From: Bacilli bacterium
Lineage (GTDB): Bacteria > Bacillota_I > Bacilli_A > ML615J-28 > CAG-313
Assembly: GCA_017501465.1 (NCBI GenBank)
Contig: JAFVWY010000015.1
Span: 171,422-221,771, forward strand
DNA: 50,350 bases
Direction: 5' to 3'
In this document: piece after piece, positions 1 to 50,350 of the stretch
How positions within the stretch are numbered: the first letter of the stretch is position 1
How the letters are laid out: the number at the start of each line of letters is the position of its first letter
Position numbers and translations under genes: made by a program
The notes under the pieces: model-generated
Database searches by the model: none
What the model saw: the letters and a program-made list of their open reading frames with translations, nothing else
Told to the model about the DNA's origin: nothing

Positions 1-1
1 T

Positions 2-433
2 AATGCGTTATTAGTTAGAAAAAACATCTCTTTAACTAAATTATCATTTATTATTGATGGCACAATTGTATTTTTATCAGCCTTTGTTTGTGATTTTAGT
101 ACAGCTTTATTTACTTTTGTAAGATTAATTTCATCAATTATGACAATTGACCGTTTCTATCGTATTTATCAATACATCAGAATTGAAGCAGTAACTGAAC
201 ATTACGAAGAAGTTAAACAACAAATTTTAACAAAACTTCATCATGGGGTAACTATTTACTCAGTAATTGGCGGTTATACTATGAAAGAAAAAAAGGTTTT
301 GCAAATTTTTGCATCTCGATATGAGGTTAATGATTATATTACGGTAATTAAGAAGATAGATCCTGATGCATTTATTACAATTTCTAATCTAAGTACCTTA
401 ATAGGAAAATATAATAAAAGATCAATTATCTAA
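2..433 (+). CDS. YitT family membrane protein, C-terminal part
   Basis: This is the 3' end of a gene that begins before the window; the reading frame is open from base 2. The first 45 or so residues are hydrophobic and look like the last membrane segments. They are followed by a soluble tail of about 85 residues with the pattern GVTIYSVIGGYT, then EKKVLQIFASRYEV and a final DPDAFITIS. That tail matches the DUF2179 domain found at the C terminus of YitT-family proteins (as in B. subtilis YitT and YpjC). The family consists of membrane proteins of unknown transport or sensory role, and its cytoplasmic tail has a nucleotide-binding-like fold. The gene is closed by its own terminator and is not part of the downstream ribosomal operon. 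The family call is fairly safe; the function is unknown. Confidence 0.8.
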   Translation, partial: NALLVRKNISLTKLSFIIDGTIVFLSAFVCDFSTALFTFVRLISSIMTIDRFYRIYQYIRIEAVTEHYEEVKQQILTKLHHGVTIYSVIGGYTMKEKKVLQIFASRYEVNDYITVIKKIDPDAFITISNLSTLIGKYNKRSII

Positions 434-435
434 TG

Positions 436-459
436 AAGGACTCGTGTTGAGTCCTTTTT
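436..459 (+). terminator. Rho-independent terminator after the YitT-like gene
   Basis: An 8-base stem (AAGGACTC / GAGTCCTT) with a 5-base loop is followed by a run of T. It separates the YitT-like gene from the rplM promoter. Confidence 0.85.
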
Positions 460-492
460 ATATAATAAAATGAAAATAAAAAGCAATATCTT

Positions 493-521
493 TTGACAAA
501 TAAAGGGTTTTAATGTATAAT
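493..521 (+). promoter_or_regulatory. SigA-type promoter of rplM-rpsI
   Basis: A perfect TTGACA (493-498) and a perfect TATAAT (516-521) are separated by 17 bases. Transcription should start near 528, leaving a leader of about 105 bases before rplM. Confidence 0.9.
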
Positions 522-527
522 ATGTAC

Positions 528-634
528 GATACATTTGAAAAACAACCCACATAAGCCCTCTAGTGATTGGATAGAGGACTGAAAAATCTTTATTCAATCG
601 TTAAATTTTAATTAAAATTTAGGAGGAAAAATAA
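528..634 (+). promoter_or_regulatory. Ribosomal protein leader RNA upstream of rplM (L13 leader candidate)
   Basis: The untranslated leader holds a hairpin CCTCTA (557-562) / TAGAGG (572-577) and a perfect 20-base AT palindrome at 602-621. The palindrome abuts the Shine-Dalgarno AGGAGG (621-626). An L13 leader that represses rplM-rpsI when free L13 accumulates is known in low-GC Gram-positives, and position and size fit. I matched it by position and structure, not to the full consensus, so the exact class is tentative. Confidence 0.55.
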
Positions 635-1072
635 ATGCGTACTACATTTATGCAAACAAATGAATCAGTTGAACGTAAATGGTACATCGTAGATGCTCAA
701 GATTTAGTTCTTGGTAGAATGGCTACTGATGTTGCTGTTGTTTTAAAAGGTAAACACAAACCTACTTTTACACCACACATTGATGGTGGAGATTATGTTA
801 TTATTGTTAATGCTGAAAAAGTTGCTTTAACAGGTAATAAATGGTCTCAAAAGAAGTACTATCACCACAGCGGATATGCTGGTGGATTAAGTACTCGTAC
901 TGCTACAGAAATGCTTGACAAACAACCTCAAAAGATTGTTGAAAAAGCTATCCGCGGAATGCTTCCAAAAGGCAAAAATGGTGATGATATGTATCGTCGT
1001 TTATTCGTATACGTTGGTCCAAATCATCCACATGCTGCTCAAAAACCTGAAAGCCTTCCAAGAGTTAAATAG
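635..1072 (+). CDS. rplM: 50S ribosomal protein L13
   Basis: This is the large-subunit protein L13, an early assembly protein that binds 23S rRNA. The 145 residues match the usual length of about 145. Recognisable family motifs include KWYIVDAQDLVLGRMAT near the N terminus, the central GDYVIIVNAEK, and the HSGYAGG and MLPKGKNG segments. The start has a good Shine-Dalgarno (AGGAGG, 621-626) directly after the AT palindrome of the leader. It is co-transcribed with rpsI 12 bases downstream, the near-universal L13-S9 pair. The leader suggests autogenous control. Nothing in the protein is unusual. Confidence 0.98.
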   Translation: MRTTFMQTNESVERKWYIVDAQDLVLGRMATDVAVVLKGKHKPTFTPHIDGGDYVIIVNAEKVALTGNKWSQKKYYHHSGYAGGLSTRTATEMLDKQPQKIVEKAIRGMLPKGKNGDDMYRRLFVYVGPNHPHAAQKPESLPRVK

Positions 1073-1084
1073 GAGGAATGAAAT

Positions 1085-1477
1085 ATGGAAAAAGTTCAAT
1101 ATCAAGCTACTGGTCGTCGTAAAAGTTCAGTTGCTCGCGTAAGAATGGTTCCTGGAACAGGAAAATTCATCATTAATGATAGAAATTTTGCTGAATACAT
1201 TCCATCTGCAGCAATTCGTTTAGACGTACTTCAACCATTAACACTAACTGAAACTAGCACTCAATACGATATCTATGTAAACGTATGTGGTGGTGGTATT
1301 AGTGGACAAGCTGGTGCAATTCGTTTAGGTATTAGCCGTGCTTTATTATTAGTTAGCCCTGATTTCCGTAGTTCTTTAAAGAAAGCTGGATTACTTACTC
1401 GTGACCCTCGTGCTACTGAACGTAAGAAATATGGTCTTAAAAAAGCTCGTCGTGCACCTCAATTCTCAAAACGTTAA
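1085..1477 (+). CDS. rpsI: 30S ribosomal protein S9
   Basis: Ribosomal protein S9 of the small-subunit head; its C-terminal tail reaches the P-site tRNA. The 130 residues match the family length. The N terminus [19 protein letters not shown] and the basic C terminus ending [12 protein letters not shown] are diagnostic, and the last residues KR are the conserved tail contacting tRNA. A Shine-Dalgarno AGGAGG lies within the rplM stop region. It forms the operon rplM-rpsI, ended by a strong hairpin terminator at 1534. Confidence 0.98.
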
Positions 1478-1533
1478 TTCGTTTTTACGTAAGATTGAAG
1501 TTTATTTGTTACGACAAAATAAGTTGTTTTGTG

Positions 1534-1563
1534 AGGTCACAATTGATATTGTGACCTTCTTTT
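1534..1563 (+). terminator. Rho-independent terminator after rpsI
   Basis: A 10-base stem AGGTCACAAT / ATTGTGACCT with loop TGAT is followed by TCTTTT. A smaller inverted repeat ACAAAA (1515-1520) / TTTTGT (1527-1532) lies just upstream. cysS begins only 20 bases further on and has no obvious separate promoter, so some read-through into cysS is likely. Confidence 0.85.
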
Positions 1564-1583
1564 AATCAAAAGAGGTTAAATTT

Positions 1584-2927
1584 ATGGAAATTAAAATTTA
1601 TAATTCACTAACAAATACAATAGAACCATTTAAACCCATTAAACCTAATGAACTTAGTATTTATGTTTGTGGTCCTACTGTATATAATGATATTCATATT
1701 GGAAATGCAAGACCAGTTGTATTTTTTGATACTGTTTGTAGATTCTTTAAAACAATAGGCTATAATGTGAAATATGTCTCTAATTTCACTGATATTGATG
1801 ACAAAATCATCAAAAAAGCTAAAGAAGAAGGCTTAACCGAAAAAGAATTAGCTGAAAAATACATTACAAGATATTTAAGAGTTTGTAATGAATTTAATTG
1901 TGAACCAGCTTTTTGTTATCCACGTGTTACTGAATGGATTGGTGATATTGCTGATTTTATCAAAGAATTGGTTCAAAAAGGTTTTGCATATCAAGTCGGT
2001 GATAATGTTTATTTTAGAGTTAGAAGTTCAGACAAGTATGGTATTTTAAGTAACCAAAAACTTGATGATTTAGAAGTTGGTTCAAGAATTGATGTTGAAA
2101 GTGATAAAGAAGATCCTCGTGATTTTGTTCTTTGGAAACTTACTAATGATGAAGGAATTAAATGGGATACAGAATTTGGTATGGGAAGACCTGGTTGGCA
2201 TACTGAATGTTGCGTTATGATTGATAAGATTTTTGGTGGACCAATAGATATTCATGGTGGCGGTAATGATTTGAAATTTCCACATCATGAAAATGAAATT
2301 GCACAAGTATATGCTTTACATAATCACTATATTGCTAATTATTGGATTCATAATGGGCGTGTAGATTTCAATAATCAAAAGATGAGTAAATCTTTAGGTA
2401 ATACTGTAGGAGCTCAAAAATTTTTAGATGAATATAACCATAATGCGTGTCGATTAATGTTAGTACAAAATAATTATCGACAAAATGTAAATTTCACTTA
2501 TGAATTAATGACTCCAGCACAAAAAGATTGGGAAAAGATGGAAAAAACATATATCAGTTTATTTAGAACTTTAGAATTAGCTAATGGATTAAAAGAAGGT
2601 GAACCAATTTTTGATTACAAAGAAGCCTTCTTAAGTGAAATTGCGAATGATTTTAATACTCCTAATGCGATTACTGTTTTGTATCAAGTTATGAAAGATG
2701 TTAATGTATTATTAAGACAAAAAGATAAGGATTATAATGTTTTAAATAGTTACTTAAAAACTATTGATATGATGTTTTATGTATTGGGCTTAAAACCTGA
2801 GATCAAGTTATTAACAGAAGATCAAAAAAAATTAGTTACTGAATGGTATACTGCTAGAACTAATAAAGATTTTGAAAAAGCTGATGTATTAAGACAAGAA
2901 ATTAATAATCAAGGAATCATACTTTAA
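1584..2927 (+). CDS. cysS: Cysteinyl-tRNA synthetase
   Basis: Class I aminoacyl-tRNA synthetase that charges tRNA-Cys with cysteine using ATP. The class I signature is HIGN (residues 38-41) and the second signature is KMSKS (266-270). The zinc site that selects cysteine is complete: C29 in CGPTVY, C209, H234 and E238, matching the E. coli enzyme's numbering. It is 447 residues, a little shorter than the usual 460-470, with the trimming in the C-terminal anticodon-binding part. The start follows an AAGAGG Shine-Dalgarno. Its stop overlaps the mrnC start by one base, as in the Bacillus cysS-mrnC-rlmB cluster. No T-box fits in the short gap upstream. Confidence 0.97.
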   Translation: MEIKIYNSLTNTIEPFKPIKPNELSIYVCGPTVYNDIHIGNARPVVFFDTVCRFFKTIGYNVKYVSNFTDIDDKIIKKAKEEGLTEKELAEKYITRYLRVCNEFNCEPAFCYPRVTEWIGDIADFIKELVQKGFAYQVGDNVYFRVRSSDKYGILSNQKLDDLEVGSRIDVESDKEDPRDFVLWKLTNDEGIKWDTEFGMGRPGWHTECCVMIDKIFGGPIDIHGGGNDLKFPHHENEIAQVYALHNHYIANYWIHNGRVDFNNQKMSKSLGNTVGAQKFLDEYNHNACRLMLVQNNYRQNVNFTYELMTPAQKDWEKMEKTYISLFRTLELANGLKEGEPIFDYKEAFLSEIANDFNTPNAITVLYQVMKDVNVLLRQKDKDYNVLNSYLKTIDMMFYVLGLKPEIKLLTEDQKKLVTEWYTARTNKDFEKADVLRQEINNQGIIL

Positions 2928-3331
2928 TGATTGATTTAAACAAAGATTATAAACTATTAAATGGCACTGATTTATCTTATATAGGTGATGCTTATTATGA
3001 ATTAAAAATACGAGAGTATTTATTAAAAAAAGGTATTACTAAAAGTAAAGAGTTACAAAATACAAGTGTTAAGTATGTTAGTGCTCACGCTCATCAAATT
3101 ATTTTTAATTCTCTTCAACAATACTTAACAGAAGAAGAATTAGAAATTTTCAAAAGAGGAAGAAATGGAGCTCCTCATAATAGAAGAAAAAATCTTAATT
3201 TTGCTGAATATGGAACATCTAGTGGCTTTGAAGCTATTATAGGTTATTTGTATTTAGAACAAAACTTTACAAGATTAGGAGAAATTATTGATATTTCTAT
3301 ACGTATTGTGGAGGAAAAAATCAATGGGTAA
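2927..3331 (+). CDS. mrnC: Mini-ribonuclease III (23S rRNA maturase)
   Basis: Mini-III consists only of an RNase III catalytic domain. It trims double-stranded ends of precursor 23S rRNA in Bacillota. The 134 residues have the family layout: LAYIGDAYYE-type signature (here LSYIGDAYYELKIREYL, about residues 16-32) with the catalytic acidic residues, a basic RGRNGAPHNRRKN segment near 85-97, and a second acidic helix SSGFEAIIGYLYL near 105-117. There is no double-stranded-RNA-binding domain, as expected. The gene overlaps the cysS stop by one base and the rlmB start by eight bases, indicating tight translational coupling. Confidence 0.95.
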   Translation: MIDLNKDYKLLNGTDLSYIGDAYYELKIREYLLKKGITKSKELQNTSVKYVSAHAHQIIFNSLQQYLTEEELEIFKRGRNGAPHNRRKNLNFAEYGTSSGFEAIIGYLYLEQNFTRLGEIIDISIRIVEEKING

Positions 3332-4055
3332 AACTATTAATGTTTTAGGAAAAAATGCTATCCGAGAAGTGTTAAAAGGTAATCGTAAAATTGAGTGTAT
3401 TATTTTTGCTGACAGTGTTAGTGATAATGAAATTAAAAGTTTAGCAAAATCTAAACACATTCATATTCAATTCATGCCTAAAAGACAATTCATTTCGGCA
3501 TATGGAGATAAGTCAGGTGGAATGGTAGCAATTGCTGAAGATTATAAGTATCTTGAACTACACGAATTAATAGAAAAAAATAATCACAAGGAAGAATCTA
3601 TTCTTCTAATTTTAGATGGATTAGAAGATCCACACAATCTAGGTGCCATCTTAAGAAGCGTTGATGCAACTGGTTGTGATGGTGTAATTATTCCTAAAAA
3701 TAGAAGTGTTAGATTGAATGATACAGTTGCAAAAGTTTCAACTGGAGCAATAGAACACGTAGAAGTATCGATGGTAACCAATTTAAATCAAACAATTCAA
3801 GATTTAAAAGACTCAGGTTATTGGGTAATTGGTTTAGAACTTACTGGTACAATGTATTATAATGAAGCAGATTATAGAGGAAAAATAGCAATCGTAGTTG
3901 GCTCTGAAGGAAAAGGTATTTCTCCTTTGGTGCAAAAAAATTGTGACTTACTTGTAAAAATTCCTATGTATGGAAAAGTAAATTCTCTTAATGCTTCTGT
4001 TAGTACTGCTTTAATATTATATGAAGCAATAAGACATAGGGGGATTAATGGTTAA
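3324..4055 (+). CDS. rlmB: 23S rRNA (guanosine-2'-O)-methyltransferase RlmB (SpoU family)
   Basis: A SPOUT-superfamily methyltransferase that adds a 2'-O-methyl group to a guanosine in the peptidyl-transferase region of 23S rRNA (G2251 in E. coli). The 243 residues contain an N-terminal substrate-binding domain beginning INVLGKNAIREVLKG. The knotted catalytic domain follows, with LDGLEDPHNLGAILRS (motif 1), VGSEGKGIS (motif 2) and IPMYGKVNSLNASVS (motif 3). I chose the ATG at 3324 because GTGGAGGAA lies just before it and conserved homology starts there; upstream in-frame ATGs lie inside mrnC. In B. subtilis rae1 follows, but here the sigma-factor gene overlaps the rlmB stop by eight bases. 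Confidence 0.95.
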   Translation: MGKTINVLGKNAIREVLKGNRKIECIIFADSVSDNEIKSLAKSKHIHIQFMPKRQFISAYGDKSGGMVAIAEDYKYLELHELIEKNNHKEESILLILDGLEDPHNLGAILRSVDATGCDGVIIPKNRSVRLNDTVAKVSTGAIEHVEVSMVTNLNQTIQDLKDSGYWVIGLELTGTMYYNEADYRGKIAIVVGSEGKGISPLVQKNCDLLVKIPMYGKVNSLNASVSTALILYEAIRHRGING

Positions 4056-4599
4056 AAGTACTTATTTGGAAAATGATAATGAACTATTATATTTAATAAA
4101 AAATCATGATGAAGAAGCTTTAGAATTAATGTTTAAAAAGTATGAAAATTTAATTCTCAGCAAAATTCAAAAGTATCATTTTCCTAAAAGTCATAAGGAA
4201 GATTATTTGCAAGAAGGGCGTATAGTTCTTTTAAGGGCAATTGAAACTTATAAAGAAGAATTCGATAAAACTTTTACAAGATATTTTGAATTGTTACTAC
4301 AAAATCGTTTTAATACTTTATATCAAAAAAATAAAAAATATCAAAACCATATTGTTTTAGTAGAAGTTGAAAAAATAGATGTCGATAATAAAAAAGAAGA
4401 AGTATTGCCGAAATTACAAGATGTAAAATTAGATACTTTGTCTTTTTTAGAAAAAGAAGTATTTAAATATCATTTTTTAGAAAATCATAATATTGATGAA
4501 ACTTCAAATCATTTAAATATTTCAAATAAACAGGTTTATAATACTATTCAAAGAATTAAAAATAAGTTACAACTTGTTGTTAAAAATAAGAATATATAG
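4048..4599 (+). CDS. sigH: Sigma-70 family factor, SigH-type
   Basis: RNA polymerase sigma factor. Region 2 is visible as [15 protein letters not shown] followed by [20 protein letters not shown] (roughly residues 28-70), including the EDYLQEG core-binding motif. Region 4 is a C-terminal helix-turn-helix ([13 protein letters not shown]...[18 protein letters not shown], roughly 130-175). Its position between rlmB and rpmG-secE-nusG is that of B. subtilis sigH, and the start [19 protein letters not shown] resembles SigH. At 183 residues it is shorter than Bacillus SigH (218). In Bacillus SigH governs entry into stationary phase, competence and sporulation; the role here is inferred from synteny. 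A strong promoter for rpmG starts just after its stop. Confidence 0.8.
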
Positions 4600-4607
4600 T
4601 TATTCAT

Positions 4608-4636
4608 TTGACAAAAACCTTGTTTTTTGATAAAAT
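4608..4636 (+). promoter_or_regulatory. Strong promoter of rpmG-secE-nusG
   Basis: TTGACA at 4608-4613, a 17-base spacer, and TAAAAT at 4631-4636 with the extended element TGA just before it (4628-4630). Transcription should start near 4643, only about 13 bases before the rpmG start. The TTG of the -35 box is in frame with rpmG and should not be taken as its start codon. Confidence 0.88.
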
Positions 4637-4655
4637 AATGAAAGCAGGTGGTATA

Positions 4656-4805
4656 ATGAGAGAAAAGGTAATTTTAGTTTGTGAAGATTGTCTATCACGA
4701 AACTATACAACCGAAAAAAACAAATTAAATACTGCGAAAAGAGTAGTAATAAAAAAATATTGTCCTAGATGCAATAAACATACAGTGCATAAGGAAACAA
4801 AGTAG
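4656..4805 (+). CDS. rpmG: 50S ribosomal protein L33 (zinc-binding form)
   Basis: A 49-residue protein of the large subunit near the E site. Two CxxC pairs (CEDC near residue 9 and CPRC near 36) form a zinc ribbon, so this is the zinc-containing C+ form of L33. The rest ([10 protein letters not shown], then [21 protein letters not shown]) is typical. I start it at ATG 4656, preceded by AGGTGG (4646-4651); earlier in-frame starts fall inside the promoter. It lies in the order sigH-rpmG-secE-nusG known from Bacillus. Confidence 0.95.
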
Positions 4806-4815
4806 GAGGCTCACA

Positions 4816-5301
4816 ATGAGTGAAGAAAAAAAATTAGATAAGAAAGCTTTAAAAGCTGAAAAAAAAGCAAAAAGATTAGAAGAAAAAAGAGCTAAGGCTT
4901 TAGAAAGTGAACAAAAACCTCATCGTATTTTAGATTTTTTATCTAAAGAATACAAAGGTGAAAATGCTGTAATGCTTGTTTTGGCATTATTCGCTATTGT
5001 ATTAGGTGTTTTAATTATCAATGAAACCTTATCAATTAGTAAAGATTATTTCTTAATTGGTTATAATAATGGTAAATTATTTGCATGGATTTTAATCGGT
5101 CTTGCGGCAATTTCATTAATCTTTGTTGTAATTCCGTTCTTCCGTCCATCATTCTCAGAATTTAAACATTTAAAAGGTTTATCAAAAGTTGATTTCTTAA
5201 AAAATATTGCTAGAACATTAGTTTTCATTATTGTATTATGCTTATTCTTCTTTGTGTGTGATTTAGGTTTAAATTCACTAATGGAAGTTATTAAAAAATA
5301 A
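4816..5301 (+). CDS. secE: Preprotein translocase subunit SecE, enlarged three-helix form
   Basis: SecE clamps SecY in the protein-export channel of the cytoplasmic membrane. The C-terminal 45 or so residues carry the family signature: an amphipathic segment EFKHLKGLSKVDFLKN followed by a membrane helix (about 133-153) ending FFFVCDLGLNSLM. Bacillota SecE is normally about 60 residues with one membrane helix. This one has 161 residues: a very charged K/E-rich N terminus (1-48) and two extra membrane helices (about 51-69 and 88-108) before the conserved part, a three-helix topology as in E. coli SecE. Identity also rests on its place between rpmG and nusG. Shine-Dalgarno AGGAGG is at 4804. Confidence 0.85.
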   Translation: MSEEKKLDKKALKAEKKAKRLEEKRAKALESEQKPHRILDFLSKEYKGENAVMLVLALFAIVLGVLIINETLSISKDYFLIGYNNGKLFAWILIGLAAISLIFVVIPFFRPSFSEFKHLKGLSKVDFLKNIARTLVFIIVLCLFFFVCDLGLNSLMEVIKK

Positions 5302-5315
5302 TTGAATTGTAGCTT

Positions 5316-5864
5316 ATGTCATACGAAAATGAAAGAGCATGGTATGTAATCCAATCATATTCAGGATGCGAAAATGCGGCTAAAAGTAATCTTGAACGTC
5401 GTATTAAATCTTTAAATATGGAAGATTACATTTTCCAAGTTTTAATCCCAGAAACTGTTCACACTGAAAAGAAAAAGAATGGTGAATTAAAAGAAGTAGT
5501 TGAGAAAATATTCCCTGGTTATATCTTTGTTGATATGATTGTTACTGATGAATCTTGGTTTATCGTTAGAAATACTCCAATGGTTACTGGTTTCTTAGGA
5601 TCTAGTGGTGGTGGTGCTAAACCTGTTCCACTATCAGATGAAGAAATTATTCCTATTTTAAAACAATGTGGAATTTCGATTGAAGCTAATGTTAAATTTA
5701 AGGTTGGCGATGAAGTTCAAATATTAAATGGTAATTTCACAGGCCAAGTTGGAACTGTTGAATCAATCAATATTGATGAACAAATTGTTACTGTTTTAGT
5801 TGATTTCTTCGGAAGACAAACTCCTACTGAAGTTCACTTTGATGAAATAAAAAAATTAGACTAA
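5316..5864 (+). CDS. nusG: Transcription termination/antitermination protein NusG
   Basis: NusG binds RNA polymerase and modulates pausing, termination and transcription-translation coupling. The 182 residues show an N-terminal NGN domain (RAWYVIQSYSGCENAAKSNLERR, later FPGYIFVDM and WFIVRNTPMVTGFLG). A C-terminal KOW domain (FKVGDEVQILNGNFTGQVGTVESIN, then VDFFGRQTPTEVHF) completes it. Length is normal. There is no clear Shine-Dalgarno before ATG 5316, so translation probably depends on coupling to secE 14 bases upstream. It ends the operon at a strong terminator. Confidence 0.97.
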   Translation: MSYENERAWYVIQSYSGCENAAKSNLERRIKSLNMEDYIFQVLIPETVHTEKKKNGELKEVVEKIFPGYIFVDMIVTDESWFIVRNTPMVTGFLGSSGGGAKPVPLSDEEIIPILKQCGISIEANVKFKVGDEVQILNGNFTGQVGTVESINIDEQIVTVLVDFFGRQTPTEVHFDEIKKLD

Positions 5865-5890
5865 AAAGACTGTTTAAACAGTCTTTTTTT
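5865..5890 (+). terminator. Rho-independent terminator after nusG
   Basis: A 22-base perfect palindrome centred on TTTAAA (AAAGACTG... / ...CAGTCTTT) runs into a T tract. It separates rpmG-secE-nusG from the rplK promoter. Confidence 0.92.
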
Positions 5891-5999
5891 ATTTGACAAT
5901 TTCAGGAAAAAATCATTAAGCAAAAAGCGTATTTTTAAGATCAAATATCTTATGAATATAAAAAAAGCAACATAAACGGTAAAAAAATTTATTATTTTT

Positions 6000-6028
6000 T
6001 TGACATTTAAAGCAAACTATAGTATAAT
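6000..6028 (+). promoter_or_regulatory. Promoter of the rplK-rplA operon
   Basis: Perfect TTGACA (6000-6005) and TATAAT (6023-6028) are separated by 17 bases, giving a transcription start near 6035. The 5' leader of about 110 bases contains the L1-site mimic at 6082. The stretch 5891-5999 is AT-rich and holds nothing else I can assign. Confidence 0.92.
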
Positions 6029-6081
6029 AATAAAGCGTGCAATGACAAGTACGTATACTATTTAGGTTTTAAACCAAAAGA

Positions 6082-6119
6082 GTGGGAGAAACTAAAATAA
6101 GTTAGTTTCAATGGACCAC
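6082..6119 (+). promoter_or_regulatory. L1-binding-site mimic upstream of rplK
   Basis: The RNA would fold as GTGG (6082-6085), GA, stem GAAACTA / TAGTTTC (6088-6094 / 6103-6109), internal loop AATGGA, and closing CCAC (6116-6119). The GTGGGAG...CCAC frame resembles the L1 stalk of 23S rRNA (GGUGGGAGG...AUACCACC in E. coli). L1 represses its own operon in many bacteria by binding such a mimic. A second copy precedes rplA. Confidence 0.65.
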
Positions 6120-6146
6120 ATCACGGACAATAAGGAGGTGCGTCTC

Positions 6147-6575
6147 GTGGCTGAAAAGAAAGTTAAAAAAGTCGTAAAACTTCAAATTCAAGCTGGGAAA
6201 GCTAACCCTGCTCCACCAGTTGGACCAGTTTTAGGACAAGCACAAGTTAACATCCAACAATTCTGTACTCAATTTAATGATCGTACAAAAGATATGGTTG
6301 GAAACATTATTCCAGTTGTAATAACTGTTTATGAAGATCGTACATTTACATTTATTACAAAAACTCCACCAGCATCAGATATGCTTAAAAAAGCCGCTGG
6401 CGTTAAATCTGGTTCAGGTAAACCAAACAAAGATAAAGTTGGTAAAATCACAAGAGCTCAACTTTTAGAAATTGCTAAGGTTAAATTACCAGACTTAAAT
6501 GCTTATGATGTTGAAGCAGCTGCTCGTATCGTTGAAGGTACAGCACGTAATATGGGAATCGTTGTAGAAGGGTAA
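6147..6575 (+). CDS. rplK: 50S ribosomal protein L11
   Basis: L11 forms the base of the factor-binding stalk with 23S rRNA and is the target region of thiostrepton-type antibiotics. I take GTG 6147 as the start because TAAGGAGGTG (6131-6140) is ideally placed before it and the protein then begins [20 protein letters not shown], as in the family. The ATG at 6111 would add twelve residues from the leader hairpin. The resulting 142 residues match the usual length. The proline-rich N-domain ([20 protein letters not shown]) and C-terminal RNA-binding domain (GTARNMGI) are intact. It is followed by rplA behind a second leader hairpin. Confidence 0.97.
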
Positions 6576-6646
6576 GTTCAATAGCTTATCGACTTTAACA
6601 ATATAGATGAACCATTTTTAAATATGAAAATGTGTCCGTCTAAATT

Positions 6647-6673
6647 GTGGGAGGAGATTCCGTTATTAACCAC
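6647..6673 (+). promoter_or_regulatory. L1-binding-site mimic upstream of rplA
   Basis: GTGG (6647-6650), GA, a short stem GGA / TCC (6653-6655 / 6659-6661), GTTATTAA and CCAC (6670-6673) sit just before the rplA Shine-Dalgarno AGGAGG (6678). The frame GTGGGAGG...AACCAC is close to the 23S rRNA L1 site, so free L1 is likely to block translation of its own gene here. It lies in the 116-base rplK-rplA gap, where no separate promoter is evident. Confidence 0.75.
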
Positions 6674-6691
6674 ATTTAGGAGGAAGAATAT

Positions 6692-7384
6692 ATGAAAAGA
6701 GGAAAAAAATATCAAGAAGCGTTAAAACTTATCGATCGTACTAAAAGATATTCTTTAGTTGAATCTATTGAATTATTAAAGAAAGTAAGTTACGCAAAAT
6801 TTGATGCAACTGTTGAAGTTGCGTTTAGATTAAATATCGATCCACGTAAAGCTGATCAAAATCTTCGTGGTGCTATTTCATTACCAAATGGAACAGGCCG
6901 TTCAGTACGTGTATTAGTTATCGCTAAAGATGCAAAAGCTAAGGAAGCTTTAGCAGCTGGTGCTGATTATGCAGGTGATTCTGAATATTTAGATAAGATC
7001 AAAGGTGGATGGTTCGAATTTGACACTTTAATTGCTACACCAGATATGATGGGTGAATTAGGTAAATTAGGACGTGTTTTAGGTCCTAAAGGCTTAATGC
7101 CAAATCCAAAAACTGGTACAGTAACAATGGAAATCGAAAAAACTGTTAAAGAATTCAAAGCTGGTAAAGTTGAATATAGAACTGACAAAGCTGGTAATAT
7201 CTTAGTTCCAGTTGGAAAAGTTTCTTTCGATAATGTAAAATTAGCTGAAAATGTACAAGCTGTATATCGTCAACTAATGCGTGTAAAACCTTCAACAATT
7301 AAAGGTGTTTACATGGAAAATGTTGCTATCACTGCAACTATGGCTCCTGGTATCAAGGTAGCTAGCGAAACTATTGAAAAATAG
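6692..7384 (+). CDS. rplA: 50S ribosomal protein L1
   Basis: L1 forms the mobile L1 stalk that guides deacylated tRNA out of the E site, and it also acts as a translational repressor. The 230 residues match family length. Motifs include [19 protein letters not shown] at the N terminus, [16 protein letters not shown], the central [22 protein letters not shown], and a C-terminal [13 protein letters not shown] Shine-Dalgarno AGGAGGAAG precedes the ATG. The L1-site mimics upstream of both rplK and rplA suggest feedback control by this protein. Confidence 0.98.
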
Positions 7385-7419
7385 TATAATTCAAGATAAT
7401 ATTAAATAGTATATAAAAT

Positions 7420-7500
7420 AAGTCACTGCCGTAGACAGTAGGTGAAAAACATTAGTTTTTCTTAATTTCCTACCGAGGAATTAAATCCGAAAAATTTCAG
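7420..7500 (+). promoter_or_regulatory. L10 leader RNA (rplJ-rplL autoregulation)
   Basis: The segment GCCGTAGACAGTAGGTG (7428-7444), then TTAATTTCCTACCGAGG (7462-7478), is the conserved core of the Gram-positive L10 leader. GTAGG (7438-7442) pairs with CCTAC (7469-7473), flanked by the purine-rich kink typical of the class. The L10-L12 complex binds this leader and lowers expression of rplJ-rplL. A TATAAT-like hexamer at 7385-7390 lacks a matching -35, so the leader is probably reached by transcription from rplK. Confidence 0.9.
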
Positions 7501-7512
7501 GAGGTGAAAACA

Positions 7513-8028
7513 ATGAATGAAGCGACTATTGCTAAAAGAACAAAAAATGAAGCGACTATCGCTGTAAAACAATCAGAAGTGAATGCTGTTGTTGAATTAA
7601 TGAAAAATGCAGGTTCACTATTATTCGTTGATTACCTAGGATTAACTGTAGCTGAAGTTTCTGAATTAAGAACTCAACTACATGCTGAAAACTGTCAAAT
7701 GAAAGTTATTAAAAATAACATTTTACGTCGTGCTGCTCAAGAAGCTGGTTACGATGTACCTGCCGAAAATTTCTTCGGTCCATCTGCTGCTATTTTCTCA
7801 GCTGATGAAGTTACAGGTGCTAGAATCACTTTTGGTTTTGCTAAAACTCATGAAAAAATCACTGTTAAAGGTGGTGTTGTTGATAGCAAACCAATGGATG
7901 CTGCAAATCTAAAAGTATTATCAGCATTACCAAACAAAGATGGTATGATTTCAATGTTATTAAGTGTTATGCAAGCTCCTATTCGTTCGCTTGCATGTGC
8001 TATTAAAGCAGTTTCAGAAAAAGAGTAA
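7513..8028 (+). CDS. rplJ: 50S ribosomal protein L10
   Basis: L10 anchors the L7/L12 dimers of the GTPase-stimulating stalk. ATG 7513 is chosen because AGGAGGTG (7499-7506) lies at ideal distance; the GTG at 7504 is part of that Shine-Dalgarno. The 171 residues contain the conserved [32 protein letters not shown] and [10 protein letters not shown] segments and a C-terminal helix for L12 binding. The N terminus is odd: [10 protein letters not shown] (residues 2-11) is followed at once by [10 protein letters not shown], a tandem duplication of ten codons, so the protein has about ten extra residues before the normal AVKQ start region. Confidence 0.95.
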
Positions 8029-8051
8029 TTATATTAGGAGGAATAAACGAA

Positions 8052-8423
8052 ATGGCAAAAATTAATAAAGAAGAATTTATCGCTGCGATTAAAGAAATGA
8101 GCGTATTAGAACTTAACGAATTAGTTAAGGCTATCGAAGAAGAATTTGGTGTTACTGCTGCTGCTCCAGTTGCTGTTGCTGCTGCTGGTGCTGTTGAAGA
8201 AGCAGCTGGACCAAGTGAAGTTAGTGTTATCTTAACTTCTGCTGGTCAAGCTAAACTTGGCGTAATCAAACTAGTTAGAGAAATCACTGGTTTAGGATTA
8301 AAAGAAGCTAAAGATTTAGTTGATGGTGCTCCAAAAGCTGTTAAAGAAAAGATTAGCCCAGAAGAAGCTGAATCAATCAAAGCTAAATTAGTTGAAGCCG
8401 GCGCTGAAGTTGAAATTAAATAG
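8052..8423 (+). CDS. rplL: 50S ribosomal protein L7/L12
   Basis: The multi-copy stalk protein that recruits and activates translational GTPases. The 123 residues show an N-terminal dimerisation helix ([17 protein letters not shown]), an alanine/valine-rich hinge (about 36-55), and the C-terminal factor-binding domain with [27 protein letters not shown]. It follows rplJ by 23 bases with its own AGGAGG. A strong hairpin downstream probably sets the level of read-through into ybxB. Confidence 0.98.
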
Positions 8424-8463
8424 TTTCAATAAGCTTGCTTAATTAATGATAAATTAAAATATT

Positions 8464-8489
8464 AAATCCCAGGAGAATTCCTGGGATTT
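8464..8489 (+). terminator. Strong hairpin after rplL (terminator or attenuator)
   Basis: An 11-base perfect stem AAATCCCAGGA / TCCTGGGATTT with loop GAAT. The T tract after it is short (ATTTAAAAC), so it may be a partial terminator or a processing site that lowers expression of the following methyltransferase relative to rplL. Confidence 0.7.
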
Positions 8490-8511
8490 AAAACTATACT
8501 GAGGTGAAAAT

Positions 8512-9108
8512 ATGAGTAAACAATATTTTGAAAATAATCCTGATTTAGCTAGTGAACCATTTGAATTTACTTATTATTTTAAAAAGAATTTACTTACTTT
8601 TAAAAGTGATAATGGCGTTTTTTCTAAAAGAGGAGTAGATTTTGGATCTAGTTTATTATTACAAAATGTTCAACTTAACGAAAATGACAATGTTTTGGAT
8701 GTTGGATGTGGAGTGGGTATAATTGGTATAACACTTGCAAAAAGTAACCCGACAGTTAATGTAGATATGGTTGATGTAAATTTACGTGCTATCAATTTAG
8801 CAAAAGAAAATTGTAAGAGTAATCAGGTTTCTAATACGTCTGTCTTTGAAAGTAATGCTTATACAAATGTTAATAAAAAGTATGATTGTATTGTGACTAA
8901 TCCACCAATTAGAGCAGGCAAAAAAGTTGTTTACGATATTATACTTGGTTCATATGATTATTTAAAAGATGATGGCGTTATGTATTGTGTTATTCAAAAA
9001 AAACAAGGTGCAGAATCATCAATAAAAGCGTTAAAAACTATTTATAAAGAAGTAGAAGTTATAGATAAAGATAATGGATATTTTATTATAAAATCTTCAA
9101 AAAGATAG
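8512..9108 (+). CDS. Class I SAM-dependent methyltransferase, YbxB/RsmC-like
   Basis: Probable rRNA or small-molecule methyltransferase of the RsmC type. The 198 residues carry an N-terminal segment (YFENNPDLASEPFEFTY) also seen in Bacillus YbxB. The SAM-binding motif is VLDVGCGVGIIGITLA (about residues 62-77), followed by VDMVDVNLRAINLAKEN (motif II). The catalytic NPPI occurs in CIVTNPPIRAGK (about 129-140), typical of enzymes that methylate exocyclic amino groups of bases. Its place between rplL and rpoB is that of B. subtilis ybxB. A target in 16S rRNA is plausible but not shown by the sequence. Confidence 0.88.
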   Translation: MSKQYFENNPDLASEPFEFTYYFKKNLLTFKSDNGVFSKRGVDFGSSLLLQNVQLNENDNVLDVGCGVGIIGITLAKSNPTVNVDMVDVNLRAINLAKENCKSNQVSNTSVFESNAYTNVNKKYDCIVTNPPIRAGKKVVYDIILGSYDYLKDDGVMYCVIQKKQGAESSIKALKTIYKEVEVIDKDNGYFIIKSSKR

Positions 9109-9128
9109 GAAAAAAACGTTTATCAAAA

Positions 9129-9187
9129 AAAGAGTGTTTTGTGGAAAAAATCAATTATTTATGATTTTTTTATAAAGCACTCTTTTA
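9129..9187 (+). terminator. Long hairpin terminator before the rpoB promoter
   Basis: AAAGAGTG (9129-9136) pairs with CACTCTTT (9178-9185). Inside it GAAAAAATCA pairs with TGATTTTTTT, giving an extended hairpin that ends in TTTT. It largely insulates rpoBC from the ribosomal protein operon. Confidence 0.8.
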
Positions 9188-9214
9188 TTATTAATAAAAA
9201 AATAAATTTATTAC

Positions 9215-9243
9215 TTGACAAAAAAAGGAAATGGGAGTAAAAT
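9215..9243 (+). promoter_or_regulatory. Promoter of rpoB-rpoC
   Basis: TTGACA (9215-9220), a 17-base spacer and TAAAAT (9238-9243). The roughly 50-base leader contains a small hairpin GGAAAA / TTTTCC (9263-9268 / 9275-9280) before the rpoB ribosome-binding site AAAGGTGG. Confidence 0.85.
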
Positions 9244-9301
9244 ATATTGATATGATACAATAGGAAAATTTTCGTTTTCCTTCAGAAAGGTGGATTTAAT
9301 A

Positions 9302-12300
9302 ATGGGTTATAAAAACAAGCTTTATGGTAAGAAACGCGTGCGTAGAAATTATGCAAGAGTACTTACTGATGTTAAATTACCAAATTTAATAAAGGTTCAA
9401 ACTGAATCATTCCAATGGTTATTAGACGAAGGAATTAAGGAGTTATTTCAAGAACTTTCTCCAATTACAGACCATAATGATGGTGAAAAGTTTGAGTTAT
9501 ATTTTGGCGATTACGAATTTGATGAACCAAAATATTCAATTCGTGAATCTAAGATTCATAGTGTGAATTACTCACGTGCTTTAAAAGTGGATGTTCAACT
9601 TCTAAATAAAGAAACAGGTGAAATTAAAGAAGATAAGATCTTTATGGGTGATTTCCCAATGATGACACCTTGGGGTACATTTGTTATTAATGGAGCAGAA
9701 CGTGTAGTGGTAACTCAAATTATTCGTTCAGCAGGTGTTTTCTTCTCTAGAGAAATTAATAAAAAATCTGGTAGAGCAAACTTTAGTGGTCAAGTAATTC
9801 CTACTCGTGGTGCATGGATAGAATTTGAATTAGGCACTAAAGATATTTGGTATGCCAAATTAGATAGATCTAAAAAGATTCCACTTTCTACATTTATTCG
9901 AGCTTTAGGTGTTAAGAGTAATAAAGAAATCATTAATTTATTTGGTGATTCTGAATTCATGCAAAATACTTTTGAAAAAGACCAAAGTTTCGGGGAAGAC
10001 GATGCAATTAGAGAATTATACGATAAGCTTCGTCCGGGTGAAAAGACTGGTGCGGATACTGCTCGTAAGTTTATTGCAAGTAGATTATTTGACGTACGCC
10101 GATATGATTTAGCTCGTGTTGGCCGTCATAAAGTTAATAAAAAATTAGACGTTGTTCAACGTGCTATTGGTAATAAATTAGCTAATGACTTAGTTAACAA
10201 GTATACTGGTGAGGTAATTATTCCTGCAGGTACTGAAATTGATAATCATTATGCTAAGATTCTTGATGAAAATCGTGAACATTTCCGTATTACTAAAGAA
10301 TATGAACTAATGCTTGAAGGCAATAGTGTAGTACTAGAATGCTTAGATGTTTATGTTCGTGGTCATGAAGGTAAACAAGCTGTTCACTTAATTGGTAATG
10401 ACCAAAGAGAAGATAGATTACACATTGTATTATCAGATATCTTTGCATCAATTTCTTATTACATTAATTTACACGATGGTGTAGGTAAGATTGATGATAT
10501 TGACCACTTAGGTAACAGAAGATTAAGATTAATTGGTGAATTATTACAAAATCAATTTAGAATTGGTTTAGCAAAAGTTGAAAAGAATGTTAGAGATAGA
10601 ATGTCTACTTCAGTTGATTCTAGAACAGTAGTTCCAGTTAATCTAGTAAATATTCGTCCTTTAGCATCAACTATTCGTGAATTCTTTGGTAGTAGCCAAT
10701 TATCTCAATTCATGGATCAAATTAATCCATTATCAGAATTAACTCATAAACGTCGTTTATCAGCCCTAGGTCAAGGTGGTATTTCACGTGATAGAGCTGG
10801 TTTCGAAGTTCGTGACGTACATACTTCTCACTATGGACGTATTTGTCCGGTAGAAACTCCAGAAGGACAAAATATCGGTCTAATTAGCTCACTTGCTACT
10901 TATGCTGAAGCAAATGATTTTGGTTTCATTAGAACTCCATATTTAGTTGTTAAAAATAATATGAATACTCCAGAATATAAAGCTGGTAACCATATTGCAG
11001 AAGTTACTAAAGAAATTGTTTATTTAACAGCTGATGAAGAAGAACAATATATTATCGCGCAAGCCAATGTTAATATGGCTGCTGATCCTAATGATCCTGA
11101 TAAGATTTTAATTGTTGATAATAAAGTTATTGCAAGAAAAGCTGGCGAATTCGTTGAAGTTAATAAAACAGAAGTTAACTTAATCGACGTTTCTCCAAAA
11201 CAAGTAGTAGCTGTTTCAACAGCGTGTATTCCATTCCTAGAACACGATGATACAACTCGTGCATTAATGGGTGCGAACATGCAACGTCAAGCAATTCCAC
11301 TATTAAAACCAGAAGCGCCATTTGTAGGTACCGGTATTGAATATACAGCTGCTAAGGACTCTGGTGTTGCAGTAGTTGCTGATGTAGCTGGTTATGTAGA
11401 ATATGTTGATGGCGCTGTTATCCGTATCGTTGATAATAATGGCAGCCGTCACATTTATGAATTAAATAAATATGAACGTTCTAACCACTCTACATGTATC
11501 AATCAAAAACCAATTGTTAAACTTGGTGATATTGTAGAAGTAGGAGATGTATTAGCAGATGGTCAATCTATGGATCAAGGTGAACTTGCCTTAGGTCGAA
11601 ACGTTGTTATTGCTTTCATGACATGGAATGGTTATAACTTCGAAGATGCTGTTATTATGAGTGAACGTTTAGTTCAAGAAGATGTATATACATCTATTCA
11701 TATCGAAGAATATGAAGTACAAGTTAGAGATACTAAGTTAGGTAAAGAAGAAATCACTTGTGATTTAGATGGTGAATCTAAAGATTCAATTGCAAATCTT
11801 GATGAACACGGTATTGTAAGACTTGGTGCTGAGGTTAAAGAAGGCGACACTTTAGTAGGTAAAGTTACTCCTAAAGGACAAACAGAACCAACTCCAGAAG
11901 AAAGATTAAGTCAAGCTTTATTCTCAGACAATTCTAAGGATGTACGTGTTACTTCACTTAAAGTTCCACATGGTGGAGGCGGTATTGTTGGTAAGATTGA
12001 ACACTTCAAGAGAAAAGAAGGAGCAGAATTACCACCATCTGTAAATGAAGTTGTACGTGTATTCATTATTCAAAAACGTAAAATTACTGAAGGCGATAAG
12101 ATGTCTGGTCGTCACGGTAATAAAGGGGTTATCTCAAATATTTTACCTATTGAAGATATGCCATATATGGAAGATGGAACACCTGTAGATATTATGTTAA
12201 ATCCTCAAGGTGTACCTTCTCGTATGAATATTGGACAAGTATTAGAAATTCACTTAGGTATGGCTGCTAAGAAATTAGGTGTTCACGTAGCTACTCCAGT

Positions 12301-12895
12301 ATTTGATGGTCTTAATCATCAAGACTTAGTAGATATTATGAATGAAGCCAAAGAATTCGAACAAAAGAAATTCGAAGAAGATCCACGTAATTTCTGTGCT
12401 CCTGTTGATGAAAACGGTAAAATGTGGTTATATGACGGTAGAACAGGTCGTCGATTTGATAATAAGATTTCTGTAGGTGTCATGTATATGATTAAGTTAG
12501 CTCACATGGTTGACGATAAATTACATGCACGTAGTGAGGGTCCTTACACTTTAGTTACTCAACAACCAATGGGTGGTAAAGCCCAAAACGGTGGTCAAAG
12601 ATTTGGGGAAATGGAAGTTTGGGCGCTAGAAGCATATGGTGCTGCACATACTTTACAAGAAATGATGACTATCAAATCTGATGATATTGTTGGACGTAAC
12701 CGAGTTTATAAAGCCATTGTTGATGGTGATCCTATTCCAGAACCTGGAATTCCAGAATCATTCCGTGTATTGATTAAAGAATTACAAGGTTTAGGTCTAA
12801 GTGTTAAACTAGTTGACAATGATGGAAATGATGTAACTAACGACAGCCTTGTTGCCCAATTTGCTGAAGCGCAAGCGGGTAAAAGAGGACTATAA
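9302..12895 (+). CDS. rpoB: DNA-directed RNA polymerase subunit beta
   Basis: The beta subunit forms one pincer of RNA polymerase and much of the active centre. The 1197-residue length is normal for Bacillota. ATG 9302 is the start, because AAAGGTGG sits before it; the GTG at 9290 belongs to that site. The rifampicin pocket ([20 protein letters not shown], then [11 protein letters not shown]) has D, H482 and S487 in the sensitive form, numbered as in B. subtilis. The [18 protein letters not shown] and [19 protein letters not shown] blocks are intact. rpoC follows within 20 bases. Rifampicin sensitivity is an inference from these residues. Confidence 0.98.
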
Positions 12896-12912
12896 TAGAA
12901 GAGGTGAGTCAT

Positions 12913-15900
12913 TTGAATAATAGAAAATATCAATATCTTCAAGTAGGAATCGCATCAGCTGAAGAAATTATTTCTTGGGCCAATCCTTTCCTTCGTGAAG
13001 AAGTCCGTAAGGGAAAAATTCTTCATTATAATCCTTTACGTAAAGATAAAATGGCAATTCATGACGCAAATGATAATTTTGAAAAAGAAGTAGACATTAA
13101 AGGTGAAGTTAAAAAGCACGAAACTATTAACTATCGTACTTTTAAACCTGAAAAAGATGGTTTATTCTGTGAAGTTATTTTTGGCCCACAAAAAGATTAT
13201 CAATGTGCGTGTGGAAAATCTAGAAAAAGCCAAAATGGAGAAACTAAAATTTGTTCAAAATGTGGTGTTGAATTAACTGAAAGTAAAGTTCGTCGTGAAA
13301 GAATGGGCTTCATTGCATTAGCTGCACCCGTTGTACATAATTGGTATTTAAAGAGTGTACCTAGTAAAGTTGGTGTACTTTTAGATATGAAAACTGCTCA
13401 AGTAGATGATGTTGTATATCACACATCTTATATCGTAACAGAAGTAAATGAAGATGTTGAAGATCTACATGAAGGTATGATTATTACTGAACAAGAACAC
13501 GCTGCATATAGACGACGTCATCCATTTAAATATAAAGTTATGACTGGAGCAGAAGCTATTCGTTATTTATTACAACGTTTAGATATTAAACAAACAATTA
13601 AAGAAATTCGTGAAGAACTTCATTCTGCAACTAAACAACGTAGAGAAAAATTAATCAAACGTCTAGAAATTTGTGAAGCTTTTGCGCAAAGTCCAAATAA
13701 ACCTGAATGGATGGTAATGGACGTTGTTCCAGTTATCCCACCAGATTTAAGACCGATGGTTGCTTTAGATGGTGGTAGATTCGCTACTACTGACTTAAAT
13801 GATTTATATAGAAGAATTATTAACCGTAATAATCGTCTACGTAAACAATATGAAGTTAATGCTCCAGAAGTTATTGCGAAAAACGAAAAACGTATGCTTC
13901 AAGAAGCATGTGATGCTTTAATTGATAATACTGGTTTAAACAGACGTAATAAACGTGCTGTTATGGATAAGAATCGAACATTAAAATCACTATCTGATTT
14001 ATTACGTGGTAAACAAGGTCGTTTCCGTCAAAACCTATTAGGTAAACGTGTTGACTATTCAGGTCGTTCAGTTATCGTTGTAGGTCCAGATCTAAAAATG
14101 TACCAATGTGGTATTCCAAGAGAAATGGCACTTATCTTATTTAAACCATTTATCATCAATTATCTTCGCCAAAAAGATACTTTAAATGGTGAACAAATAA
14201 AAGAAAAAGCTGGTATCAAACGTGCTAAAGATTTAATTGAACGCGGTGCACCAGAAGCTATGGAAGCTTTAGAAAAGATTGTAGTAGAACATCCAGTTTT
14301 ACTAAATCGTGCTCCAACACTTCATAGATTATCTATTCAAGCTTTTGAACCTAAACTTGTTGAAGGTAAAGCAATTCGCTTACATCCATTAGTATGTACT
14401 GCATTTAATGCGGACTTTGATGGTGACCAAATGCCGGTTCACTTACCTTTATCAAAAGAAGCTCAAGCTGAAGCTCGTATGTTGATGCTTGCTTCAAAGA
14501 ATATTTTAGCTCCAAAAGATGGTAAACCTATCGTTACTCCATCTCAAGATATGATTTTAGGTAACTATTATCTTACAATTGAAAGAAGACCTCATCATGA
14601 AGTTCATGCTACTAATAGATTTAATAGCATTGATGAATTAATGAAGTCTCCATTCAAACATGAAGCCCCTATCTATATTGAAGCTAAAAACTTTACTATG
14701 ATTTATGAAACTGTAGAAGAATTAGAAGCTGCTCTTAAGAGTAAAGAATGTCCAAGCGTTGCAAAAGCATATCTATTAAATGAAGGTAAGTTATATATGA
14801 ACCCTTATGAAGTAGAGCATGCTTATGAAGCTGGTGAAATTAATTTCTATACAAGAATTGCACTTCCTGCTGCTACATTAAATAAACCATTTATTCAAAT
14901 CGATCCTAAGCTTAAAGACACAAACCCTGTTGAATATGAAGCTAAGGTATTAAAGAATGAAGAATTATCTAAACAATTTATTATCACAACATATGGTAAG
15001 TTAATCTTCAATACAATTTTCCCTACAGATTTTGCTTATGTAAATGAAGCTGATGTTAAGAATTTATCATATGGAATTAGTGATCGATTCTTCTGTCAAC
15101 ATGCTAATGATACAAGAATCACTGCTGTTAAGTTAGATTTAAATCAACCAGTTAAGAAAAAATTCTTAAGTGCAATTATTTCTGAAGTATTTAGACAATC
15201 TAAATTAGCAGAAACATCAAATACACTAGATAAAATGAAAGATATTGGATTCTACTATTCAACTATGGCAGGTATTACTGTATCTGCGTTTGACGTAGTT
15301 AATATTGATGATCGTGAAAAGATTATTCATGATGCAGAATTAAAAGTAGAACAATATAAGAAATTATATCGCCACGGTTTATTAACAACTGAAGAACGTC
15401 GTAAGAACGTTATTGCTATTTGGAATAAAGCTACTAAAGCAATTGAAAGTAAGATTAAAGAAGTCATGGCTGAACAAGCTACAGAAAATGATATTTTCTT
15501 AATGGCCGATTCTGGTGCCCGTGGTTCTTCATCTAACTTTACTCAATTAGCCGGTATGCGTGGTCTGATGGCTAAACCAAATGGGGAATCAATGGAAATC
15601 CCAGTTAAATCATGCTTTAGCTTAGGTATGTCAATGTCAGAATTCTTTATTTCTACGCACGGAGCGCGTAAAGGTTCTACAGATACTGCCTTAAAGACTG
15701 CTGAATCTGGTTACTTAACAAGACGTTTAGTTGACGTTTCACATGATGTTACTATTACAACTGAAGATTGTGGAACTGATAAAGGTATGGTTTTAAGAAC
15801 ATTATATAATGAAAATAATAGTGTAATCGTTACTTTAAAAGACCGTATTATTGGTCGTTTTGCATCTAAGAAAATTGAATACAAGAATCCTACTACTAAA

Positions 15901-16932
15901 CAAAAAGAAGTTCTTTGTGATAGAAATCAAAGAATTACTGAAGAAATTGCTAGCAAAATTGAAGCTGCTGGTATTAAAGAAGTTGAAGTTAGAACATTAT
16001 TTACATGTGATTGTAAGAATGGTGTTTGTGTAAAATGTTATGGATCTGACTTATCAACAACTGATACAGTAGAAAAAGGTGAAGTAGTTGGTATTATTGC
16101 AGCTCAATCAATTGGTGAACCAGGTACACAGTTAACAATGCGTACATTCCACAGTGGTGGGGTTGCTGGTGGAGAAGATATCACACAAGGTTTACCTCGT
16201 ATTCAAGAATTATTTGAAGCACGTGAACCAAAAGGGAAAGGTATTATCTCTGAAATTGATGGTACTATTACTTCAATTAAACCTGAAGCTCATAACCGTT
16301 TTAGAATTACTGTTGAAAGTGAAATCGATTCTAAAGAATATTTATCAGATGCTGGTAAAAAACCAATTGTTCAAGAAGGCGATAATGTTAAAGCAGGTGA
16401 CTTAATTGTTGCTGGTATGATTCATCCTAAAGAATTATTAAGAGTTGCCAATGTAGCTAAAGTTGAAGAATACATTGTCAAAGAAGTTCAAAAAGTATAT
16501 CGTGCTCAAGGGGTTGAAATTTCTGATAAACACGTAGAAATTATAGTAAAACAAATGTTACAAAAAGCAGTTGTTATTCATGAAGGTGATACACAATTAT
16601 TACCAGGAACTTATATTTCTCATTCAGAATTATATGGCCATATTAAAGAATGTCTTGCTAAAGGCAAGCGTGTACCTATTGTTAAACCAGTAATTTTAGG
16701 TATCACAAGAGCATCTTTAAAAGCTGACTCATTCTTATCAGCTGCATCATTCCAAGAAACTACTAGAGTTTTAACAGAAGCGGCAATTCGTGGTAAGATC
16801 GATAGACTTGAAGGCTTAAAAGAAAATATTATTATTGGTGGATTAATTCCAGCCGGAACTGGATTAGTTGATCGTGTTGAAGTAGAACCAGCTGATTACA
16901 ACGCTCCGGAATATGAAGTGCCAAAACTATAA
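12913..16932 (+). CDS. rpoC: DNA-directed RNA polymerase subunit beta' with lineage-specific insertions
   Basis: Catalytic beta' subunit. Zinc site 1 is C98, C100, C114, C117; the active-site loop NADFDGDQM lies near residue 499 with the three magnesium-binding aspartates. The trigger-loop and bridge-helix region [21 protein letters not shown] is intact, and the second zinc site ([13 protein letters not shown]) is present. I prefer the TTG start at 12913, since AGAGGTG (12900-12906) is a well-placed Shine-Dalgarno; the GTG at 12904 lies inside it. The 1339 residues exceed Bacillus RpoC (1199). The excess is mainly an insertion of about 40 residues at 23-63, before [13 protein letters not shown], and 75-80 residues after NYYLTIERR. 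Confidence 0.97.
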
Positions 16933-16940
16933 TAAAATTT

Positions 16941-16968
16941 AAAGCAACACCAAAAGTGTTGCTTTTTA
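16941..16968 (+). terminator. Rho-independent terminator after rpoC
   Basis: Ten-base stem AAAGCAACAC / GTGTTGCTTT with loop CAAAA and a T tail. It ends the rpoBC operon; the next gene starts 18 bases further on. Confidence 0.9.
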
Positions 16969-16985
16969 TTAGAAAGTGAGTGAAT

Positions 16986-17381
16986 ATGTCTTTAAAATAT
17001 GAGAAATCTTGTGGTGCAGTTATTTTTAAAGATGAGTTAGTTTTATTGATTCAAAATAAAAAATCAAAACACTGGTCTTTTCCTAAAGGCCATAAAGAAA
17101 ATAATGAAACTGATTTAGAAACTGCCTATCGTGAAGTATTAGAGGAAACTAGTTTAAATATTTTGATTGATCCAACTAAATTTGAAGTTATTAATTATAT
17201 GCCAGCTATCAATGTAAGTAAAGATGTTGTTTATTTTAAAGCAACTTATTCACAAGGAGAACTAATTCCTCAAGAAAGTGAAATTATTGGAATTGGCTGG
17301 TTTAAAATTGAAGATGCTTTAAAAAAAATTACTTTTGATCAAGAAAAACAAGTATTAATTAGCATTTTAAATAAAAAATAA
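16986..17381 (+). CDS. Nudix hydrolase (bis(5'-nucleosyl)-tetraphosphatase-like)
   Basis: Small hydrolase of nucleoside diphosphates linked to another group. The Nudix box is GHKENNETDLETAYREVLEETSL (about residues 36-58), matching Gx5Ex7REUxEExGU except that Ser replaces the last Gly. The preceding SCGAVIFKDE and WSFPKGH resemble the Ap4A hydrolase subgroup, which removes dinucleoside polyphosphates made by tRNA synthetases. ATG 16986 follows AAAGTGAG; the GTG at 16980 is less likely. It has 131 residues and sits directly behind the rpoC terminator, where Bacillus would have ybxF-rpsL. Substrate is inferred only. Confidence 0.82.
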   Translation: MSLKYEKSCGAVIFKDELVLLIQNKKSKHWSFPKGHKENNETDLETAYREVLEETSLNILIDPTKFEVINYMPAINVSKDVVYFKATYSQGELIPQESEIIGIGWFKIEDALKKITFDQEKQVLISILNKK

Positions 17382-17404
17382 GTTCATAAGAACTTATTTT
17401 TTTT
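17375..17404 (+). terminator. Rho-independent terminator after the Nudix gene
   Basis: AATAAGTTC / GAACTTATT stem with loop ATAA followed by eight or more T residues; it overlaps the Nudix stop codon. Confidence 0.88.
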
Positions 17405-17446
17405 ATTATATAATACTGATATTTATGTGATAAATGCGCGACTTAA

Positions 17447-17475
17447 TTGAAAAAAGTAATAAAATTTGATAAAAT
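17447..17475 (+). promoter_or_regulatory. Promoter of the HTH membrane protein gene
   Basis: TTGAAA (17447-17452), 17-base spacer and TAAAAT (17470-17475) preceded by the extended element TGA (17467-17469). The in-frame TTG of the -35 box should not be read as a start codon. Confidence 0.8.
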
Positions 17476-17494
17476 GTTATTGAAGGTGAATCCT

Positions 17495-18157
17495 ATGAGC
17501 AATATTAGTATTAATTTAAAATTACTTAGAAATGAAGCGGGCTTAAGTTTTGAAGAATTAAGTGAAAAAACAGGAATAAATGTTATTTTACTAGAAGCCT
17601 TTGAAACTGAAAAATGTGCTCCTAATGAATATCAACTAGAAGTATTATGCAAGGTATTAAAGATTCCATCAGATGAAATTGGGGAAAGAAATCTAGTTTT
17701 AGAAAGAAAACAAGCTACTAATATGATGAAATCAAGGGAAAATAGAAATAATTATAACTGGTATTTTGGCAATAAAAAGAAATTTATCTTTTATTTAAGT
17801 TATATTATTTATTTTGTCTTAGCCGTTTCTTTACTTTCATTATACTATATACATAAATTTGAAGGCGTAACATTAGAATTATTAAGACAAGAATGGATAA
17901 CTACATCGGCTTTTCCATTCCCTGTATACGTTTTTTTATTCTATTATACACATATGAGTTTTGGAATTTCATTATTCGGACTTGGTGTAGGAGTGTTTAT
18001 GGTGATCGACTATTTCACGAAACATACATTTTATTTTAGATGGTGGTATATTTTTTGGATTTCTTTTTTTATAACATGTCTTGAAATAATTGGTATTCTT
18101 GGCTCTATTCCATATTTGATTTATGTAATAATTAAAATAATTAAAAGAAAATATTAA
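17495..18157 (+). CDS. Membrane protein with N-terminal XRE-type helix-turn-helix
   Basis: Residues 1-65 form a Cro/C1-type helix-turn-helix (NLKLLRNEAGLSFEELSEKTGINVILLEAFE, then NEYQLEVLCKVLKIP). A basic linker follows, then several hydrophobic segments (about 95-118, 140-175 and 185-215), so the DNA-binding domain would lie on the cytoplasmic face of the membrane. Bacillota have many such HTH-plus-membrane proteins, some acting as membrane-bound regulators, but I know no specific function for this one. ATG 17495 is preceded by GAAGGTGA; the protein has 220 residues. It is a single-gene unit with its own promoter and ends near the bidirectional hairpin at 18170. Confidence 0.75.
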   Translation: MSNISINLKLLRNEAGLSFEELSEKTGINVILLEAFETEKCAPNEYQLEVLCKVLKIPSDEIGERNLVLERKQATNMMKSRENRNNYNWYFGNKKKFIFYLSYIIYFVLAVSLLSLYYIHKFEGVTLELLRQEWITTSAFPFPVYVFLFYYTHMSFGISLFGLGVGVFMVIDYFTKHTFYFRWWYIFWISFFITCLEIIGILGSIPYLIYVIIKIIKRKY

Positions 18158-18169
18158 ATAAAATAAAAA

Positions 18170-18194
18170 AAAGATTCAAATAAATTGAATCTTT
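18170..18194 (-). terminator. Terminator of tRNA-Arg (possibly bidirectional)
   Basis: Ten-base stem AAAGATTCAA / TTGAATCTTT with loop of five. Read on the minus strand it is followed by a run of eight T, a good terminator for the tRNA. On the plus strand the tail is poor, so termination of the HTH gene there would be weaker. Confidence 0.82.
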
Positions 18195-18205
18195 AGTTTC
18201 TAAGA

Positions 18206-18282
18206 TGGCGTCCCAAAAGGGATTCGAACCCCCGACACACGGCTTAGAAGGCCGTTGCTCTATCCAGCTGAGCTATTGGGAC
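18206..18282 (-). tRNA. tRNA-Arg(UCU)
   Basis: The minus strand folds as a 77-base cloverleaf. The acceptor stem is GTCCCAA / TTGGGAC with discriminator G and an encoded CCA. The D arm is AGCTCAGCTGGATAGAGC, the anticodon loop CTTCTAA has anticodon TCT, and the T arm contains GGTTCGAATCC. It decodes AGA and AGG, the main arginine codons in AT-rich genomes. A consensus promoter lies just upstream on the same strand. Confidence 0.97.
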
Positions 18283-18297
18283 ATTTACAGCAAATAT

Positions 18298-18326
18298 ATT
18301 ATATCAAAATCAACTATTTTTGTAAA
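18298..18326 (-). promoter_or_regulatory. Promoter of tRNA-Arg
   Basis: On the minus strand TTTACA (18321-18326), a 17-base spacer and TATAAT (18298-18303) with TGA directly before the -10. Transcription would start a few bases before the mature tRNA 5' end. Confidence 0.85.
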
Positions 18327-18354
18327 GTAAAATACATTTTTAAATGGAGGAATT

Positions 18355-20151
18355 ATGAATAAAATTAAAAAATTTGTAGTTGTTATTATATTATTCATAT
18401 CGATGATATTTGTTAGTAGTTGTAGTTTTGTTGAAAAAATTGATCCGGGAGATTTTGAAGATTACTCAAAAAGACTTTTTAACACTTTAATCGGAGATGA
18501 TGAACTTACTATTCATTTCTTATTTAAAGATAAAAAAGCCTTGGGAGTAGAAGAAACAACATTAAGTTTACCAACTCCTGGTTCATCATCTGCTCTTGGT
18601 AAGTTAATTATTAATTTATATTTTGGTCCTATGGCTAATTATAAATATGAAGAATTAAATTTTGATCAAAAGATGACATATTGTGTTATTTTAGATTTAC
18701 TTGATCAAATTAATTCTAAGACTTACGAAATGAGTTATCTTGATAATAATTATCTAGGTTCATATTTGGGTTATCAAGCGCAACTACCTATTTTATTTCA
18801 ACAATATCGTTTCGATAATTATGATGATGTATTAAATTATTTTAATCTAATGCGTTTGGTACCGGATACTTTTAAGCAATATTATGAATATGAAGTAACT
18901 AAAGCTGAAGCGGGTTATGGTATGCCTGATTTTGTAATTGATAAAGTAGTTAGTCAATGTGATACTTTTATTCAAAACCCTGATGAACATTTTTTGATTA
19001 CTACATTTGAAGATAGACTTAAAGTACTAGATTTAACAGAAGAACAAATTTCATCATTAAAATATGAAAATGCCTCAATTGTCAAAAATGATTTATGTCG
19101 TGGTTATGAATATATTAAAGATAATTTACCTTCATTAAAAGGCAAAGCAACCAATAATTTAGGATTGGCTCATTATGTAAAAGAATTAGAAGATGGCACA
19201 AAAGAAGAAGTAGGTAAAGATTATTATGCTTACTTATTTAAAGATGCAACAGGCTATGATGATAATATTGAAGATGCTATTGATTATATTCAAACACATT
19301 TAGATGAAGTATTTGAAAATTTTAATAATCTTAAAGAAGAAATTACAAATGATCAAAATAAAATATATCAACTAAATAATGTACAATTAATGGATAAAAA
19401 TCCTAGTGAACAAATGGAATATTACAAAACTTTATTAAGTGGACATTTTCCAAAAATAGAATCATATCCTACGATTCATATTAAAGATGTTGATCCTTCA
19501 ATGGAAAATAACTTTAGTCCAGCAGCATATGTTTCATCACCAATTGATGATTATGAAAATGAAACTATCTTTTTAAATCAAGCTAAAATTAATGGTAATA
19601 TGAACTACTTATATACTACTTTAGGACATGAAGGAATTCCTGGACACATGTATCAAAATATTTACTTCAAAACACAAGAGGTTAATTTAATAAGAAAAGT
19701 ATTAAAAAGTAGTGGTTATCAAGAAGGTTGGGCAACTTATGTCGAACTTTATATGTATAATTTTGTTGAAGGCGTTGATTCTACAGTTTTAGAATACTTA
19801 AAGTATGGTGATATATTAAGTGGTGTTCTAACTGCTCGACTTGATATGGGGATTCATTATGAAGGTTGGGATTTAGAACAAACACATAATTTTATATTAA
19901 GATATTTAGCAAATTATGATTTAGAAAAAACAAGAAAAACTTTTGAACAACTAGTAGAAGTTCCTACTAATTCTCAAACTTACTATTATACTTATTTTAA
20001 ACTTTGCGATATGTATAATAGATGTGAAGAAGCTCTTCAAGAAGATTTCAATGTTGAAGAATTCCATAAACTGATTTTAGATTGTGGACCAGTTCCTTTA
20101 AGATTTGTAGAAGTTGTTGTTGATGAGTATATAGAAAGTAAGACAAAATAA
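18355..20151 (+). CDS. DUF885 family lipoprotein, putative zinc peptidase
   Basis: A 598-residue exported protein. The signal peptide has a lipobox VSSC (Cys23), so the mature protein is probably lipid-anchored outside the membrane. The C-terminal half carries the DUF885 hallmark HEGIPGH in LYTTLGHEGIPGHMYQ (about residues 420-435), where HExxxxH suggests a metal site. It also has GYQEGWATYVELY (about 456-468), whose Glu would complete it. The family is thought to act as metallopeptidase, but substrates are poorly known. Good Shine-Dalgarno (GGAGGAATT). The glycerate kinase gene starts one base after the stop, so the two are co-transcribed. Confidence 0.82.
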   Translation: MNKIKKFVVVIILFISMIFVSSCSFVEKIDPGDFEDYSKRLFNTLIGDDELTIHFLFKDKKALGVEETTLSLPTPGSSSALGKLIINLYFGPMANYKYEELNFDQKMTYCVILDLLDQINSKTYEMSYLDNNYLGSYLGYQAQLPILFQQYRFDNYDDVLNYFNLMRLVPDTFKQYYEYEVTKAEAGYGMPDFVIDKVVSQCDTFIQNPDEHFLITTFEDRLKVLDLTEEQISSLKYENASIVKNDLCRGYEYIKDNLPSLKGKATNNLGLAHYVKELEDGTKEEVGKDYYAYLFKDATGYDDNIEDAIDYIQTHLDEVFENFNNLKEEITNDQNKIYQLNNVQLMDKNPSEQMEYYKTLLSGHFPKIESYPTIHIKDVDPSMENNFSPAAYVSSPIDDYENETIFLNQAKINGNMNYLYTTLGHEGIPGHMYQNIYFKTQEVNLIRKVLKSSGYQEGWATYVELYMYNFVEGVDSTVLEYLKYGDILSGVLTARLDMGIHYEGWDLEQTHNFILRYLANYDLEKTRKTFEQLVEVPTNSQTYYYTYFKLCDMYNRCEEALQEDFNVEEFHKLILDCGPVPLRFVEVVVDEYIESKTK

Positions 20152-20152
20152 T

Positions 20153-21232
20153 ATGTTAAGCTATCAAAAAGTAATTATATTAGTTGATAGTTTTAAATCA
20201 TCAATTTCATCAAAAGAAATTGCTTTAATTGGTAAAAAAGTTATTGAAACTAATTGTCCAACAATTGAAGTTGATGCAGCATGTGTTGCAGATGGTGGTG
20301 AGGGAACAGTTGATTTCTTTATCAATGAAATGGGTTATGAAAAAGTAGAAACATTCACTGTGAATGCCTTTTTAGAACCGATTAGCACTTATTATGGTGT
20401 AAAAGATGACAAGGCAGTTTTTGATGTTGCATCAGTAGTAGGTTTTTTAGTAAATAATAAGTTAGATATTTATCAAGCTACTACATATGGCATTGGAATT
20501 GTCTTGAAAGAAATTATTGAAAAAGGATATAAAGATATTTATTTAGGTTTGGGTGGTTCTATTACTAATGATGGTGGTAGTGGAATTTTAGAGGCCTTAG
20601 GCGGAATTTTTTATCATGATAACCAAATTATTAAAATCCATGAAACTCCTCATACTTTGATAAATAAAGTCGATTTTCGTGGAGTTTTGAAACTTTTAGA
20701 AGGAGTTAAAATTACTGCAATATGTGATGTGGTAAATCCATTATTAGGTAATTTAGGGGCTACTTATGTTTTTAGTCCTCAAAAAGGAGCAAAATTAAAA
20801 GACTTAAAACCTTTAGAAGATTGGATGATTAATTATGCCTCATTGTTTAATATTGACTCAACAACTCCTGGTTGTGGAGCAGCAGGGGGCATTGGTTTTT
20901 TAATTCATCTATTAGGTGGAAGACTTGAAAAGGGTATTGATGTTATTTTGGATGAATTAAAGATTACGGAAAAATTAAATGAAAAAGTTTTATTAATTAC
21001 TGGGGAAGGTAAACTTGATCATACTTCATTCTATGGTAAAGTAGTCGGAAAACTTTGTGATTTAACAAAACAATACCAAAATGGTCTGGTAATTATTTGT
21101 GGAAGTAGTGAAATTTCAGATAATTTATATCCAATTTATCCTCTTCATCAAGTTGTCCCTAAAAATTATAAAGAAACTGTTAAAGATGATATTAAAAACG
21201 TATTTTTAAATGTATTAGAACAACTAAAATAA
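20153..21232 (+). CDS. Glycerate kinase (GlxK/GarK family)
   Basis: Phosphorylates glycerate with ATP, feeding it into glycolysis. The 359 residues (family about 375-385) show VDSFKSSISSKEIA at the N terminus, CVADGGEGTVDFF near residue 43, GLGGSITNDGGSGILEALGG near 135-153, the GCGAAGGIGFLIHLLGG segment near 240, and LLITGEGKLDHTSFYGKVV near 280, all characteristic of the type II family. It lies one base after the DUF885 gene with no clear Shine-Dalgarno, so translation is likely coupled. Whether the product is 2- or 3-phosphoglycerate cannot be told from sequence. Confidence 0.92.
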   Translation: MLSYQKVIILVDSFKSSISSKEIALIGKKVIETNCPTIEVDAACVADGGEGTVDFFINEMGYEKVETFTVNAFLEPISTYYGVKDDKAVFDVASVVGFLVNNKLDIYQATTYGIGIVLKEIIEKGYKDIYLGLGGSITNDGGSGILEALGGIFYHDNQIIKIHETPHTLINKVDFRGVLKLLEGVKITAICDVVNPLLGNLGATYVFSPQKGAKLKDLKPLEDWMINYASLFNIDSTTPGCGAAGGIGFLIHLLGGRLEKGIDVILDELKITEKLNEKVLLITGEGKLDHTSFYGKVVGKLCDLTKQYQNGLVIICGSSEISDNLYPIYPLHQVVPKNYKETVKDDIKNVFLNVLEQLK

Positions 21233-21249
21233 CTAAAATTTATGTGTTA

Positions 21250-21276
21250 AAAGCCTAGGGAAAACCTAGGTTTTTT
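21250..21276 (+). terminator. Rho-independent terminator after glycerate kinase
   Basis: CCTAGG (21254-21259) pairs with CCTAGG (21265-21270) around loop GAAAA, extended by A/T and G-T pairs and followed by TTTTTT. Confidence 0.88.
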
Positions 21277-21351
21277 ATATGTTTTTGAATAGGAAATAAT
21301 CATTAATAATTTGATTTAAAAGCATTTTTTTTATAAAAAATCAAGTAAAAA

Positions 21352-21372
21352 ACACTTTAAATATTAATGTGT
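21352..21372 (+). promoter_or_regulatory. Imperfect dyad upstream of the nrdD promoter (operator candidate)
   Basis: A 21-base dyad with ACAC and GTGT ends, matching in 8 of 10 paired positions, ends eight bases before the -35 box of nrdD. NrdR boxes are also A/T dyads with such ends but are 16 bases long, so this is not a standard NrdR site. Regulatory role is a guess from position. Confidence 0.35.
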
Positions 21373-21379
21373 ACTTTCT

Positions 21380-21408
21380 TTGACAATCAAAATATTTTAA
21401 AGTATAAT
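21380..21408 (+). promoter_or_regulatory. Promoter of nrdD and the reductase gene
   Basis: Perfect TTGACA (21380-21385) and TATAAT (21403-21408) with 17 bases between them. The leader is short, about 20 bases. Confidence 0.92.
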
Positions 21409-21433
21409 TTTAATACATTTGGGAGGTATAATT

Positions 21434-23803
21434 ATGTTGAATGTTAGAAAAAGAGACGGAAAAATTGTAGAATTTGACTTAAAGAAAATTGAAAGTGCTA
21501 TTGAAAAAGCTTTTATTTCATTAAACAAATCATACACTCAAGACATTATTGAATTACTAGCATTAAGAGTGTTCGGAGATTTATCAAATAAAGTAAAAAA
21601 TGACCTAATTGATATTGAAGAAATTCAAGATTCAGTAGAAGTTGTTTTAATTCATGCCGGATATATTGATGTTGCTAAAACATATATTTTATATCGTAAA
21701 CAACATGAGAAGATGAGAAACATCAAATCTACCTTTGTTGATTACAAAGATACAGTTAATAATTATCTAAGTATTAATGACTGGCGAGTTAAAGAAAATT
21801 CAACTGTTACTTACTCAGTTGGTGGTTTGATTTTATCTAATTCTGGTGCGATTACTGCTAATTATTGGTTATCAGAAGTGTATGATCAAGAAATTGCTGA
21901 TGCTCATAGAAATGCTGATATTCATATTCATGACTTATCAATGTTAACAGGTTATTGTGCTGGTTGGAGTTTAAAACAATTATTAACTGATGGATTAGGT
22001 GGCGTTCCAGGCAAGATTACATCAAGTCCTGCTGCTCACTTATCTACATTATGTAATCAAATGACTAATTTCTTAGGTATTATGCAAAATGAATGGGCTG
22101 GTGCTCAAGCATTTTCTTCATTTGATACATATCTTGCTCCATTTGTTAAGGTAGATAATTTAGATTATAAACAAGTTAAACAATGTATTCAATCATTTAT
22201 TTATGGTGTTAATACACCTAGTAGATGGGGGACTCAAGCTCCTTTTACTAATATTACTTTAGACTGGACAGTTCCTCAAGATATGGCAGAGTTAAATTGT
22301 ATTGTAGGTGGGGTTGAACAAAAGTTTAAATATAAAGATTGTGTTAAAGAAATGGCTATGGTTAATAAAGCATTCATTGAAATTATGATCGAAGGTGATG
22401 CTAATGGCCGTGGATTCCAATATCCAATCCCAACATACTCAATTACTAGAGATTTTGATTGGTCAGAAACAGAAAATAATAAATTATTATTTGAAATGAC
22501 AGCTAAATATGGTACTCCATACTTCTCTAACTATATTAATAGTGATATGGAACCAAGTGATGTACGTAGTATGTGCTGTCGTTTAAGATTAGATTTAAGA
22601 GAATTACGTAAAAAATCTGGTGGTTTCTTTGGCTCAGGTGAATCAACTGGTTCAGTAGGTGTTGTTACAATTAACTTACCACGGATTGCTTATTTATCAA
22701 AAACTAAAGAAGAATTTTACGCTAGATTACAAAAATTAATGGATATTTCAGCTCGTTCTTTAAAAATTAAACGTAATGTTATTACTAAATTAATGAATGA
22801 AGGCTTATATCCATATACTAAGAAGTACTTAGGTACTTTTGAAAATCACTTTTCTACTATTGGTTTAGTAGGTATGAATGAAGCATGTTTAAATGCATGT
22901 TGGTTAAAGAAAGATTTAACAGAAGTAGAATCTCAAGAATTCGCTAAAGAAGTTCTTAACTTTATGAGAAATAAACTATCTGATTATCAAGAACAATATG
23001 GAGATTTATATAATTTAGAAGCTACTCCAGCTGAATCAACTTCATATCGCCTTGCTAAACACGATAAGAAGAGATATCCTAATATTGTAACTGCTTCAAA
23101 AGAAAAAGGTGCGACACCATATTATACTAATAGTTCACACTTACCAGTAGGATATACTGATGATATTTTCAAAGCCTTAGATGTTCAAGATGAATTACAA
23201 GTTCTTTATACAAGTGGTACTGTATTCCATTGTTTCTTAGGTCAAAAATTACCTTCATGGCAAGCATGTGCTAAACTAGTTAGAACGATTGCAGAAAACT
23301 ATAAACTTCCATATTATACAATGTCACCAACATATTCTGTATGTCAAGTACATGGTTATTTAGAAGGTGAACAATATAAGTGTCCTATTTGTGGTAGAAA
23401 AGCTGAAGTATATTCTCGTATCACAGGTTATTATAGACCGGTTCAAAATTGGAATGATGGTAAATCAGAAGAATTTAAGAATCGTTTAAATTATGTTCCT
23501 GAAACTTCTGTTTTAACTAAAAAAGCTGAAGTAGTTGTTGAAGAAGTTAAAGAACAAACAGCTGTTGCGAAAGATATTTTATTATTTGGTACTAAAACAT
23601 GTCCAAATTGTAAAACTGCTAAAATCATTTTAGAAAAAGCAGGCATTGCTTATATTTTTGTTGATGCTGATGAAAATAAAGAAGTAACAAATGCATATGG
23701 CGTTAAAAAAGCTCCTACTTTATTAGTACCAACAGAATCTGGATATGAAAAGTATGATAATATAAGCTTCATCAAGAAATTTGCTGAAGGCTATAATAAA
23801 TAG
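21434..23803 (+). CDS. nrdD: Anaerobic (class III) ribonucleoside-triphosphate reductase fused to a C-terminal redoxin
   Basis: Oxygen-sensitive glycyl-radical enzyme making deoxyribonucleotides. Domains: an ATP-cone at about 3-92; the catalytic barrel with HIHDLSMLTGYCAGWSL and MCCRLRLDLREL; a zinc site around C637, H640, C650, C653; and the glycyl-radical loop RITGYYRPVQNW (Gly665). After a Glu/Val-rich linker there is an extra domain of about 80 residues (from about 713) with LLFGTKTCPNCKTAK, active-site C723-P-N-C726, and a cis-Pro loop KKAPTLLV: a glutaredoxin/NrdH-like fold. Class III enzymes either oxidise formate or take electrons from a thioredoxin; the fusion suggests the latter. 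ATG 21434 follows GGGAGGT. A thioredoxin-reductase-like gene starts two bases later and NrdG is convergent. Confidence 0.93.
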   Translation: MLNVRKRDGKIVEFDLKKIESAIEKAFISLNKSYTQDIIELLALRVFGDLSNKVKNDLIDIEEIQDSVEVVLIHAGYIDVAKTYILYRKQHEKMRNIKSTFVDYKDTVNNYLSINDWRVKENSTVTYSVGGLILSNSGAITANYWLSEVYDQEIADAHRNADIHIHDLSMLTGYCAGWSLKQLLTDGLGGVPGKITSSPAAHLSTLCNQMTNFLGIMQNEWAGAQAFSSFDTYLAPFVKVDNLDYKQVKQCIQSFIYGVNTPSRWGTQAPFTNITLDWTVPQDMAELNCIVGGVEQKFKYKDCVKEMAMVNKAFIEIMIEGDANGRGFQYPIPTYSITRDFDWSETENNKLLFEMTAKYGTPYFSNYINSDMEPSDVRSMCCRLRLDLRELRKKSGGFFGSGESTGSVGVVTINLPRIAYLSKTKEEFYARLQKLMDISARSLKIKRNVITKLMNEGLYPYTKKYLGTFENHFSTIGLVGMNEACLNACWLKKDLTEVESQEFAKEVLNFMRNKLSDYQEQYGDLYNLEATPAESTSYRLAKHDKKRYPNIVTASKEKGATPYYTNSSHLPVGYTDDIFKALDVQDELQVLYTSGTVFHCFLGQKLPSWQACAKLVRTIAENYKLPYYTMSPTYSVCQVHGYLEGEQYKCPICGRKAEVYSRITGYYRPVQNWNDGKSEEFKNRLNYVPETSVLTKKAEVVVEEVKEQTAVAKDILLFGTKTCPNCKTAKIILEKAGIAYIFVDADENKEVTNAYGVKKAPTLLVPTESGYEKYDNISFIKKFAEGYNK

Positions 23804-23805
23804 TT

Positions 23806-24711
23806 ATGGTTGATATTTTAATTATAGGTGGAGGTCCTGCAGGACTTACTGCGTCTATTTATGCTAAAAGAAGTGGCAAAGATGTTTTGGTTTTAGAAAG
23901 AGAGTCATTTGGTGGACAAATTGCCTCTAGTCCTAGAGTTGAAAACTTTCCTACGATTAAGTCTATTAGTGGATTAGAATTGATTGATCGTTTATTAGAA
24001 CAAGCAACTGAATTGGGTGTTGATGTTGACGTTGATGAAGTTCGCAAAATTGAAAAAAGAGATGGCTATTTTAGTGTAGAAACAGAATATTCAAAAATTG
24101 AAGCCAAAACCATTATTGTTTCAACAGGTTGCAGCCCAAGAAAACTTAATGCAGTTAATATGGACAAGTTTGATGGTTCCAATGTTAGTTATTGTGCCAT
24201 TTGTGATGGATTTTTCTATGAAAATAAAAAAGTTGCTTTAATTGGCGATGGAAATACAGCTTTACAGTACGCTACTTATTTGTCAAATTTTTGTGAAAAG
24301 GTATATGTTTGTACCCTATTTGATAAGTTTTTTGGTGAAGAAGTGTTAATAAAATCCATTTTAGAGAAGGCCAATATTGAAATCATTCATAATGTTTCAT
24401 TGGAACGCTTAAATGGGGATGAGTCTTTGGAAAGTGTTGAATTTGTCAATACTATTACTAAAGAACAGGTAAAAATTGATGTTAGTGGGCTATTTATTGC
24501 TATTGGTCAAATTCCACATAATGATTTTTTAGGCGATTTAGTTGAACTAGATAATAGTGGTTACATTATTACCAATGAAGCATTAGAGACTAAAACACCA
24601 GGTATTTTTGCAGCCGGTGATTGTAGACAAAAAATATTAAGACAATTAACTACAGCTGTTGGAGATGCAGCAATAGCTGCAACTTCTGCAATGAAATATT
24701 TAAATAAGTAA
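23806..24711 (+). CDS. Thioredoxin-reductase-like flavoprotein, probable reductase of the NrdD redoxin domain
   Basis: A 301-residue FAD enzyme of the low-molecular-weight thioredoxin reductase family. FAD motifs are GGGPAGLTASIYAKR at the N terminus and GIFAAGDCRQ near residue 268. The redox pair is C130-A-I-C133-D134, the family's active site. The second nucleotide motif is GDGNTA (147-152). The arginine cluster HRRxxxR that recognises the NADPH phosphate is missing; VYVCTLFDKFFGEE stands in its place. It may therefore use NADH, or be ferredoxin- or flavodoxin-linked like some clostridial relatives. Starting two bases after nrdD, it most likely keeps the fused redoxin reduced. No other thioredoxin gene is in the window. 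Confidence 0.85.
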   Translation: MVDILIIGGGPAGLTASIYAKRSGKDVLVLERESFGGQIASSPRVENFPTIKSISGLELIDRLLEQATELGVDVDVDEVRKIEKRDGYFSVETEYSKIEAKTIIVSTGCSPRKLNAVNMDKFDGSNVSYCAICDGFFYENKKVALIGDGNTALQYATYLSNFCEKVYVCTLFDKFFGEEVLIKSILEKANIEIIHNVSLERLNGDESLESVEFVNTITKEQVKIDVSGLFIAIGQIPHNDFLGDLVELDNSGYIITNEALETKTPGIFAAGDCRQKILRQLTTAVGDAAIAATSAMKYLNK

Positions 24712-24742
24712 AAAAAGATTCTACTTTGGTAGAATCTTTTTT
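24711..24742. terminator. Bidirectional terminator between the reductase gene and nrdG
   Basis: A 14-base stem (AAAAAAGATTCTAC / GTAGAATCTTTTTT) with loop TTTG serves both convergent genes. The A and T ends give T tracts on either strand. Confidence 0.92.
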
Positions 24743-25436
24743 AATATCCTCTCAATTCAACTTTTTCAAAGTTGTCTTTGACCGCCTTTTTAAAGTTGAT
24801 AGCATTTATATATGAAATTTCATTTAAATTAGATTGTAGACAAGTATTGTTATTTACAAATTTTTGTAAAAAATACTTTTTGGCACCATTTAGCCATTTA
24901 CCGATTTCTATAATATCTTCTATAGTATGAAATTCGTTAATTAGAGTTGTTCTAAATTCATATTCAATACCACTAGTCATTAAGAAATTGATCGTTTTTT
25001 GTATGTTAAATAGATTAACATGAACGTTATCACAAGTTTTAGAATATTTAGGTAAAGTGTTTTTAATATCCATAGCTACATAATCAATTAATCCTTTATT
25101 GTATAAGTCAATTACCATATCCGGATTACTGCCATTAGTATCTAGTTTGATATAATAACCTAATTTTTTTATTTCTATTAATTTTTCTTCCAAATCTGGG
25201 TGTAATGTTGGTTCACCGCCTGTAACACATACAGCATCTAGCATATTTTTACGAAGTTTTAAGAAATTAATAATCTCATCAAAAGAAATTTCTTGAATAT
25301 TTTGATTTAAGACTAGATCTTTATTATGACAGAACGGGCAACGAAAATTACATCCATTAGTAAAAATAGTACAAGCAAGTTTTCCATCTAAATCTACTAA
25401 TGAAAGTGGCTCTATACCACAAAATTTAATACTCAT
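24741..25436 (-). CDS. nrdG: Anaerobic ribonucleotide reductase activating protein, radical SAM (NrdG2 type)
   Basis: Radical SAM enzyme that creates the glycyl radical in NrdD using S-adenosylmethionine and a 4Fe-4S cluster. The cluster motif is C29-NFR-C33-PF-C36 within TNGCNFRCPFCHN, followed by CVTGGEPTLHPDLE (the GGEP SAM-binding motif, about residues 70-83) and LDTNGSNP. At 231 residues it belongs to the longer group often annotated NrdG2. It is convergent with nrdD and the reductase gene, has its own extended -10 promoter, and starts after TAGGAGATGATACT. It can be expressed separately from its target, as the radical-installing partner is needed in small amounts. Confidence 0.9.
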   Translation of the reverse strand: MSIKFCGIEPLSLVDLDGKLACTIFTNGCNFRCPFCHNKDLVLNQNIQEISFDEIINFLKLRKNMLDAVCVTGGEPTLHPDLEEKLIEIKKLGYYIKLDTNGSNPDMVIDLYNKGLIDYVAMDIKNTLPKYSKTCDNVHVNLFNIQKTINFLMTSGIEYEFRTTLINEFHTIEDIIEIGKWLNGAKKYFLQKFVNNNTCLQSNLNEISYINAINFKKAVKDNFEKVELRGY

Positions 25437-25455
25437 AGTATCATCTCCTATAAGT

Positions 25456-25484
25456 ATTATAGCAAAATATTAAATTTATTTCAA
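25456..25484 (-). promoter_or_regulatory. Promoter of nrdG
   Basis: On the minus strand TTGAAA (25479-25484), 17-base spacer, TATAAT (25456-25461) with TGC directly before it (extended -10). Confidence 0.85.
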
Positions 25485-25499
25485 TTTAACAATTAATTA

Positions 25500-25528
25500 T
25501 TGCAAAAAAAGCTAATCTATGTTAAAAT
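25500..25528 (+). promoter_or_regulatory. Promoter of the ABC/FtsX/1136-residue gene cluster
   Basis: TTGCAA (25500-25505), 17-base spacer and TAAAAT (25523-25528). It is back-to-back with the nrdG promoter, their -35 boxes 16 bases apart. Confidence 0.72.
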
Positions 25529-25551
25529 AAAGTATAAAAAAGGTGATAAAA

Positions 25552-26235
25552 ATGAGTGTATTACAAGCTAAAAATTTATGTAAGAGTTTTAAGAATTCTT
25601 CATTTACACAAGAAGTATTAAAAGGAATTGATTTTGAAATTGAACAAGGTGATTTCATATTAATAACTGGTGCAAGTGGTAGTGGTAAAACAACCCTTTT
25701 GAATTGTTTGAGTGGGTTAGATACTATAACTAGTGGCGAAGTGTTGATAAATGGTCAAAATTTAGCTACCATTACTAGTAAGGAAATGTCTAATTTGAGA
25801 AAAAATCATATTGGTTTTGTCTTTCAGGCATATAATCTTTTACCAAACTTAACTCTATATGAAAATGTTGAAATTGCTAGTATTATTGCTTCTAAGTTTA
25901 ATAAAGATAAAATATTAGAATTATTAACAAAATTTAATTTAATCGATTTCAAAAATCATTTTCCTGAACAAGTATCTGGTGGCATGCAGCAAAGATGTGC
26001 AATTGTTAGAGCATTAATTAATGATCCTGACATTATATTTGCAGATGAGCCTACAGGTAATCTGGATTCTAAATCAAGTGTAGAAGTAATGGAAACTTTT
26101 CAAAAATTACATAGTGAATTTAATAAAACAATTGTTATGGTTACACACTCATTGGATAATTTAAAATATGGTAATCGACATATTCAAATAGTTGATGGTA
26201 AAGTTATCAAAGATGAAAGGTTAAATAATGCATAA
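25552..26235 (+). CDS. ABC transporter ATP-binding protein, MacB/LolD type
   Basis: ATPase of a type VII (MacB-like) ABC system, 227 residues. Walker A is GASGSGKT (40-47), the Q-loop lies in FQAYNLLPNLT (91-101), the signature is VSGGMQQR (141-148), Walker B is IIFADEP (161-167) and the switch histidine is in VTHS (197-200). The Q-loop and D-loop sequences are those of the LolD/MacB/FtsE subfamily. These work with FtsX-fold permeases as mechanotransmitters rather than classic importers. Start at ATG 25552 follows AAAGGTGAT. The permease gene overlaps its end by eight bases. Confidence 0.93.
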   Translation: MSVLQAKNLCKSFKNSSFTQEVLKGIDFEIEQGDFILITGASGSGKTTLLNCLSGLDTITSGEVLINGQNLATITSKEMSNLRKNHIGFVFQAYNLLPNLTLYENVEIASIIASKFNKDKILELLTKFNLIDFKNHFPEQVSGGMQQRCAIVRALINDPDIIFADEPTGNLDSKSSVEVMETFQKLHSEFNKTIVMVTHSLDNLKYGNRHIQIVDGKVIKDERLNNA

Positions 26236-28702
26236 CTTTTTATTCAAATTAAAATATGTTTACCGTAACACTAGCCGTAATTTCTTTCGCACTTTAAGCT
26301 TGTTTTTATCAATTTTTATGCTTAGTTTTATTGTTTTAACTGCATTTACTATTAAAGATGCTTTATCAACAGGTTATTATTTATATGAAGATGTAAAACA
26401 CGAAAACGTTGATGTGGTTGTAACATTTGATTCAAAGAGTACTAATTATATTATCGATGATACTAAAATTAATAAAATAAAACATTGTTTTGATTACTAT
26501 GGTAGTTTTTTTGAAATGTCTACTTTGTGTAAAGTTAATGATACACAGTTAAGTGTTATGTTACTAAGTGGCAATAGTAGTGATTTAGAAGGATTTATTG
26601 AAGAGGACTTGCCATTTTTACAATATAACGAAGTAATAATCAATAAAAGTGTGGCTGAAAAGTTAAATATTGGTTTAAATGAACAAGTGGAAATTTTTAT
26701 TGCAGATAAGGCATATTCATACAAAATAGTAAAAATAATTGAAGATAGAAGTATTTTTGAAGGAGATAAAGTACTTGTTCAAAAAAACTTTTATGTAAAA
26801 GAGTATGCAAAACATGTTTTAAATATCGATATGGATGATTATTCTAATATTAATTTAGCAACTTCTATCTATATTAATCTAAAAGACGGTTATGCAAGAG
26901 AAGATGTTATTAATCTTTTAAAAACTGACAAATATTATTCTAATTCTGTAGTTCATGATCCTAGAGGATACGAAGGAATGAAAGCAGATGTTGAGATGGG
27001 AACGGGTATTTTATATGCTGCCATTGCAATATTTATAGCTGCATTGTTATTCGTTTTAGTTTCAATTATTAACCTACGCATTAAAACCATTAAGAATGAA
27101 GTAGGTATAGTCGAAACACTTGGAGAAAATAAACGATATGTATTTAAACTTCTAATGATTGAAATAATGATTTTATCAATTTTTGGATTGTTATTTGCGT
27201 ATTTATTAAGTAATTTTGTATATACCAAAGAATTTTCTATTTTGTCTGTTCGTGGAGATTTTAAATACCATTACCGCATCTGGCAATTTTTAGGTACATA
27301 TTGTTGTGTTGTGATTATATGTGGATTAACACTTTGGAAGGGATATTTAAAGTATAATAAATTATCGACAATAGATCTTGCTAAGAACAAACAATATGAT
27401 ACTGTATGGTCATTTAAAAAACTAATCGTCATTAATTTGATATTAATAATTTTTGTAGTTTTAGATTATTTTTTATTTTCTGTATATTTGCCTTTAATGG
27501 TATCTTCTATTTTAGGTATATTAATTTATGTTACATTTGGTATAATGTTGGTTTCATTGATTGTGAAGATAATATGTCGCATCTTTCGATGGGATAAAGT
27601 CTTTAATGTTACATTTCTTAGAAATTTAAATATTAACAGAATTAAACATAATTCTTTGAAGATATTATTAGTATGTTTATTTGGAATTGTTATGTGTTGT
27701 ATTGTTATCGAAAATATAGATCTTACTTTATCCAATGTAGAAAGTAGTTTAAATATTGATAATATTTTAATTTCTCCTAAGGGTGTTGATGAAAGTGTGG
27801 TAGAAGATATTAAAAAGCATCCTGCAGTAGAAGGAGCGACACTTGGTTTTTTCGAAGATAAGGTCAGCACAAAGAATAATGAATATACTTTTTTAGTTGT
27901 CTTTTCGTGTGATGCTTCAGAAACGAAAAATTTAATGAACTTTGAACTTGATCAAAGTTATTTAGATAAGTTTTGTTCAAATGAGAAATATGTAGTCGTA
28001 ATGGAAGATTTTTTAGTAGCTTCTGGTTTACAGATTGGTGATTTACTTACTTTTAATTTAAGTGATGGAGCTCATACTTATGAAATTATAGGTACTGCAG
28101 ATTTACCTTTCCAACAATTTGCCTACACTAATGATTTCTATAGAGAAGATGTTTTCTTAAATACTGTACTTATTAATAATGATTTAGAAAATACTCTAGC
28201 TATGAATGATTTTAGAATAAGTATTACTGAAAAGTATGGTAGTAATATCAGCGTTTTATATAATGCTGGAACATATTTAACAACTTTCTTTTCAAGAGCA
28301 AGAATTGCTTTAGATGTAGTTTATGCGGTAATTTTCATTGTTATTATATGTTTTGTAGTATCTATTATTAATAATACGATACTGGACTTTAATGAAATAA
28401 AAAAAGATTTAGCAACTATTCAAATTTTAGGTATAAGTTCAATGCGACTTACAAAAATGATTTTGTTTGAAATTGTTATTTCATATTTATCAGTCTTTGC
28501 ATCTTTAATTTTGATGGTTTATGCAGTGGCTGTTCGCTTCGGCGGCTTATCACTACTTTGTGGATATTATTTAGATTTAATTTTAAATATTAAAACTATC
28601 ATCTTAGCAATTATATTTGGTATGATATGTTTTGTAGTGAGTTATATTTATTATTTTATTGGTTGTAAGAAAATCAATGTTTGTGAAGAATTAAAAAAAT
28701 AG
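26228..28702 (+). CDS. FtsX-family ABC permease with duplicated FtsX units
   Basis: An 824-residue membrane protein. It begins with a membrane helix (about 18-42), then a large outer domain of about 210 residues, then helices near 255-285 and 300-330 (first FtsX unit), and further helices to about 500. A second outer domain (about 505-690) and three final helices complete the second unit. The typical FtsX phrase NEVGIVETLGENKRYV (about 297) and its counterpart EIKKDLATIQILGISSMRL (about 725) are visible. Such permeases export lipoproteins or peptides, or transmit force to periplasmic partners. It overlaps the ATPase gene, and the large anchored protein follows nine bases after, so the three form one unit. 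Confidence 0.85.
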   Translation: MHNFLFKLKYVYRNTSRNFFRTLSLFLSIFMLSFIVLTAFTIKDALSTGYYLYEDVKHENVDVVVTFDSKSTNYIIDDTKINKIKHCFDYYGSFFEMSTLCKVNDTQLSVMLLSGNSSDLEGFIEEDLPFLQYNEVIINKSVAEKLNIGLNEQVEIFIADKAYSYKIVKIIEDRSIFEGDKVLVQKNFYVKEYAKHVLNIDMDDYSNINLATSIYINLKDGYAREDVINLLKTDKYYSNSVVHDPRGYEGMKADVEMGTGILYAAIAIFIAALLFVLVSIINLRIKTIKNEVGIVETLGENKRYVFKLLMIEIMILSIFGLLFAYLLSNFVYTKEFSILSVRGDFKYHYRIWQFLGTYCCVVIICGLTLWKGYLKYNKLSTIDLAKNKQYDTVWSFKKLIVINLILIIFVVLDYFLFSVYLPLMVSSILGILIYVTFGIMLVSLIVKIICRIFRWDKVFNVTFLRNLNINRIKHNSLKILLVCLFGIVMCCIVIENIDLTLSNVESSLNIDNILISPKGVDESVVEDIKKHPAVEGATLGFFEDKVSTKNNEYTFLVVFSCDASETKNLMNFELDQSYLDKFCSNEKYVVVMEDFLVASGLQIGDLLTFNLSDGAHTYEIIGTADLPFQQFAYTNDFYREDVFLNTVLINNDLENTLAMNDFRISITEKYGSNISVLYNAGTYLTTFFSRARIALDVVYAVIFIVIICFVVSIINNTILDFNEIKKDLATIQILGISSMRLTKMILFEIVISYLSVFASLILMVYAVAVRFGGLSLLCGYYLDLILNIKTIILAIIFGMICFVVSYIYYFIGCKKINVCEELKK

Positions 28703-28711
28703 GAGGTTTTT

Positions 28712-31700
28712 ATGAAGAAGAAAATAATTATAATAATTGTTTCTTGTTTTCTTTTACTATCTATTGGTAGTGTATCACTTGTTTTGCTATTAGATGATGA
28801 TGATTCTACTAATGAAAACAATGAAATAATTGAAAAAGAATTAGAAAAATTATCTAAACCTCTTAATTTAGTAATTGACCAATATAGTCTTACTTGGAAT
28901 AAAGTTGAGAATGCTGAAGAATATTTAATAAATGTCGATAATTTACAATATTCTTCCAAGAGTAATAATTTTGATTTGACTGATAAAGTAAATGAAAATA
29001 GTATTATATCAGTTGTTGCACTGGGTAACGATAAATTTGATGATTCAGTTAAAAGTGTAGAGATCGTTTTTCGAAATCAAAAAGATGAAACACAAATTAA
29101 TCAAATATATTTAGAATTAAATGATTTATTAAATAAATACTTCGTCATAAAAAACAATATTCAAGAAAGTGTTTATAATATTGCTGAGAGAATATACATG
29201 CGAGGGTTAACTTCTAGTGATGCTTGCTTATTGATTCATGAGATTGACTCTATGCTAGAAAATGTTGATAAGTTATCTAATTTCAATAAGATAAATAATC
29301 TTCAAATGGTTTTTTTAGATATGGTGGATATTCTTTCTTTAGATGTGAATGAATATGCATTAGTTAGTGGATTGGTATACTTCTTTGAGGCGTATTCGAA
29401 AGTAGCATCTGAAAATGAAAAGATTAATTTAAATACTAGTTTTAAGACAGAGTATTATGATCTGTCTTTATATCAAACTAATTTTCAAACAATTTATCAA
29501 AAACTATCTTCATTAAAAGAATTTGATATTCAAAATGTTACTTCACTACTACATTATTATAAAATTTATCGCAATCAAGTAAGTAATATTGTTAATACTA
29601 TTGAAAAAACTAATCTTGATAATGTGAATACCGTATATAATGATGTACTCACACTTAAAAACATGTTGTGTGATTTATTATTAAATGAAATGCCGTTAGT
29701 TTTAGAGTTTGAAGGATTTAAAGCTATTTTTACTGATTTGTATAATTTGATTTTTGAAGGTTATCTTCAAGAAAAAGTAACTAGTGACGAAATTAATAGT
29801 TATTTTAACAACTTATATTCTGTAAACGAATATTATCTTAGTTTTTTAAATTCATTGGAAGATTCAGATTATAAAGTAATTGTGACAAGATTGTTATCAT
29901 TTGTTAACTCAATTAATTCAGATGATATTGATGGTTTTAAGGAAGTAATTGAATTAATGGATGCCAATAGTCCCAATTATATTTTAAATATAGTTATAAA
30001 ACATTTTGATAATGTTTTTATCGATTATGATTTAACTATTAATCAAGAATTTGTGGAAACGATTATAGATATTTTTCAAGAAGAAGACCCAGTTACTATA
30101 GTTAATAGATTAGTAGAGTATTTAGAAGTATTTGATTATATTGATCAAAATGAGGATATCCTTTATGAAGTTTTTGATTATTTGATATCCTTACTTCCTG
30201 ACTCAATTCAATCTGGGAAGGATTTAGGTGAATACTTTGAAAGTATTATAAATAGTATTAATTTAGAAGATTATTATGAAATTAGATATGAGGAAGTATT
30301 TAACGATCTAAATTTAGAAATAATTTTGAACTCAATACAAGAGTTTATTGAAGGTAATATTACACAAGATGAGCTAGAAAAGCAAATTATTAGTTTAATC
30401 GATGTCGATAAAGTATTAGTTTTTGATGTTGATAAACTAATATCAGATATTATTTCCTTGATTCAAGAGGATATGCCAAAATTAGCTGAATTTATCAAAG
30501 AAGTTCTATTACTAGATGAAATAACTATTAAAAATATTCTAGAAATTATGGGAATTGATCATCGGGTAGATGTTGATATTAATGGTTTTGTTGAAAATTT
30601 AAAAAATAAAATAGGTATTAATGTTGATGCCTTGTTCATTGAAAATAAAATTTTTGAATTTGTTGATAATGTAGTAGAAGAAATTAGGGGAAAAACGAGT
30701 AAAGTCGAAAAATATTTTAAAATCCTAACAATTTTTACCAACCCTAATTATGAATTTTCTGAAAATGATTTAGAAGAATTATTTAAAGAGGATACAATTG
30801 ATTTTGGCAGTTTATTTATCCTAATGGATCACTTAAAGGTTAAATATGCAAAATTCCAAATTAAGCATGATCCAATTTATGAAAATGGTTTAGATTTTAA
30901 TCTAAAACATCTTGAAGAAAATTTATTTAATTGTTTTGTTTATTTATACTTTGGTCAACATGCATATGCTGGCGAAGAATTTAGCTTATCAGTTGTTGAT
31001 TTAACTTATAAAATTGTTGATTTATATCAAAACTTTGATAAGTTTATTGAAATTATCGATCATTACGAAAATTTATTCGAAAGTATGGATATTCAATGGG
31101 ATGATTTGATTGATTTATATAATAAGGAAACTGAATTTAATGAATTGATGAATGTGTATAGAGAAGAACTAGACTATACTTATCAGTCATTAAAGTACAT
31201 TTTGGATGTTTTACCATTAGATGAAGTGATAAAACTAAAGTATTGTATTAATAATTTATTAGCATCATATGGTTATGAACAAACTCAAGAAATTTATCAA
31301 TTTATTAAAATAATTGAAGATTCTTACTATAAACTAATTGAAGAAATTGATACATTATATGGTGATTTTCTAGAAAAAGAAGAAGCTATTAAACGCTTAT
31401 ATCATAATACTCACGTATTGGTAGATCCAGTATATGAATACTATCAAGAGCTTAAAGAAATTTATTATAGTGATGGCGAATTAAGTGATGATGATATCAT
31501 TGATATCGTATCTAATGTTATTTCTAATAAAACTAAATTAAATAGTTTTTATAATCCAGTGATTATCCAAGAGATTGGTAGTGATTTGGATATTATATTT
31601 GGAGATCAAGTGATTGATTTTAATAAAGAAGTATTAGAAATAATTTTCTATTTCGATTTTATTTATAATAGGATTAATGCTTCTAACGCTGTATCAACCA

Positions 31701-32122
31701 CTGTCGGTTTAGCTCAAGATTTAATGAAGATATTAGAAGATGTAGATACTTTTAAAACAATTTTTATTGAATTACAAGAGTTATTAAATAATACAGAAAT
31801 ATCTAATGAAGACAAGAAAAATGAGTTTGATAAATTATATACTAAATTAATGGATACTTATGAATTAATTAAGACTAATTCTCTTTTGGTTGTTCAAGAT
31901 TTGGATCTGTTTATGTTAAAAGGAATTCAAGATTTAAGTCAAACTAATCCTGAATATACTCTTAGACAAGAAGAATTCTTATTTGAAGATGAACTAATAA
32001 AAGTTTTTGATAAGATGGATCAGATTATGAATAGTCTAGATGTGGAAAGTATTGAAGATTTAAATTTAGATTTTACTAGTATTATCATAAATTTATTACA
32101 AAATGTTGATATTCTTGAATAA
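28712..32122 (+). CDS. Very large membrane-anchored helical protein of unknown function
   Basis: I recognise no family for the bulk of this 1136-residue protein. Residues 4-27 form a signal anchor (KKKIIIIIVSC...SLVLLL) followed by an acidic DDDD patch; there is no proper lipobox, so it probably stays anchored with the rest outside. Residues about 47-118 look like a fibronectin-III-like module (YSLTWNKVENAEEYLINVD), the same pattern found twice in the lipoprotein at 34588. From about 125 on it is predicted all-helical, rich in Leu, Ile, Asp and Glu, with few Cys and no evident enzymatic motif. It follows the FtsX-type permease by nine bases behind AGGAGG and is probably its partner or substrate. 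It ends at a bidirectional terminator. Confidence 0.7.
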   Translation: MKKKIIIIIVSCFLLLSIGSVSLVLLLDDDDSTNENNEIIEKELEKLSKPLNLVIDQYSLTWNKVENAEEYLINVDNLQYSSKSNNFDLTDKVNENSIISVVALGNDKFDDSVKSVEIVFRNQKDETQINQIYLELNDLLNKYFVIKNNIQESVYNIAERIYMRGLTSSDACLLIHEIDSMLENVDKLSNFNKINNLQMVFLDMVDILSLDVNEYALVSGLVYFFEAYSKVASENEKINLNTSFKTEYYDLSLYQTNFQTIYQKLSSLKEFDIQNVTSLLHYYKIYRNQVSNIVNTIEKTNLDNVNTVYNDVLTLKNMLCDLLLNEMPLVLEFEGFKAIFTDLYNLIFEGYLQEKVTSDEINSYFNNLYSVNEYYLSFLNSLEDSDYKVIVTRLLSFVNSINSDDIDGFKEVIELMDANSPNYILNIVIKHFDNVFIDYDLTINQEFVETIIDIFQEEDPVTIVNRLVEYLEVFDYIDQNEDILYEVFDYLISLLPDSIQSGKDLGEYFESIINSINLEDYYEIRYEEVFNDLNLEIILNSIQEFIEGNITQDELEKQIISLIDVDKVLVFDVDKLISDIISLIQEDMPKLAEFIKEVLLLDEITIKNILEIMGIDHRVDVDINGFVENLKNKIGINVDALFIENKIFEFVDNVVEEIRGKTSKVEKYFKILTIFTNPNYEFSENDLEELFKEDTIDFGSLFILMDHLKVKYAKFQIKHDPIYENGLDFNLKHLEENLFNCFVYLYFGQHAYAGEEFSLSVVDLTYKIVDLYQNFDKFIEIIDHYENLFESMDIQWDDLIDLYNKETEFNELMNVYREELDYTYQSLKYILDVLPLDEVIKLKYCINNLLASYGYEQTQEIYQFIKIIEDSYYKLIEEIDTLYGDFLEKEEAIKRLYHNTHVLVDPVYEYYQELKEIYYSDGELSDDDIIDIVSNVISNKTKLNSFYNPVIIQEIGSDLDIIFGDQVIDFNKEVLEIIFYFDFIYNRINASNAVSTTVGLAQDLMKILEDVDTFKTIFIELQELLNNTEISNEDKKNEFDKLYTKLMDTYELIKTNSLLVVQDLDLFMLKGIQDLSQTNPEYTLRQEEFLFEDELIKVFDKMDQIMNSLDVESIEDLNLDFTSIIINLLQNVDILE

Positions 32123-32150
32123 AAAAATAACCACTAAGTGGTTATTTTTT
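32121..32150. terminator. Bidirectional terminator between the large protein gene and the Crp/Fnr gene
   Basis: AATAACCAC (32126-32134) pairs with GTGGTTATT (32138-32146) around TAA, flanked by A7 on the left and T6 on the right. It serves both convergent genes. Confidence 0.9.
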
Positions 32151-32160
32151 ATTTTACTGG

Positions 32161-32757
32161 TTATATTAATAAAGTAATGGTGTTTTTCTTTTTAATAATG
32201 ATATTTTCATTTTCTAGATTTGTTAGTTCTCTAGAAACACTAGGTCTTGGCAATGATAAAATCATAGCTAGTTTTGTCACACTAGGAATTTTGATAGTTT
32301 TTGAATGTTGTTTTTTAGCCATTGAAGAAAAATAATATAAGATACGATCTTTAATGTTCTTATGAATAAGTAATTTATTTTGTTGTTTGATAAATAAAGA
32401 TGTGTTTGATAGTTCTTCAAGATAGGCCTCTAAAAACATTTGATTTGTTTGAAGTAAATTTATTAGTTCTTTTTTGGTAATTAATACAACTGTTGTCTTT
32501 TTTTCAGCAATAATATCTCCCAAATAGTAAGGATCTTCACTAAAAATTAATACATTACCAAAAACATCATGTTTTTCTAATAAAGAAATTGTTTCTTCTT
32601 TCTCCATGTAAGTAATAGTGGTGATTTTGACTAATCCTGATAAAATAATACCAATCGATTCACATTTTTCAAAACTAGAAAATATTATGTCTCCTGTATT
32701 GTATGTTATAGTTTTATATTTACTTAATAGATTTAATACATCGTTAGATAGTTTCAT
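32161..32757 (-). CDS. Crp/Fnr family transcription regulator
   Basis: A 198-residue regulator. The N-terminal cyclic-nucleotide-binding-like barrel spans about 10-110 (TYNTGDIIFSSFEKCESIGIILSGLVKIT). A long dimer helix follows (about 110-140). The C-terminal winged helix contains SVTKLAMILSLPRPSVSRELTNLENENII (about 160-190), where RPSVSREL is the recognition helix. No N-terminal cysteine cluster of the Fnr type is seen, so it is unlikely to be a 4Fe-4S oxygen sensor; the ligand is unknown. It is shorter than E. coli Crp (209). It is divergent from the solute-binding protein gene, with a palindrome between that overlaps its own -35 box, suggesting autorepression and control of the neighbour. 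Confidence 0.88.
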   Translation of the reverse strand: MKLSNDVLNLLSKYKTITYNTGDIIFSSFEKCESIGIILSGLVKITTITYMEKEETISLLEKHDVFGNVLIFSEDPYYLGDIIAEKKTTVVLITKKELINLLQTNQMFLEAYLEELSNTSLFIKQQNKLLIHKNIKDRILYYFSSMAKKQHSKTIKIPSVTKLAMILSLPRPSVSRELTNLENENIIIKKKNTITLLI

Positions 32758-32772
32758 ATTTCACCTCAATAT

Positions 32773-32801
32773 ATTATAACATATTTATTTAAAAGTGTAA
32801 C
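32773..32801 (-). promoter_or_regulatory. Promoter of the Crp/Fnr gene
   Basis: On the minus strand TATAAT (32773-32778), with TGT before it, and a weak -35 GTTACA (32796-32801) 17 bases upstream. The -35 lies entirely within the palindromic operator. Confidence 0.7.
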
Positions 32802-32811
32802 AAATGTTACA
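32796..32811. promoter_or_regulatory. Palindromic operator, probable binding site of the Crp/Fnr regulator
   Basis: TGTAACA and TGTTACA form a perfect 7-base dyad around AA. It fits the two-fold sites of Crp/Fnr proteins (the GTA-N8-TAC form is known from the NtcA branch). Its centre is about 41.5 bases before the expected start of the rightward transcript, the classic class II activator position, and it covers the -35 box of the leftward regulator gene. Confidence 0.7.
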
Positions 32812-32829
32812 TATTTATTTTATTTTATT

Positions 32830-32838
32830 TGATATAAT
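32830..32838 (+). promoter_or_regulatory. Extended -10 promoter of the solute-binding protein operon
   Basis: TGATATAAT (TATAAT 32833-32838) with no recognisable -35 at the proper distance. The Crp/Fnr palindrome replaces it, which fits an activator-dependent promoter. The leader before the ATG is only about 20 bases, too short for a riboswitch. Confidence 0.72.
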
Positions 32839-32864
32839 AATAATGAAAAGAAAGAGGTTTGATT

Positions 32865-33794
32865 ATGAAAAAAGTATTAAGTTTTTTATCAATAATAGTA
32901 TTTACTATTATTTTAATGGGTTGTGAATTTGGAGGAGGCGGTAAATCTTATAAGGTTATCGTTCCAACTGGAGCTCCATCTTTAGCGATTGCTAATTTTA
33001 TTCAAGAAAAAGAAGAAAATGTAACTGTTGATATTGTAAGTGGTAGTGAACCATTAACTGCTGCATTCACAAATGCTGATTATGATATTATCGTTGCACC
33101 TGTAAATCTTGGTTTAAAGTTCTATAATAGTGTTGAATCATTTAAATATTCATTTTATAAACCGATTGTAGGATGTAATTTCTATATTTTATCAACTGAA
33201 GTTTCAAGCATTGAAGAATTAGATGGTAAAAGTATGCATGCCTTTAATAAAATGGCAACACCTGGTGTTATGTTACAAACAATTTTTGGACACTATGATT
33301 TAAATGTTGATGTAACATATGAGTCATCAGTAACAGTTGCTAATTCACTATTAACTGCAGGAGAAGCAAAGACAATTTTAACTGCTGAACCATCTAAGAC
33401 TACTTTAATGAGTAAAAATAACTATCATGTTATTGATATTGCAGCTATTTGGAGAGAAATATCTGGTCACAATTATAATGCATTACAAGCTGGCGTATTT
33501 GTAAAAAGCGAATTAAAGAATGATCGAAATGTTAAAAATATGTTAGAAGAGATGGAAAATTCTATTGAGTTAGCTTATACTAATCCACTTAAACTTGCGG
33601 AAGCTGCCAAGGCAGTTGATGATGGCTTTGCAAAACAAACAGTTGAAAATTTAACAAAAGCTATTCCTAATTGTAATTTCTTAAGACATGAATTAAATAA
33701 AGAAGAAGTTGCATATTATTTCCAAAAAATTATGGATTTAGGTATGCAAGGTAGTTTTGGAGGAAAACTTCCTGATGAAGGATTCTACTATTAA
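32865..33794 (+). CDS. ABC transporter solute-binding lipoprotein (NMT1/SsuA-like)
   Basis: A 309-residue lipoprotein with signal peptide and lipobox ILMGC (Cys20), followed by a glycine-rich linker. The mature part starts YKVIVPTGAPSLAIANFIQ and shows the two-lobe pattern of the NMT1/THI5-like and SsuA/TauA group (DYDIIVAPVNLGLKF, later ELDGKSMHAFNKMATPG, then ILTAEPSKTTL). These bind thiamine pyrimidine precursors, sulfonates or nitrate; the ligand here cannot be deduced. ATG 32865 follows AAAGAGG. The permease gene overlaps its 3' end. Transcription is probably controlled by the divergent Crp/Fnr protein. Confidence 0.85.
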   Translation: MKKVLSFLSIIVFTIILMGCEFGGGGKSYKVIVPTGAPSLAIANFIQEKEENVTVDIVSGSEPLTAAFTNADYDIIVAPVNLGLKFYNSVESFKYSFYKPIVGCNFYILSTEVSSIEELDGKSMHAFNKMATPGVMLQTIFGHYDLNVDVTYESSVTVANSLLTAGEAKTILTAEPSKTTLMSKNNYHVIDIAAIWREISGHNYNALQAGVFVKSELKNDRNVKNMLEEMENSIELAYTNPLKLAEAAKAVDDGFAKQTVENLTKAIPNCNFLRHELNKEEVAYYFQKIMDLGMQGSFGGKLPDEGFYY

Positions 33795-34527
33795 GAGGTT
33801 TATTTATTCCTCAACAACAGTATTAATTATCTTTTTGTTGTGGATTATATTATCTGCAACAAAAGACAATGCTTTAATATATCCAAGCATTAAACAAATT
33901 TGGCATGCTCTGATTGGTTGTTTTGATTTGAAGGGCTTAACTGTTTTAAGCTTAACTATCTTTAGGGTTATTATTACAATTATTGCATCCTTTTTAGTAT
34001 CTAGTTTTATAATGATTTTATATGTTAAAAGACCTACTAGTTATGCGTTTTTCTCACCAATTATTAAAATAATGAGAACTGTCCCATTTATTTGTATTTC
34101 TATTTTTATTATTTTAATATTTGATCGTCAGATAGCTCCTTACGTAATTGCGTTTTTATTAACAATCCCAATTATTTGTGAAGGAATTAAAAGTGGAATT
34201 GATCTTTTGGATAAGAATTTAGTTGATGATTTAGCGATGCATAATATTAGTTTAAGACAAAAAATATTTTTAGTTTATATGCCAATGTTGATTCCGACAA
34301 TTGTTTTAACTTTTCTACAAACATTTGGTTTAGGGTTTAAGGTTATTATTATGGGTGAATGTTATGCGCAAACTAAGAATAGTTTAGGCTTATATTTATT
34401 TCATGCAAAAGAATACTTAGCAATGGATGAGCTGATTGCGTGGACAATTGTAATAGTTGTAATTGTAGCAATTGTCGAAACTATGATTAATTACTATAAC
34501 AAAAAGAGAAATCAATTGATTTATTAA
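33775..34527 (+). CDS. ABC transporter permease (SsuC/TauC-like)
   Basis: Integral membrane subunit with six likely helices over 250 residues, in the BPD-transport family. NALIYPSIKQIWHALIG (about 30-46) is typical of the SsuC/TauC/ThiX group. The cytoplasmic loop LAMHNISLRQKIFLVYMPMLIPTI (about 155-178) is the EAA-type loop that docks the ATPase. I use ATG 33775, preceded by GGAGGA (33759-33764); an upstream TTG would lengthen the overlap. It overlaps the binding-protein gene by 20 bases. No matching ATPase gene is adjacent: the next genes are a nucleotidase lipoprotein and a radical SAM protein, so the ATPase must be encoded elsewhere. Confidence 0.87.
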   Translation: MKDSTIKRFIYSSTTVLIIFLLWIILSATKDNALIYPSIKQIWHALIGCFDLKGLTVLSLTIFRVIITIIASFLVSSFIMILYVKRPTSYAFFSPIIKIMRTVPFICISIFIILIFDRQIAPYVIAFLLTIPIICEGIKSGIDLLDKNLVDDLAMHNISLRQKIFLVYMPMLIPTIVLTFLQTFGLGFKVIIMGECYAQTKNSLGLYLFHAKEYLAMDELIAWTIVIVVIVAIVETMINYYNKKRNQLIY

Positions 34528-34535
34528 TGGCATTG

Positions 34536-34564
34536 TTGCTAAAAATGTCAAATTATGATATAAT
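34536..34564 (+). promoter_or_regulatory. Promoter of the nucleotidase lipoprotein and radical SAM genes
   Basis: TTGCTA (34536-34541), 17-base spacer, and TATAAT (34559-34564) with TGA before it (extended -10). Confidence 0.78.
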
Positions 34565-34587
34565 ACCTATAAAAAAGGAGAACACTT

Positions 34588-36483
34588 ATGAAAAAACTAG
34601 TTTTACGTATTATAGGTATTTTTTTATGTGCTTTCATGTTAGCTGCCTGTGATTTCAACGGCACTACTAATGGTGGTTCAACAGAAATTACTACTTTGGA
34701 AACTCCTACCGTAATGTTGGTGGATAACCTTTTAAAGTGGAATGAAGTTGAAAATGCATCTTATTATGAGGTATATGTTAATAACACTATAAAGGAAAAA
34801 GTTACTGCATTAGAATATGATTTTACATATTTAACAGCAGGGACTTATACTTTAAAGGTTCGTGCATGTAATGATGCTTCTACTTTTAAAAATAGTAATT
34901 TTGCGGCTATAAAATTCGTCAAAGAGTTAACAGATAGCGAAAAAACTAAACTTGCTGTTCCAATTCTTAGAATTGAAAACAATGTTTTAAAATGGAATAG
35001 TGTTTTTAATGCGGTAGAATATGAAATTTTAGTGGATGATCAATTTGTAACAAAAACTTCTAATTTAGAGTTTTCATTTTTGAATTTATTAGATGGTAAT
35101 CATATAGTAAAGGTTCGTTCTTTAGGCGATGATAGTAAATTTTTGCCTAGTGATTATGTTATAATTGAGTTTACTCCGGGCTCTAATACAAAAAATGATG
35201 ATTATACTGTCTTTATGATTAATGATACCCATGGCGCTTTTCAAACAGGAGACTTCCCAGGATTAGCTAAAGTCCAAACTATTATTAAAAATTTAGAAAA
35301 TACTAATGGTGAAATTATTAAAGTTGCTAACGGTGATTTATTTCAAGGATCTTATGTATCTAATATTTTATATGGCTTACCAATTATTGATGGCTTAAAT
35401 GAAATGGAATTTGATGCTTTTGTTATTGGTAATCATGATTTTGATTGGGGTTTAGATAAAATAAAAAATTATTATGATGGCAATTTATCTAATGGCGAAG
35501 CAACATTCCCAGTATTAGGTGCAAATGTTATTGATAAAAAAACCAATGAAATGGTAGATTGGTTTGAACCATATACTATTGTTGAAAAAAATGGAGTCAA
35601 AGTTGGTATTATTGGTATAATTGGTTATGAATTAGAAAGTAGCATTTTAGCTGAAAATGTAGCTGATTATGAATTTATTTACCCCGTGACACTTGTTAGT
35701 GAATATGCAAAAGAATTAAGAGAAGAATTAGGTTGCGATTCTGTTATAGTAAGTATTCATGATTATGATCAAGATTTAAATAATGCTTTAGCCAGATTAA
35801 GTGGCACTTCAGCTATAGATATGATCCTATGTGGACACACACATCAAAGTATAACTACTACAATTACTGGTTCTAATGGAAAGAATATTCCGGTTGTACA
35901 AAATAGGGATAAAAATCGAAATGCAGTTAGTGTTAATTTGAATTTGACAACTTTTAACTATAATTCTAAAGTGTATTATCCTGAAGATTATAAAGAAGAT
36001 AGTGATTTCTTAGAACTTGTTTCTAAATATCAAAAGTATATCGATGAAGGTAATCGAGTGATTGGAAATGCTTCCTCATATCTTAATAAGTCAACACTAG
36101 GTAAGTTAGCTGTTGATTCTATGATGGAAAAATATGATGTTAGCATGTCAATTATAAATACGGCTGGCATTAGAGCAACAATTAATAGCGGAACTATTAC
36201 AGTAGCTGAAGTGTTTGAGGTTTTCCCTTTTAATAATGAAATTATAATTGCTGAGTTAACTGGTGCTCAAATTAAGAGTATGTATAATAGAAATGCGGAT
36301 TTCTTATATGTGAATAGTGGATTTAACATTAATAACTTTAATAATACAACAGTTTATAAGGTTGCAGTTATTGACTATGTTTTCACGGGAACTTATTATA
36401 AAGAATTCCAAAATGCCCCTTATACCGATACAAATGTATTGTTAAGAGACATATTAATAGAATATATAGAAACAAATTTTTAA
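34588..36483 (+). CDS. Surface lipoprotein with two Fn3-like modules and a 5'-nucleotidase/metallophosphatase
   Basis: A 631-residue lipoprotein (lipobox LAAC, Cys21). Two fibronectin-III-like modules follow (about 37-110 and 122-203), with the patterns LLKWNEVENASYYEVYVN and VLKWNSVFNAVEYEILVD. Next is a calcineurin-type phosphatase domain: NDTHG (about 212), NGDLFQGS (about 250), GNHDFDWG (about 283), SIHDYDQ and GHTHQS (about 415). The C-terminal 5'-nucleotidase domain contains INTAGIRATINSG and FEVFPFNNE. Family members hydrolyse nucleotides or nucleotide sugars outside the cell so that nucleosides and phosphate can be taken up. Good Shine-Dalgarno (AAGGAG). The radical SAM gene follows after nine bases. 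Confidence 0.88.
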   Translation: MKKLVLRIIGIFLCAFMLAACDFNGTTNGGSTEITTLETPTVMLVDNLLKWNEVENASYYEVYVNNTIKEKVTALEYDFTYLTAGTYTLKVRACNDASTFKNSNFAAIKFVKELTDSEKTKLAVPILRIENNVLKWNSVFNAVEYEILVDDQFVTKTSNLEFSFLNLLDGNHIVKVRSLGDDSKFLPSDYVIIEFTPGSNTKNDDYTVFMINDTHGAFQTGDFPGLAKVQTIIKNLENTNGEIIKVANGDLFQGSYVSNILYGLPIIDGLNEMEFDAFVIGNHDFDWGLDKIKNYYDGNLSNGEATFPVLGANVIDKKTNEMVDWFEPYTIVEKNGVKVGIIGIIGYELESSILAENVADYEFIYPVTLVSEYAKELREELGCDSVIVSIHDYDQDLNNALARLSGTSAIDMILCGHTHQSITTTITGSNGKNIPVVQNRDKNRNAVSVNLNLTTFNYNSKVYYPEDYKEDSDFLELVSKYQKYIDEGNRVIGNASSYLNKSTLGKLAVDSMMEKYDVSMSIINTAGIRATINSGTITVAEVFEVFPFNNEIIIAELTGAQIKSMYNRNADFLYVNSGFNINNFNNTTVYKVAVIDYVFTGTYYKEFQNAPYTDTNVLLRDILIEYIETNF

Positions 36484-36492
36484 AAAATAGTT

Positions 36493-37395
36493 ATGAAATT
36501 TAAGCATTTTATAAGTCTTTCTGTTTTTGGTTTAAAAACAGTAATTTTTAAAAAAAAGAATCCGATTGTTGGCTCTATTATAATAACGGATCGATGTAAT
36601 TTGAATTGTAAACACTGTTCTGTTAGCAACATTAACACTATTATGTATTCTTATGAACAAATAAAGCAAGATATGAGTACACTTTATCATATGGGAGTTC
36701 GTATTTTATTTTTTTATGGTGGTGAACCTTTTCTTTGGCATCATTCAAATAAGAACCTTAGAGATTTAGTAATTGAAGCTAAACAAATGGGGTTCTATTT
36801 GGTGAACGTTGTAACTAATGGTACTTATCATTTAGATTTACCTGAAGCTGATTTAATTATGGTTAGTGTTGATGGGGACCGTGATATTCATAATTTAATA
36901 CGTGGAAATGTATTTGACGATATTTTAAAGAATGTTAAAAATTCCACTTCTAATAATATTTGTTTTTATATGGCAATTAATAAGCTAAATCAACATACGA
37001 TTGAAAATGTTGTTAATTTAGCTGTGGATACTAATAATGTTAAATGTGTATCTTTTAATTTTCATACACCTTACCCAGATACTAAAGAATTAGCTTTATC
37101 AATTGATGAGAAAAGAAGATGTTTAGCAGTTATTTCACATTTAATAAAAAGTAAAAAACCAATTTTAAACTTAAAAAGCACTTTCAAATATATTGAAAAC
37201 AATAATTTCAAAACTCCTTGTTATCAAAGTGTATTAATTGAAAACGGTAAAATTTATACTTGTGGTAGATGTATAGAAATTACTGGTTTATGTCAAGAAT
37301 GTGGTTATTTTTATGCGGCTGAGTATAGCTTGCTATTTCAAGGTAAAATCAAAGTTATTTTTGATTTTTTAAAAACCTATTCAAAGATTATGTAA
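36493..37395 (+). CDS. Radical SAM protein with a C-terminal cysteine cluster, function unknown
   Basis: A 300-residue radical SAM protein. The 4Fe-4S motif is CNLNCKHC (about residues 35-42), followed by FFYGGEPFLWH (the GGEP motif, about 77-87), VVTNGTYHLDL and MVSVDGDRDIH, all typical of the SPASM/twitch branch. Near the C terminus a cluster of five cysteines (TPCYQS, YTCGRCIE, LCQECGY) probably holds an auxiliary Fe-S cluster. I cannot assign a substrate; relatives modify peptides or small molecules. There is no good Shine-Dalgarno before ATG 36493, so coupling to the nucleotidase gene nine bases upstream is likely. No small precursor-peptide gene is visible nearby. Confidence 0.78.
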   Translation: MKFKHFISLSVFGLKTVIFKKKNPIVGSIIITDRCNLNCKHCSVSNINTIMYSYEQIKQDMSTLYHMGVRILFFYGGEPFLWHHSNKNLRDLVIEAKQMGFYLVNVVTNGTYHLDLPEADLIMVSVDGDRDIHNLIRGNVFDDILKNVKNSTSNNICFYMAINKLNQHTIENVVNLAVDTNNVKCVSFNFHTPYPDTKELALSIDEKRRCLAVISHLIKSKKPILNLKSTFKYIENNNFKTPCYQSVLIENGKIYTCGRCIEITGLCQECGYFYAAEYSLLFQGKIKVIFDFLKTYSKIM

Positions 37396-37402
37396 AATAA
37401 AA

Positions 37403-37430
37403 AAAATCGATAGTAACTATCGATTTTTAT
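37403..37430. terminator. Bidirectional terminator between the radical SAM gene and tRNA-Lys
   Basis: ATCGATAG (37406-37413) / CTATCGAT (37417-37424) around TAA, with A-rich left and T-rich right flanks, serving both strands. Confidence 0.9.
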
Positions 37431-37438
37431 TTTTAAGA

Positions 37439-37514
37439 TGGTACACCCTCAGGGACTCGAACCCTGGACCCACTGATTAAGAGTCAGTTGCTCTACCAAC
37501 TGAGCTAAGGGTGC
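37439..37514 (-). tRNA. tRNA-Lys(CUU)
   Basis: The minus strand folds as a 76-base cloverleaf. The acceptor stem is GCACCCT / AGGGTGT (first pair G-U) with discriminator A and encoded CCA. The D arm is GCTCAGTTGGTAGAGC. The anticodon loop is CTCTTAA with anticodon CTT, and the T arm contains GGTTCGAGTCC. It reads AAG. A second lysine tRNA for AAA must lie elsewhere, which is notable because AT-rich genomes rely mostly on the UUU species. Confidence 0.96.
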
Positions 37515-37529
37515 GTTTCAAGCATTATT

Positions 37530-37558
37530 ATTATATAATAAAATCGTAAAAAAGTAAA
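37530..37558 (-). promoter_or_regulatory. Promoter of tRNA-Lys
   Basis: On the minus strand TTTACT (37553-37558), 17-base spacer and TATAAT (37530-37535), a few bases upstream of the tRNA. Confidence 0.75.
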
Positions 37559-37601
37559 GTTAAACGATAATAAATAAACTGTAAAAAAATGTCGATTTAT
37601 T

Positions 37602-37630
37602 TTGATAAAAGTTTTAAATTGTGGTATAAT
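37602..37630 (+). promoter_or_regulatory. Promoter of cvpA
   Basis: TTGATA (37602-37607), 17-base spacer, TATAAT (37625-37630). In-frame start codons upstream of 37667 fall within or before this promoter and are not used. Confidence 0.85.
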
Positions 37631-37666
37631 ATTGATAGATATAATAATACTTTAAGGAGTAAAAAT

Positions 37667-38389
37667 ATGGATATAGCAAGTGTATGTATTTTAGTATTTT
37701 TCTTAATATTTAGTATTACTGGTTTTTGTAAAGGCTTCATAGGAATTGTATTGAATGTTTGTAAAGGGATAGCCTCTATGATAGCTTCATACTTTCTTGC
37801 AAAACCTGTAGGCGAGATGATCTTTAATATGGGCTTAGGAAATAAATTAATCGATAAAATAGAAGTTGCTATTAGTTCAGCGGTTACTTTAACTGATGTA
37901 ATAATTACTGCTGAAAATTATCAAACTGTTGTTAGTAACTCATTAAACGAACTAAACATTCCAGAATTTTTACATAATATTATTCAAAAATTGGTGTTTA
38001 ATGATGTAAAAGAGGCAGCAGGAAATACTCTTGGTTATTACATTTCTAGTGCCTTAGCCAATTTAGCTTGTGCTATAATAGCTTTTTTGATTTTAATGAT
38101 AATTATTAATGTTTCTTTCTTCATTTTAAGAAAGATGTTTAAAGGAATAAACCGAATTCCAATTATTGGCTTAGTCAATAGATTATGTGGGTTAGTTTTA
38201 AACTTTTTATTTGGTTGGTTAATTTTATCTGTTGGTTTTTGGGGTTTATCATTTTTATCAACTGTAGTTCCTGAGGTAAATGAATTTACCAATGAATTTT
38301 TTTCTTTTACATCTGGTGATATGACAATTGCAAGATGGTTTTACGAAAATAACCTAGTGACCAAATTGTATCAATTATTTATAAAATAA
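37667..38389 (+). CDS. CvpA family membrane protein
   Basis: A 240-residue membrane protein. It has the CvpA layout: an N-terminal helix pair with GFCKGFIGIVLNVCKGIASMIASYFLAKPVG (about residues 18-48), a soluble loop, and two C-terminal helices with FFILRKMFKGINRIPIIGLVNRLCGLVLNFLFGWLIL (about 150-188). The RxxGxxNRxxGxxxGxxxG-like segment is the most conserved part of the family. CvpA was first linked to colicin V production in E. coli and in Bacillota occurs near mutS2; its molecular role is not settled. ATG 37667 follows AAGGAG. Single-gene unit between its promoter and the terminator at 38388. Confidence 0.78.
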   Translation: MDIASVCILVFFLIFSITGFCKGFIGIVLNVCKGIASMIASYFLAKPVGEMIFNMGLGNKLIDKIEVAISSAVTLTDVIITAENYQTVVSNSLNELNIPEFLHNIIQKLVFNDVKEAAGNTLGYYISSALANLACAIIAFLILMIIINVSFFILRKMFKGINRIPIIGLVNRLCGLVLNFLFGWLILSVGFWGLSFLSTVVPEVNEFTNEFFSFTSGDMTIARWFYENNLVTKLYQLFIK

Positions 38390-38414
38390 AAAGGCTTTGT
38401 TTAAAGCCTTTTTT
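38388..38414. terminator. Bidirectional terminator between cvpA and the CotF-like pair
   Basis: AAAGGCTTT (38390-38398) / AAAGCCTTT (38403-38411) around GTTT, with A and T tracts on the two sides. Confidence 0.9.
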
Positions 38415-38664
38415 AATATGTACATTCTGTGAATTTATTCTGTATTTCGTTAACTTGGCTGACATCAACATTTTCCATTTGATAAAAACCTGCTTTTTCC
38501 ATACATTTATAAATGGCATGTTGTAATTGAGTTGATTCTTCCAAAGCGTTAGAAAATACATCAAACACTTCTTCATTACTAGCTTCTAAACTTGCGTGAA
38601 GTAAAAGAGTATTTAAATTTTTAGCAAGAGTTAAAACATTTGTTAAAATTTCTTTATCTGACAT
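38413..38664 (-). CDS. CotF-like small helical protein
   Basis: An 83-residue protein resembling the Coat F domain. It has an N-terminal SDKEILTNVLTLAKNLNTLLLHASLEASNEEV (about 2-33), a second helix QLQHAIYKCMEK, and the diagnostic GFYQMENVDVSQVNEI at the C terminus (like the G-W/F-Y segment of CotF). In Bacillus and Clostridium CotF-type proteins are spore-coat or ferritin-like two-helix proteins; they also occur in bacteria not known to sporulate. It begins two bases after the stop of the companion gene, whose end carries its Shine-Dalgarno GAGGAA. Confidence 0.7.
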   Translation of the reverse strand: MSDKEILTNVLTLAKNLNTLLLHASLEASNEEVFDVFSNALEESTQLQHAIYKCMEKAGFYQMENVDVSQVNEIQNKFTECTY

Positions 38665-38666
38665 TT

Positions 38667-38849
38667 TTATTCCTCACATAATAAATCATAAATTGAATTA
38701 TAAATTTCGGCAGCCCATTCTTCAAAATGGGTTGTTTCATTTCTTAATTCATAGCTTTTCAAATTTTTAGAAGAAGAACTTAACATGTTTTTGAGAAACT
38801 TAGCATGATTTAGAGCATCTTCTACATAAAGTAATTCTTTTTGTGTCAT
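38667..38849 (-). CDS. Small helical protein paired with the CotF-like gene
   Basis: A 60-residue protein: TQKELLYVEDALNHAKFLKNMLSSSSKNLKSYELRNETTHFEEWAAEIYNSIYDLL. It looks like two amphipathic helices and resembles the first part of the Coat F domain (leading TQKELLYVEDAL, then HAKFLKNML), but is too short for a secure family call. I start it at 38849, because GGAGG precedes that ATG; the ATG twelve bases upstream would place the Shine-Dalgarno inside the coding region. A -10-like ATTATA (38906-38911 on the plus strand) lies upstream without a good -35. It is transcribed with the CotF-like gene. Confidence 0.6.
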   Translation of the reverse strand: MTQKELLYVEDALNHAKFLKNMLSSSSKNLKSYELRNETTHFEEWAAEIYNSIYDLLCEE

Positions 38850-38921
38850 ATTTACCTCCAATTAAAATATAACTTTACAAAAATATTATGTGAATATGTT
38901 TTAAAATTATACCTTTCTATG

Positions 38922-38950
38922 TTGAAAAAAATTAAATTTTATGATATAAT
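38922..38950 (+). promoter_or_regulatory. Promoter of nagA
   Basis: TTGAAA (38922-38927), 17-base spacer, TATAAT (38945-38950) with TGA before it (extended -10). Confidence 0.87.
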
Positions 38951-38975
38951 TATAATGAAGAAGAGGTACATAATT

Positions 38976-40124
38976 ATGAAGGGTTTTAAAAATATAAAAA
39001 TTTACGTAGAAGGTAAGGGAATTGTTGTTACATCATTAGCGGTTGATAATGGTAAAATTGTTAATATTGGTGATGATTTAGAAGTAGAAGAATATTGTCC
39101 ATCAATTGAAGGGTATTTGGTTGTTCCGGGCTTTATTGATCAACATATTCATGGTGCAAATGGTGCGGATGCGATGGATGGTGATATTAAAAAAGTAAAT
39201 CAATTAGCGGTTGCTGTTGCGCAAGAAGGTACAACTTCATTTTTACCTACAACAATGACTCAAAGTCCTGAAAATATTATTAAAGCATTGACTGCAATTA
39301 ATGAATACATGCATTCTAATCCATCTACTGGTGCAAAAGTTTTGGGCGTTCATTTAGAAGGACCATACATTTCTACTGATTTTATCGGTGCTCAACCACT
39401 TGAATACGTTCAAAAACCTACTGTAGAATCTTTTAAAAGATATCAAGAGGCTAGTGGTGATAATATTAGAATTGTTAGTTTGGCCCCAGAAGTTGAAGGC
39501 AGTGATGAATTAATTAAATACTTGGTGGATAATAATATTTTAGTATCTATTGGACATACTAGTGCTAAATATAACGATGTTGAAAAAGCTGTTCTTGGTG
39601 GTGCTAGAAATGTAACTCATACTTATAATGCACAAAAACCATTACATCACAGAGAAATTGGTACAGTTGGTAGTGCATTACTAATTGATGATTTAAATTG
39701 TGAATTAATCTGTGATACTATTCATGTTAGTGTTCCAGCCATTAGATTAGTTATTAAATCAAAACCGGCTGATAAAGTTACTTTAATTACTGACTCTTTA
39801 GAAGCAAAATATTTACCTGATGGAAATTATGAATTAGGTGGTCAAGCAGTAGTTGTTATTAATGGCGAAGCAAGACTTCATAATGGTACATTAGCAGGTA
39901 GTGTATTAAGAATGAATGTCGCAGTAAAAAATGTTCATCAATTAGCGGGTATTGAATTAACTAAAGTTTTAGATATGGCAAGTATTAACCCAGCCAAAAA
40001 TATTGGTGTAGATAAAGAAAGAGGAAGCATTAAAGTTGGCAAATATGCGGATTTTGTTGTTTTAGATGAAAACTTTGATGTTGTTATGACAATTTCTGAA
40101 GGAAGAGTAATTTATCAAAGATAA
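38976..40124 (+). CDS. nagA: N-acetylglucosamine-6-phosphate deacetylase
   Basis: Amidohydrolase that removes acetate from N-acetylglucosamine 6-phosphate, an early step in amino-sugar and cell-wall recycling. The 382 residues match the family. The metal motif DQHIHG (about 54-59) is followed by GVHLEGPYIS (about 128), IGHTSAKY (about 193), THTYNAQKPLHHREIGTVG (about 212-230) and the catalytic Asp in LITDSLEAKYLPDG (about 270). ATG 38976 follows AAGAGGTA; earlier in-frame starts lie before or in the promoter. The usual partner nagB is not adjacent. A small membrane protein gene follows after 11 bases. Confidence 0.93.
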   Translation: MKGFKNIKIYVEGKGIVVTSLAVDNGKIVNIGDDLEVEEYCPSIEGYLVVPGFIDQHIHGANGADAMDGDIKKVNQLAVAVAQEGTTSFLPTTMTQSPENIIKALTAINEYMHSNPSTGAKVLGVHLEGPYISTDFIGAQPLEYVQKPTVESFKRYQEASGDNIRIVSLAPEVEGSDELIKYLVDNNILVSIGHTSAKYNDVEKAVLGGARNVTHTYNAQKPLHHREIGTVGSALLIDDLNCELICDTIHVSVPAIRLVIKSKPADKVTLITDSLEAKYLPDGNYELGGQAVVVINGEARLHNGTLAGSVLRMNVAVKNVHQLAGIELTKVLDMASINPAKNIGVDKERGSIKVGKYADFVVLDENFDVVMTISEGRVIYQR

Positions 40125-40135
40125 TTAGGTGTTTT

Positions 40136-40513
40136 ATGAAAAAACTTAAAGAGTATTGGAGTTTTATAATATTAGGAATTTTAATATTGGTTGATGTTCT
40201 AACTTTATTACTTTTTGGAGTCAAAGATCATGATGTACAATTTTGGGTAGGAATGAGTTTTTTACAATTGCCTTTTTTGGGTTATAGTTTAGTAACTTAC
40301 TTTTTTAAAAATATGATTGATTCTAAAGTTTCGGGAGTTGTTTTCTTAAATTACTTAATAGCAATGGTATTATTGAGTTTAGTTTCTTTCCTTACCCCAT
40401 TTTTGAAACAAACTTTTATTGTTTTGTTGATTTCTGATATAATAATATCTTTCCTAGTATTTGACATCGTAATTTTTGAATTATTTAAAGAAAAAATACT
40501 TAAGAATAAATAA
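40136..40513 (+). CDS. Small membrane protein, unknown function
   Basis: A 125-residue protein with four likely membrane helices (about 8-28, 38-58, 65-86 and 92-118) and a lysine-rich C terminus. I recognise no family. It follows nagA by 11 bases and precedes a terminator, so it is probably co-transcribed with nagA. There is no strong Shine-Dalgarno (TTAGGTGTTTT). Confidence 0.6.
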   Translation: MKKLKEYWSFIILGILILVDVLTLLLFGVKDHDVQFWVGMSFLQLPFLGYSLVTYFFKNMIDSKVSGVVFLNYLIAMVLLSLVSFLTPFLKQTFIVLLISDIIISFLVFDIVIFELFKEKILKNK

Positions 40514-40531
40514 TATGTATTAAAAATAAAT

Positions 40532-40554
40532 GGTAGTAAATGTACTACCTTTTA
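40532..40554 (+). terminator. Rho-independent terminator after the small membrane protein
   Basis: GGTAGTA / TACTACC stem with loop AATG followed by TTTTATT. The next gene begins 16 bases further on without a clear promoter, so read-through is possible. Confidence 0.8.
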
Positions 40555-40569
40555 TTATGAGGTGAATTT

Positions 40570-41283
40570 ATGTTAAAAATTAATAATTTCTCATTTTTAT
40601 ATCCTAATGGTAAAAAGGCGGTTTCTAATTTGACTTTAAATGTAGAAAAAGGAGACTTATATGCTTTTATTGGTCACAACGGAGCCGGTAAGACTACTAC
40701 AATTAAAAGTATTGTGGGAATTTTAGATTTTACTGATGGAGAAATATTAATTGATGGAATGTCTATTAAAGAAAAAGCATTAGAATGTAAAAAAGTTATT
40801 TCATATTTGCCTGATAATCCTGATTTATATAATTCTTTGACAGGTATTCAGTATTTAAACTTCATTAGTGATGTTTTTAAAATTAGTAAAAATGACCGTA
40901 AAGAACTTATTGAATATTATGCTAATGAGTTTGGTCTTTTAGATAGTTTAAATATGATGATTTCTTCCTATTCACATGGAATGAAACAAAAATTAGCTTT
41001 AATTGCGGCTTTTATTCATAAACCTAAGCTTTTAATAATGGATGAACCTTTTGTAGGTTTGGATCCAAAAGCAACTTTTATTGTTAAAAAGATGATGAAA
41101 GAATTTTGTGAACGTGGTGGTGCTATTTTCTTTTCGACACACATTCTTGAAGTTGCACAAAAGTTATGTAATAAAATTGCGATAATTAAAGAAGGTAAAT
41201 TGATTATTGAAGGGAAAATGGAAGAAGTTACGAAGGAATTATCACTTGAAGATGTTTTCATGGAGTTAACAGAACATGAATAA
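40570..41283 (+). CDS. ABC transporter ATP-binding protein (ABC-2/EcsA-like exporter)
   Basis: A 237-residue ATPase. Walker A GHNGAGKT (35-42), signature YSHGMKQK (about 137-144, His in place of the usual first Gly), Walker B LLIMDEP (about 155-161) and switch histidine in STHILEV (about 190). This set is typical of EcsA/CcmA-type ATPases that serve ABC-2 exporters. Shine-Dalgarno GAGGTGA is at 40560. The permease gene overlaps its 3' end by eight bases. Substrate unknown. Confidence 0.93.
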   Translation: MLKINNFSFLYPNGKKAVSNLTLNVEKGDLYAFIGHNGAGKTTTIKSIVGILDFTDGEILIDGMSIKEKALECKKVISYLPDNPDLYNSLTGIQYLNFISDVFKISKNDRKELIEYYANEFGLLDSLNMMISSYSHGMKQKLALIAAFIHKPKLLIMDEPFVGLDPKATFIVKKMMKEFCERGGAIFFSTHILEVAQKLCNKIAIIKEGKLIIEGKMEEVTKELSLEDVFMELTEHE

Positions 41284-42865
41284 TATTTTATTATTGACGA
41301 AAAACTATTTTAAATCCTTTGTTGGTTCGTTAGGTAAAAATAGTAAGAATCCTAAATTTTATGTAGGTTTATTAATTTGTGGTGCCTTATCTATCTTTAT
41401 TACCTTAACTTTCACTATTAATTCAATTACTACTACCCAACTATTCTTGGAAATGGCTAAAGAAGGCGTTGAAAATGCTGAAATGATGGCTATGTATACC
41501 AATTGTACAATGGCAATTATTATGTTATTGTTTGTTACAATTATGCGTAGCGTTATTCCTAGTAAAAGTACTGATACTGATGCTTTATTGTCACTTCCTT
41601 TTACAAAACTTGAAATCACTGTATCTAAAAGTTTATATAATTATCTAGTTGATTTAGTATTGTTTGCTTCCATATTGTTGCCTAGTTTTATTGTATATTG
41701 TGTATTGGTTACAGATGCGAGTTTCATGATCGCTGTTAGAGGTACAATTTTATTATTGCTTTTACCACTAGTATCAAATGCTATTGCAACGTTTATTGGC
41801 TTATTAACAAACAAAATAGCTTCAAAAATCAAGCATTATTCCATTTTTCAAACAATAATAACTATAATTTTGATTGGATTTTATTTAATTGCAAATTATT
41901 CAATTCAAGGATATTTAAATAAAATTACAGGTACTGTCGATGAAATAATTAACAAAATATTTATCATAAAAGTATTATTAGAATTTATTCTATTAGGAAA
42001 ATTAGGATGGTTTTTAATTATTGCTTTGGCCATTGTGTTGATTTATACTTTATCATTGTTGGTTTTAAGAAATAGACTTGGTAAATTGGAAAAAAGAAGA
42101 AGTTTAAATAAACAAAATCTTTACTTTAAACAACAAAATATTTTAAAGACATTAATTCAAAAAGAGTTACGCCAATATTTTAATATTCCAATGTATATTT
42201 TGAATACTATTCTACCAGGTGTAATCTATTTTGGATTATGTGTAGCGATATGTGTGTTAGGTGAAGATAGAGCTTTAATGTTTTTGAATGCTCTACCAAA
42301 TGTTTTTAAGACCAATTCTGATGTATTACCAATTATGTTATTATCTATTCTATTGGGATCTTTTGTTATTACTGGTAGTGCCATTTCTTTAGAAGGTAAG
42401 ACTTTTTGGATAACTATTTCTAACCCAATTAAACCGATTGTAATTTTTGCTTCGAAAATCATAACAAATCTAATTTTGACTGGAACAATTGTTGTAATTA
42501 GTTTTCCTTTTGTTTTAACTTTCGTTGATATTGAATATGCGTGGATTTATTTAATTGTACCATTCGTTGGCAGTGTAATGTCTTCGACATTAGGTTTATT
42601 TTTAAATTTAAATTTCCCGAAAATGGAATGGGACAAAGAAGAAATAGTAATTAAACAATCTTTATCTTCAATGCTAGCTTTATTCCTTCCAATTATTTTT
42701 ATAATTTTTCCATACATGTTGTATTTTTCACAACTACACAAATATTATAATATTCATACATTTATGATTTTTAATATCTTGTATTTACTAGTTATTACGT
42801 TAATTATTATTTTATGGTTTGTTAAAAAAGGAAGAATTGCGTTGATTAAAGCTTTAAATAGTTAA
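41276..42865 (+). CDS. ABC-2-type exporter permease
   Basis: A 529-residue membrane protein with about twelve hydrophobic segments in two halves: six before the cytoplasmic loop RNRLGKLEKRRSLNKQNLYFKQQNILKTLIQKELRQYF (about 263-302) and six after. The loop with its basic character and the pattern IPSKSTDTDALLSLPFTKLEI (about 100-120) resembles putative ABC exporters (DUF/ABC-2 group) of Bacillota. It is coupled to the ATPase by an ATG-overlap. I cannot assign a substrate; lipids, peptides or drugs are all possible. Confidence 0.82.
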   Translation: MNNILLLTKNYFKSFVGSLGKNSKNPKFYVGLLICGALSIFITLTFTINSITTTQLFLEMAKEGVENAEMMAMYTNCTMAIIMLLFVTIMRSVIPSKSTDTDALLSLPFTKLEITVSKSLYNYLVDLVLFASILLPSFIVYCVLVTDASFMIAVRGTILLLLLPLVSNAIATFIGLLTNKIASKIKHYSIFQTIITIILIGFYLIANYSIQGYLNKITGTVDEIINKIFIIKVLLEFILLGKLGWFLIIALAIVLIYTLSLLVLRNRLGKLEKRRSLNKQNLYFKQQNILKTLIQKELRQYFNIPMYILNTILPGVIYFGLCVAICVLGEDRALMFLNALPNVFKTNSDVLPIMLLSILLGSFVITGSAISLEGKTFWITISNPIKPIVIFASKIITNLILTGTIVVISFPFVLTFVDIEYAWIYLIVPFVGSVMSSTLGLFLNLNFPKMEWDKEEIVIKQSLSSMLALFLPIIFIIFPYMLYFSQLHKYYNIHTFMIFNILYLLVITLIIILWFVKKGRIALIKALNS

Positions 42866-42888
42866 AAAGGGTTAAAAACCCTTTTTTT
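42864..42888 (+). terminator. Rho-independent terminator after the ABC-2 permease
   Basis: AAAAGGGTT / AACCCTTTT hairpin with loop AAA and T tract, overlapping the stop codon of the permease gene. Confidence 0.87.
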
Positions 42889-42891
42889 GTT

Positions 42892-42897
42892 TATAAT
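42892..42897 (+). promoter_or_regulatory. -10 element placed for a leaderless YihY-like transcript
   Basis: TATAAT lies with its last base seven bases before the A of ATG 42904, so transcription would start at or within the start codon. No good -35 is seen, and no Shine-Dalgarno fits between the terminator and the ATG. Confidence 0.5.
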
Positions 42898-42903
42898 AAA
42901 ACT

Positions 42904-43626
42904 ATGAAAGAAATTATATTAGAATTAAAACTGATTAAAGAGAAAAATCATCTAAATGTTTTGGCAGCAGCCAATAGTTTTTATTTGTTATTATTAATTA
43001 TTCCATTATCTGGTATGGGGATAAATTTTTATGCCATTAATGTTACTAAAATTTTGGATATTTTTGGCTTTGGCATAATTTTTTTGATTAATAGTATATT
43101 TGTTGTTACCAGATATCTTAATAATTTAAAGTTAACATCAGACATTGTCTATAAAGAGGTGCCATTAAGAAATAGGAAAAGAGAGTTTGTGAAGAGTTTG
43201 ATTTTGACACTGTTTTTACTTTTTATTTCAGTTACTTTAATTATTAGTAGTTATGGCTTTGTTCATTTAATTATCATGAAATTAAAATTTAAACAAGTAA
43301 TAATACTAAAAATGATAGAATTTATAATATCTTTTATAATTGTTTTAATTGTGGTTTCCTTTGTGTATAAATATAGTGTACCTGTTTTAATTAGTTTTAA
43401 ACAGTCTTTTATCATAAGTTTTTATTTAACTATTGTTTGGTTTTTGATATCGTCTGTATACCAATTCATAATGAGAATAATAAAAGACACGATTTTTGAT
43501 AATGAAATATATCAGGTAATTATGTTTATAAGTTTTTTGTATGTTCTTAATTATGTAATTATATTATCTTTTGTGTATCATTATATTAAAGTAAAAAAAT
43601 GGAATAATGTAAAAGGCATAAAATAA
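42904..43626 (+). CDS. YihY/BrkB-like membrane protein
   Basis: A 240-residue membrane protein with six likely helices. The N-terminal EKNHLNVLAAANSFYLLLLIIPLSGM (about 14-39) matches the A-A-x-A-F-Y-x-L-L-x-x-I-P pattern of the YihY/BrkB family, and VWFLISSVYQFIM (about 179-191) fits its C-terminal helix. Family members (often 270-300 residues) are of uncertain function; older claims of RNase activity are no longer accepted. This one is short. There is no Shine-Dalgarno before ATG 42904, and the -10 element suggests a leaderless mRNA. Confidence 0.62.
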   Translation: MKEIILELKLIKEKNHLNVLAAANSFYLLLLIIPLSGMGINFYAINVTKILDIFGFGIIFLINSIFVVTRYLNNLKLTSDIVYKEVPLRNRKREFVKSLILTLFLLFISVTLIISSYGFVHLIIMKLKFKQVIILKMIEFIISFIIVLIVVSFVYKYSVPVLISFKQSFIISFYLTIVWFLISSVYQFIMRIIKDTIFDNEIYQVIMFISFLYVLNYVIILSFVYHYIKVKKWNNVKGIK

Positions 43627-43647
43627 TTAGAAAAGGAGTAAAATATA

Positions 43648-43668
43648 ATGAACACTATAGAAAGGTAA
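43648..43668 (+). other. Possible seven-codon leader ORF (MNTIER) before the deacetylase
   Basis: ATG 43648 has a good Shine-Dalgarno AAGGAG (43633-43638) and reads six codons to a TAA at 43666 that directly abuts the deacetylase start codons. It could couple translation. Alternatively TATAAT at 43644-43649 is a -10 box and this ORF is not transcribed whole. Confidence 0.3.
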
Positions 43669-43671
43669 ATG

Positions 43672-44427
43672 ATGAGTGAAGAAAAAATTAGACAGATTTG
43701 GATAAAAATATTATTCATAGTGTTCATTGCCTTGATTATTTTACTCTCAATACCATTTGTAAATGTAGATGCAAGTGGGTTTGGCTATTCTAAAAATGAT
43801 AATCATGAAATTCCAGAAATAGGGCGTTATAAAGAAATCTTACATGATAAGAATGCCTATTATGTTGGTCAAAAAGATTCGGTTTATTTGACCTTTGACG
43901 CTGGATATGATAATGGGGTTATGCCAGATATATTAAAAACTTTAAGGGAGAAAAAAGTTCAGGCAACGTTCTTTGTTACGGGAGATTTTGTTAATAGATT
44001 TACACCTTTATTAAAACAAATAATTGATGATGGCCATTTAATTGGCAACCATTCTTATTCACATAAAGCAATTGACAGTCTTTCAAAAGAAGAGTTATTA
44101 AATGATTTAAATAAATTGGAAGAAGTGTATTTTGATAAAACAAATAGTGTTCTTAGTAAGATATTTAGACCTCCTGAAGGAAGGTTTAATGAGGCTTCTT
44201 TAAAATATTTAAATGATGCGGGATACAAAACTTTCTTTTGGAGTATCGCTTTAGTAGATTGGAAAGGTAATGATGTAGATTCTTATCGTGAAGTTATGAA
44301 TAATCTTCATGATGGCGCGATTATTTTGCTACATAGCGTATCAAGAAGTAATGCTGATGCATTAGGTGAAATTATTGATGGTATTAGGAATGAAGGGTAC
44401 GAATTTAAACTCCTAACAGAGATATAG
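43672..44427 (+). CDS. pdaA: PdaA-like polysaccharide deacetylase
   Basis: A NodB-fold deacetylase that removes N-acetyl groups from peptidoglycan amino sugars. The 251 residues start with a membrane anchor (about 10-30), so the enzyme faces outside. Family motifs: VYLTFDAGYDNG (about 68-79, as the TFDNGYENG of B. subtilis PdaA), TFFVTGDFV, GNHSYSHKAID with the metal histidines, FRPPEGRFNE, FFWSIALVDW and IILLHSVSRSNADAL. These match PdaA, which makes muramic-delta-lactam in spore cortex. ATG 43672 is six bases after AAAGG; ATG 43669 is the alternative. Combined with CotF- and SigH-like genes this hints at a sporulation heritage. Confidence 0.85.
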   Translation: MSEEKIRQIWIKILFIVFIALIILLSIPFVNVDASGFGYSKNDNHEIPEIGRYKEILHDKNAYYVGQKDSVYLTFDAGYDNGVMPDILKTLREKKVQATFFVTGDFVNRFTPLLKQIIDDGHLIGNHSYSHKAIDSLSKEELLNDLNKLEEVYFDKTNSVLSKIFRPPEGRFNEASLKYLNDAGYKTFFWSIALVDWKGNDVDSYREVMNNLHDGAIILLHSVSRSNADALGEIIDGIRNEGYEFKLLTEI

Positions 44428-44432
44428 TTAAT

Positions 44433-44477
44433 GGTATTAAAAGCAATAAAATTTGTTTTTAATACCTATTTTTTTTG
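44433..44477 (+). terminator. Rho-independent terminator after the deacetylase
   Basis: GGTATTAAAA (44433-44442) pairs with TTTTAATACC (44457-44466), followed by TATTTTTTTT. Confidence 0.82.
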
Positions 44478-44482
44478 TTTTA

Positions 44483-44491
44483 TGATATAAT
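44483..44491 (+). promoter_or_regulatory. Extended -10 promoter of the methyltransferase gene
   Basis: TGATATAAT (TATAAT at 44486-44491) with a poor -35 inside the upstream terminator. The leader before ATG 44511 is about 13 bases. Confidence 0.65.
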
Positions 44492-44510
44492 ATACAAAGA
44501 GGAAAAAACT

Positions 44511-45878
44511 ATGGCAAATGTATTACAAAAAAATCAAGAAATATTATTATCAATTAAAAAAATCGGAATAAATGGAGAAGGAATTGGTTATTATAAAAGA
44601 TTAGCTGTCTTTGTTGAAGGAGCTTTACCTCAAGAAGAAGTGGTAGTTAGAATTACTGAGGTTCATGATCAATATTCTAAAGGAGTAATGGTAAAAATAA
44701 AAGGAGACCCTTCCCCATATCGTGTAGAACCTCTTTGTAAATATTATGGTAAGTGTGGTGGATGTAATTTACAACATTGTGATTATCAATATCAATTGAA
44801 ACTTAAAAGAGATTTAGTTATTGAGGCATTCCAAAGATATTATCAAAAAGACTTAAATATTAAATTATTTAAAGATACAATTGGAGCTGATATGCCATGG
44901 AAATATCGTAATAAAGCAAAACTTCCGGTTAGATTTGATGGTGAAAAGTTAGTCACTGGATTGTATGAAGAGAATAGTAATCGTTTGGTATATATTGAAG
45001 ACTGTCTGATTGAAAAAGAGGATATTAGAGAAACAGTTAGGAAAGTTTGCGATATTTTAACAAGATATCAAGTGATTGCATATAATCCTAAATTGAAAGA
45101 TGGAGTTTTAAGACATATTGTAATCAGAAGTTCAAAATTCAGTAAAGACATTCAAATTACGTTGATTCTTTATAAAGAAGATGCTCGGACTATTAAAATA
45201 GCAAAAGATTTAATTAAAGTTCCTCATGTGGAAAGTGTATATTATAGTTTGAATGATGACTTAGATGCAATTGAAAATTTTGGTGCAAATACTATCCATA
45301 TTATTGGTAAGGAAACTATTGAAGAAAAAATCGGAGATTTGAAATTTAAATTATTACCTACATCTTTTTTCCAATTAAATCTAGCTCAAACTGAGAAACT
45401 ATACAATACAGTACTTAGAGTTGGAAAGTTTAGAGGATATGAAAGAGTACTTGATGGATATTGTGGTGTGGGAACTATTGGTTTATGGGTGGCTAAGGCT
45501 GTAAAAGATGTTAGAGGTATAGATAATAACAAACAGGCTATCATTAATGCTAACAATAATGCAATAGAAAATGGAATTGAAAATGCAAGATTCTATTTTG
45601 GAAATATGTTGCCACATTTAAATCAATTTGCTCAAGATGATTGGGTACCTGATGTATTAATTGTGGATCCTCCTAGAGCAGGAATGGACATCAATTTATT
45701 GCGATATTTACAAAAATATCCAGTCCCAAAAATTATTTATGTTTCTTGTAATCCGGCAACGCTTGCTAAAAACTGTAATCATTTAAATAGTAAATATCAT
45801 ATATTACAAATTCAACCATTAGATATGTTCCCACAAACTAGTGCGGTTGAAACTGTAGTGGTGCTTGAAAGAAGATAA
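44511..45878 (+). CDS. 23S rRNA (uracil-5-)-methyltransferase, RlmD/RlmCD family
   Basis: A TrmA-family enzyme that makes 5-methyluridine in 23S rRNA (U1939 and, in Bacillus, also U747). An N-terminal TRAM domain spans about 1-60. The Fe-S cluster motif is CKYYGKCGGCNLQHC (about 76-90, four Cys). The SAM-binding DGYCGVGTIGLWVA lies near 318, with DPPRAGMD near 385. The catalytic cysteine is in YVSCNPATLAKN near 413, and a C-terminal FPQTSAVETVVVLER completes it. ATG 44511 follows AAGAGGA; the ATG at 44475 precedes the promoter. The 455 residues match the family. Whether it modifies one or two sites cannot be told. Confidence 0.92.
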   Translation: MANVLQKNQEILLSIKKIGINGEGIGYYKRLAVFVEGALPQEEVVVRITEVHDQYSKGVMVKIKGDPSPYRVEPLCKYYGKCGGCNLQHCDYQYQLKLKRDLVIEAFQRYYQKDLNIKLFKDTIGADMPWKYRNKAKLPVRFDGEKLVTGLYEENSNRLVYIEDCLIEKEDIRETVRKVCDILTRYQVIAYNPKLKDGVLRHIVIRSSKFSKDIQITLILYKEDARTIKIAKDLIKVPHVESVYYSLNDDLDAIENFGANTIHIIGKETIEEKIGDLKFKLLPTSFFQLNLAQTEKLYNTVLRVGKFRGYERVLDGYCGVGTIGLWVAKAVKDVRGIDNNKQAIINANNNAIENGIENARFYFGNMLPHLNQFAQDDWVPDVLIVDPPRAGMDINLLRYLQKYPVPKIIYVSCNPATLAKNCNHLNSKYHILQIQPLDMFPQTSAVETVVVLERR

Positions 45879-45881
45879 AAT

Positions 45882-45914
45882 AAAAAGATTAATACATTAC
45901 GTATTAATCTTTTT
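45882..45914. terminator. Bidirectional terminator between the methyltransferase and CofE-like genes
   Basis: A 14-base stem AAAAAGATTAATAC / GTATTAATCTTTTT with loop ATTAC serves both convergent genes. Confidence 0.92.
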
Positions 45915-45917
45915 TTA

Positions 45918-47108
45918 TTAGTTAGTGTAATTATCAAAATAGCCTTGAATTAATATGATAGGAGTACCTTTATCGCCACTTCCAGACGTTAAATCACATA
46001 ATGAACCAATTAAATCAGTTAATTGTCTAGGAGTAGTTCCTTGAGAGACCATTTGACCCACTAAATTTGAATCCTTATTTTTAATATAGTTCTTAATGGC
46101 TTCTTTTAATTCATCGCCTTTAAGATTGCTAAAATCATTATCTGCTAAATATTTAAGTTTGATTTCGTTTGGTTGACCTACAAGACCAGATGTGTGGAAT
46201 GGAGAAACGACAGGGTCTGCTAATTCCCAAATTTTACCAACTGGGTCTTTGAAAGCACCGTCTCCATAAACCATTACTTCGATTACTTTGCCGGTTTTTT
46301 GGTATAACATATGTTGAATTTGTTCTACAATTACTTGTCCATCTCTTGGGAATAATTTGATTTTATCTTCTGTAGCTTTGTTACTACCTAATAGACCGTA
46401 ATCAGCATTGTATCCAGAACCATTAATAGAAGCATTTAAAATATCGTCAATTCCATACACTAATTTTGCATTTGCTTCCTTTAATAATCTTTTGCTTCTT
46501 GCTCTAGAATGTATATCGCAGCATAATACACAATCAGTATATTTTAAGATAGATCGAACATCATTAGCAAAAATTATTTCGAGTTCACAGCCCATTTCTT
46601 CTACAATGCTTCTATAATATGCTACATAATCAACACCTGTAAAATGATGTTTTTGATATCCAAAAAGTTCTCGGTATTTTTCTTCGGTAAGAACATCAGA
46701 CCAAGGATTTACTTTCTTTTCATCTAATTGGTCTAAAGAGATTAAATGGTTACCAACTTCATCAGAAGGATAACTTAACATTAATATAATTTTTTTGGCA
46801 CCCTTTGCGATACCTTTTAAACAGATTGAAAATCTATTTCTACTTAGTATTGGAAATACAACCCCAATTGTGTTTTCACCGAATTTTTGTCTTACATCAG
46901 CTGCAATATCATCAATGGTCGCATAATTTCCTTGTGCTCTTGCTACTACGGCCTCTGTAATACCTACAACGTCTTTATTATTAAGACCAAAGCCTTCAGA
47001 TGCAGCGGCATTAATTATGCTATCAACAACGATTTGACAAATGTCATCACCTTCTCTAATTATCGGTGCGCGAACACCTCTAGATACTGTACCTATTAAT
47101 CTTTCCAT
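45918..47108 (-). CDS. CofE-like protein (F420-0:gamma-glutamyl ligase family), unknown role
   Basis: A 396-residue protein with the F420 ligase-family fold. It begins GTVSRGVRAPIIREGDDICQIVVDSI, then GLNNKDVVGITEAVVARAQGNY (about 41-62), with the conserved D-V-V-x-I-x-x-K/A-V-V-A pattern, and VYGDGAFKDPVGKIWELADP (about 283-302). Archaeal and actinobacterial CofE adds glutamates to coenzyme F420. Nothing else for F420 synthesis is in the window and Bacillota of this type are not known to make F420. It therefore probably ligates an amino acid to some other molecule. It stands alone behind its own promoter, with AATGGAGGTCC before the start. Confidence 0.8.
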   Translation of the reverse strand: MERLIGTVSRGVRAPIIREGDDICQIVVDSIINAAASEGFGLNNKDVVGITEAVVARAQGNYATIDDIAADVRQKFGENTIGVVFPILSRNRFSICLKGIAKGAKKIILMLSYPSDEVGNHLISLDQLDEKKVNPWSDVLTEEKYRELFGYQKHHFTGVDYVAYYRSIVEEMGCELEIIFANDVRSILKYTDCVLCCDIHSRARSKRLLKEANAKLVYGIDDILNASINGSGYNADYGLLGSNKATEDKIKLFPRDGQVIVEQIQHMLYQKTGKVIEVMVYGDGAFKDPVGKIWELADPVVSPFHTSGLVGQPNEIKLKYLADNDFSNLKGDELKEAIKNYIKNKDSNLVGQMVSQGTTPRQLTDLIGSLCDLTSGSGDKGTPIILIQGYFDNYTN

Positions 47109-47138
47109 AAGGGACCTCCATTAGTTTTTTTACATTAT

Positions 47139-47168
47139 ATTATACAATAAAATATATTTTTTTGTCTA
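47139..47168 (-). promoter_or_regulatory. Promoter of the CofE-like gene
   Basis: On the minus strand TAGACA (47163-47168), 18-base spacer, TATAAT (47139-47144). Confidence 0.72.
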
Positions 47169-47195
47169 AAAATTTGTAAAATTTTCTACCTTGAA

Positions 47196-47224
47196 TTGTA
47201 AAAAGGAAATGCTTATGATATAAT
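47196..47224 (+). promoter_or_regulatory. Promoter of ybaK
   Basis: TTGTAA (47196-47201), 17-base spacer, TATAAT (47219-47224) with TGA before it (extended -10). Confidence 0.75.
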
Positions 47225-47261
47225 TTAATAAAATCAACAAAAAACATATGAGGTCTTTATA

Positions 47262-47726
47262 ATGGATAAAACTAATGTAATGAAAATATTAGATCAAAAG
47301 AAAATAAAATATGATTTTTTTATCTATAATCCAGAAATCACTGATGGTGTTTTAGTGGCTAACTTGGTAAAAAAAGAGTGTTATGAAGTGTTTAAAACTT
47401 TAGTTACTATTGATTCTGGAGGGATTTATCATGTATTTTGTATACCTGTTGATAAAACACTGGATGTTAAAAAGGCAGCAAAATTACTTAATAAAAAAAG
47501 CATAGATATGATAAAACAAAAAGAATTAGAACCTTTGACAGGCTATGTGCATGGCGGGTGTAGTCCGATTGGAATGAAAAAGAAATTTCCTACTTATTTT
47601 GACTCTTCAATTAATGATTTATGTTATGTTTGCATTAGCGGTGGAAAACGTGGTTATCAAGTGCAAATTGATAAGGATGAACTAATTAAACTTACACAAG
47701 GCCGAGTTATAGACCTTGTTCTATAA
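47262..47726 (+). CDS. ybaK: Cys-tRNA(Pro)/Cys-tRNA(Cys) deacylase, YbaK/EbsC family
   Basis: Removes cysteine wrongly attached to tRNA-Pro. The 154 residues fit the family: an N-terminal NVMKILDQKKIKYDFFIY, VFKTLVTIDSGGIYHVFCIPVDKTLDVKKAAKLLNKKSIDM in the middle (with the catalytic Lys in the VFKTL segment, about residue 46) and the loop GYVHGGCSPIGMKKKFPTYFD (about 94-114), then YVCISGGKRGYQVQI. The GG-SPIG loop is the family signature. A GAGGTC Shine-Dalgarno precedes ATG 47262. No terminator is visible after it; the aminopeptidase gene has its own promoter. Confidence 0.92.
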   Translation: MDKTNVMKILDQKKIKYDFFIYNPEITDGVLVANLVKKECYEVFKTLVTIDSGGIYHVFCIPVDKTLDVKKAAKLLNKKSIDMIKQKELEPLTGYVHGGCSPIGMKKKFPTYFDSSINDLCYVCISGGKRGYQVQIDKDELIKLTQGRVIDLVL

Positions 47727-47741
47727 AAAAGTTCATTACAT

Positions 47742-47771
47742 TTGCAAAAAAGTTGTTTGAAATGATATAAT
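47742..47771 (+). promoter_or_regulatory. Promoter of the M18 aminopeptidase gene
   Basis: TTGCAA (47742-47747), 18-base spacer, TATAAT (47766-47771) preceded by TGA. Confidence 0.75.
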
Positions 47772-47795
47772 AATATAAAAAAGGAGGTAATAAGT

Positions 47796-49163
47796 ATGTA
47801 CGCAAAAAATATTTGGTTAGATGCCAATGAAGAAAAAGTAAATTCAATTATGGAGTTTTGTGAAAAATATAAAGAGTATATTACTGTAGGTAAAACTGAA
47901 AGGGTTTGTGTTGAAGAAAGTGTTCGAATAGCAGAAGAACATGGATATAAAAATTTAAAGGATGTTTCTTCTTTGAAAGCAGGAGATAAAGTTTATCTAG
48001 TTAATTTAAATAAAAATATTGTTTTATTTAATATCGGGACTAGACCCCTTAAAGACGGCTTAAGAATATTAGGTGCTCATATTGATTCACCTAGATTGGA
48101 TGTTAAACAAAATCCAATTTATGAAAGTCGTGATTTTGCTTTAATGGATACACACTATTATGGTGGTGTAAAGAAATATCAATGGGTTACAATTCCTTTA
48201 GCAATTTATGGCGTAGTTGTTAAAAAGAGTGGTGAAAGTATTAAAGTTTCAATCGGCGATGATGCAAATGATCCTATAGTAGGAATTAGTGATTTATTAA
48301 TACATTTATCAGGCGATCAACTACAAAAACCTGCTGCTAAAGTTATTGAAGGTGAAGATTTAGATGTCACTTTAGGGTCAATGCCTATTAAAGATGAGAA
48401 TGCAAAAGAGGCAGTTAAAGCTAATGTACTTAGAATATTAAAAGAGAAATATGATTTTGAAGAAGAAGATTTCTTATCTGCAGAATTAGAAATTGTTCCG
48501 GCTGGTCCTGCTAGAGATTATGGTTTAGATCGCAGTATGGTTGCTGGTTATGGACATGATGATAGAGTTTGTGCATACACTTCTTTACGTGCTGTTGTTG
48601 ATGTAGAAAAACCTGAATATACTACGTGTTGTATTTTAGTTGATAAAGAAGAAATTGGTTCAGTTGGCGCTACTGGGGCTCAATCTGTATTCTTTGAAAA
48701 TGCAATTTTAAGATTATTGAGTTTTTCAAACGAAGATTCTTTAATGAATTTGAGAATTGTATTTGAAAATTCAAAAATGCTTTCAAGTGACGTAAGTGCT
48801 GGTTTTGATCCGTTATTTGCAGGTGTAAATGATCCTAAAAATGCTGCCTACCTAGGAAAAGGTATTGTATTTAATAAATACACTGGTTCTAGAGGTAAAA
48901 GTGGTTCTAATGATGCTAATCCTGAATATATTGCGTGGGTTAGAGAAGCTATGGATTCAAATGAAGTTCATTTCCAAACTGCAGAATTAGGTAAAGTCGA
49001 TCAAGGTGGAGGCGGAACTATCGCTTACATTTTAGGTAACTATAATATGAATGTTTTAGATGCTGGCGTTGCTGTTTTAAATATGCATGCACCGATGGAA
49101 GTTGTTTCTAAAGCGGATGTATATGAAACGTATTTAGCTTATAAAGCTTTTTTAACAAAATAA
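47796..49163 (+). CDS. M18 family aminopeptidase
   Basis: Cytosolic zinc aminopeptidase that releases N-terminal residues from peptides. The 455 residues match the bacterial M18 family. Metal-binding motifs are GAHIDSPRLD (about 95-104), GHDDRVCAYTSL (about 249-260), LVDKEEIGSVGATGAQS (about 282-298) with the catalytic Glu pair, DVSAGFDPLF (about 331) and the final histidine in LNMHAPMEVVSKADV (about 428-442). Shine-Dalgarno AAGGAGG is present. Single-gene unit with promoter and terminator; regulation is not evident. Confidence 0.94.
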   Translation: MYAKNIWLDANEEKVNSIMEFCEKYKEYITVGKTERVCVEESVRIAEEHGYKNLKDVSSLKAGDKVYLVNLNKNIVLFNIGTRPLKDGLRILGAHIDSPRLDVKQNPIYESRDFALMDTHYYGGVKKYQWVTIPLAIYGVVVKKSGESIKVSIGDDANDPIVGISDLLIHLSGDQLQKPAAKVIEGEDLDVTLGSMPIKDENAKEAVKANVLRILKEKYDFEEEDFLSAELEIVPAGPARDYGLDRSMVAGYGHDDRVCAYTSLRAVVDVEKPEYTTCCILVDKEEIGSVGATGAQSVFFENAILRLLSFSNEDSLMNLRIVFENSKMLSSDVSAGFDPLFAGVNDPKNAAYLGKGIVFNKYTGSRGKSGSNDANPEYIAWVREAMDSNEVHFQTAELGKVDQGGGGTIAYILGNYNMNVLDAGVAVLNMHAPMEVVSKADVYETYLAYKAFLTK

Positions 49164-49172
49164 TTGGTAAAT

Positions 49173-49198
49173 GAGAGCTGTTTTACAGCTCTTTTTTA
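49173..49198 (+). terminator. Rho-independent terminator after the aminopeptidase
   Basis: AGAGCTGT / ACAGCTCT stem with loop TTT followed by TTTTTT. The 107 bases from here to the next gene are AT-rich and show no clear promoter or structure. Confidence 0.9.
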
Positions 49199-49305
49199 TT
49201 AATTTGTCACAATATGCTTAACGAATATTTCCTAAAAGAAATTTAAAATATACTTTTTCACTAAACAAATAATTAGTTAATTGAATATTATATAAAGGTG
49301 ATATA

Positions 49306-50025
49306 GTGGAAAAATGTCTTTTTGGCTTAATTTTTATTTTTCTTTGCTCGTCTTTAGGTGTATTTTATGTTATTTTTAGTAAAAGAGTATTGAATGATAA
49401 GATAATGACGATGTTTTTAGGATTTGCTGGTGGAGTGATGTTGGCTGCTTCGATCTGGTCATTGTTAATACCTTCCATAGAGTTGGCGAAAAGTCTAGAA
49501 GAAGTAGTGTTAGGAACCGTGATAGGGATAAGTACTATGCTTGTTGTAGAATTGTTGTTAAAAATAACGCATAAAAATTATGATCATATTGATAAAATGT
49601 ATCTAGCAGTTACAATACATAATATGCCGGAAGGATTAATTGTAGGACTGACATATGGTTTAGGTGTAATATCTGGCGACTACTTGAGTGGATTATTGAT
49701 GGCGATAGCTATTGGCCTCCAAAATATACCAGAAGGCATTGCGTTATCTGTCCCTATATATAATAAGGAAAGAAAGAAAATCAAAACACTAATATTGATT
49801 TTAATTAGTGCTATAGCTGAACCGTTATTTGGATTTTTAGGATTTTTATTGTTTTATTATTTAGAAAAATTCACAAGCGTGTTTTTATCATTTGCAGCTG
49901 GCATTATGATATTTGTTGTTTTTTGTGAATTCATGCCTTTAGTAATCAGAAGAAAAGGGTTTTTGAGCAAACTGGGGTTTATTATTGGCTTTCTAATTAT
50001 GATGCTTTTGGATATTTTTTTATAG
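49306..50025 (+). CDS. ZIP family divalent metal transporter
   Basis: A 239-residue membrane protein with about eight helices. The ZIP metal-site signatures are VTIHNMPEGLIVG (about 100-112, helix IV) and AIGLQNIPEGIALS (about 136-149, helix V). Here the helix V motif has Gln instead of His, as in some GufA-like members. It probably imports zinc, possibly also manganese or iron, in the cytoplasmic membrane. I use GTG 49306 behind AAAGGTGA (49294). It stands alone before the rRNA operon, with only a weak A/T hairpin after it (AGAAAA / TTTTCT near 50025-50045). Confidence 0.87.
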   Translation: MEKCLFGLIFIFLCSSLGVFYVIFSKRVLNDKIMTMFLGFAGGVMLAASIWSLLIPSIELAKSLEEVVLGTVIGISTMLVVELLLKITHKNYDHIDKMYLAVTIHNMPEGLIVGLTYGLGVISGDYLSGLLMAIAIGLQNIPEGIALSVPIYNKERKKIKTLILILISAIAEPLFGFLGFLLFYYLEKFTSVFLSFAAGIMIFVVFCEFMPLVIRRKGFLSKLGFIIGFLIMMLLDIFL

Positions 50026-50043
50026 AAAATCATATCGTTTTTC

Positions 50044-50072
50044 TTGACTTTTATTGTTAAAAGGAGTATAAT
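50044..50072 (+). promoter_or_regulatory. rRNA operon promoter P1
   Basis: TTGACT (50044-50049), 17-base spacer, TATAAT (50067-50072). The P1 leader contains an inverted repeat ATGTAAT (50080-50086) / ATTACAT (50108-50114). Confidence 0.85.
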
Positions 50073-50159
50073 ATAAATAATGTAATAGAGCTGAATTCAA
50101 CAGATCAATTACATCTGAAATAAAATAATAAAAAATATTTCAAATTTATATTATATTTC

Positions 50160-50188
50160 TTGACAAAGAAGTTTGTTTTTGATATAAT
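50160..50188 (+). promoter_or_regulatory. rRNA operon promoter P2
   Basis: Perfect TTGACA (50160-50165) and TATAAT (50183-50188), 17-base spacer, with TGA before the -10. It is 116 bases downstream of P1, the usual tandem arrangement. Confidence 0.93.
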
Positions 50189-50220
50189 ATTAAAGCAAGT
50201 ATGCGAATACGTACTTTACA

Positions 50221-50240
50221 AGGTCTTTGAAAACTGAACA
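50221..50240 (+). promoter_or_regulatory. boxA-type antitermination element of the rRNA leader
   Basis: AGGTCTTTGAAAACTGAACA is the conserved leader segment of low-GC Gram-positive rRNA operons (TCTTTGAAAACT), the site for Nus-factor antitermination complexes. A short stem AAGTA / TACTT precedes it (about 50195-50216). Confidence 0.8.
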
Positions 50241-50266
50241 GAACAAAGAGAGCAGGATAAAACTTT

Positions 50267-50350
50267 TTTATTGAGAGTTTGATCCTGGCTCAGGATTAAC
50301 GCTGGCGGCATGCCTAATACATGCAAGTCGAACGAGAGTAGCAATACTCT
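50267..50350 (+). rRNA. 16S ribosomal RNA, 5' end only
   Basis: The sequence GAGAGTTTGATCCTGGCTCAG (50273 onward) followed by GATTAACGCTGGCGGCATGC and TAATACATGCAAGTCGAACG is the standard 5' end of bacterial 16S rRNA. The start is placed at about 50267 by comparison with Bacillus; the mature end was not determined. The gene continues beyond the window. Confidence 0.98.

Follow-up and report, generated by a model that had tools for sequence, protein, structure and literature searches.

A YbbAP-like ABC transporter and a new family of large helical proteins are co-inherited in Bacilli

Here, we identify P3, a large, anchored and mostly helical protein, as a member of a new family, and no orphan. 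P3 is encoded in one operon with an ABC ATPase and its permease, and permease and P3 are co-inherited through many, mostly wall-less, Bacilli. Because the pair is inherited together, P3 is probably a new kind of non-enzymatic partner for this YbbAP-like transporter. Literature searches of open-licence papers found no earlier account of the ATPase-permease-P3 trio.

Results

Three genes in a tight operon

The window, the whole 50,350-nucleotide stretch of DNA analysed here, lies on contig C11 of a 1.56-Mb genome in 22 contigs. Based on the ORF list and a terminator scan, the genes for the ATPase (25552..26235), the permease (26228..28702) and P3 (28712..32122), all on the plus strand, form a tight operon with a terminator at its end. 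ATPase and permease genes share 8 nt, and a gap of 9 nt separates the permease stop from the P3 start. The Shine-Dalgarno sequence of P3, AGGAGG (28701..28706, plus strand), was read from the sequence and overlaps the 3' end of the permease gene. The sole plus-strand terminator-like site within 25300-32300, an intrinsic-terminator-like hairpin (32122..32150), lies directly 3' of the P3 stop codon. A spurious ORF is ruled out by the strong ribosome-binding site, the terminator and the conserved trio in other genomes, and the recurrence of the trio in itself excludes a chance origin. The sequence-only reading of this locus had described three tightly packed genes and the absence of an HlyD-type adaptor. 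Coordinates, shared strand, overlap and gap, and the trio recurring elsewhere bear out the former; as for the latter, no HlyD/MacA adaptor gene was found among the flanking genes scanned beside the transporter. A reading as a defence system was dropped because PADLOC gave no match.

Near the 3' end of the operon, the minus strand encodes a Crp-family regulator (32161-32757), which adjoins genes for a VitK2_biosynth-type substrate-binding lipoprotein and then a BPD_transp_1 permease (32859-34527). Elsewhere in the window, an ABC ATPase gene precedes that of a 529-aa multi-TM protein without a Pfam family (40570-42865), and a F420-0:gamma-glutamyl ligase-family protein is encoded, here in a Bacilli genome, at 45918-47108.

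The transporter has the architecture of YbbAP

The ATPase subunit matches Pfam ABC_tran (2e-34), and its catalytic set is intact (Walker A GASGSGKT, signature SGG, Walker B DEPTG and the H-loop). Its best start is the ATG at 25552, preceded by AAGGTGAT. Compared with E. coli proteins by phmmer, it ranks LolD (2.5e-53) before MacB (2e-52) and YbbA (2.4e-47), LolD thus being the nearest among the E. coli Type VII ATPases.

The 824-aa permease matches MacB_PCD (1.1e-8) and FtsX (1.5e-8) above the Pfam cut-offs and, together with its MacB-class ATPase, belongs to the Type VII ABC superfamily of MacB, LolCDE, FtsEX and YbbAP. Hydropathy gives ten TM peaks (residues 24-42, 263-281, 308-326, 351-369, 399-417, 428-446, 476-494, 693-711, 749-767 and 785-803), at nearly the positions of those in E. 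coli YbbP, with outer domains between TM1/2 (about 45-250) and TM7/8 (about 505-690), as in the YbbAP subtype. The two halves of the permease are duplicates of one another (hhalign E 1.5e-12). In YbbP, outer domains likewise lie between TM1/2 and TM7/8, the first and last four TM segments are duplicated and TM5/6 form the link (PMC12646458). The hhalign alignment with YbbP runs over 655 collinear columns, and MacB, LolC, LolE and FtsX align in shorter pieces only. Because the local HMM scores of LolE and LolC exceed that of YbbP, the sequence relation to YbbP is distant, and it is the architecture, not the sequence score, that points to YbbP. Relatives with solved structures are PsdB, YtrF, LolF, MacB and LolE. 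The earlier label "MacB/FtsX-type" was thus imprecise, the permease being YbbP-like, with ten TM segments and a duplication, and not a 4-TM MacB or FtsX.

Among known systems, a MacAB-TolC tripartite pump was rejected: the ATPase is a separate gene, the permease has ten and not four TM peaks, and no adaptor lies beside the operon. BceAB-BceS shares the 10-TM fold and occurs in Firmicutes; however, BceB lacks the first outer domain, having one large domain between TM7/8 where this permease has two, and its partner is a histidine kinase, none of which lies beside this operon. The YbbAP-TesA system proper was also rejected, given that the partner here is P3, which has no hydrolase family and is not a TesA-type esterase.

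P3 is an acidic, helical protein that matches no known family

The P3 ORF encodes 1136 aa with a pI of 4.2, and family alignments (A4, A6) and profile matches make the protein a member of a new family. A lone hydrophobic segment at about residues 5-27 forms the N-terminal membrane anchor (28712..28801); an Fn3-like module follows (28853..29074; high-confidence beta strands at 54-121; Foldseek Fn3/Ig matches with probability up to 1.0), and the rest is predicted to be helical. The most conserved element of the helical domain is ExxxxKxExxxxxxxxxxP (29642..29695, residues 311-328). In an alignment of 28 sequences, P328 is invariant and columns 311 and 316 are almost so, and the same columns stand out in the helical-only alignment. 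We define the P3 family by a helical domain with this element, encoded 3' of a YbbP-type permease, and the window protein has both. A profile self-comparison suggests an internal duplication (123 columns, E about 1e-3). The sequence-only reading had given the protein one membrane anchor and one Fn3-like module, which is true of P3 in the window; the anchor is, however, peculiar to its genus, whose P3 has no usable lipobox although the trio is intact, while relatives outside the genus are mostly lipoproteins with a lipobox and one to four Fn3-like modules. One genome (G022) has P3 in two tandem copies, the second with four Fn3-like modules (L032, 10757-16293), and a 1421-aa P3 in G073 has a long C-terminal extension past the helical domain (L106, 8946-13208).

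Structure prediction gave an Fn3 module and helices, with no reliable fold match for the helical part. The AlphaFold2 model of a 749-aa member, L092 (pLDDT 83, pTM 0.71), has the Fn3 module at about 34-112, followed by about 25 helices up to the C-terminus; the model of the window P3 has a mean pLDDT of 59.7 and is confident only up to about residue 400. Foldseek matches in the PDB were Fn3/Ig domains, and long helical matches had a probability of 0.2 or less. Sequence searches of Pfam, NCBIfam and the PDB returned no relative of the helical domain and, as anticipated for a giant protein without an enzyme motif, Pfam and NCBIfam gave no enzyme family.

A single-protein search of genome contigs found P3 only in the sister genome, a goat-colon Bacilli MAG, and in the first P3 search many unrelated Fn3 lipoproteins came up. 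Lipoproteins of other types with Fn3 modules are frequent in this order, and modules like that of P3 occur on many of its surface proteins; in the window, a 5'-nucleotidase/metallophosphoesterase lipoprotein (34588-36483) has two Fn3-like modules resembling that of P3. Because the Fn3 module drew unrelated lipoproteins, later counts were restricted to the helical region (A6). This sensitive profile search identified P3 as a family, with homologues in 40 of the 395 genomes that represent the class; when 295 genomes were drawn from the whole phylum, P3 matches were confined to class members.

The permease and P3 are linked and co-inherited

A permease profile was searched over the 395 genomes of the class and the neighbourhoods were then read, separating two groups. 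In the high-scoring group (above about 265 bits if complete, with fragments at contig ends scoring lower), a helical protein of 600-1421 aa, nearly always Fn3-bearing, is encoded directly 3' of the permease in 30 of 35 genomes; the trio also occurs in neighbouring genomes, where P3 is a lipoprotein. In a 31st case, G371, one IS-type transposase gene separates permease and P3 (L098, 8581-12787). The contig breaks off in G284, and P3 is located elsewhere in the genome in G254 and G390. The remaining genome, G039, has no P3 neighbour; a 460-aa helical lipoprotein without Fn3, unrelated-looking and with no detectable homology to P3, is encoded 5' of its ATPase (L034, 7208-8590). The lower-scoring permeases mostly have the order permease-ATPase, without a P3-like partner.

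For the reverse test, the helical-only profile was run against the same 395 genomes; because the initial scoring covered only a few candidates in each genome, P3 absences are less certain than presences. Of the 35 genomes with the permease family, 34 have a P3 homologue, against 6 of the 360 others. Five of these six belong to a single genus, g89, where P3 has kept the chromosomal position it holds in related genomes, without ATPase or permease; in the sixth, G062, the locus is cut by a contig end. Since g89 retains P3 after loss of the transporter, P3 is not strictly dependent on it, and this retention shows it to be of some use by itself. Stand-alone P3 paralogues of up to 1880 aa occur in G158, G137, G149, G131 and G184, the longest in a genome without the transporter (G137; L138, 6367-12009). 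A candidate in G141 was rejected, being one part of a gene that a contig break divides in two. The check proposed at the outset, whether the three genes stay together across genomes, thus came out in favour of the trio: the third gene matches no known unrelated family, and 34 of the 40 genomes with P3 keep the transporter, a pairing that extends over at least six families of Bacilli.

In 24 genomes, the pairwise distances between permeases track those between P3 proteins (r=0.89, a value reached in 0 of 2000 permutations); a correlation is also expected from vertical descent alone. In the permease tree, P3-linked permeases group together, apart from partnerless permease-ATPase relatives; G009, a long-branch row, has an uncertain place. 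Both trees share placements against taxonomy: G005 (family f1) pairs with G038 (f2), both flagged as long branches by the tree tool; G021 (f2) groups with families f8, f10 and f15; and G022 and G027 (f2) fall inside f22.

Most carriers lack cell-wall genes

MraY and the PF00905 transpeptidase were chosen as wall markers because MurG also matched in archaeal controls; MraY matched in two archaeal controls as well, and every counted match lies above the curated cut-off. MraY is present in 7 and PF00905 in 8 of 41 carriers, and 33 have neither; several of these 33 are draft genomes, yet completeness reaches 94-100% in many. Both MraY and transpeptidases are present in the window genome, and the system is therefore not confined to wall-less cells.

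These data bear on an earlier analogy to FtsEX and PcsB. FtsEX-PcsB/CwlO/EnvC systems resemble the trio in that Type VII mechanotransmission acts on an elongated partner outside, and both the FtsX superfamily membership of the permease and the wall genes of the window genome would fit a similar control of peptidoglycan hydrolysis. By contrast, FtsX has four TM segments and its partner carries or activates a peptidoglycan hydrolase, while this permease has ten and P3 has no such hydrolase domain, which led us to reject identity with FtsEX. Moreover, with both MraY and the penicillin-binding transpeptidase absent from 33 of 41 carriers, a peptidoglycan role of this style cannot be the shared function. 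We consider it highly improbable that P3 and its transporter work in this way; such a role restricted to a single lineage is possible.

Discussion

We lean, by a modest measure, towards reading the trio as one envelope machine, in which a YbbAP-type (Type VII) ABC complex works with P3 as its dedicated extracytoplasmic partner. The linkage in 34 of 35 genomes, the correlated distances, the shared odd tree placements and the YbbP topology back this idea. The P3 proteins of g89 without a transporter and the stand-alone paralogues speak against it, as do the Fn3 spacers, one to four in number, which are easier to reconcile with a flexible tether than with rigid docking.

In Type VII ABC systems, the partner typically defines the function (PMC12646458). 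The closest parallel is YbbAP-TesA of E. coli (PMC12646458), which also has a separate ATPase, a permease of about 800 aa with ten TM segments, the same two outer domains and an internal duplication, and an extracytoplasmic partner gene next door. However, sequence similarity between the permease and YbbP is very low, and TesA is a small esterase, whereas P3 proteins are anchored and helical, with 600-1400 aa, Fn3 modules and no recognisable enzyme domain. LolCDE-LolA belongs to the same superfamily, has the closest ATPase and gives the strongest HMM similarity in the FtsX segment; in contrast to the trio, its permease is made up of two separate subunits with four TM segments each, LolC and LolE, and its carrier, LolA, is small and soluble; no outer-membrane target is evident here.

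If the trio works like other Type VII systems, the outer domains of the permease would open and close as ATP is bound and hydrolysed, and these moving domains would act on P3 outside the cell. The permease may pull a hydrophobic or lipid-like molecule from the outer leaflet, and the helical domain of P3, tethered in the same membrane, may receive, hold or pass on this molecule, in a hand-off similar to that to LolA from LolCDE or, as proposed, between YbbAP and TesA. Such extraction by the permease and acceptance by P3 is our leading, if tentative, suggestion for the job of the trio. We favour it because lipid-like molecules are the proposed or demonstrated substrates of YbbAP and LolCDE (PMC12646458), and because P3 is without enzyme features. 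P116 of Mycoplasma pneumoniae, a possible functional analogue, provides a precedent for lipid extraction by a large surface protein in a wall-less bacterium (PMC10023570), a setting that the wall-gene-poor carriers may share; the abstract of that report mentions no adjacent ABC transporter. Against this precedent, P116 is not among the reported PDB sequence and Foldseek matches of P3, the window model being of low confidence beyond residue 400. A bolder and more doubtful proposition is that P3 represents a new fold and serves, mainly in wall-less Bacilli, as a tethered carrier of lipids or other hydrophobic molecules driven by a YbbAP-type machine, analogous but unrelated to LolA, TesA and P116.

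The main rival reads P3 as a surface stalk or adhesin under mechanical drive, whose helical arm would be pulled or re-oriented by the ABC machine without any substrate being moved. The sequence-only reading had likewise suggested a mechanically driven or tunnel-forming partner; the former would follow from the Type VII class, and nothing found here points to the latter. Type VII mechanotransmission, by which FtsEX moves coiled-coil activators, the long anchored arm with its variable Fn3 spacers and the lack of an enzyme domain agree with this idea; nevertheless, Pfam and NCBIfam revealed no adhesin family in P3, the fold-search matches include no FtsEX-type partner, and stand-alone P3 genes exist; we hold a stalk to be unlikely. 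The stand-alone paralogues and g89, with its P3 kept after transporter loss, would agree with P3 being a surface lipoprotein with a binding or attachment job of its own, merely co-transcribed with the transporter, as would befit an order in which other Fn3 lipoproteins abound. The near-complete retention of P3 alongside the permease, the correlated distances and the matching tree anomalies speak against this, and we hold it to be less probable than a stalk.

Finally, P3 could be the cargo, a lipoprotein that the transporter extracts or releases from the membrane in a LolCDE-like manner, as the lipobox on most P3 proteins and the proximity of the ATPase to LolD might suggest. Yet P3 of the window genus has a hydrophobic anchor in place of a usable lipobox while the trio is still intact, and these Bacilli, presumed from taxonomy to have a single membrane, offer no evident outer-membrane destination; we regard cargo as the least probable of these three alternatives.

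P3 is a large partner family without a Pfam, NCBIfam or PDB match that persists where the cell wall has been lost. Its function, once known, would add a new kind of partner to the Type VII superfamily and could reveal how wall-less Firmicutes manage an exposed membrane.

Follow-up and report, generated by a model that had tools for sequence, protein, structure and literature searches.

The Listeria PrfA box (TTAACA-N2-TGTTAA) and the cyanobacterial NtcA box are palindromes with a core similar to that of the site described here, and both have class II placement. In CRP, the residues that bind cAMP are Glu72, Arg82 and Ser83. At class II promoters of the gal type, the site of E. coli CRP is centred at −41.5, as stated in PMC7192510, and PMC11253593 describes how Arg180 of CRP contacts G2 of the half-site TGTGA and how Glu181 and Arg185 contact the G4:C4 pair. 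For another regulator, HcpR, Met68 is named as the heme residue in PMC12750200.

The locus compared here with these systems is located in a window of 50,350 nucleotides, that is, the whole stretch of DNA that was analysed, in which a 107-bp intergenic region (32758–32864) separates two divergent genes. The gene on the minus strand (32161–32757) encodes a Crp/Fnr-family regulator of 198 aa with the recognition helix RPSVSRE, and the gene on the plus strand (32865–33794) encodes a lipoprotein substrate-binding protein (SBP) with a VitK2_biosynth/NMT1-type fold; the latter is followed on the same strand by the gene of an ABC permease (BPD_transp_1, 33775–34527), which begins before the SBP gene has ended and whose similarity to SaoP/TauC is weak. 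Between the divergent genes lies the putative operator TGTAACAAATGTTACA (32796–32811, no strand), recognised by its sequence and by the retention of the palindrome in relatives; it is an inverted repeat of 7 bp with a 2-bp centre, that is to say, TGTAA-N6-TTACA. It is proposed that this dedicated Crp/Fnr-type regulator would, very probably, activate the importer in the class II manner and repress its own gene from the one palindrome. A dimer with a single target would bind between its own gene and the divergent sbp-permease operon; placed at −41.5, it would replace the missing −35 contact and recruit RNA polymerase to the importer promoter, and the same dimer would block the regulator promoter, at the −35 box in the window genus and at the start site in most relatives.

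As for the surroundings, a terminator-like hairpin (32122–32150, plus strand) lies between the 3′ end of the regulator gene and an upstream ORF of 1136 aa (28712–32122), which adjoins an FtsX/MacB-type permease gene, is kept in the congener L047 and has no match in Pfam or NCBIfam. A 5′-nucleotidase/UshA-like gene (34588–36483), also present in L047, is found downstream of the permease gene. Elsewhere in the window there are a Ribosomal protein L10 leader (7411–7509) and, at the window end, the start of a 16S rRNA gene (50267–50350).

On the importer side, the −10 box TATAAT (32833–32838, plus strand) stands 21 bp after the operator and is preceded by TG at 32830–32831. With 32838 counted as −7, the SBP transcript is predicted to start at about 32845, and the operator centre (32803.5) falls at −41.5; the initial annotation had placed TGTAACA-AA-TGTTACA at this distance from the SBP start, and it is confirmed at 32796–32811. 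Its description of an extended −10 with no −35 also holds, the best −35 hexamer at a spacing of 16–18 bp agreeing with TTGACA at 1/6 positions. These are the features of a class II Crp-type site, centred at −41.5 from a predicted start and with no functional −35. The spacing is kept across the class set of 55 Crp/SBP intergenic regions, 52 of which have a −10 (at least 5/6) exactly 21 bp after the operator; two of the exceptions (L081 and L250) have it at 22 bp, and L235 has it at neither distance. In the first set of 38 loci, composed of 21 loci of alignment A3 and 17 from a second family, such a −10 occurs at exactly 21 bp in 37 (as exact TATAAT in 35), with 1.8 expected by chance from shuffled flanks and at most 9 found at any other offset. 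Mean identity over these 38 loci is 0.85 in the operator vs. 0.45 in the spacer. Moreover, the best importer-side −35 is at most a 3/6 match in 54 of the 55 loci, and a TG before the −10 is kept in just 17 of them. The class set was completed with loci from outside the order: 40 were fetched from 150 of the 395 class genomes with an SBP match, selected by score and family and therefore non-random, and after setting aside 19 with no recognised Crp neighbour, 3 repeats of named loci and L266, 17 were added to reach 55. In L204, which carries two palindromes, the importer-proximal one was taken. One of the 19 set aside for want of a recognised Crp neighbour, L233, does carry an operator, with TATTAT standing 21 bp from it.

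On the regulator side, the predicted promoter of the window consists of the −35 box GTTACA (32796–32801, minus strand), which lies wholly within the operator as the initial annotation had it, and the −10 box TATAAT (32773–32778, minus strand; TG at 32781–32780). This GTTACA-17 bp-TATAAT arrangement is the top promoter-like site of the intergenic region (10/12) and implies a regulator leader of about 9 nt (predicted start at about 32766). The congener L061 has the same TATAAT 17 bp beyond its operator, an exact match that would arise at this spacing by chance with a probability of about 0.005 in each of the two; this probability was used in place of the layout score, by which alone the layout was seen in 4 loci vs. 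3.97 expected. The operator over the regulator −35 is limited to these two loci of the window genus, neither of which has the layout found in 30 of the 38 loci, where a TTGACA-like/TATAAT-like regulator promoter has its −10 ending 6–9 bp before the operator (1.5 loci expected) and the operator covers the regulator start site. In this second layout, the importer −10 would lie inside the spacer of the regulator promoter, and use of one promoter probably precludes use of the other. An operator at the regulator start site in most relatives equally predicts autorepression. It could be that activation of the importer is real and that the overlap with the regulator −35 is incidental, with no autorepression, and the promoter of the window genus is indeed weakly supported, as it is seen in two related genomes and implies a leader of just some 9 nt; this is nonetheless unlikely, since the separate layout of the 30 loci puts the operator at the regulator start and the block thus recurs in two designs.

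The main argument for a switch with opposite effects is that the predicted activator spacing is constant while the predicted repressor geometry has shifted, which points to activation of the importer and repression of the regulator. If both divergent genes were repressed instead, with the protein covering the importer promoter from about −49 to −34 and blocking the polymerase until a ligand released it, the position of the operator over the −35 region of that promoter, a place where repressors also act, would be explained. However, double repression needs no one-base precision, and the importer spacing is exactly 21 bp in 52/55 loci; the regulator side, by comparison, slides, with gaps of 6–9 bp or a position on the opposite side of the operator, and there is no −35 in the importer promoter for a protein to block. 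Such a double repressor is therefore considered very unlikely, and class II activation of the importer with repression of the regulator gene is the preferred reading.

The initial annotation had suggested that the regulon be defined by a genome-wide search for the palindrome, and this search returned one intergenic site. In the window genome (1.56 Mb), the exact operator motif occurs once; TGTAACANNTGTTACA at no more than 2 mismatches gave 39 matches, against 25 for the reversed control pattern, and 38 of the 39 are inside ORFs of at least 120 aa (35 outside the window, where L059 duplicates L002, and 3 inside, at about 16547, 26419 and 45500, as compared with the ORF list), the sole intergenic one being this operator. 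A wider regulon in the own genome was rejected on this coding position of 38/39 sites. Of the 33 further sites listed for family relatives, 16 were checked, and every one of these proved to be coding. In the PF00027 profile search of the window genome, the regulator gene was the one Crp/Fnr gene found. Since the completeness of the assembly is 96.6%, a target may have been overlooked.

The operator and the regulator also occur together in relatives, the named ones being mostly gut Bacilli MAGs, plus Anaeroplasma bactoclasticum ATCC 27112 (L078). In the family, some Crp match was found in 15/15 genomes and a strong orthologue in 13; the divergent Crp/SBP/permease triad is kept in 13/13 (the window and 12 relatives), with the palindrome at the matching place in all 13 (exact consensus in 11, a variant in 2) and TATAAT exactly 21 bp from it in each. 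In the order (43 genomes), SBP is present in 35 and a regulator orthologue, defined as scoring above 100 bits and standing beside SBP, in 30. The initial annotation had made its reading depend on the conservation of the site in relatives, and the exact operator TGTAACAWWTGTTAC is indeed present in 28 of the 30 order genomes with the regulator and in 0 of the 13 without it. The other two genomes (G001 and G005) have the orthologue with altered palindromes (TGTAAG/TGTAAT) and the helix RPTVSK. There are two extra exact operator sites in the order: that of L212 is coding, and that of L211 is the TGTAACATTTGTTACA palindrome at 1014, between the first two of three c-di-GMP-I riboswitches (919–992, 1134–1207 and 1269–1343).

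The regulator itself belongs to the Crp/Fnr superfamily by its PF00027 score (54.9 bits, cut-off 27.5), while HTH_Crp_2 (PF13545) reaches 26.3 bits, slightly under the Pfam cut-off of 27. The best Foldseek matches of its predicted model are CAP chains (E 8.9e-16). A cAMP-dependent CRP was rejected, as the positions of Glu72, Arg82 and Ser83 align with Asn/Asp/Gln/His, Tyr and Leu, respectively; with a sensor pocket devoid of the cAMP contacts, the signal is probably not cAMP. The match to the NtcA model is weak (16.2 bits vs. a cut-off of 244.95). Among the nearest solved sequence relatives are 1o5l and 9day_A ('Transcriptional regulator, putative'), the latter of which we take to be P. gingivalis HcpR. 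Membership of the HcpR group was rejected, as no hcp (PF03063) match was found in the genome and no other intergenic operator-like site occurs at no more than 2 mismatches.

Changes in the recognition helix go with changes in the operator. A4 stands in both half-sites in 46 of the 55 loci, including all 43 loci with Pro181; the remaining A4 loci are L063 with Val181, L071 with Glu181 and no Arg185, and L192 with a truncated protein. All six loci with Glu181 and Arg185 (L076, L078, L079, L234, L245 and L260) have G4 in both half-sites, and mixed half-sites occur in 3/55 (L236, L238 and L268), which were counted with no assignment of residue 181. The Glu181 loci are spread over several families, and these counts are of loci, not of independent changes. 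The pairing of Glu181 and Arg185 with G4, and of Pro181 with A4, is expected from the CRP contacts given in PMC11253593. The covariation of residue 181 (Glu/Pro) with operator base 4 ties the regulator to this operator. That the palindrome is instead the site of another factor, or an RNA hairpin, is scarcely credible, since its presence tracks the regulator genome by genome, helix residues 181 and 185 covary with it, and it lies upstream of the predicted importer start. The switch put forward in the initial annotation, with the transporter turned on and the regulator turned down, is supported by the spacing, the co-occurrence and the helix/operator covariation, its direction being inferred from these comparisons.

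With regard to the importer, the SBP model (mean pLDDT 89.7) is closest to 3hn0, followed by PqqT, MqnA-like, Thi5 and TauA proteins, and these structural neighbours of a predicted model do not name the ligand. No ATPase gene is present in the sbp-permease operon or beside it; an ATPase gene follows the permease gene in four relatives (L236, L238, L257 and L268). The ATPase would be supplied from elsewhere in the genome, and a possible source is L086, a complete tauBCA-like operon with a TauB-like ATPase. There is also an orphan MsmX-like ATPase at L085; the names at both loci come from reading the sequences. A Sao (organometal) transporter was rejected, as the permease scores 46.2 bits vs. 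a cut-off of 295 for the SaoP equivalog. The search of the Sao literature returned unrelated work alone. A Bacilli-type SBP of this family was also found on L082, a contig labelled Gammaproteobacteria, which is probably a binning error.

The importer genes are frequently, though not universally, associated with hydA. Many loci encode HydA and HydB, identified by PF02906 and Complex1_51K, upstream of Crp (e.g., L048–L051, L053, L076, L079, L188, L191 and L196). In all five order genomes that have SBP but lack a Crp orthologue scoring over 100 bits (G006 and G020–G023), SBP is directly behind hydA, as in 10 of the 19 loci from outside the order that have no recognised Crp neighbour, and no operator was seen before SBP in either group (for G006 and G020–G023, as read from the upstream sequences). 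SBP and permease genes directly behind the hydA of an electron-bifurcating-type [FeFe] hydrogenase were observed in the Crp-less loci L189, L193, L195, L197, L200 and L229–L231, and in L241–L243, L252, L253, L258 and L264, with no operator seen there. The window genome carries hydA on a different contig, and in several loci (e.g., L052, L054, L055, L187, L203, L206 and L207) the gene was not seen in the fetched stretch. Since the hydABC operon, in loci that lack Crp, often incorporates the importer genes, the cargo or the signal may be hydrogenase-linked, and the importer would have a role in hydrogenase-linked metabolism. We advance tentatively, and with rather less than even confidence, a class-wide, undescribed module in which a Crp-type sensor that stands alone would, with a two-gene importer, serve the electron-bifurcating [FeFe]-hydrogenase HydABC, with cargo and signal in hydrogenase-linked redox metabolism and with a natural swap of the recognition code (Glu181/G4 vs. 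Pro181/A4).

In the literature searched, we did not find the regulator, its one-operator regulon, the code covariation or the hydrogenase tie described, which does not imply their absence from print. The mechanism itself is textbook; the example is new, and the link to hydrogenase genes is unexpected. Dozens of orthologous one-target switches offer a natural test set for the co-change of Crp-family protein and operator, and also for the way in which an activator site is kept to one base while its repressor role moves. In addition, the recurrent importer–hydA tie offers a starting point for asking what this importer, so far uncharacterised, may do in anaerobic gut Bacilli.

Compared with known systems, the regulator shares with E. 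coli CRP the Crp fold, the 5-N6-5 palindrome and the −41.5 placement, but it has one target rather than a global regulon, the half-site TGTAA and replaced cAMP-pocket residues. PrfA and NtcA are likewise other regulators, with other effectors and other regulons. The importer resembles TauABC, SsuABC and NMT1-type importers and SaoP in the folds of SBP and permease; it differs from them in a permease far under the cut-offs and an operon with no ATPase. With HcpR-type regulators, the regulator shares the local control of a neighbouring gene, whereas its target is an importer.
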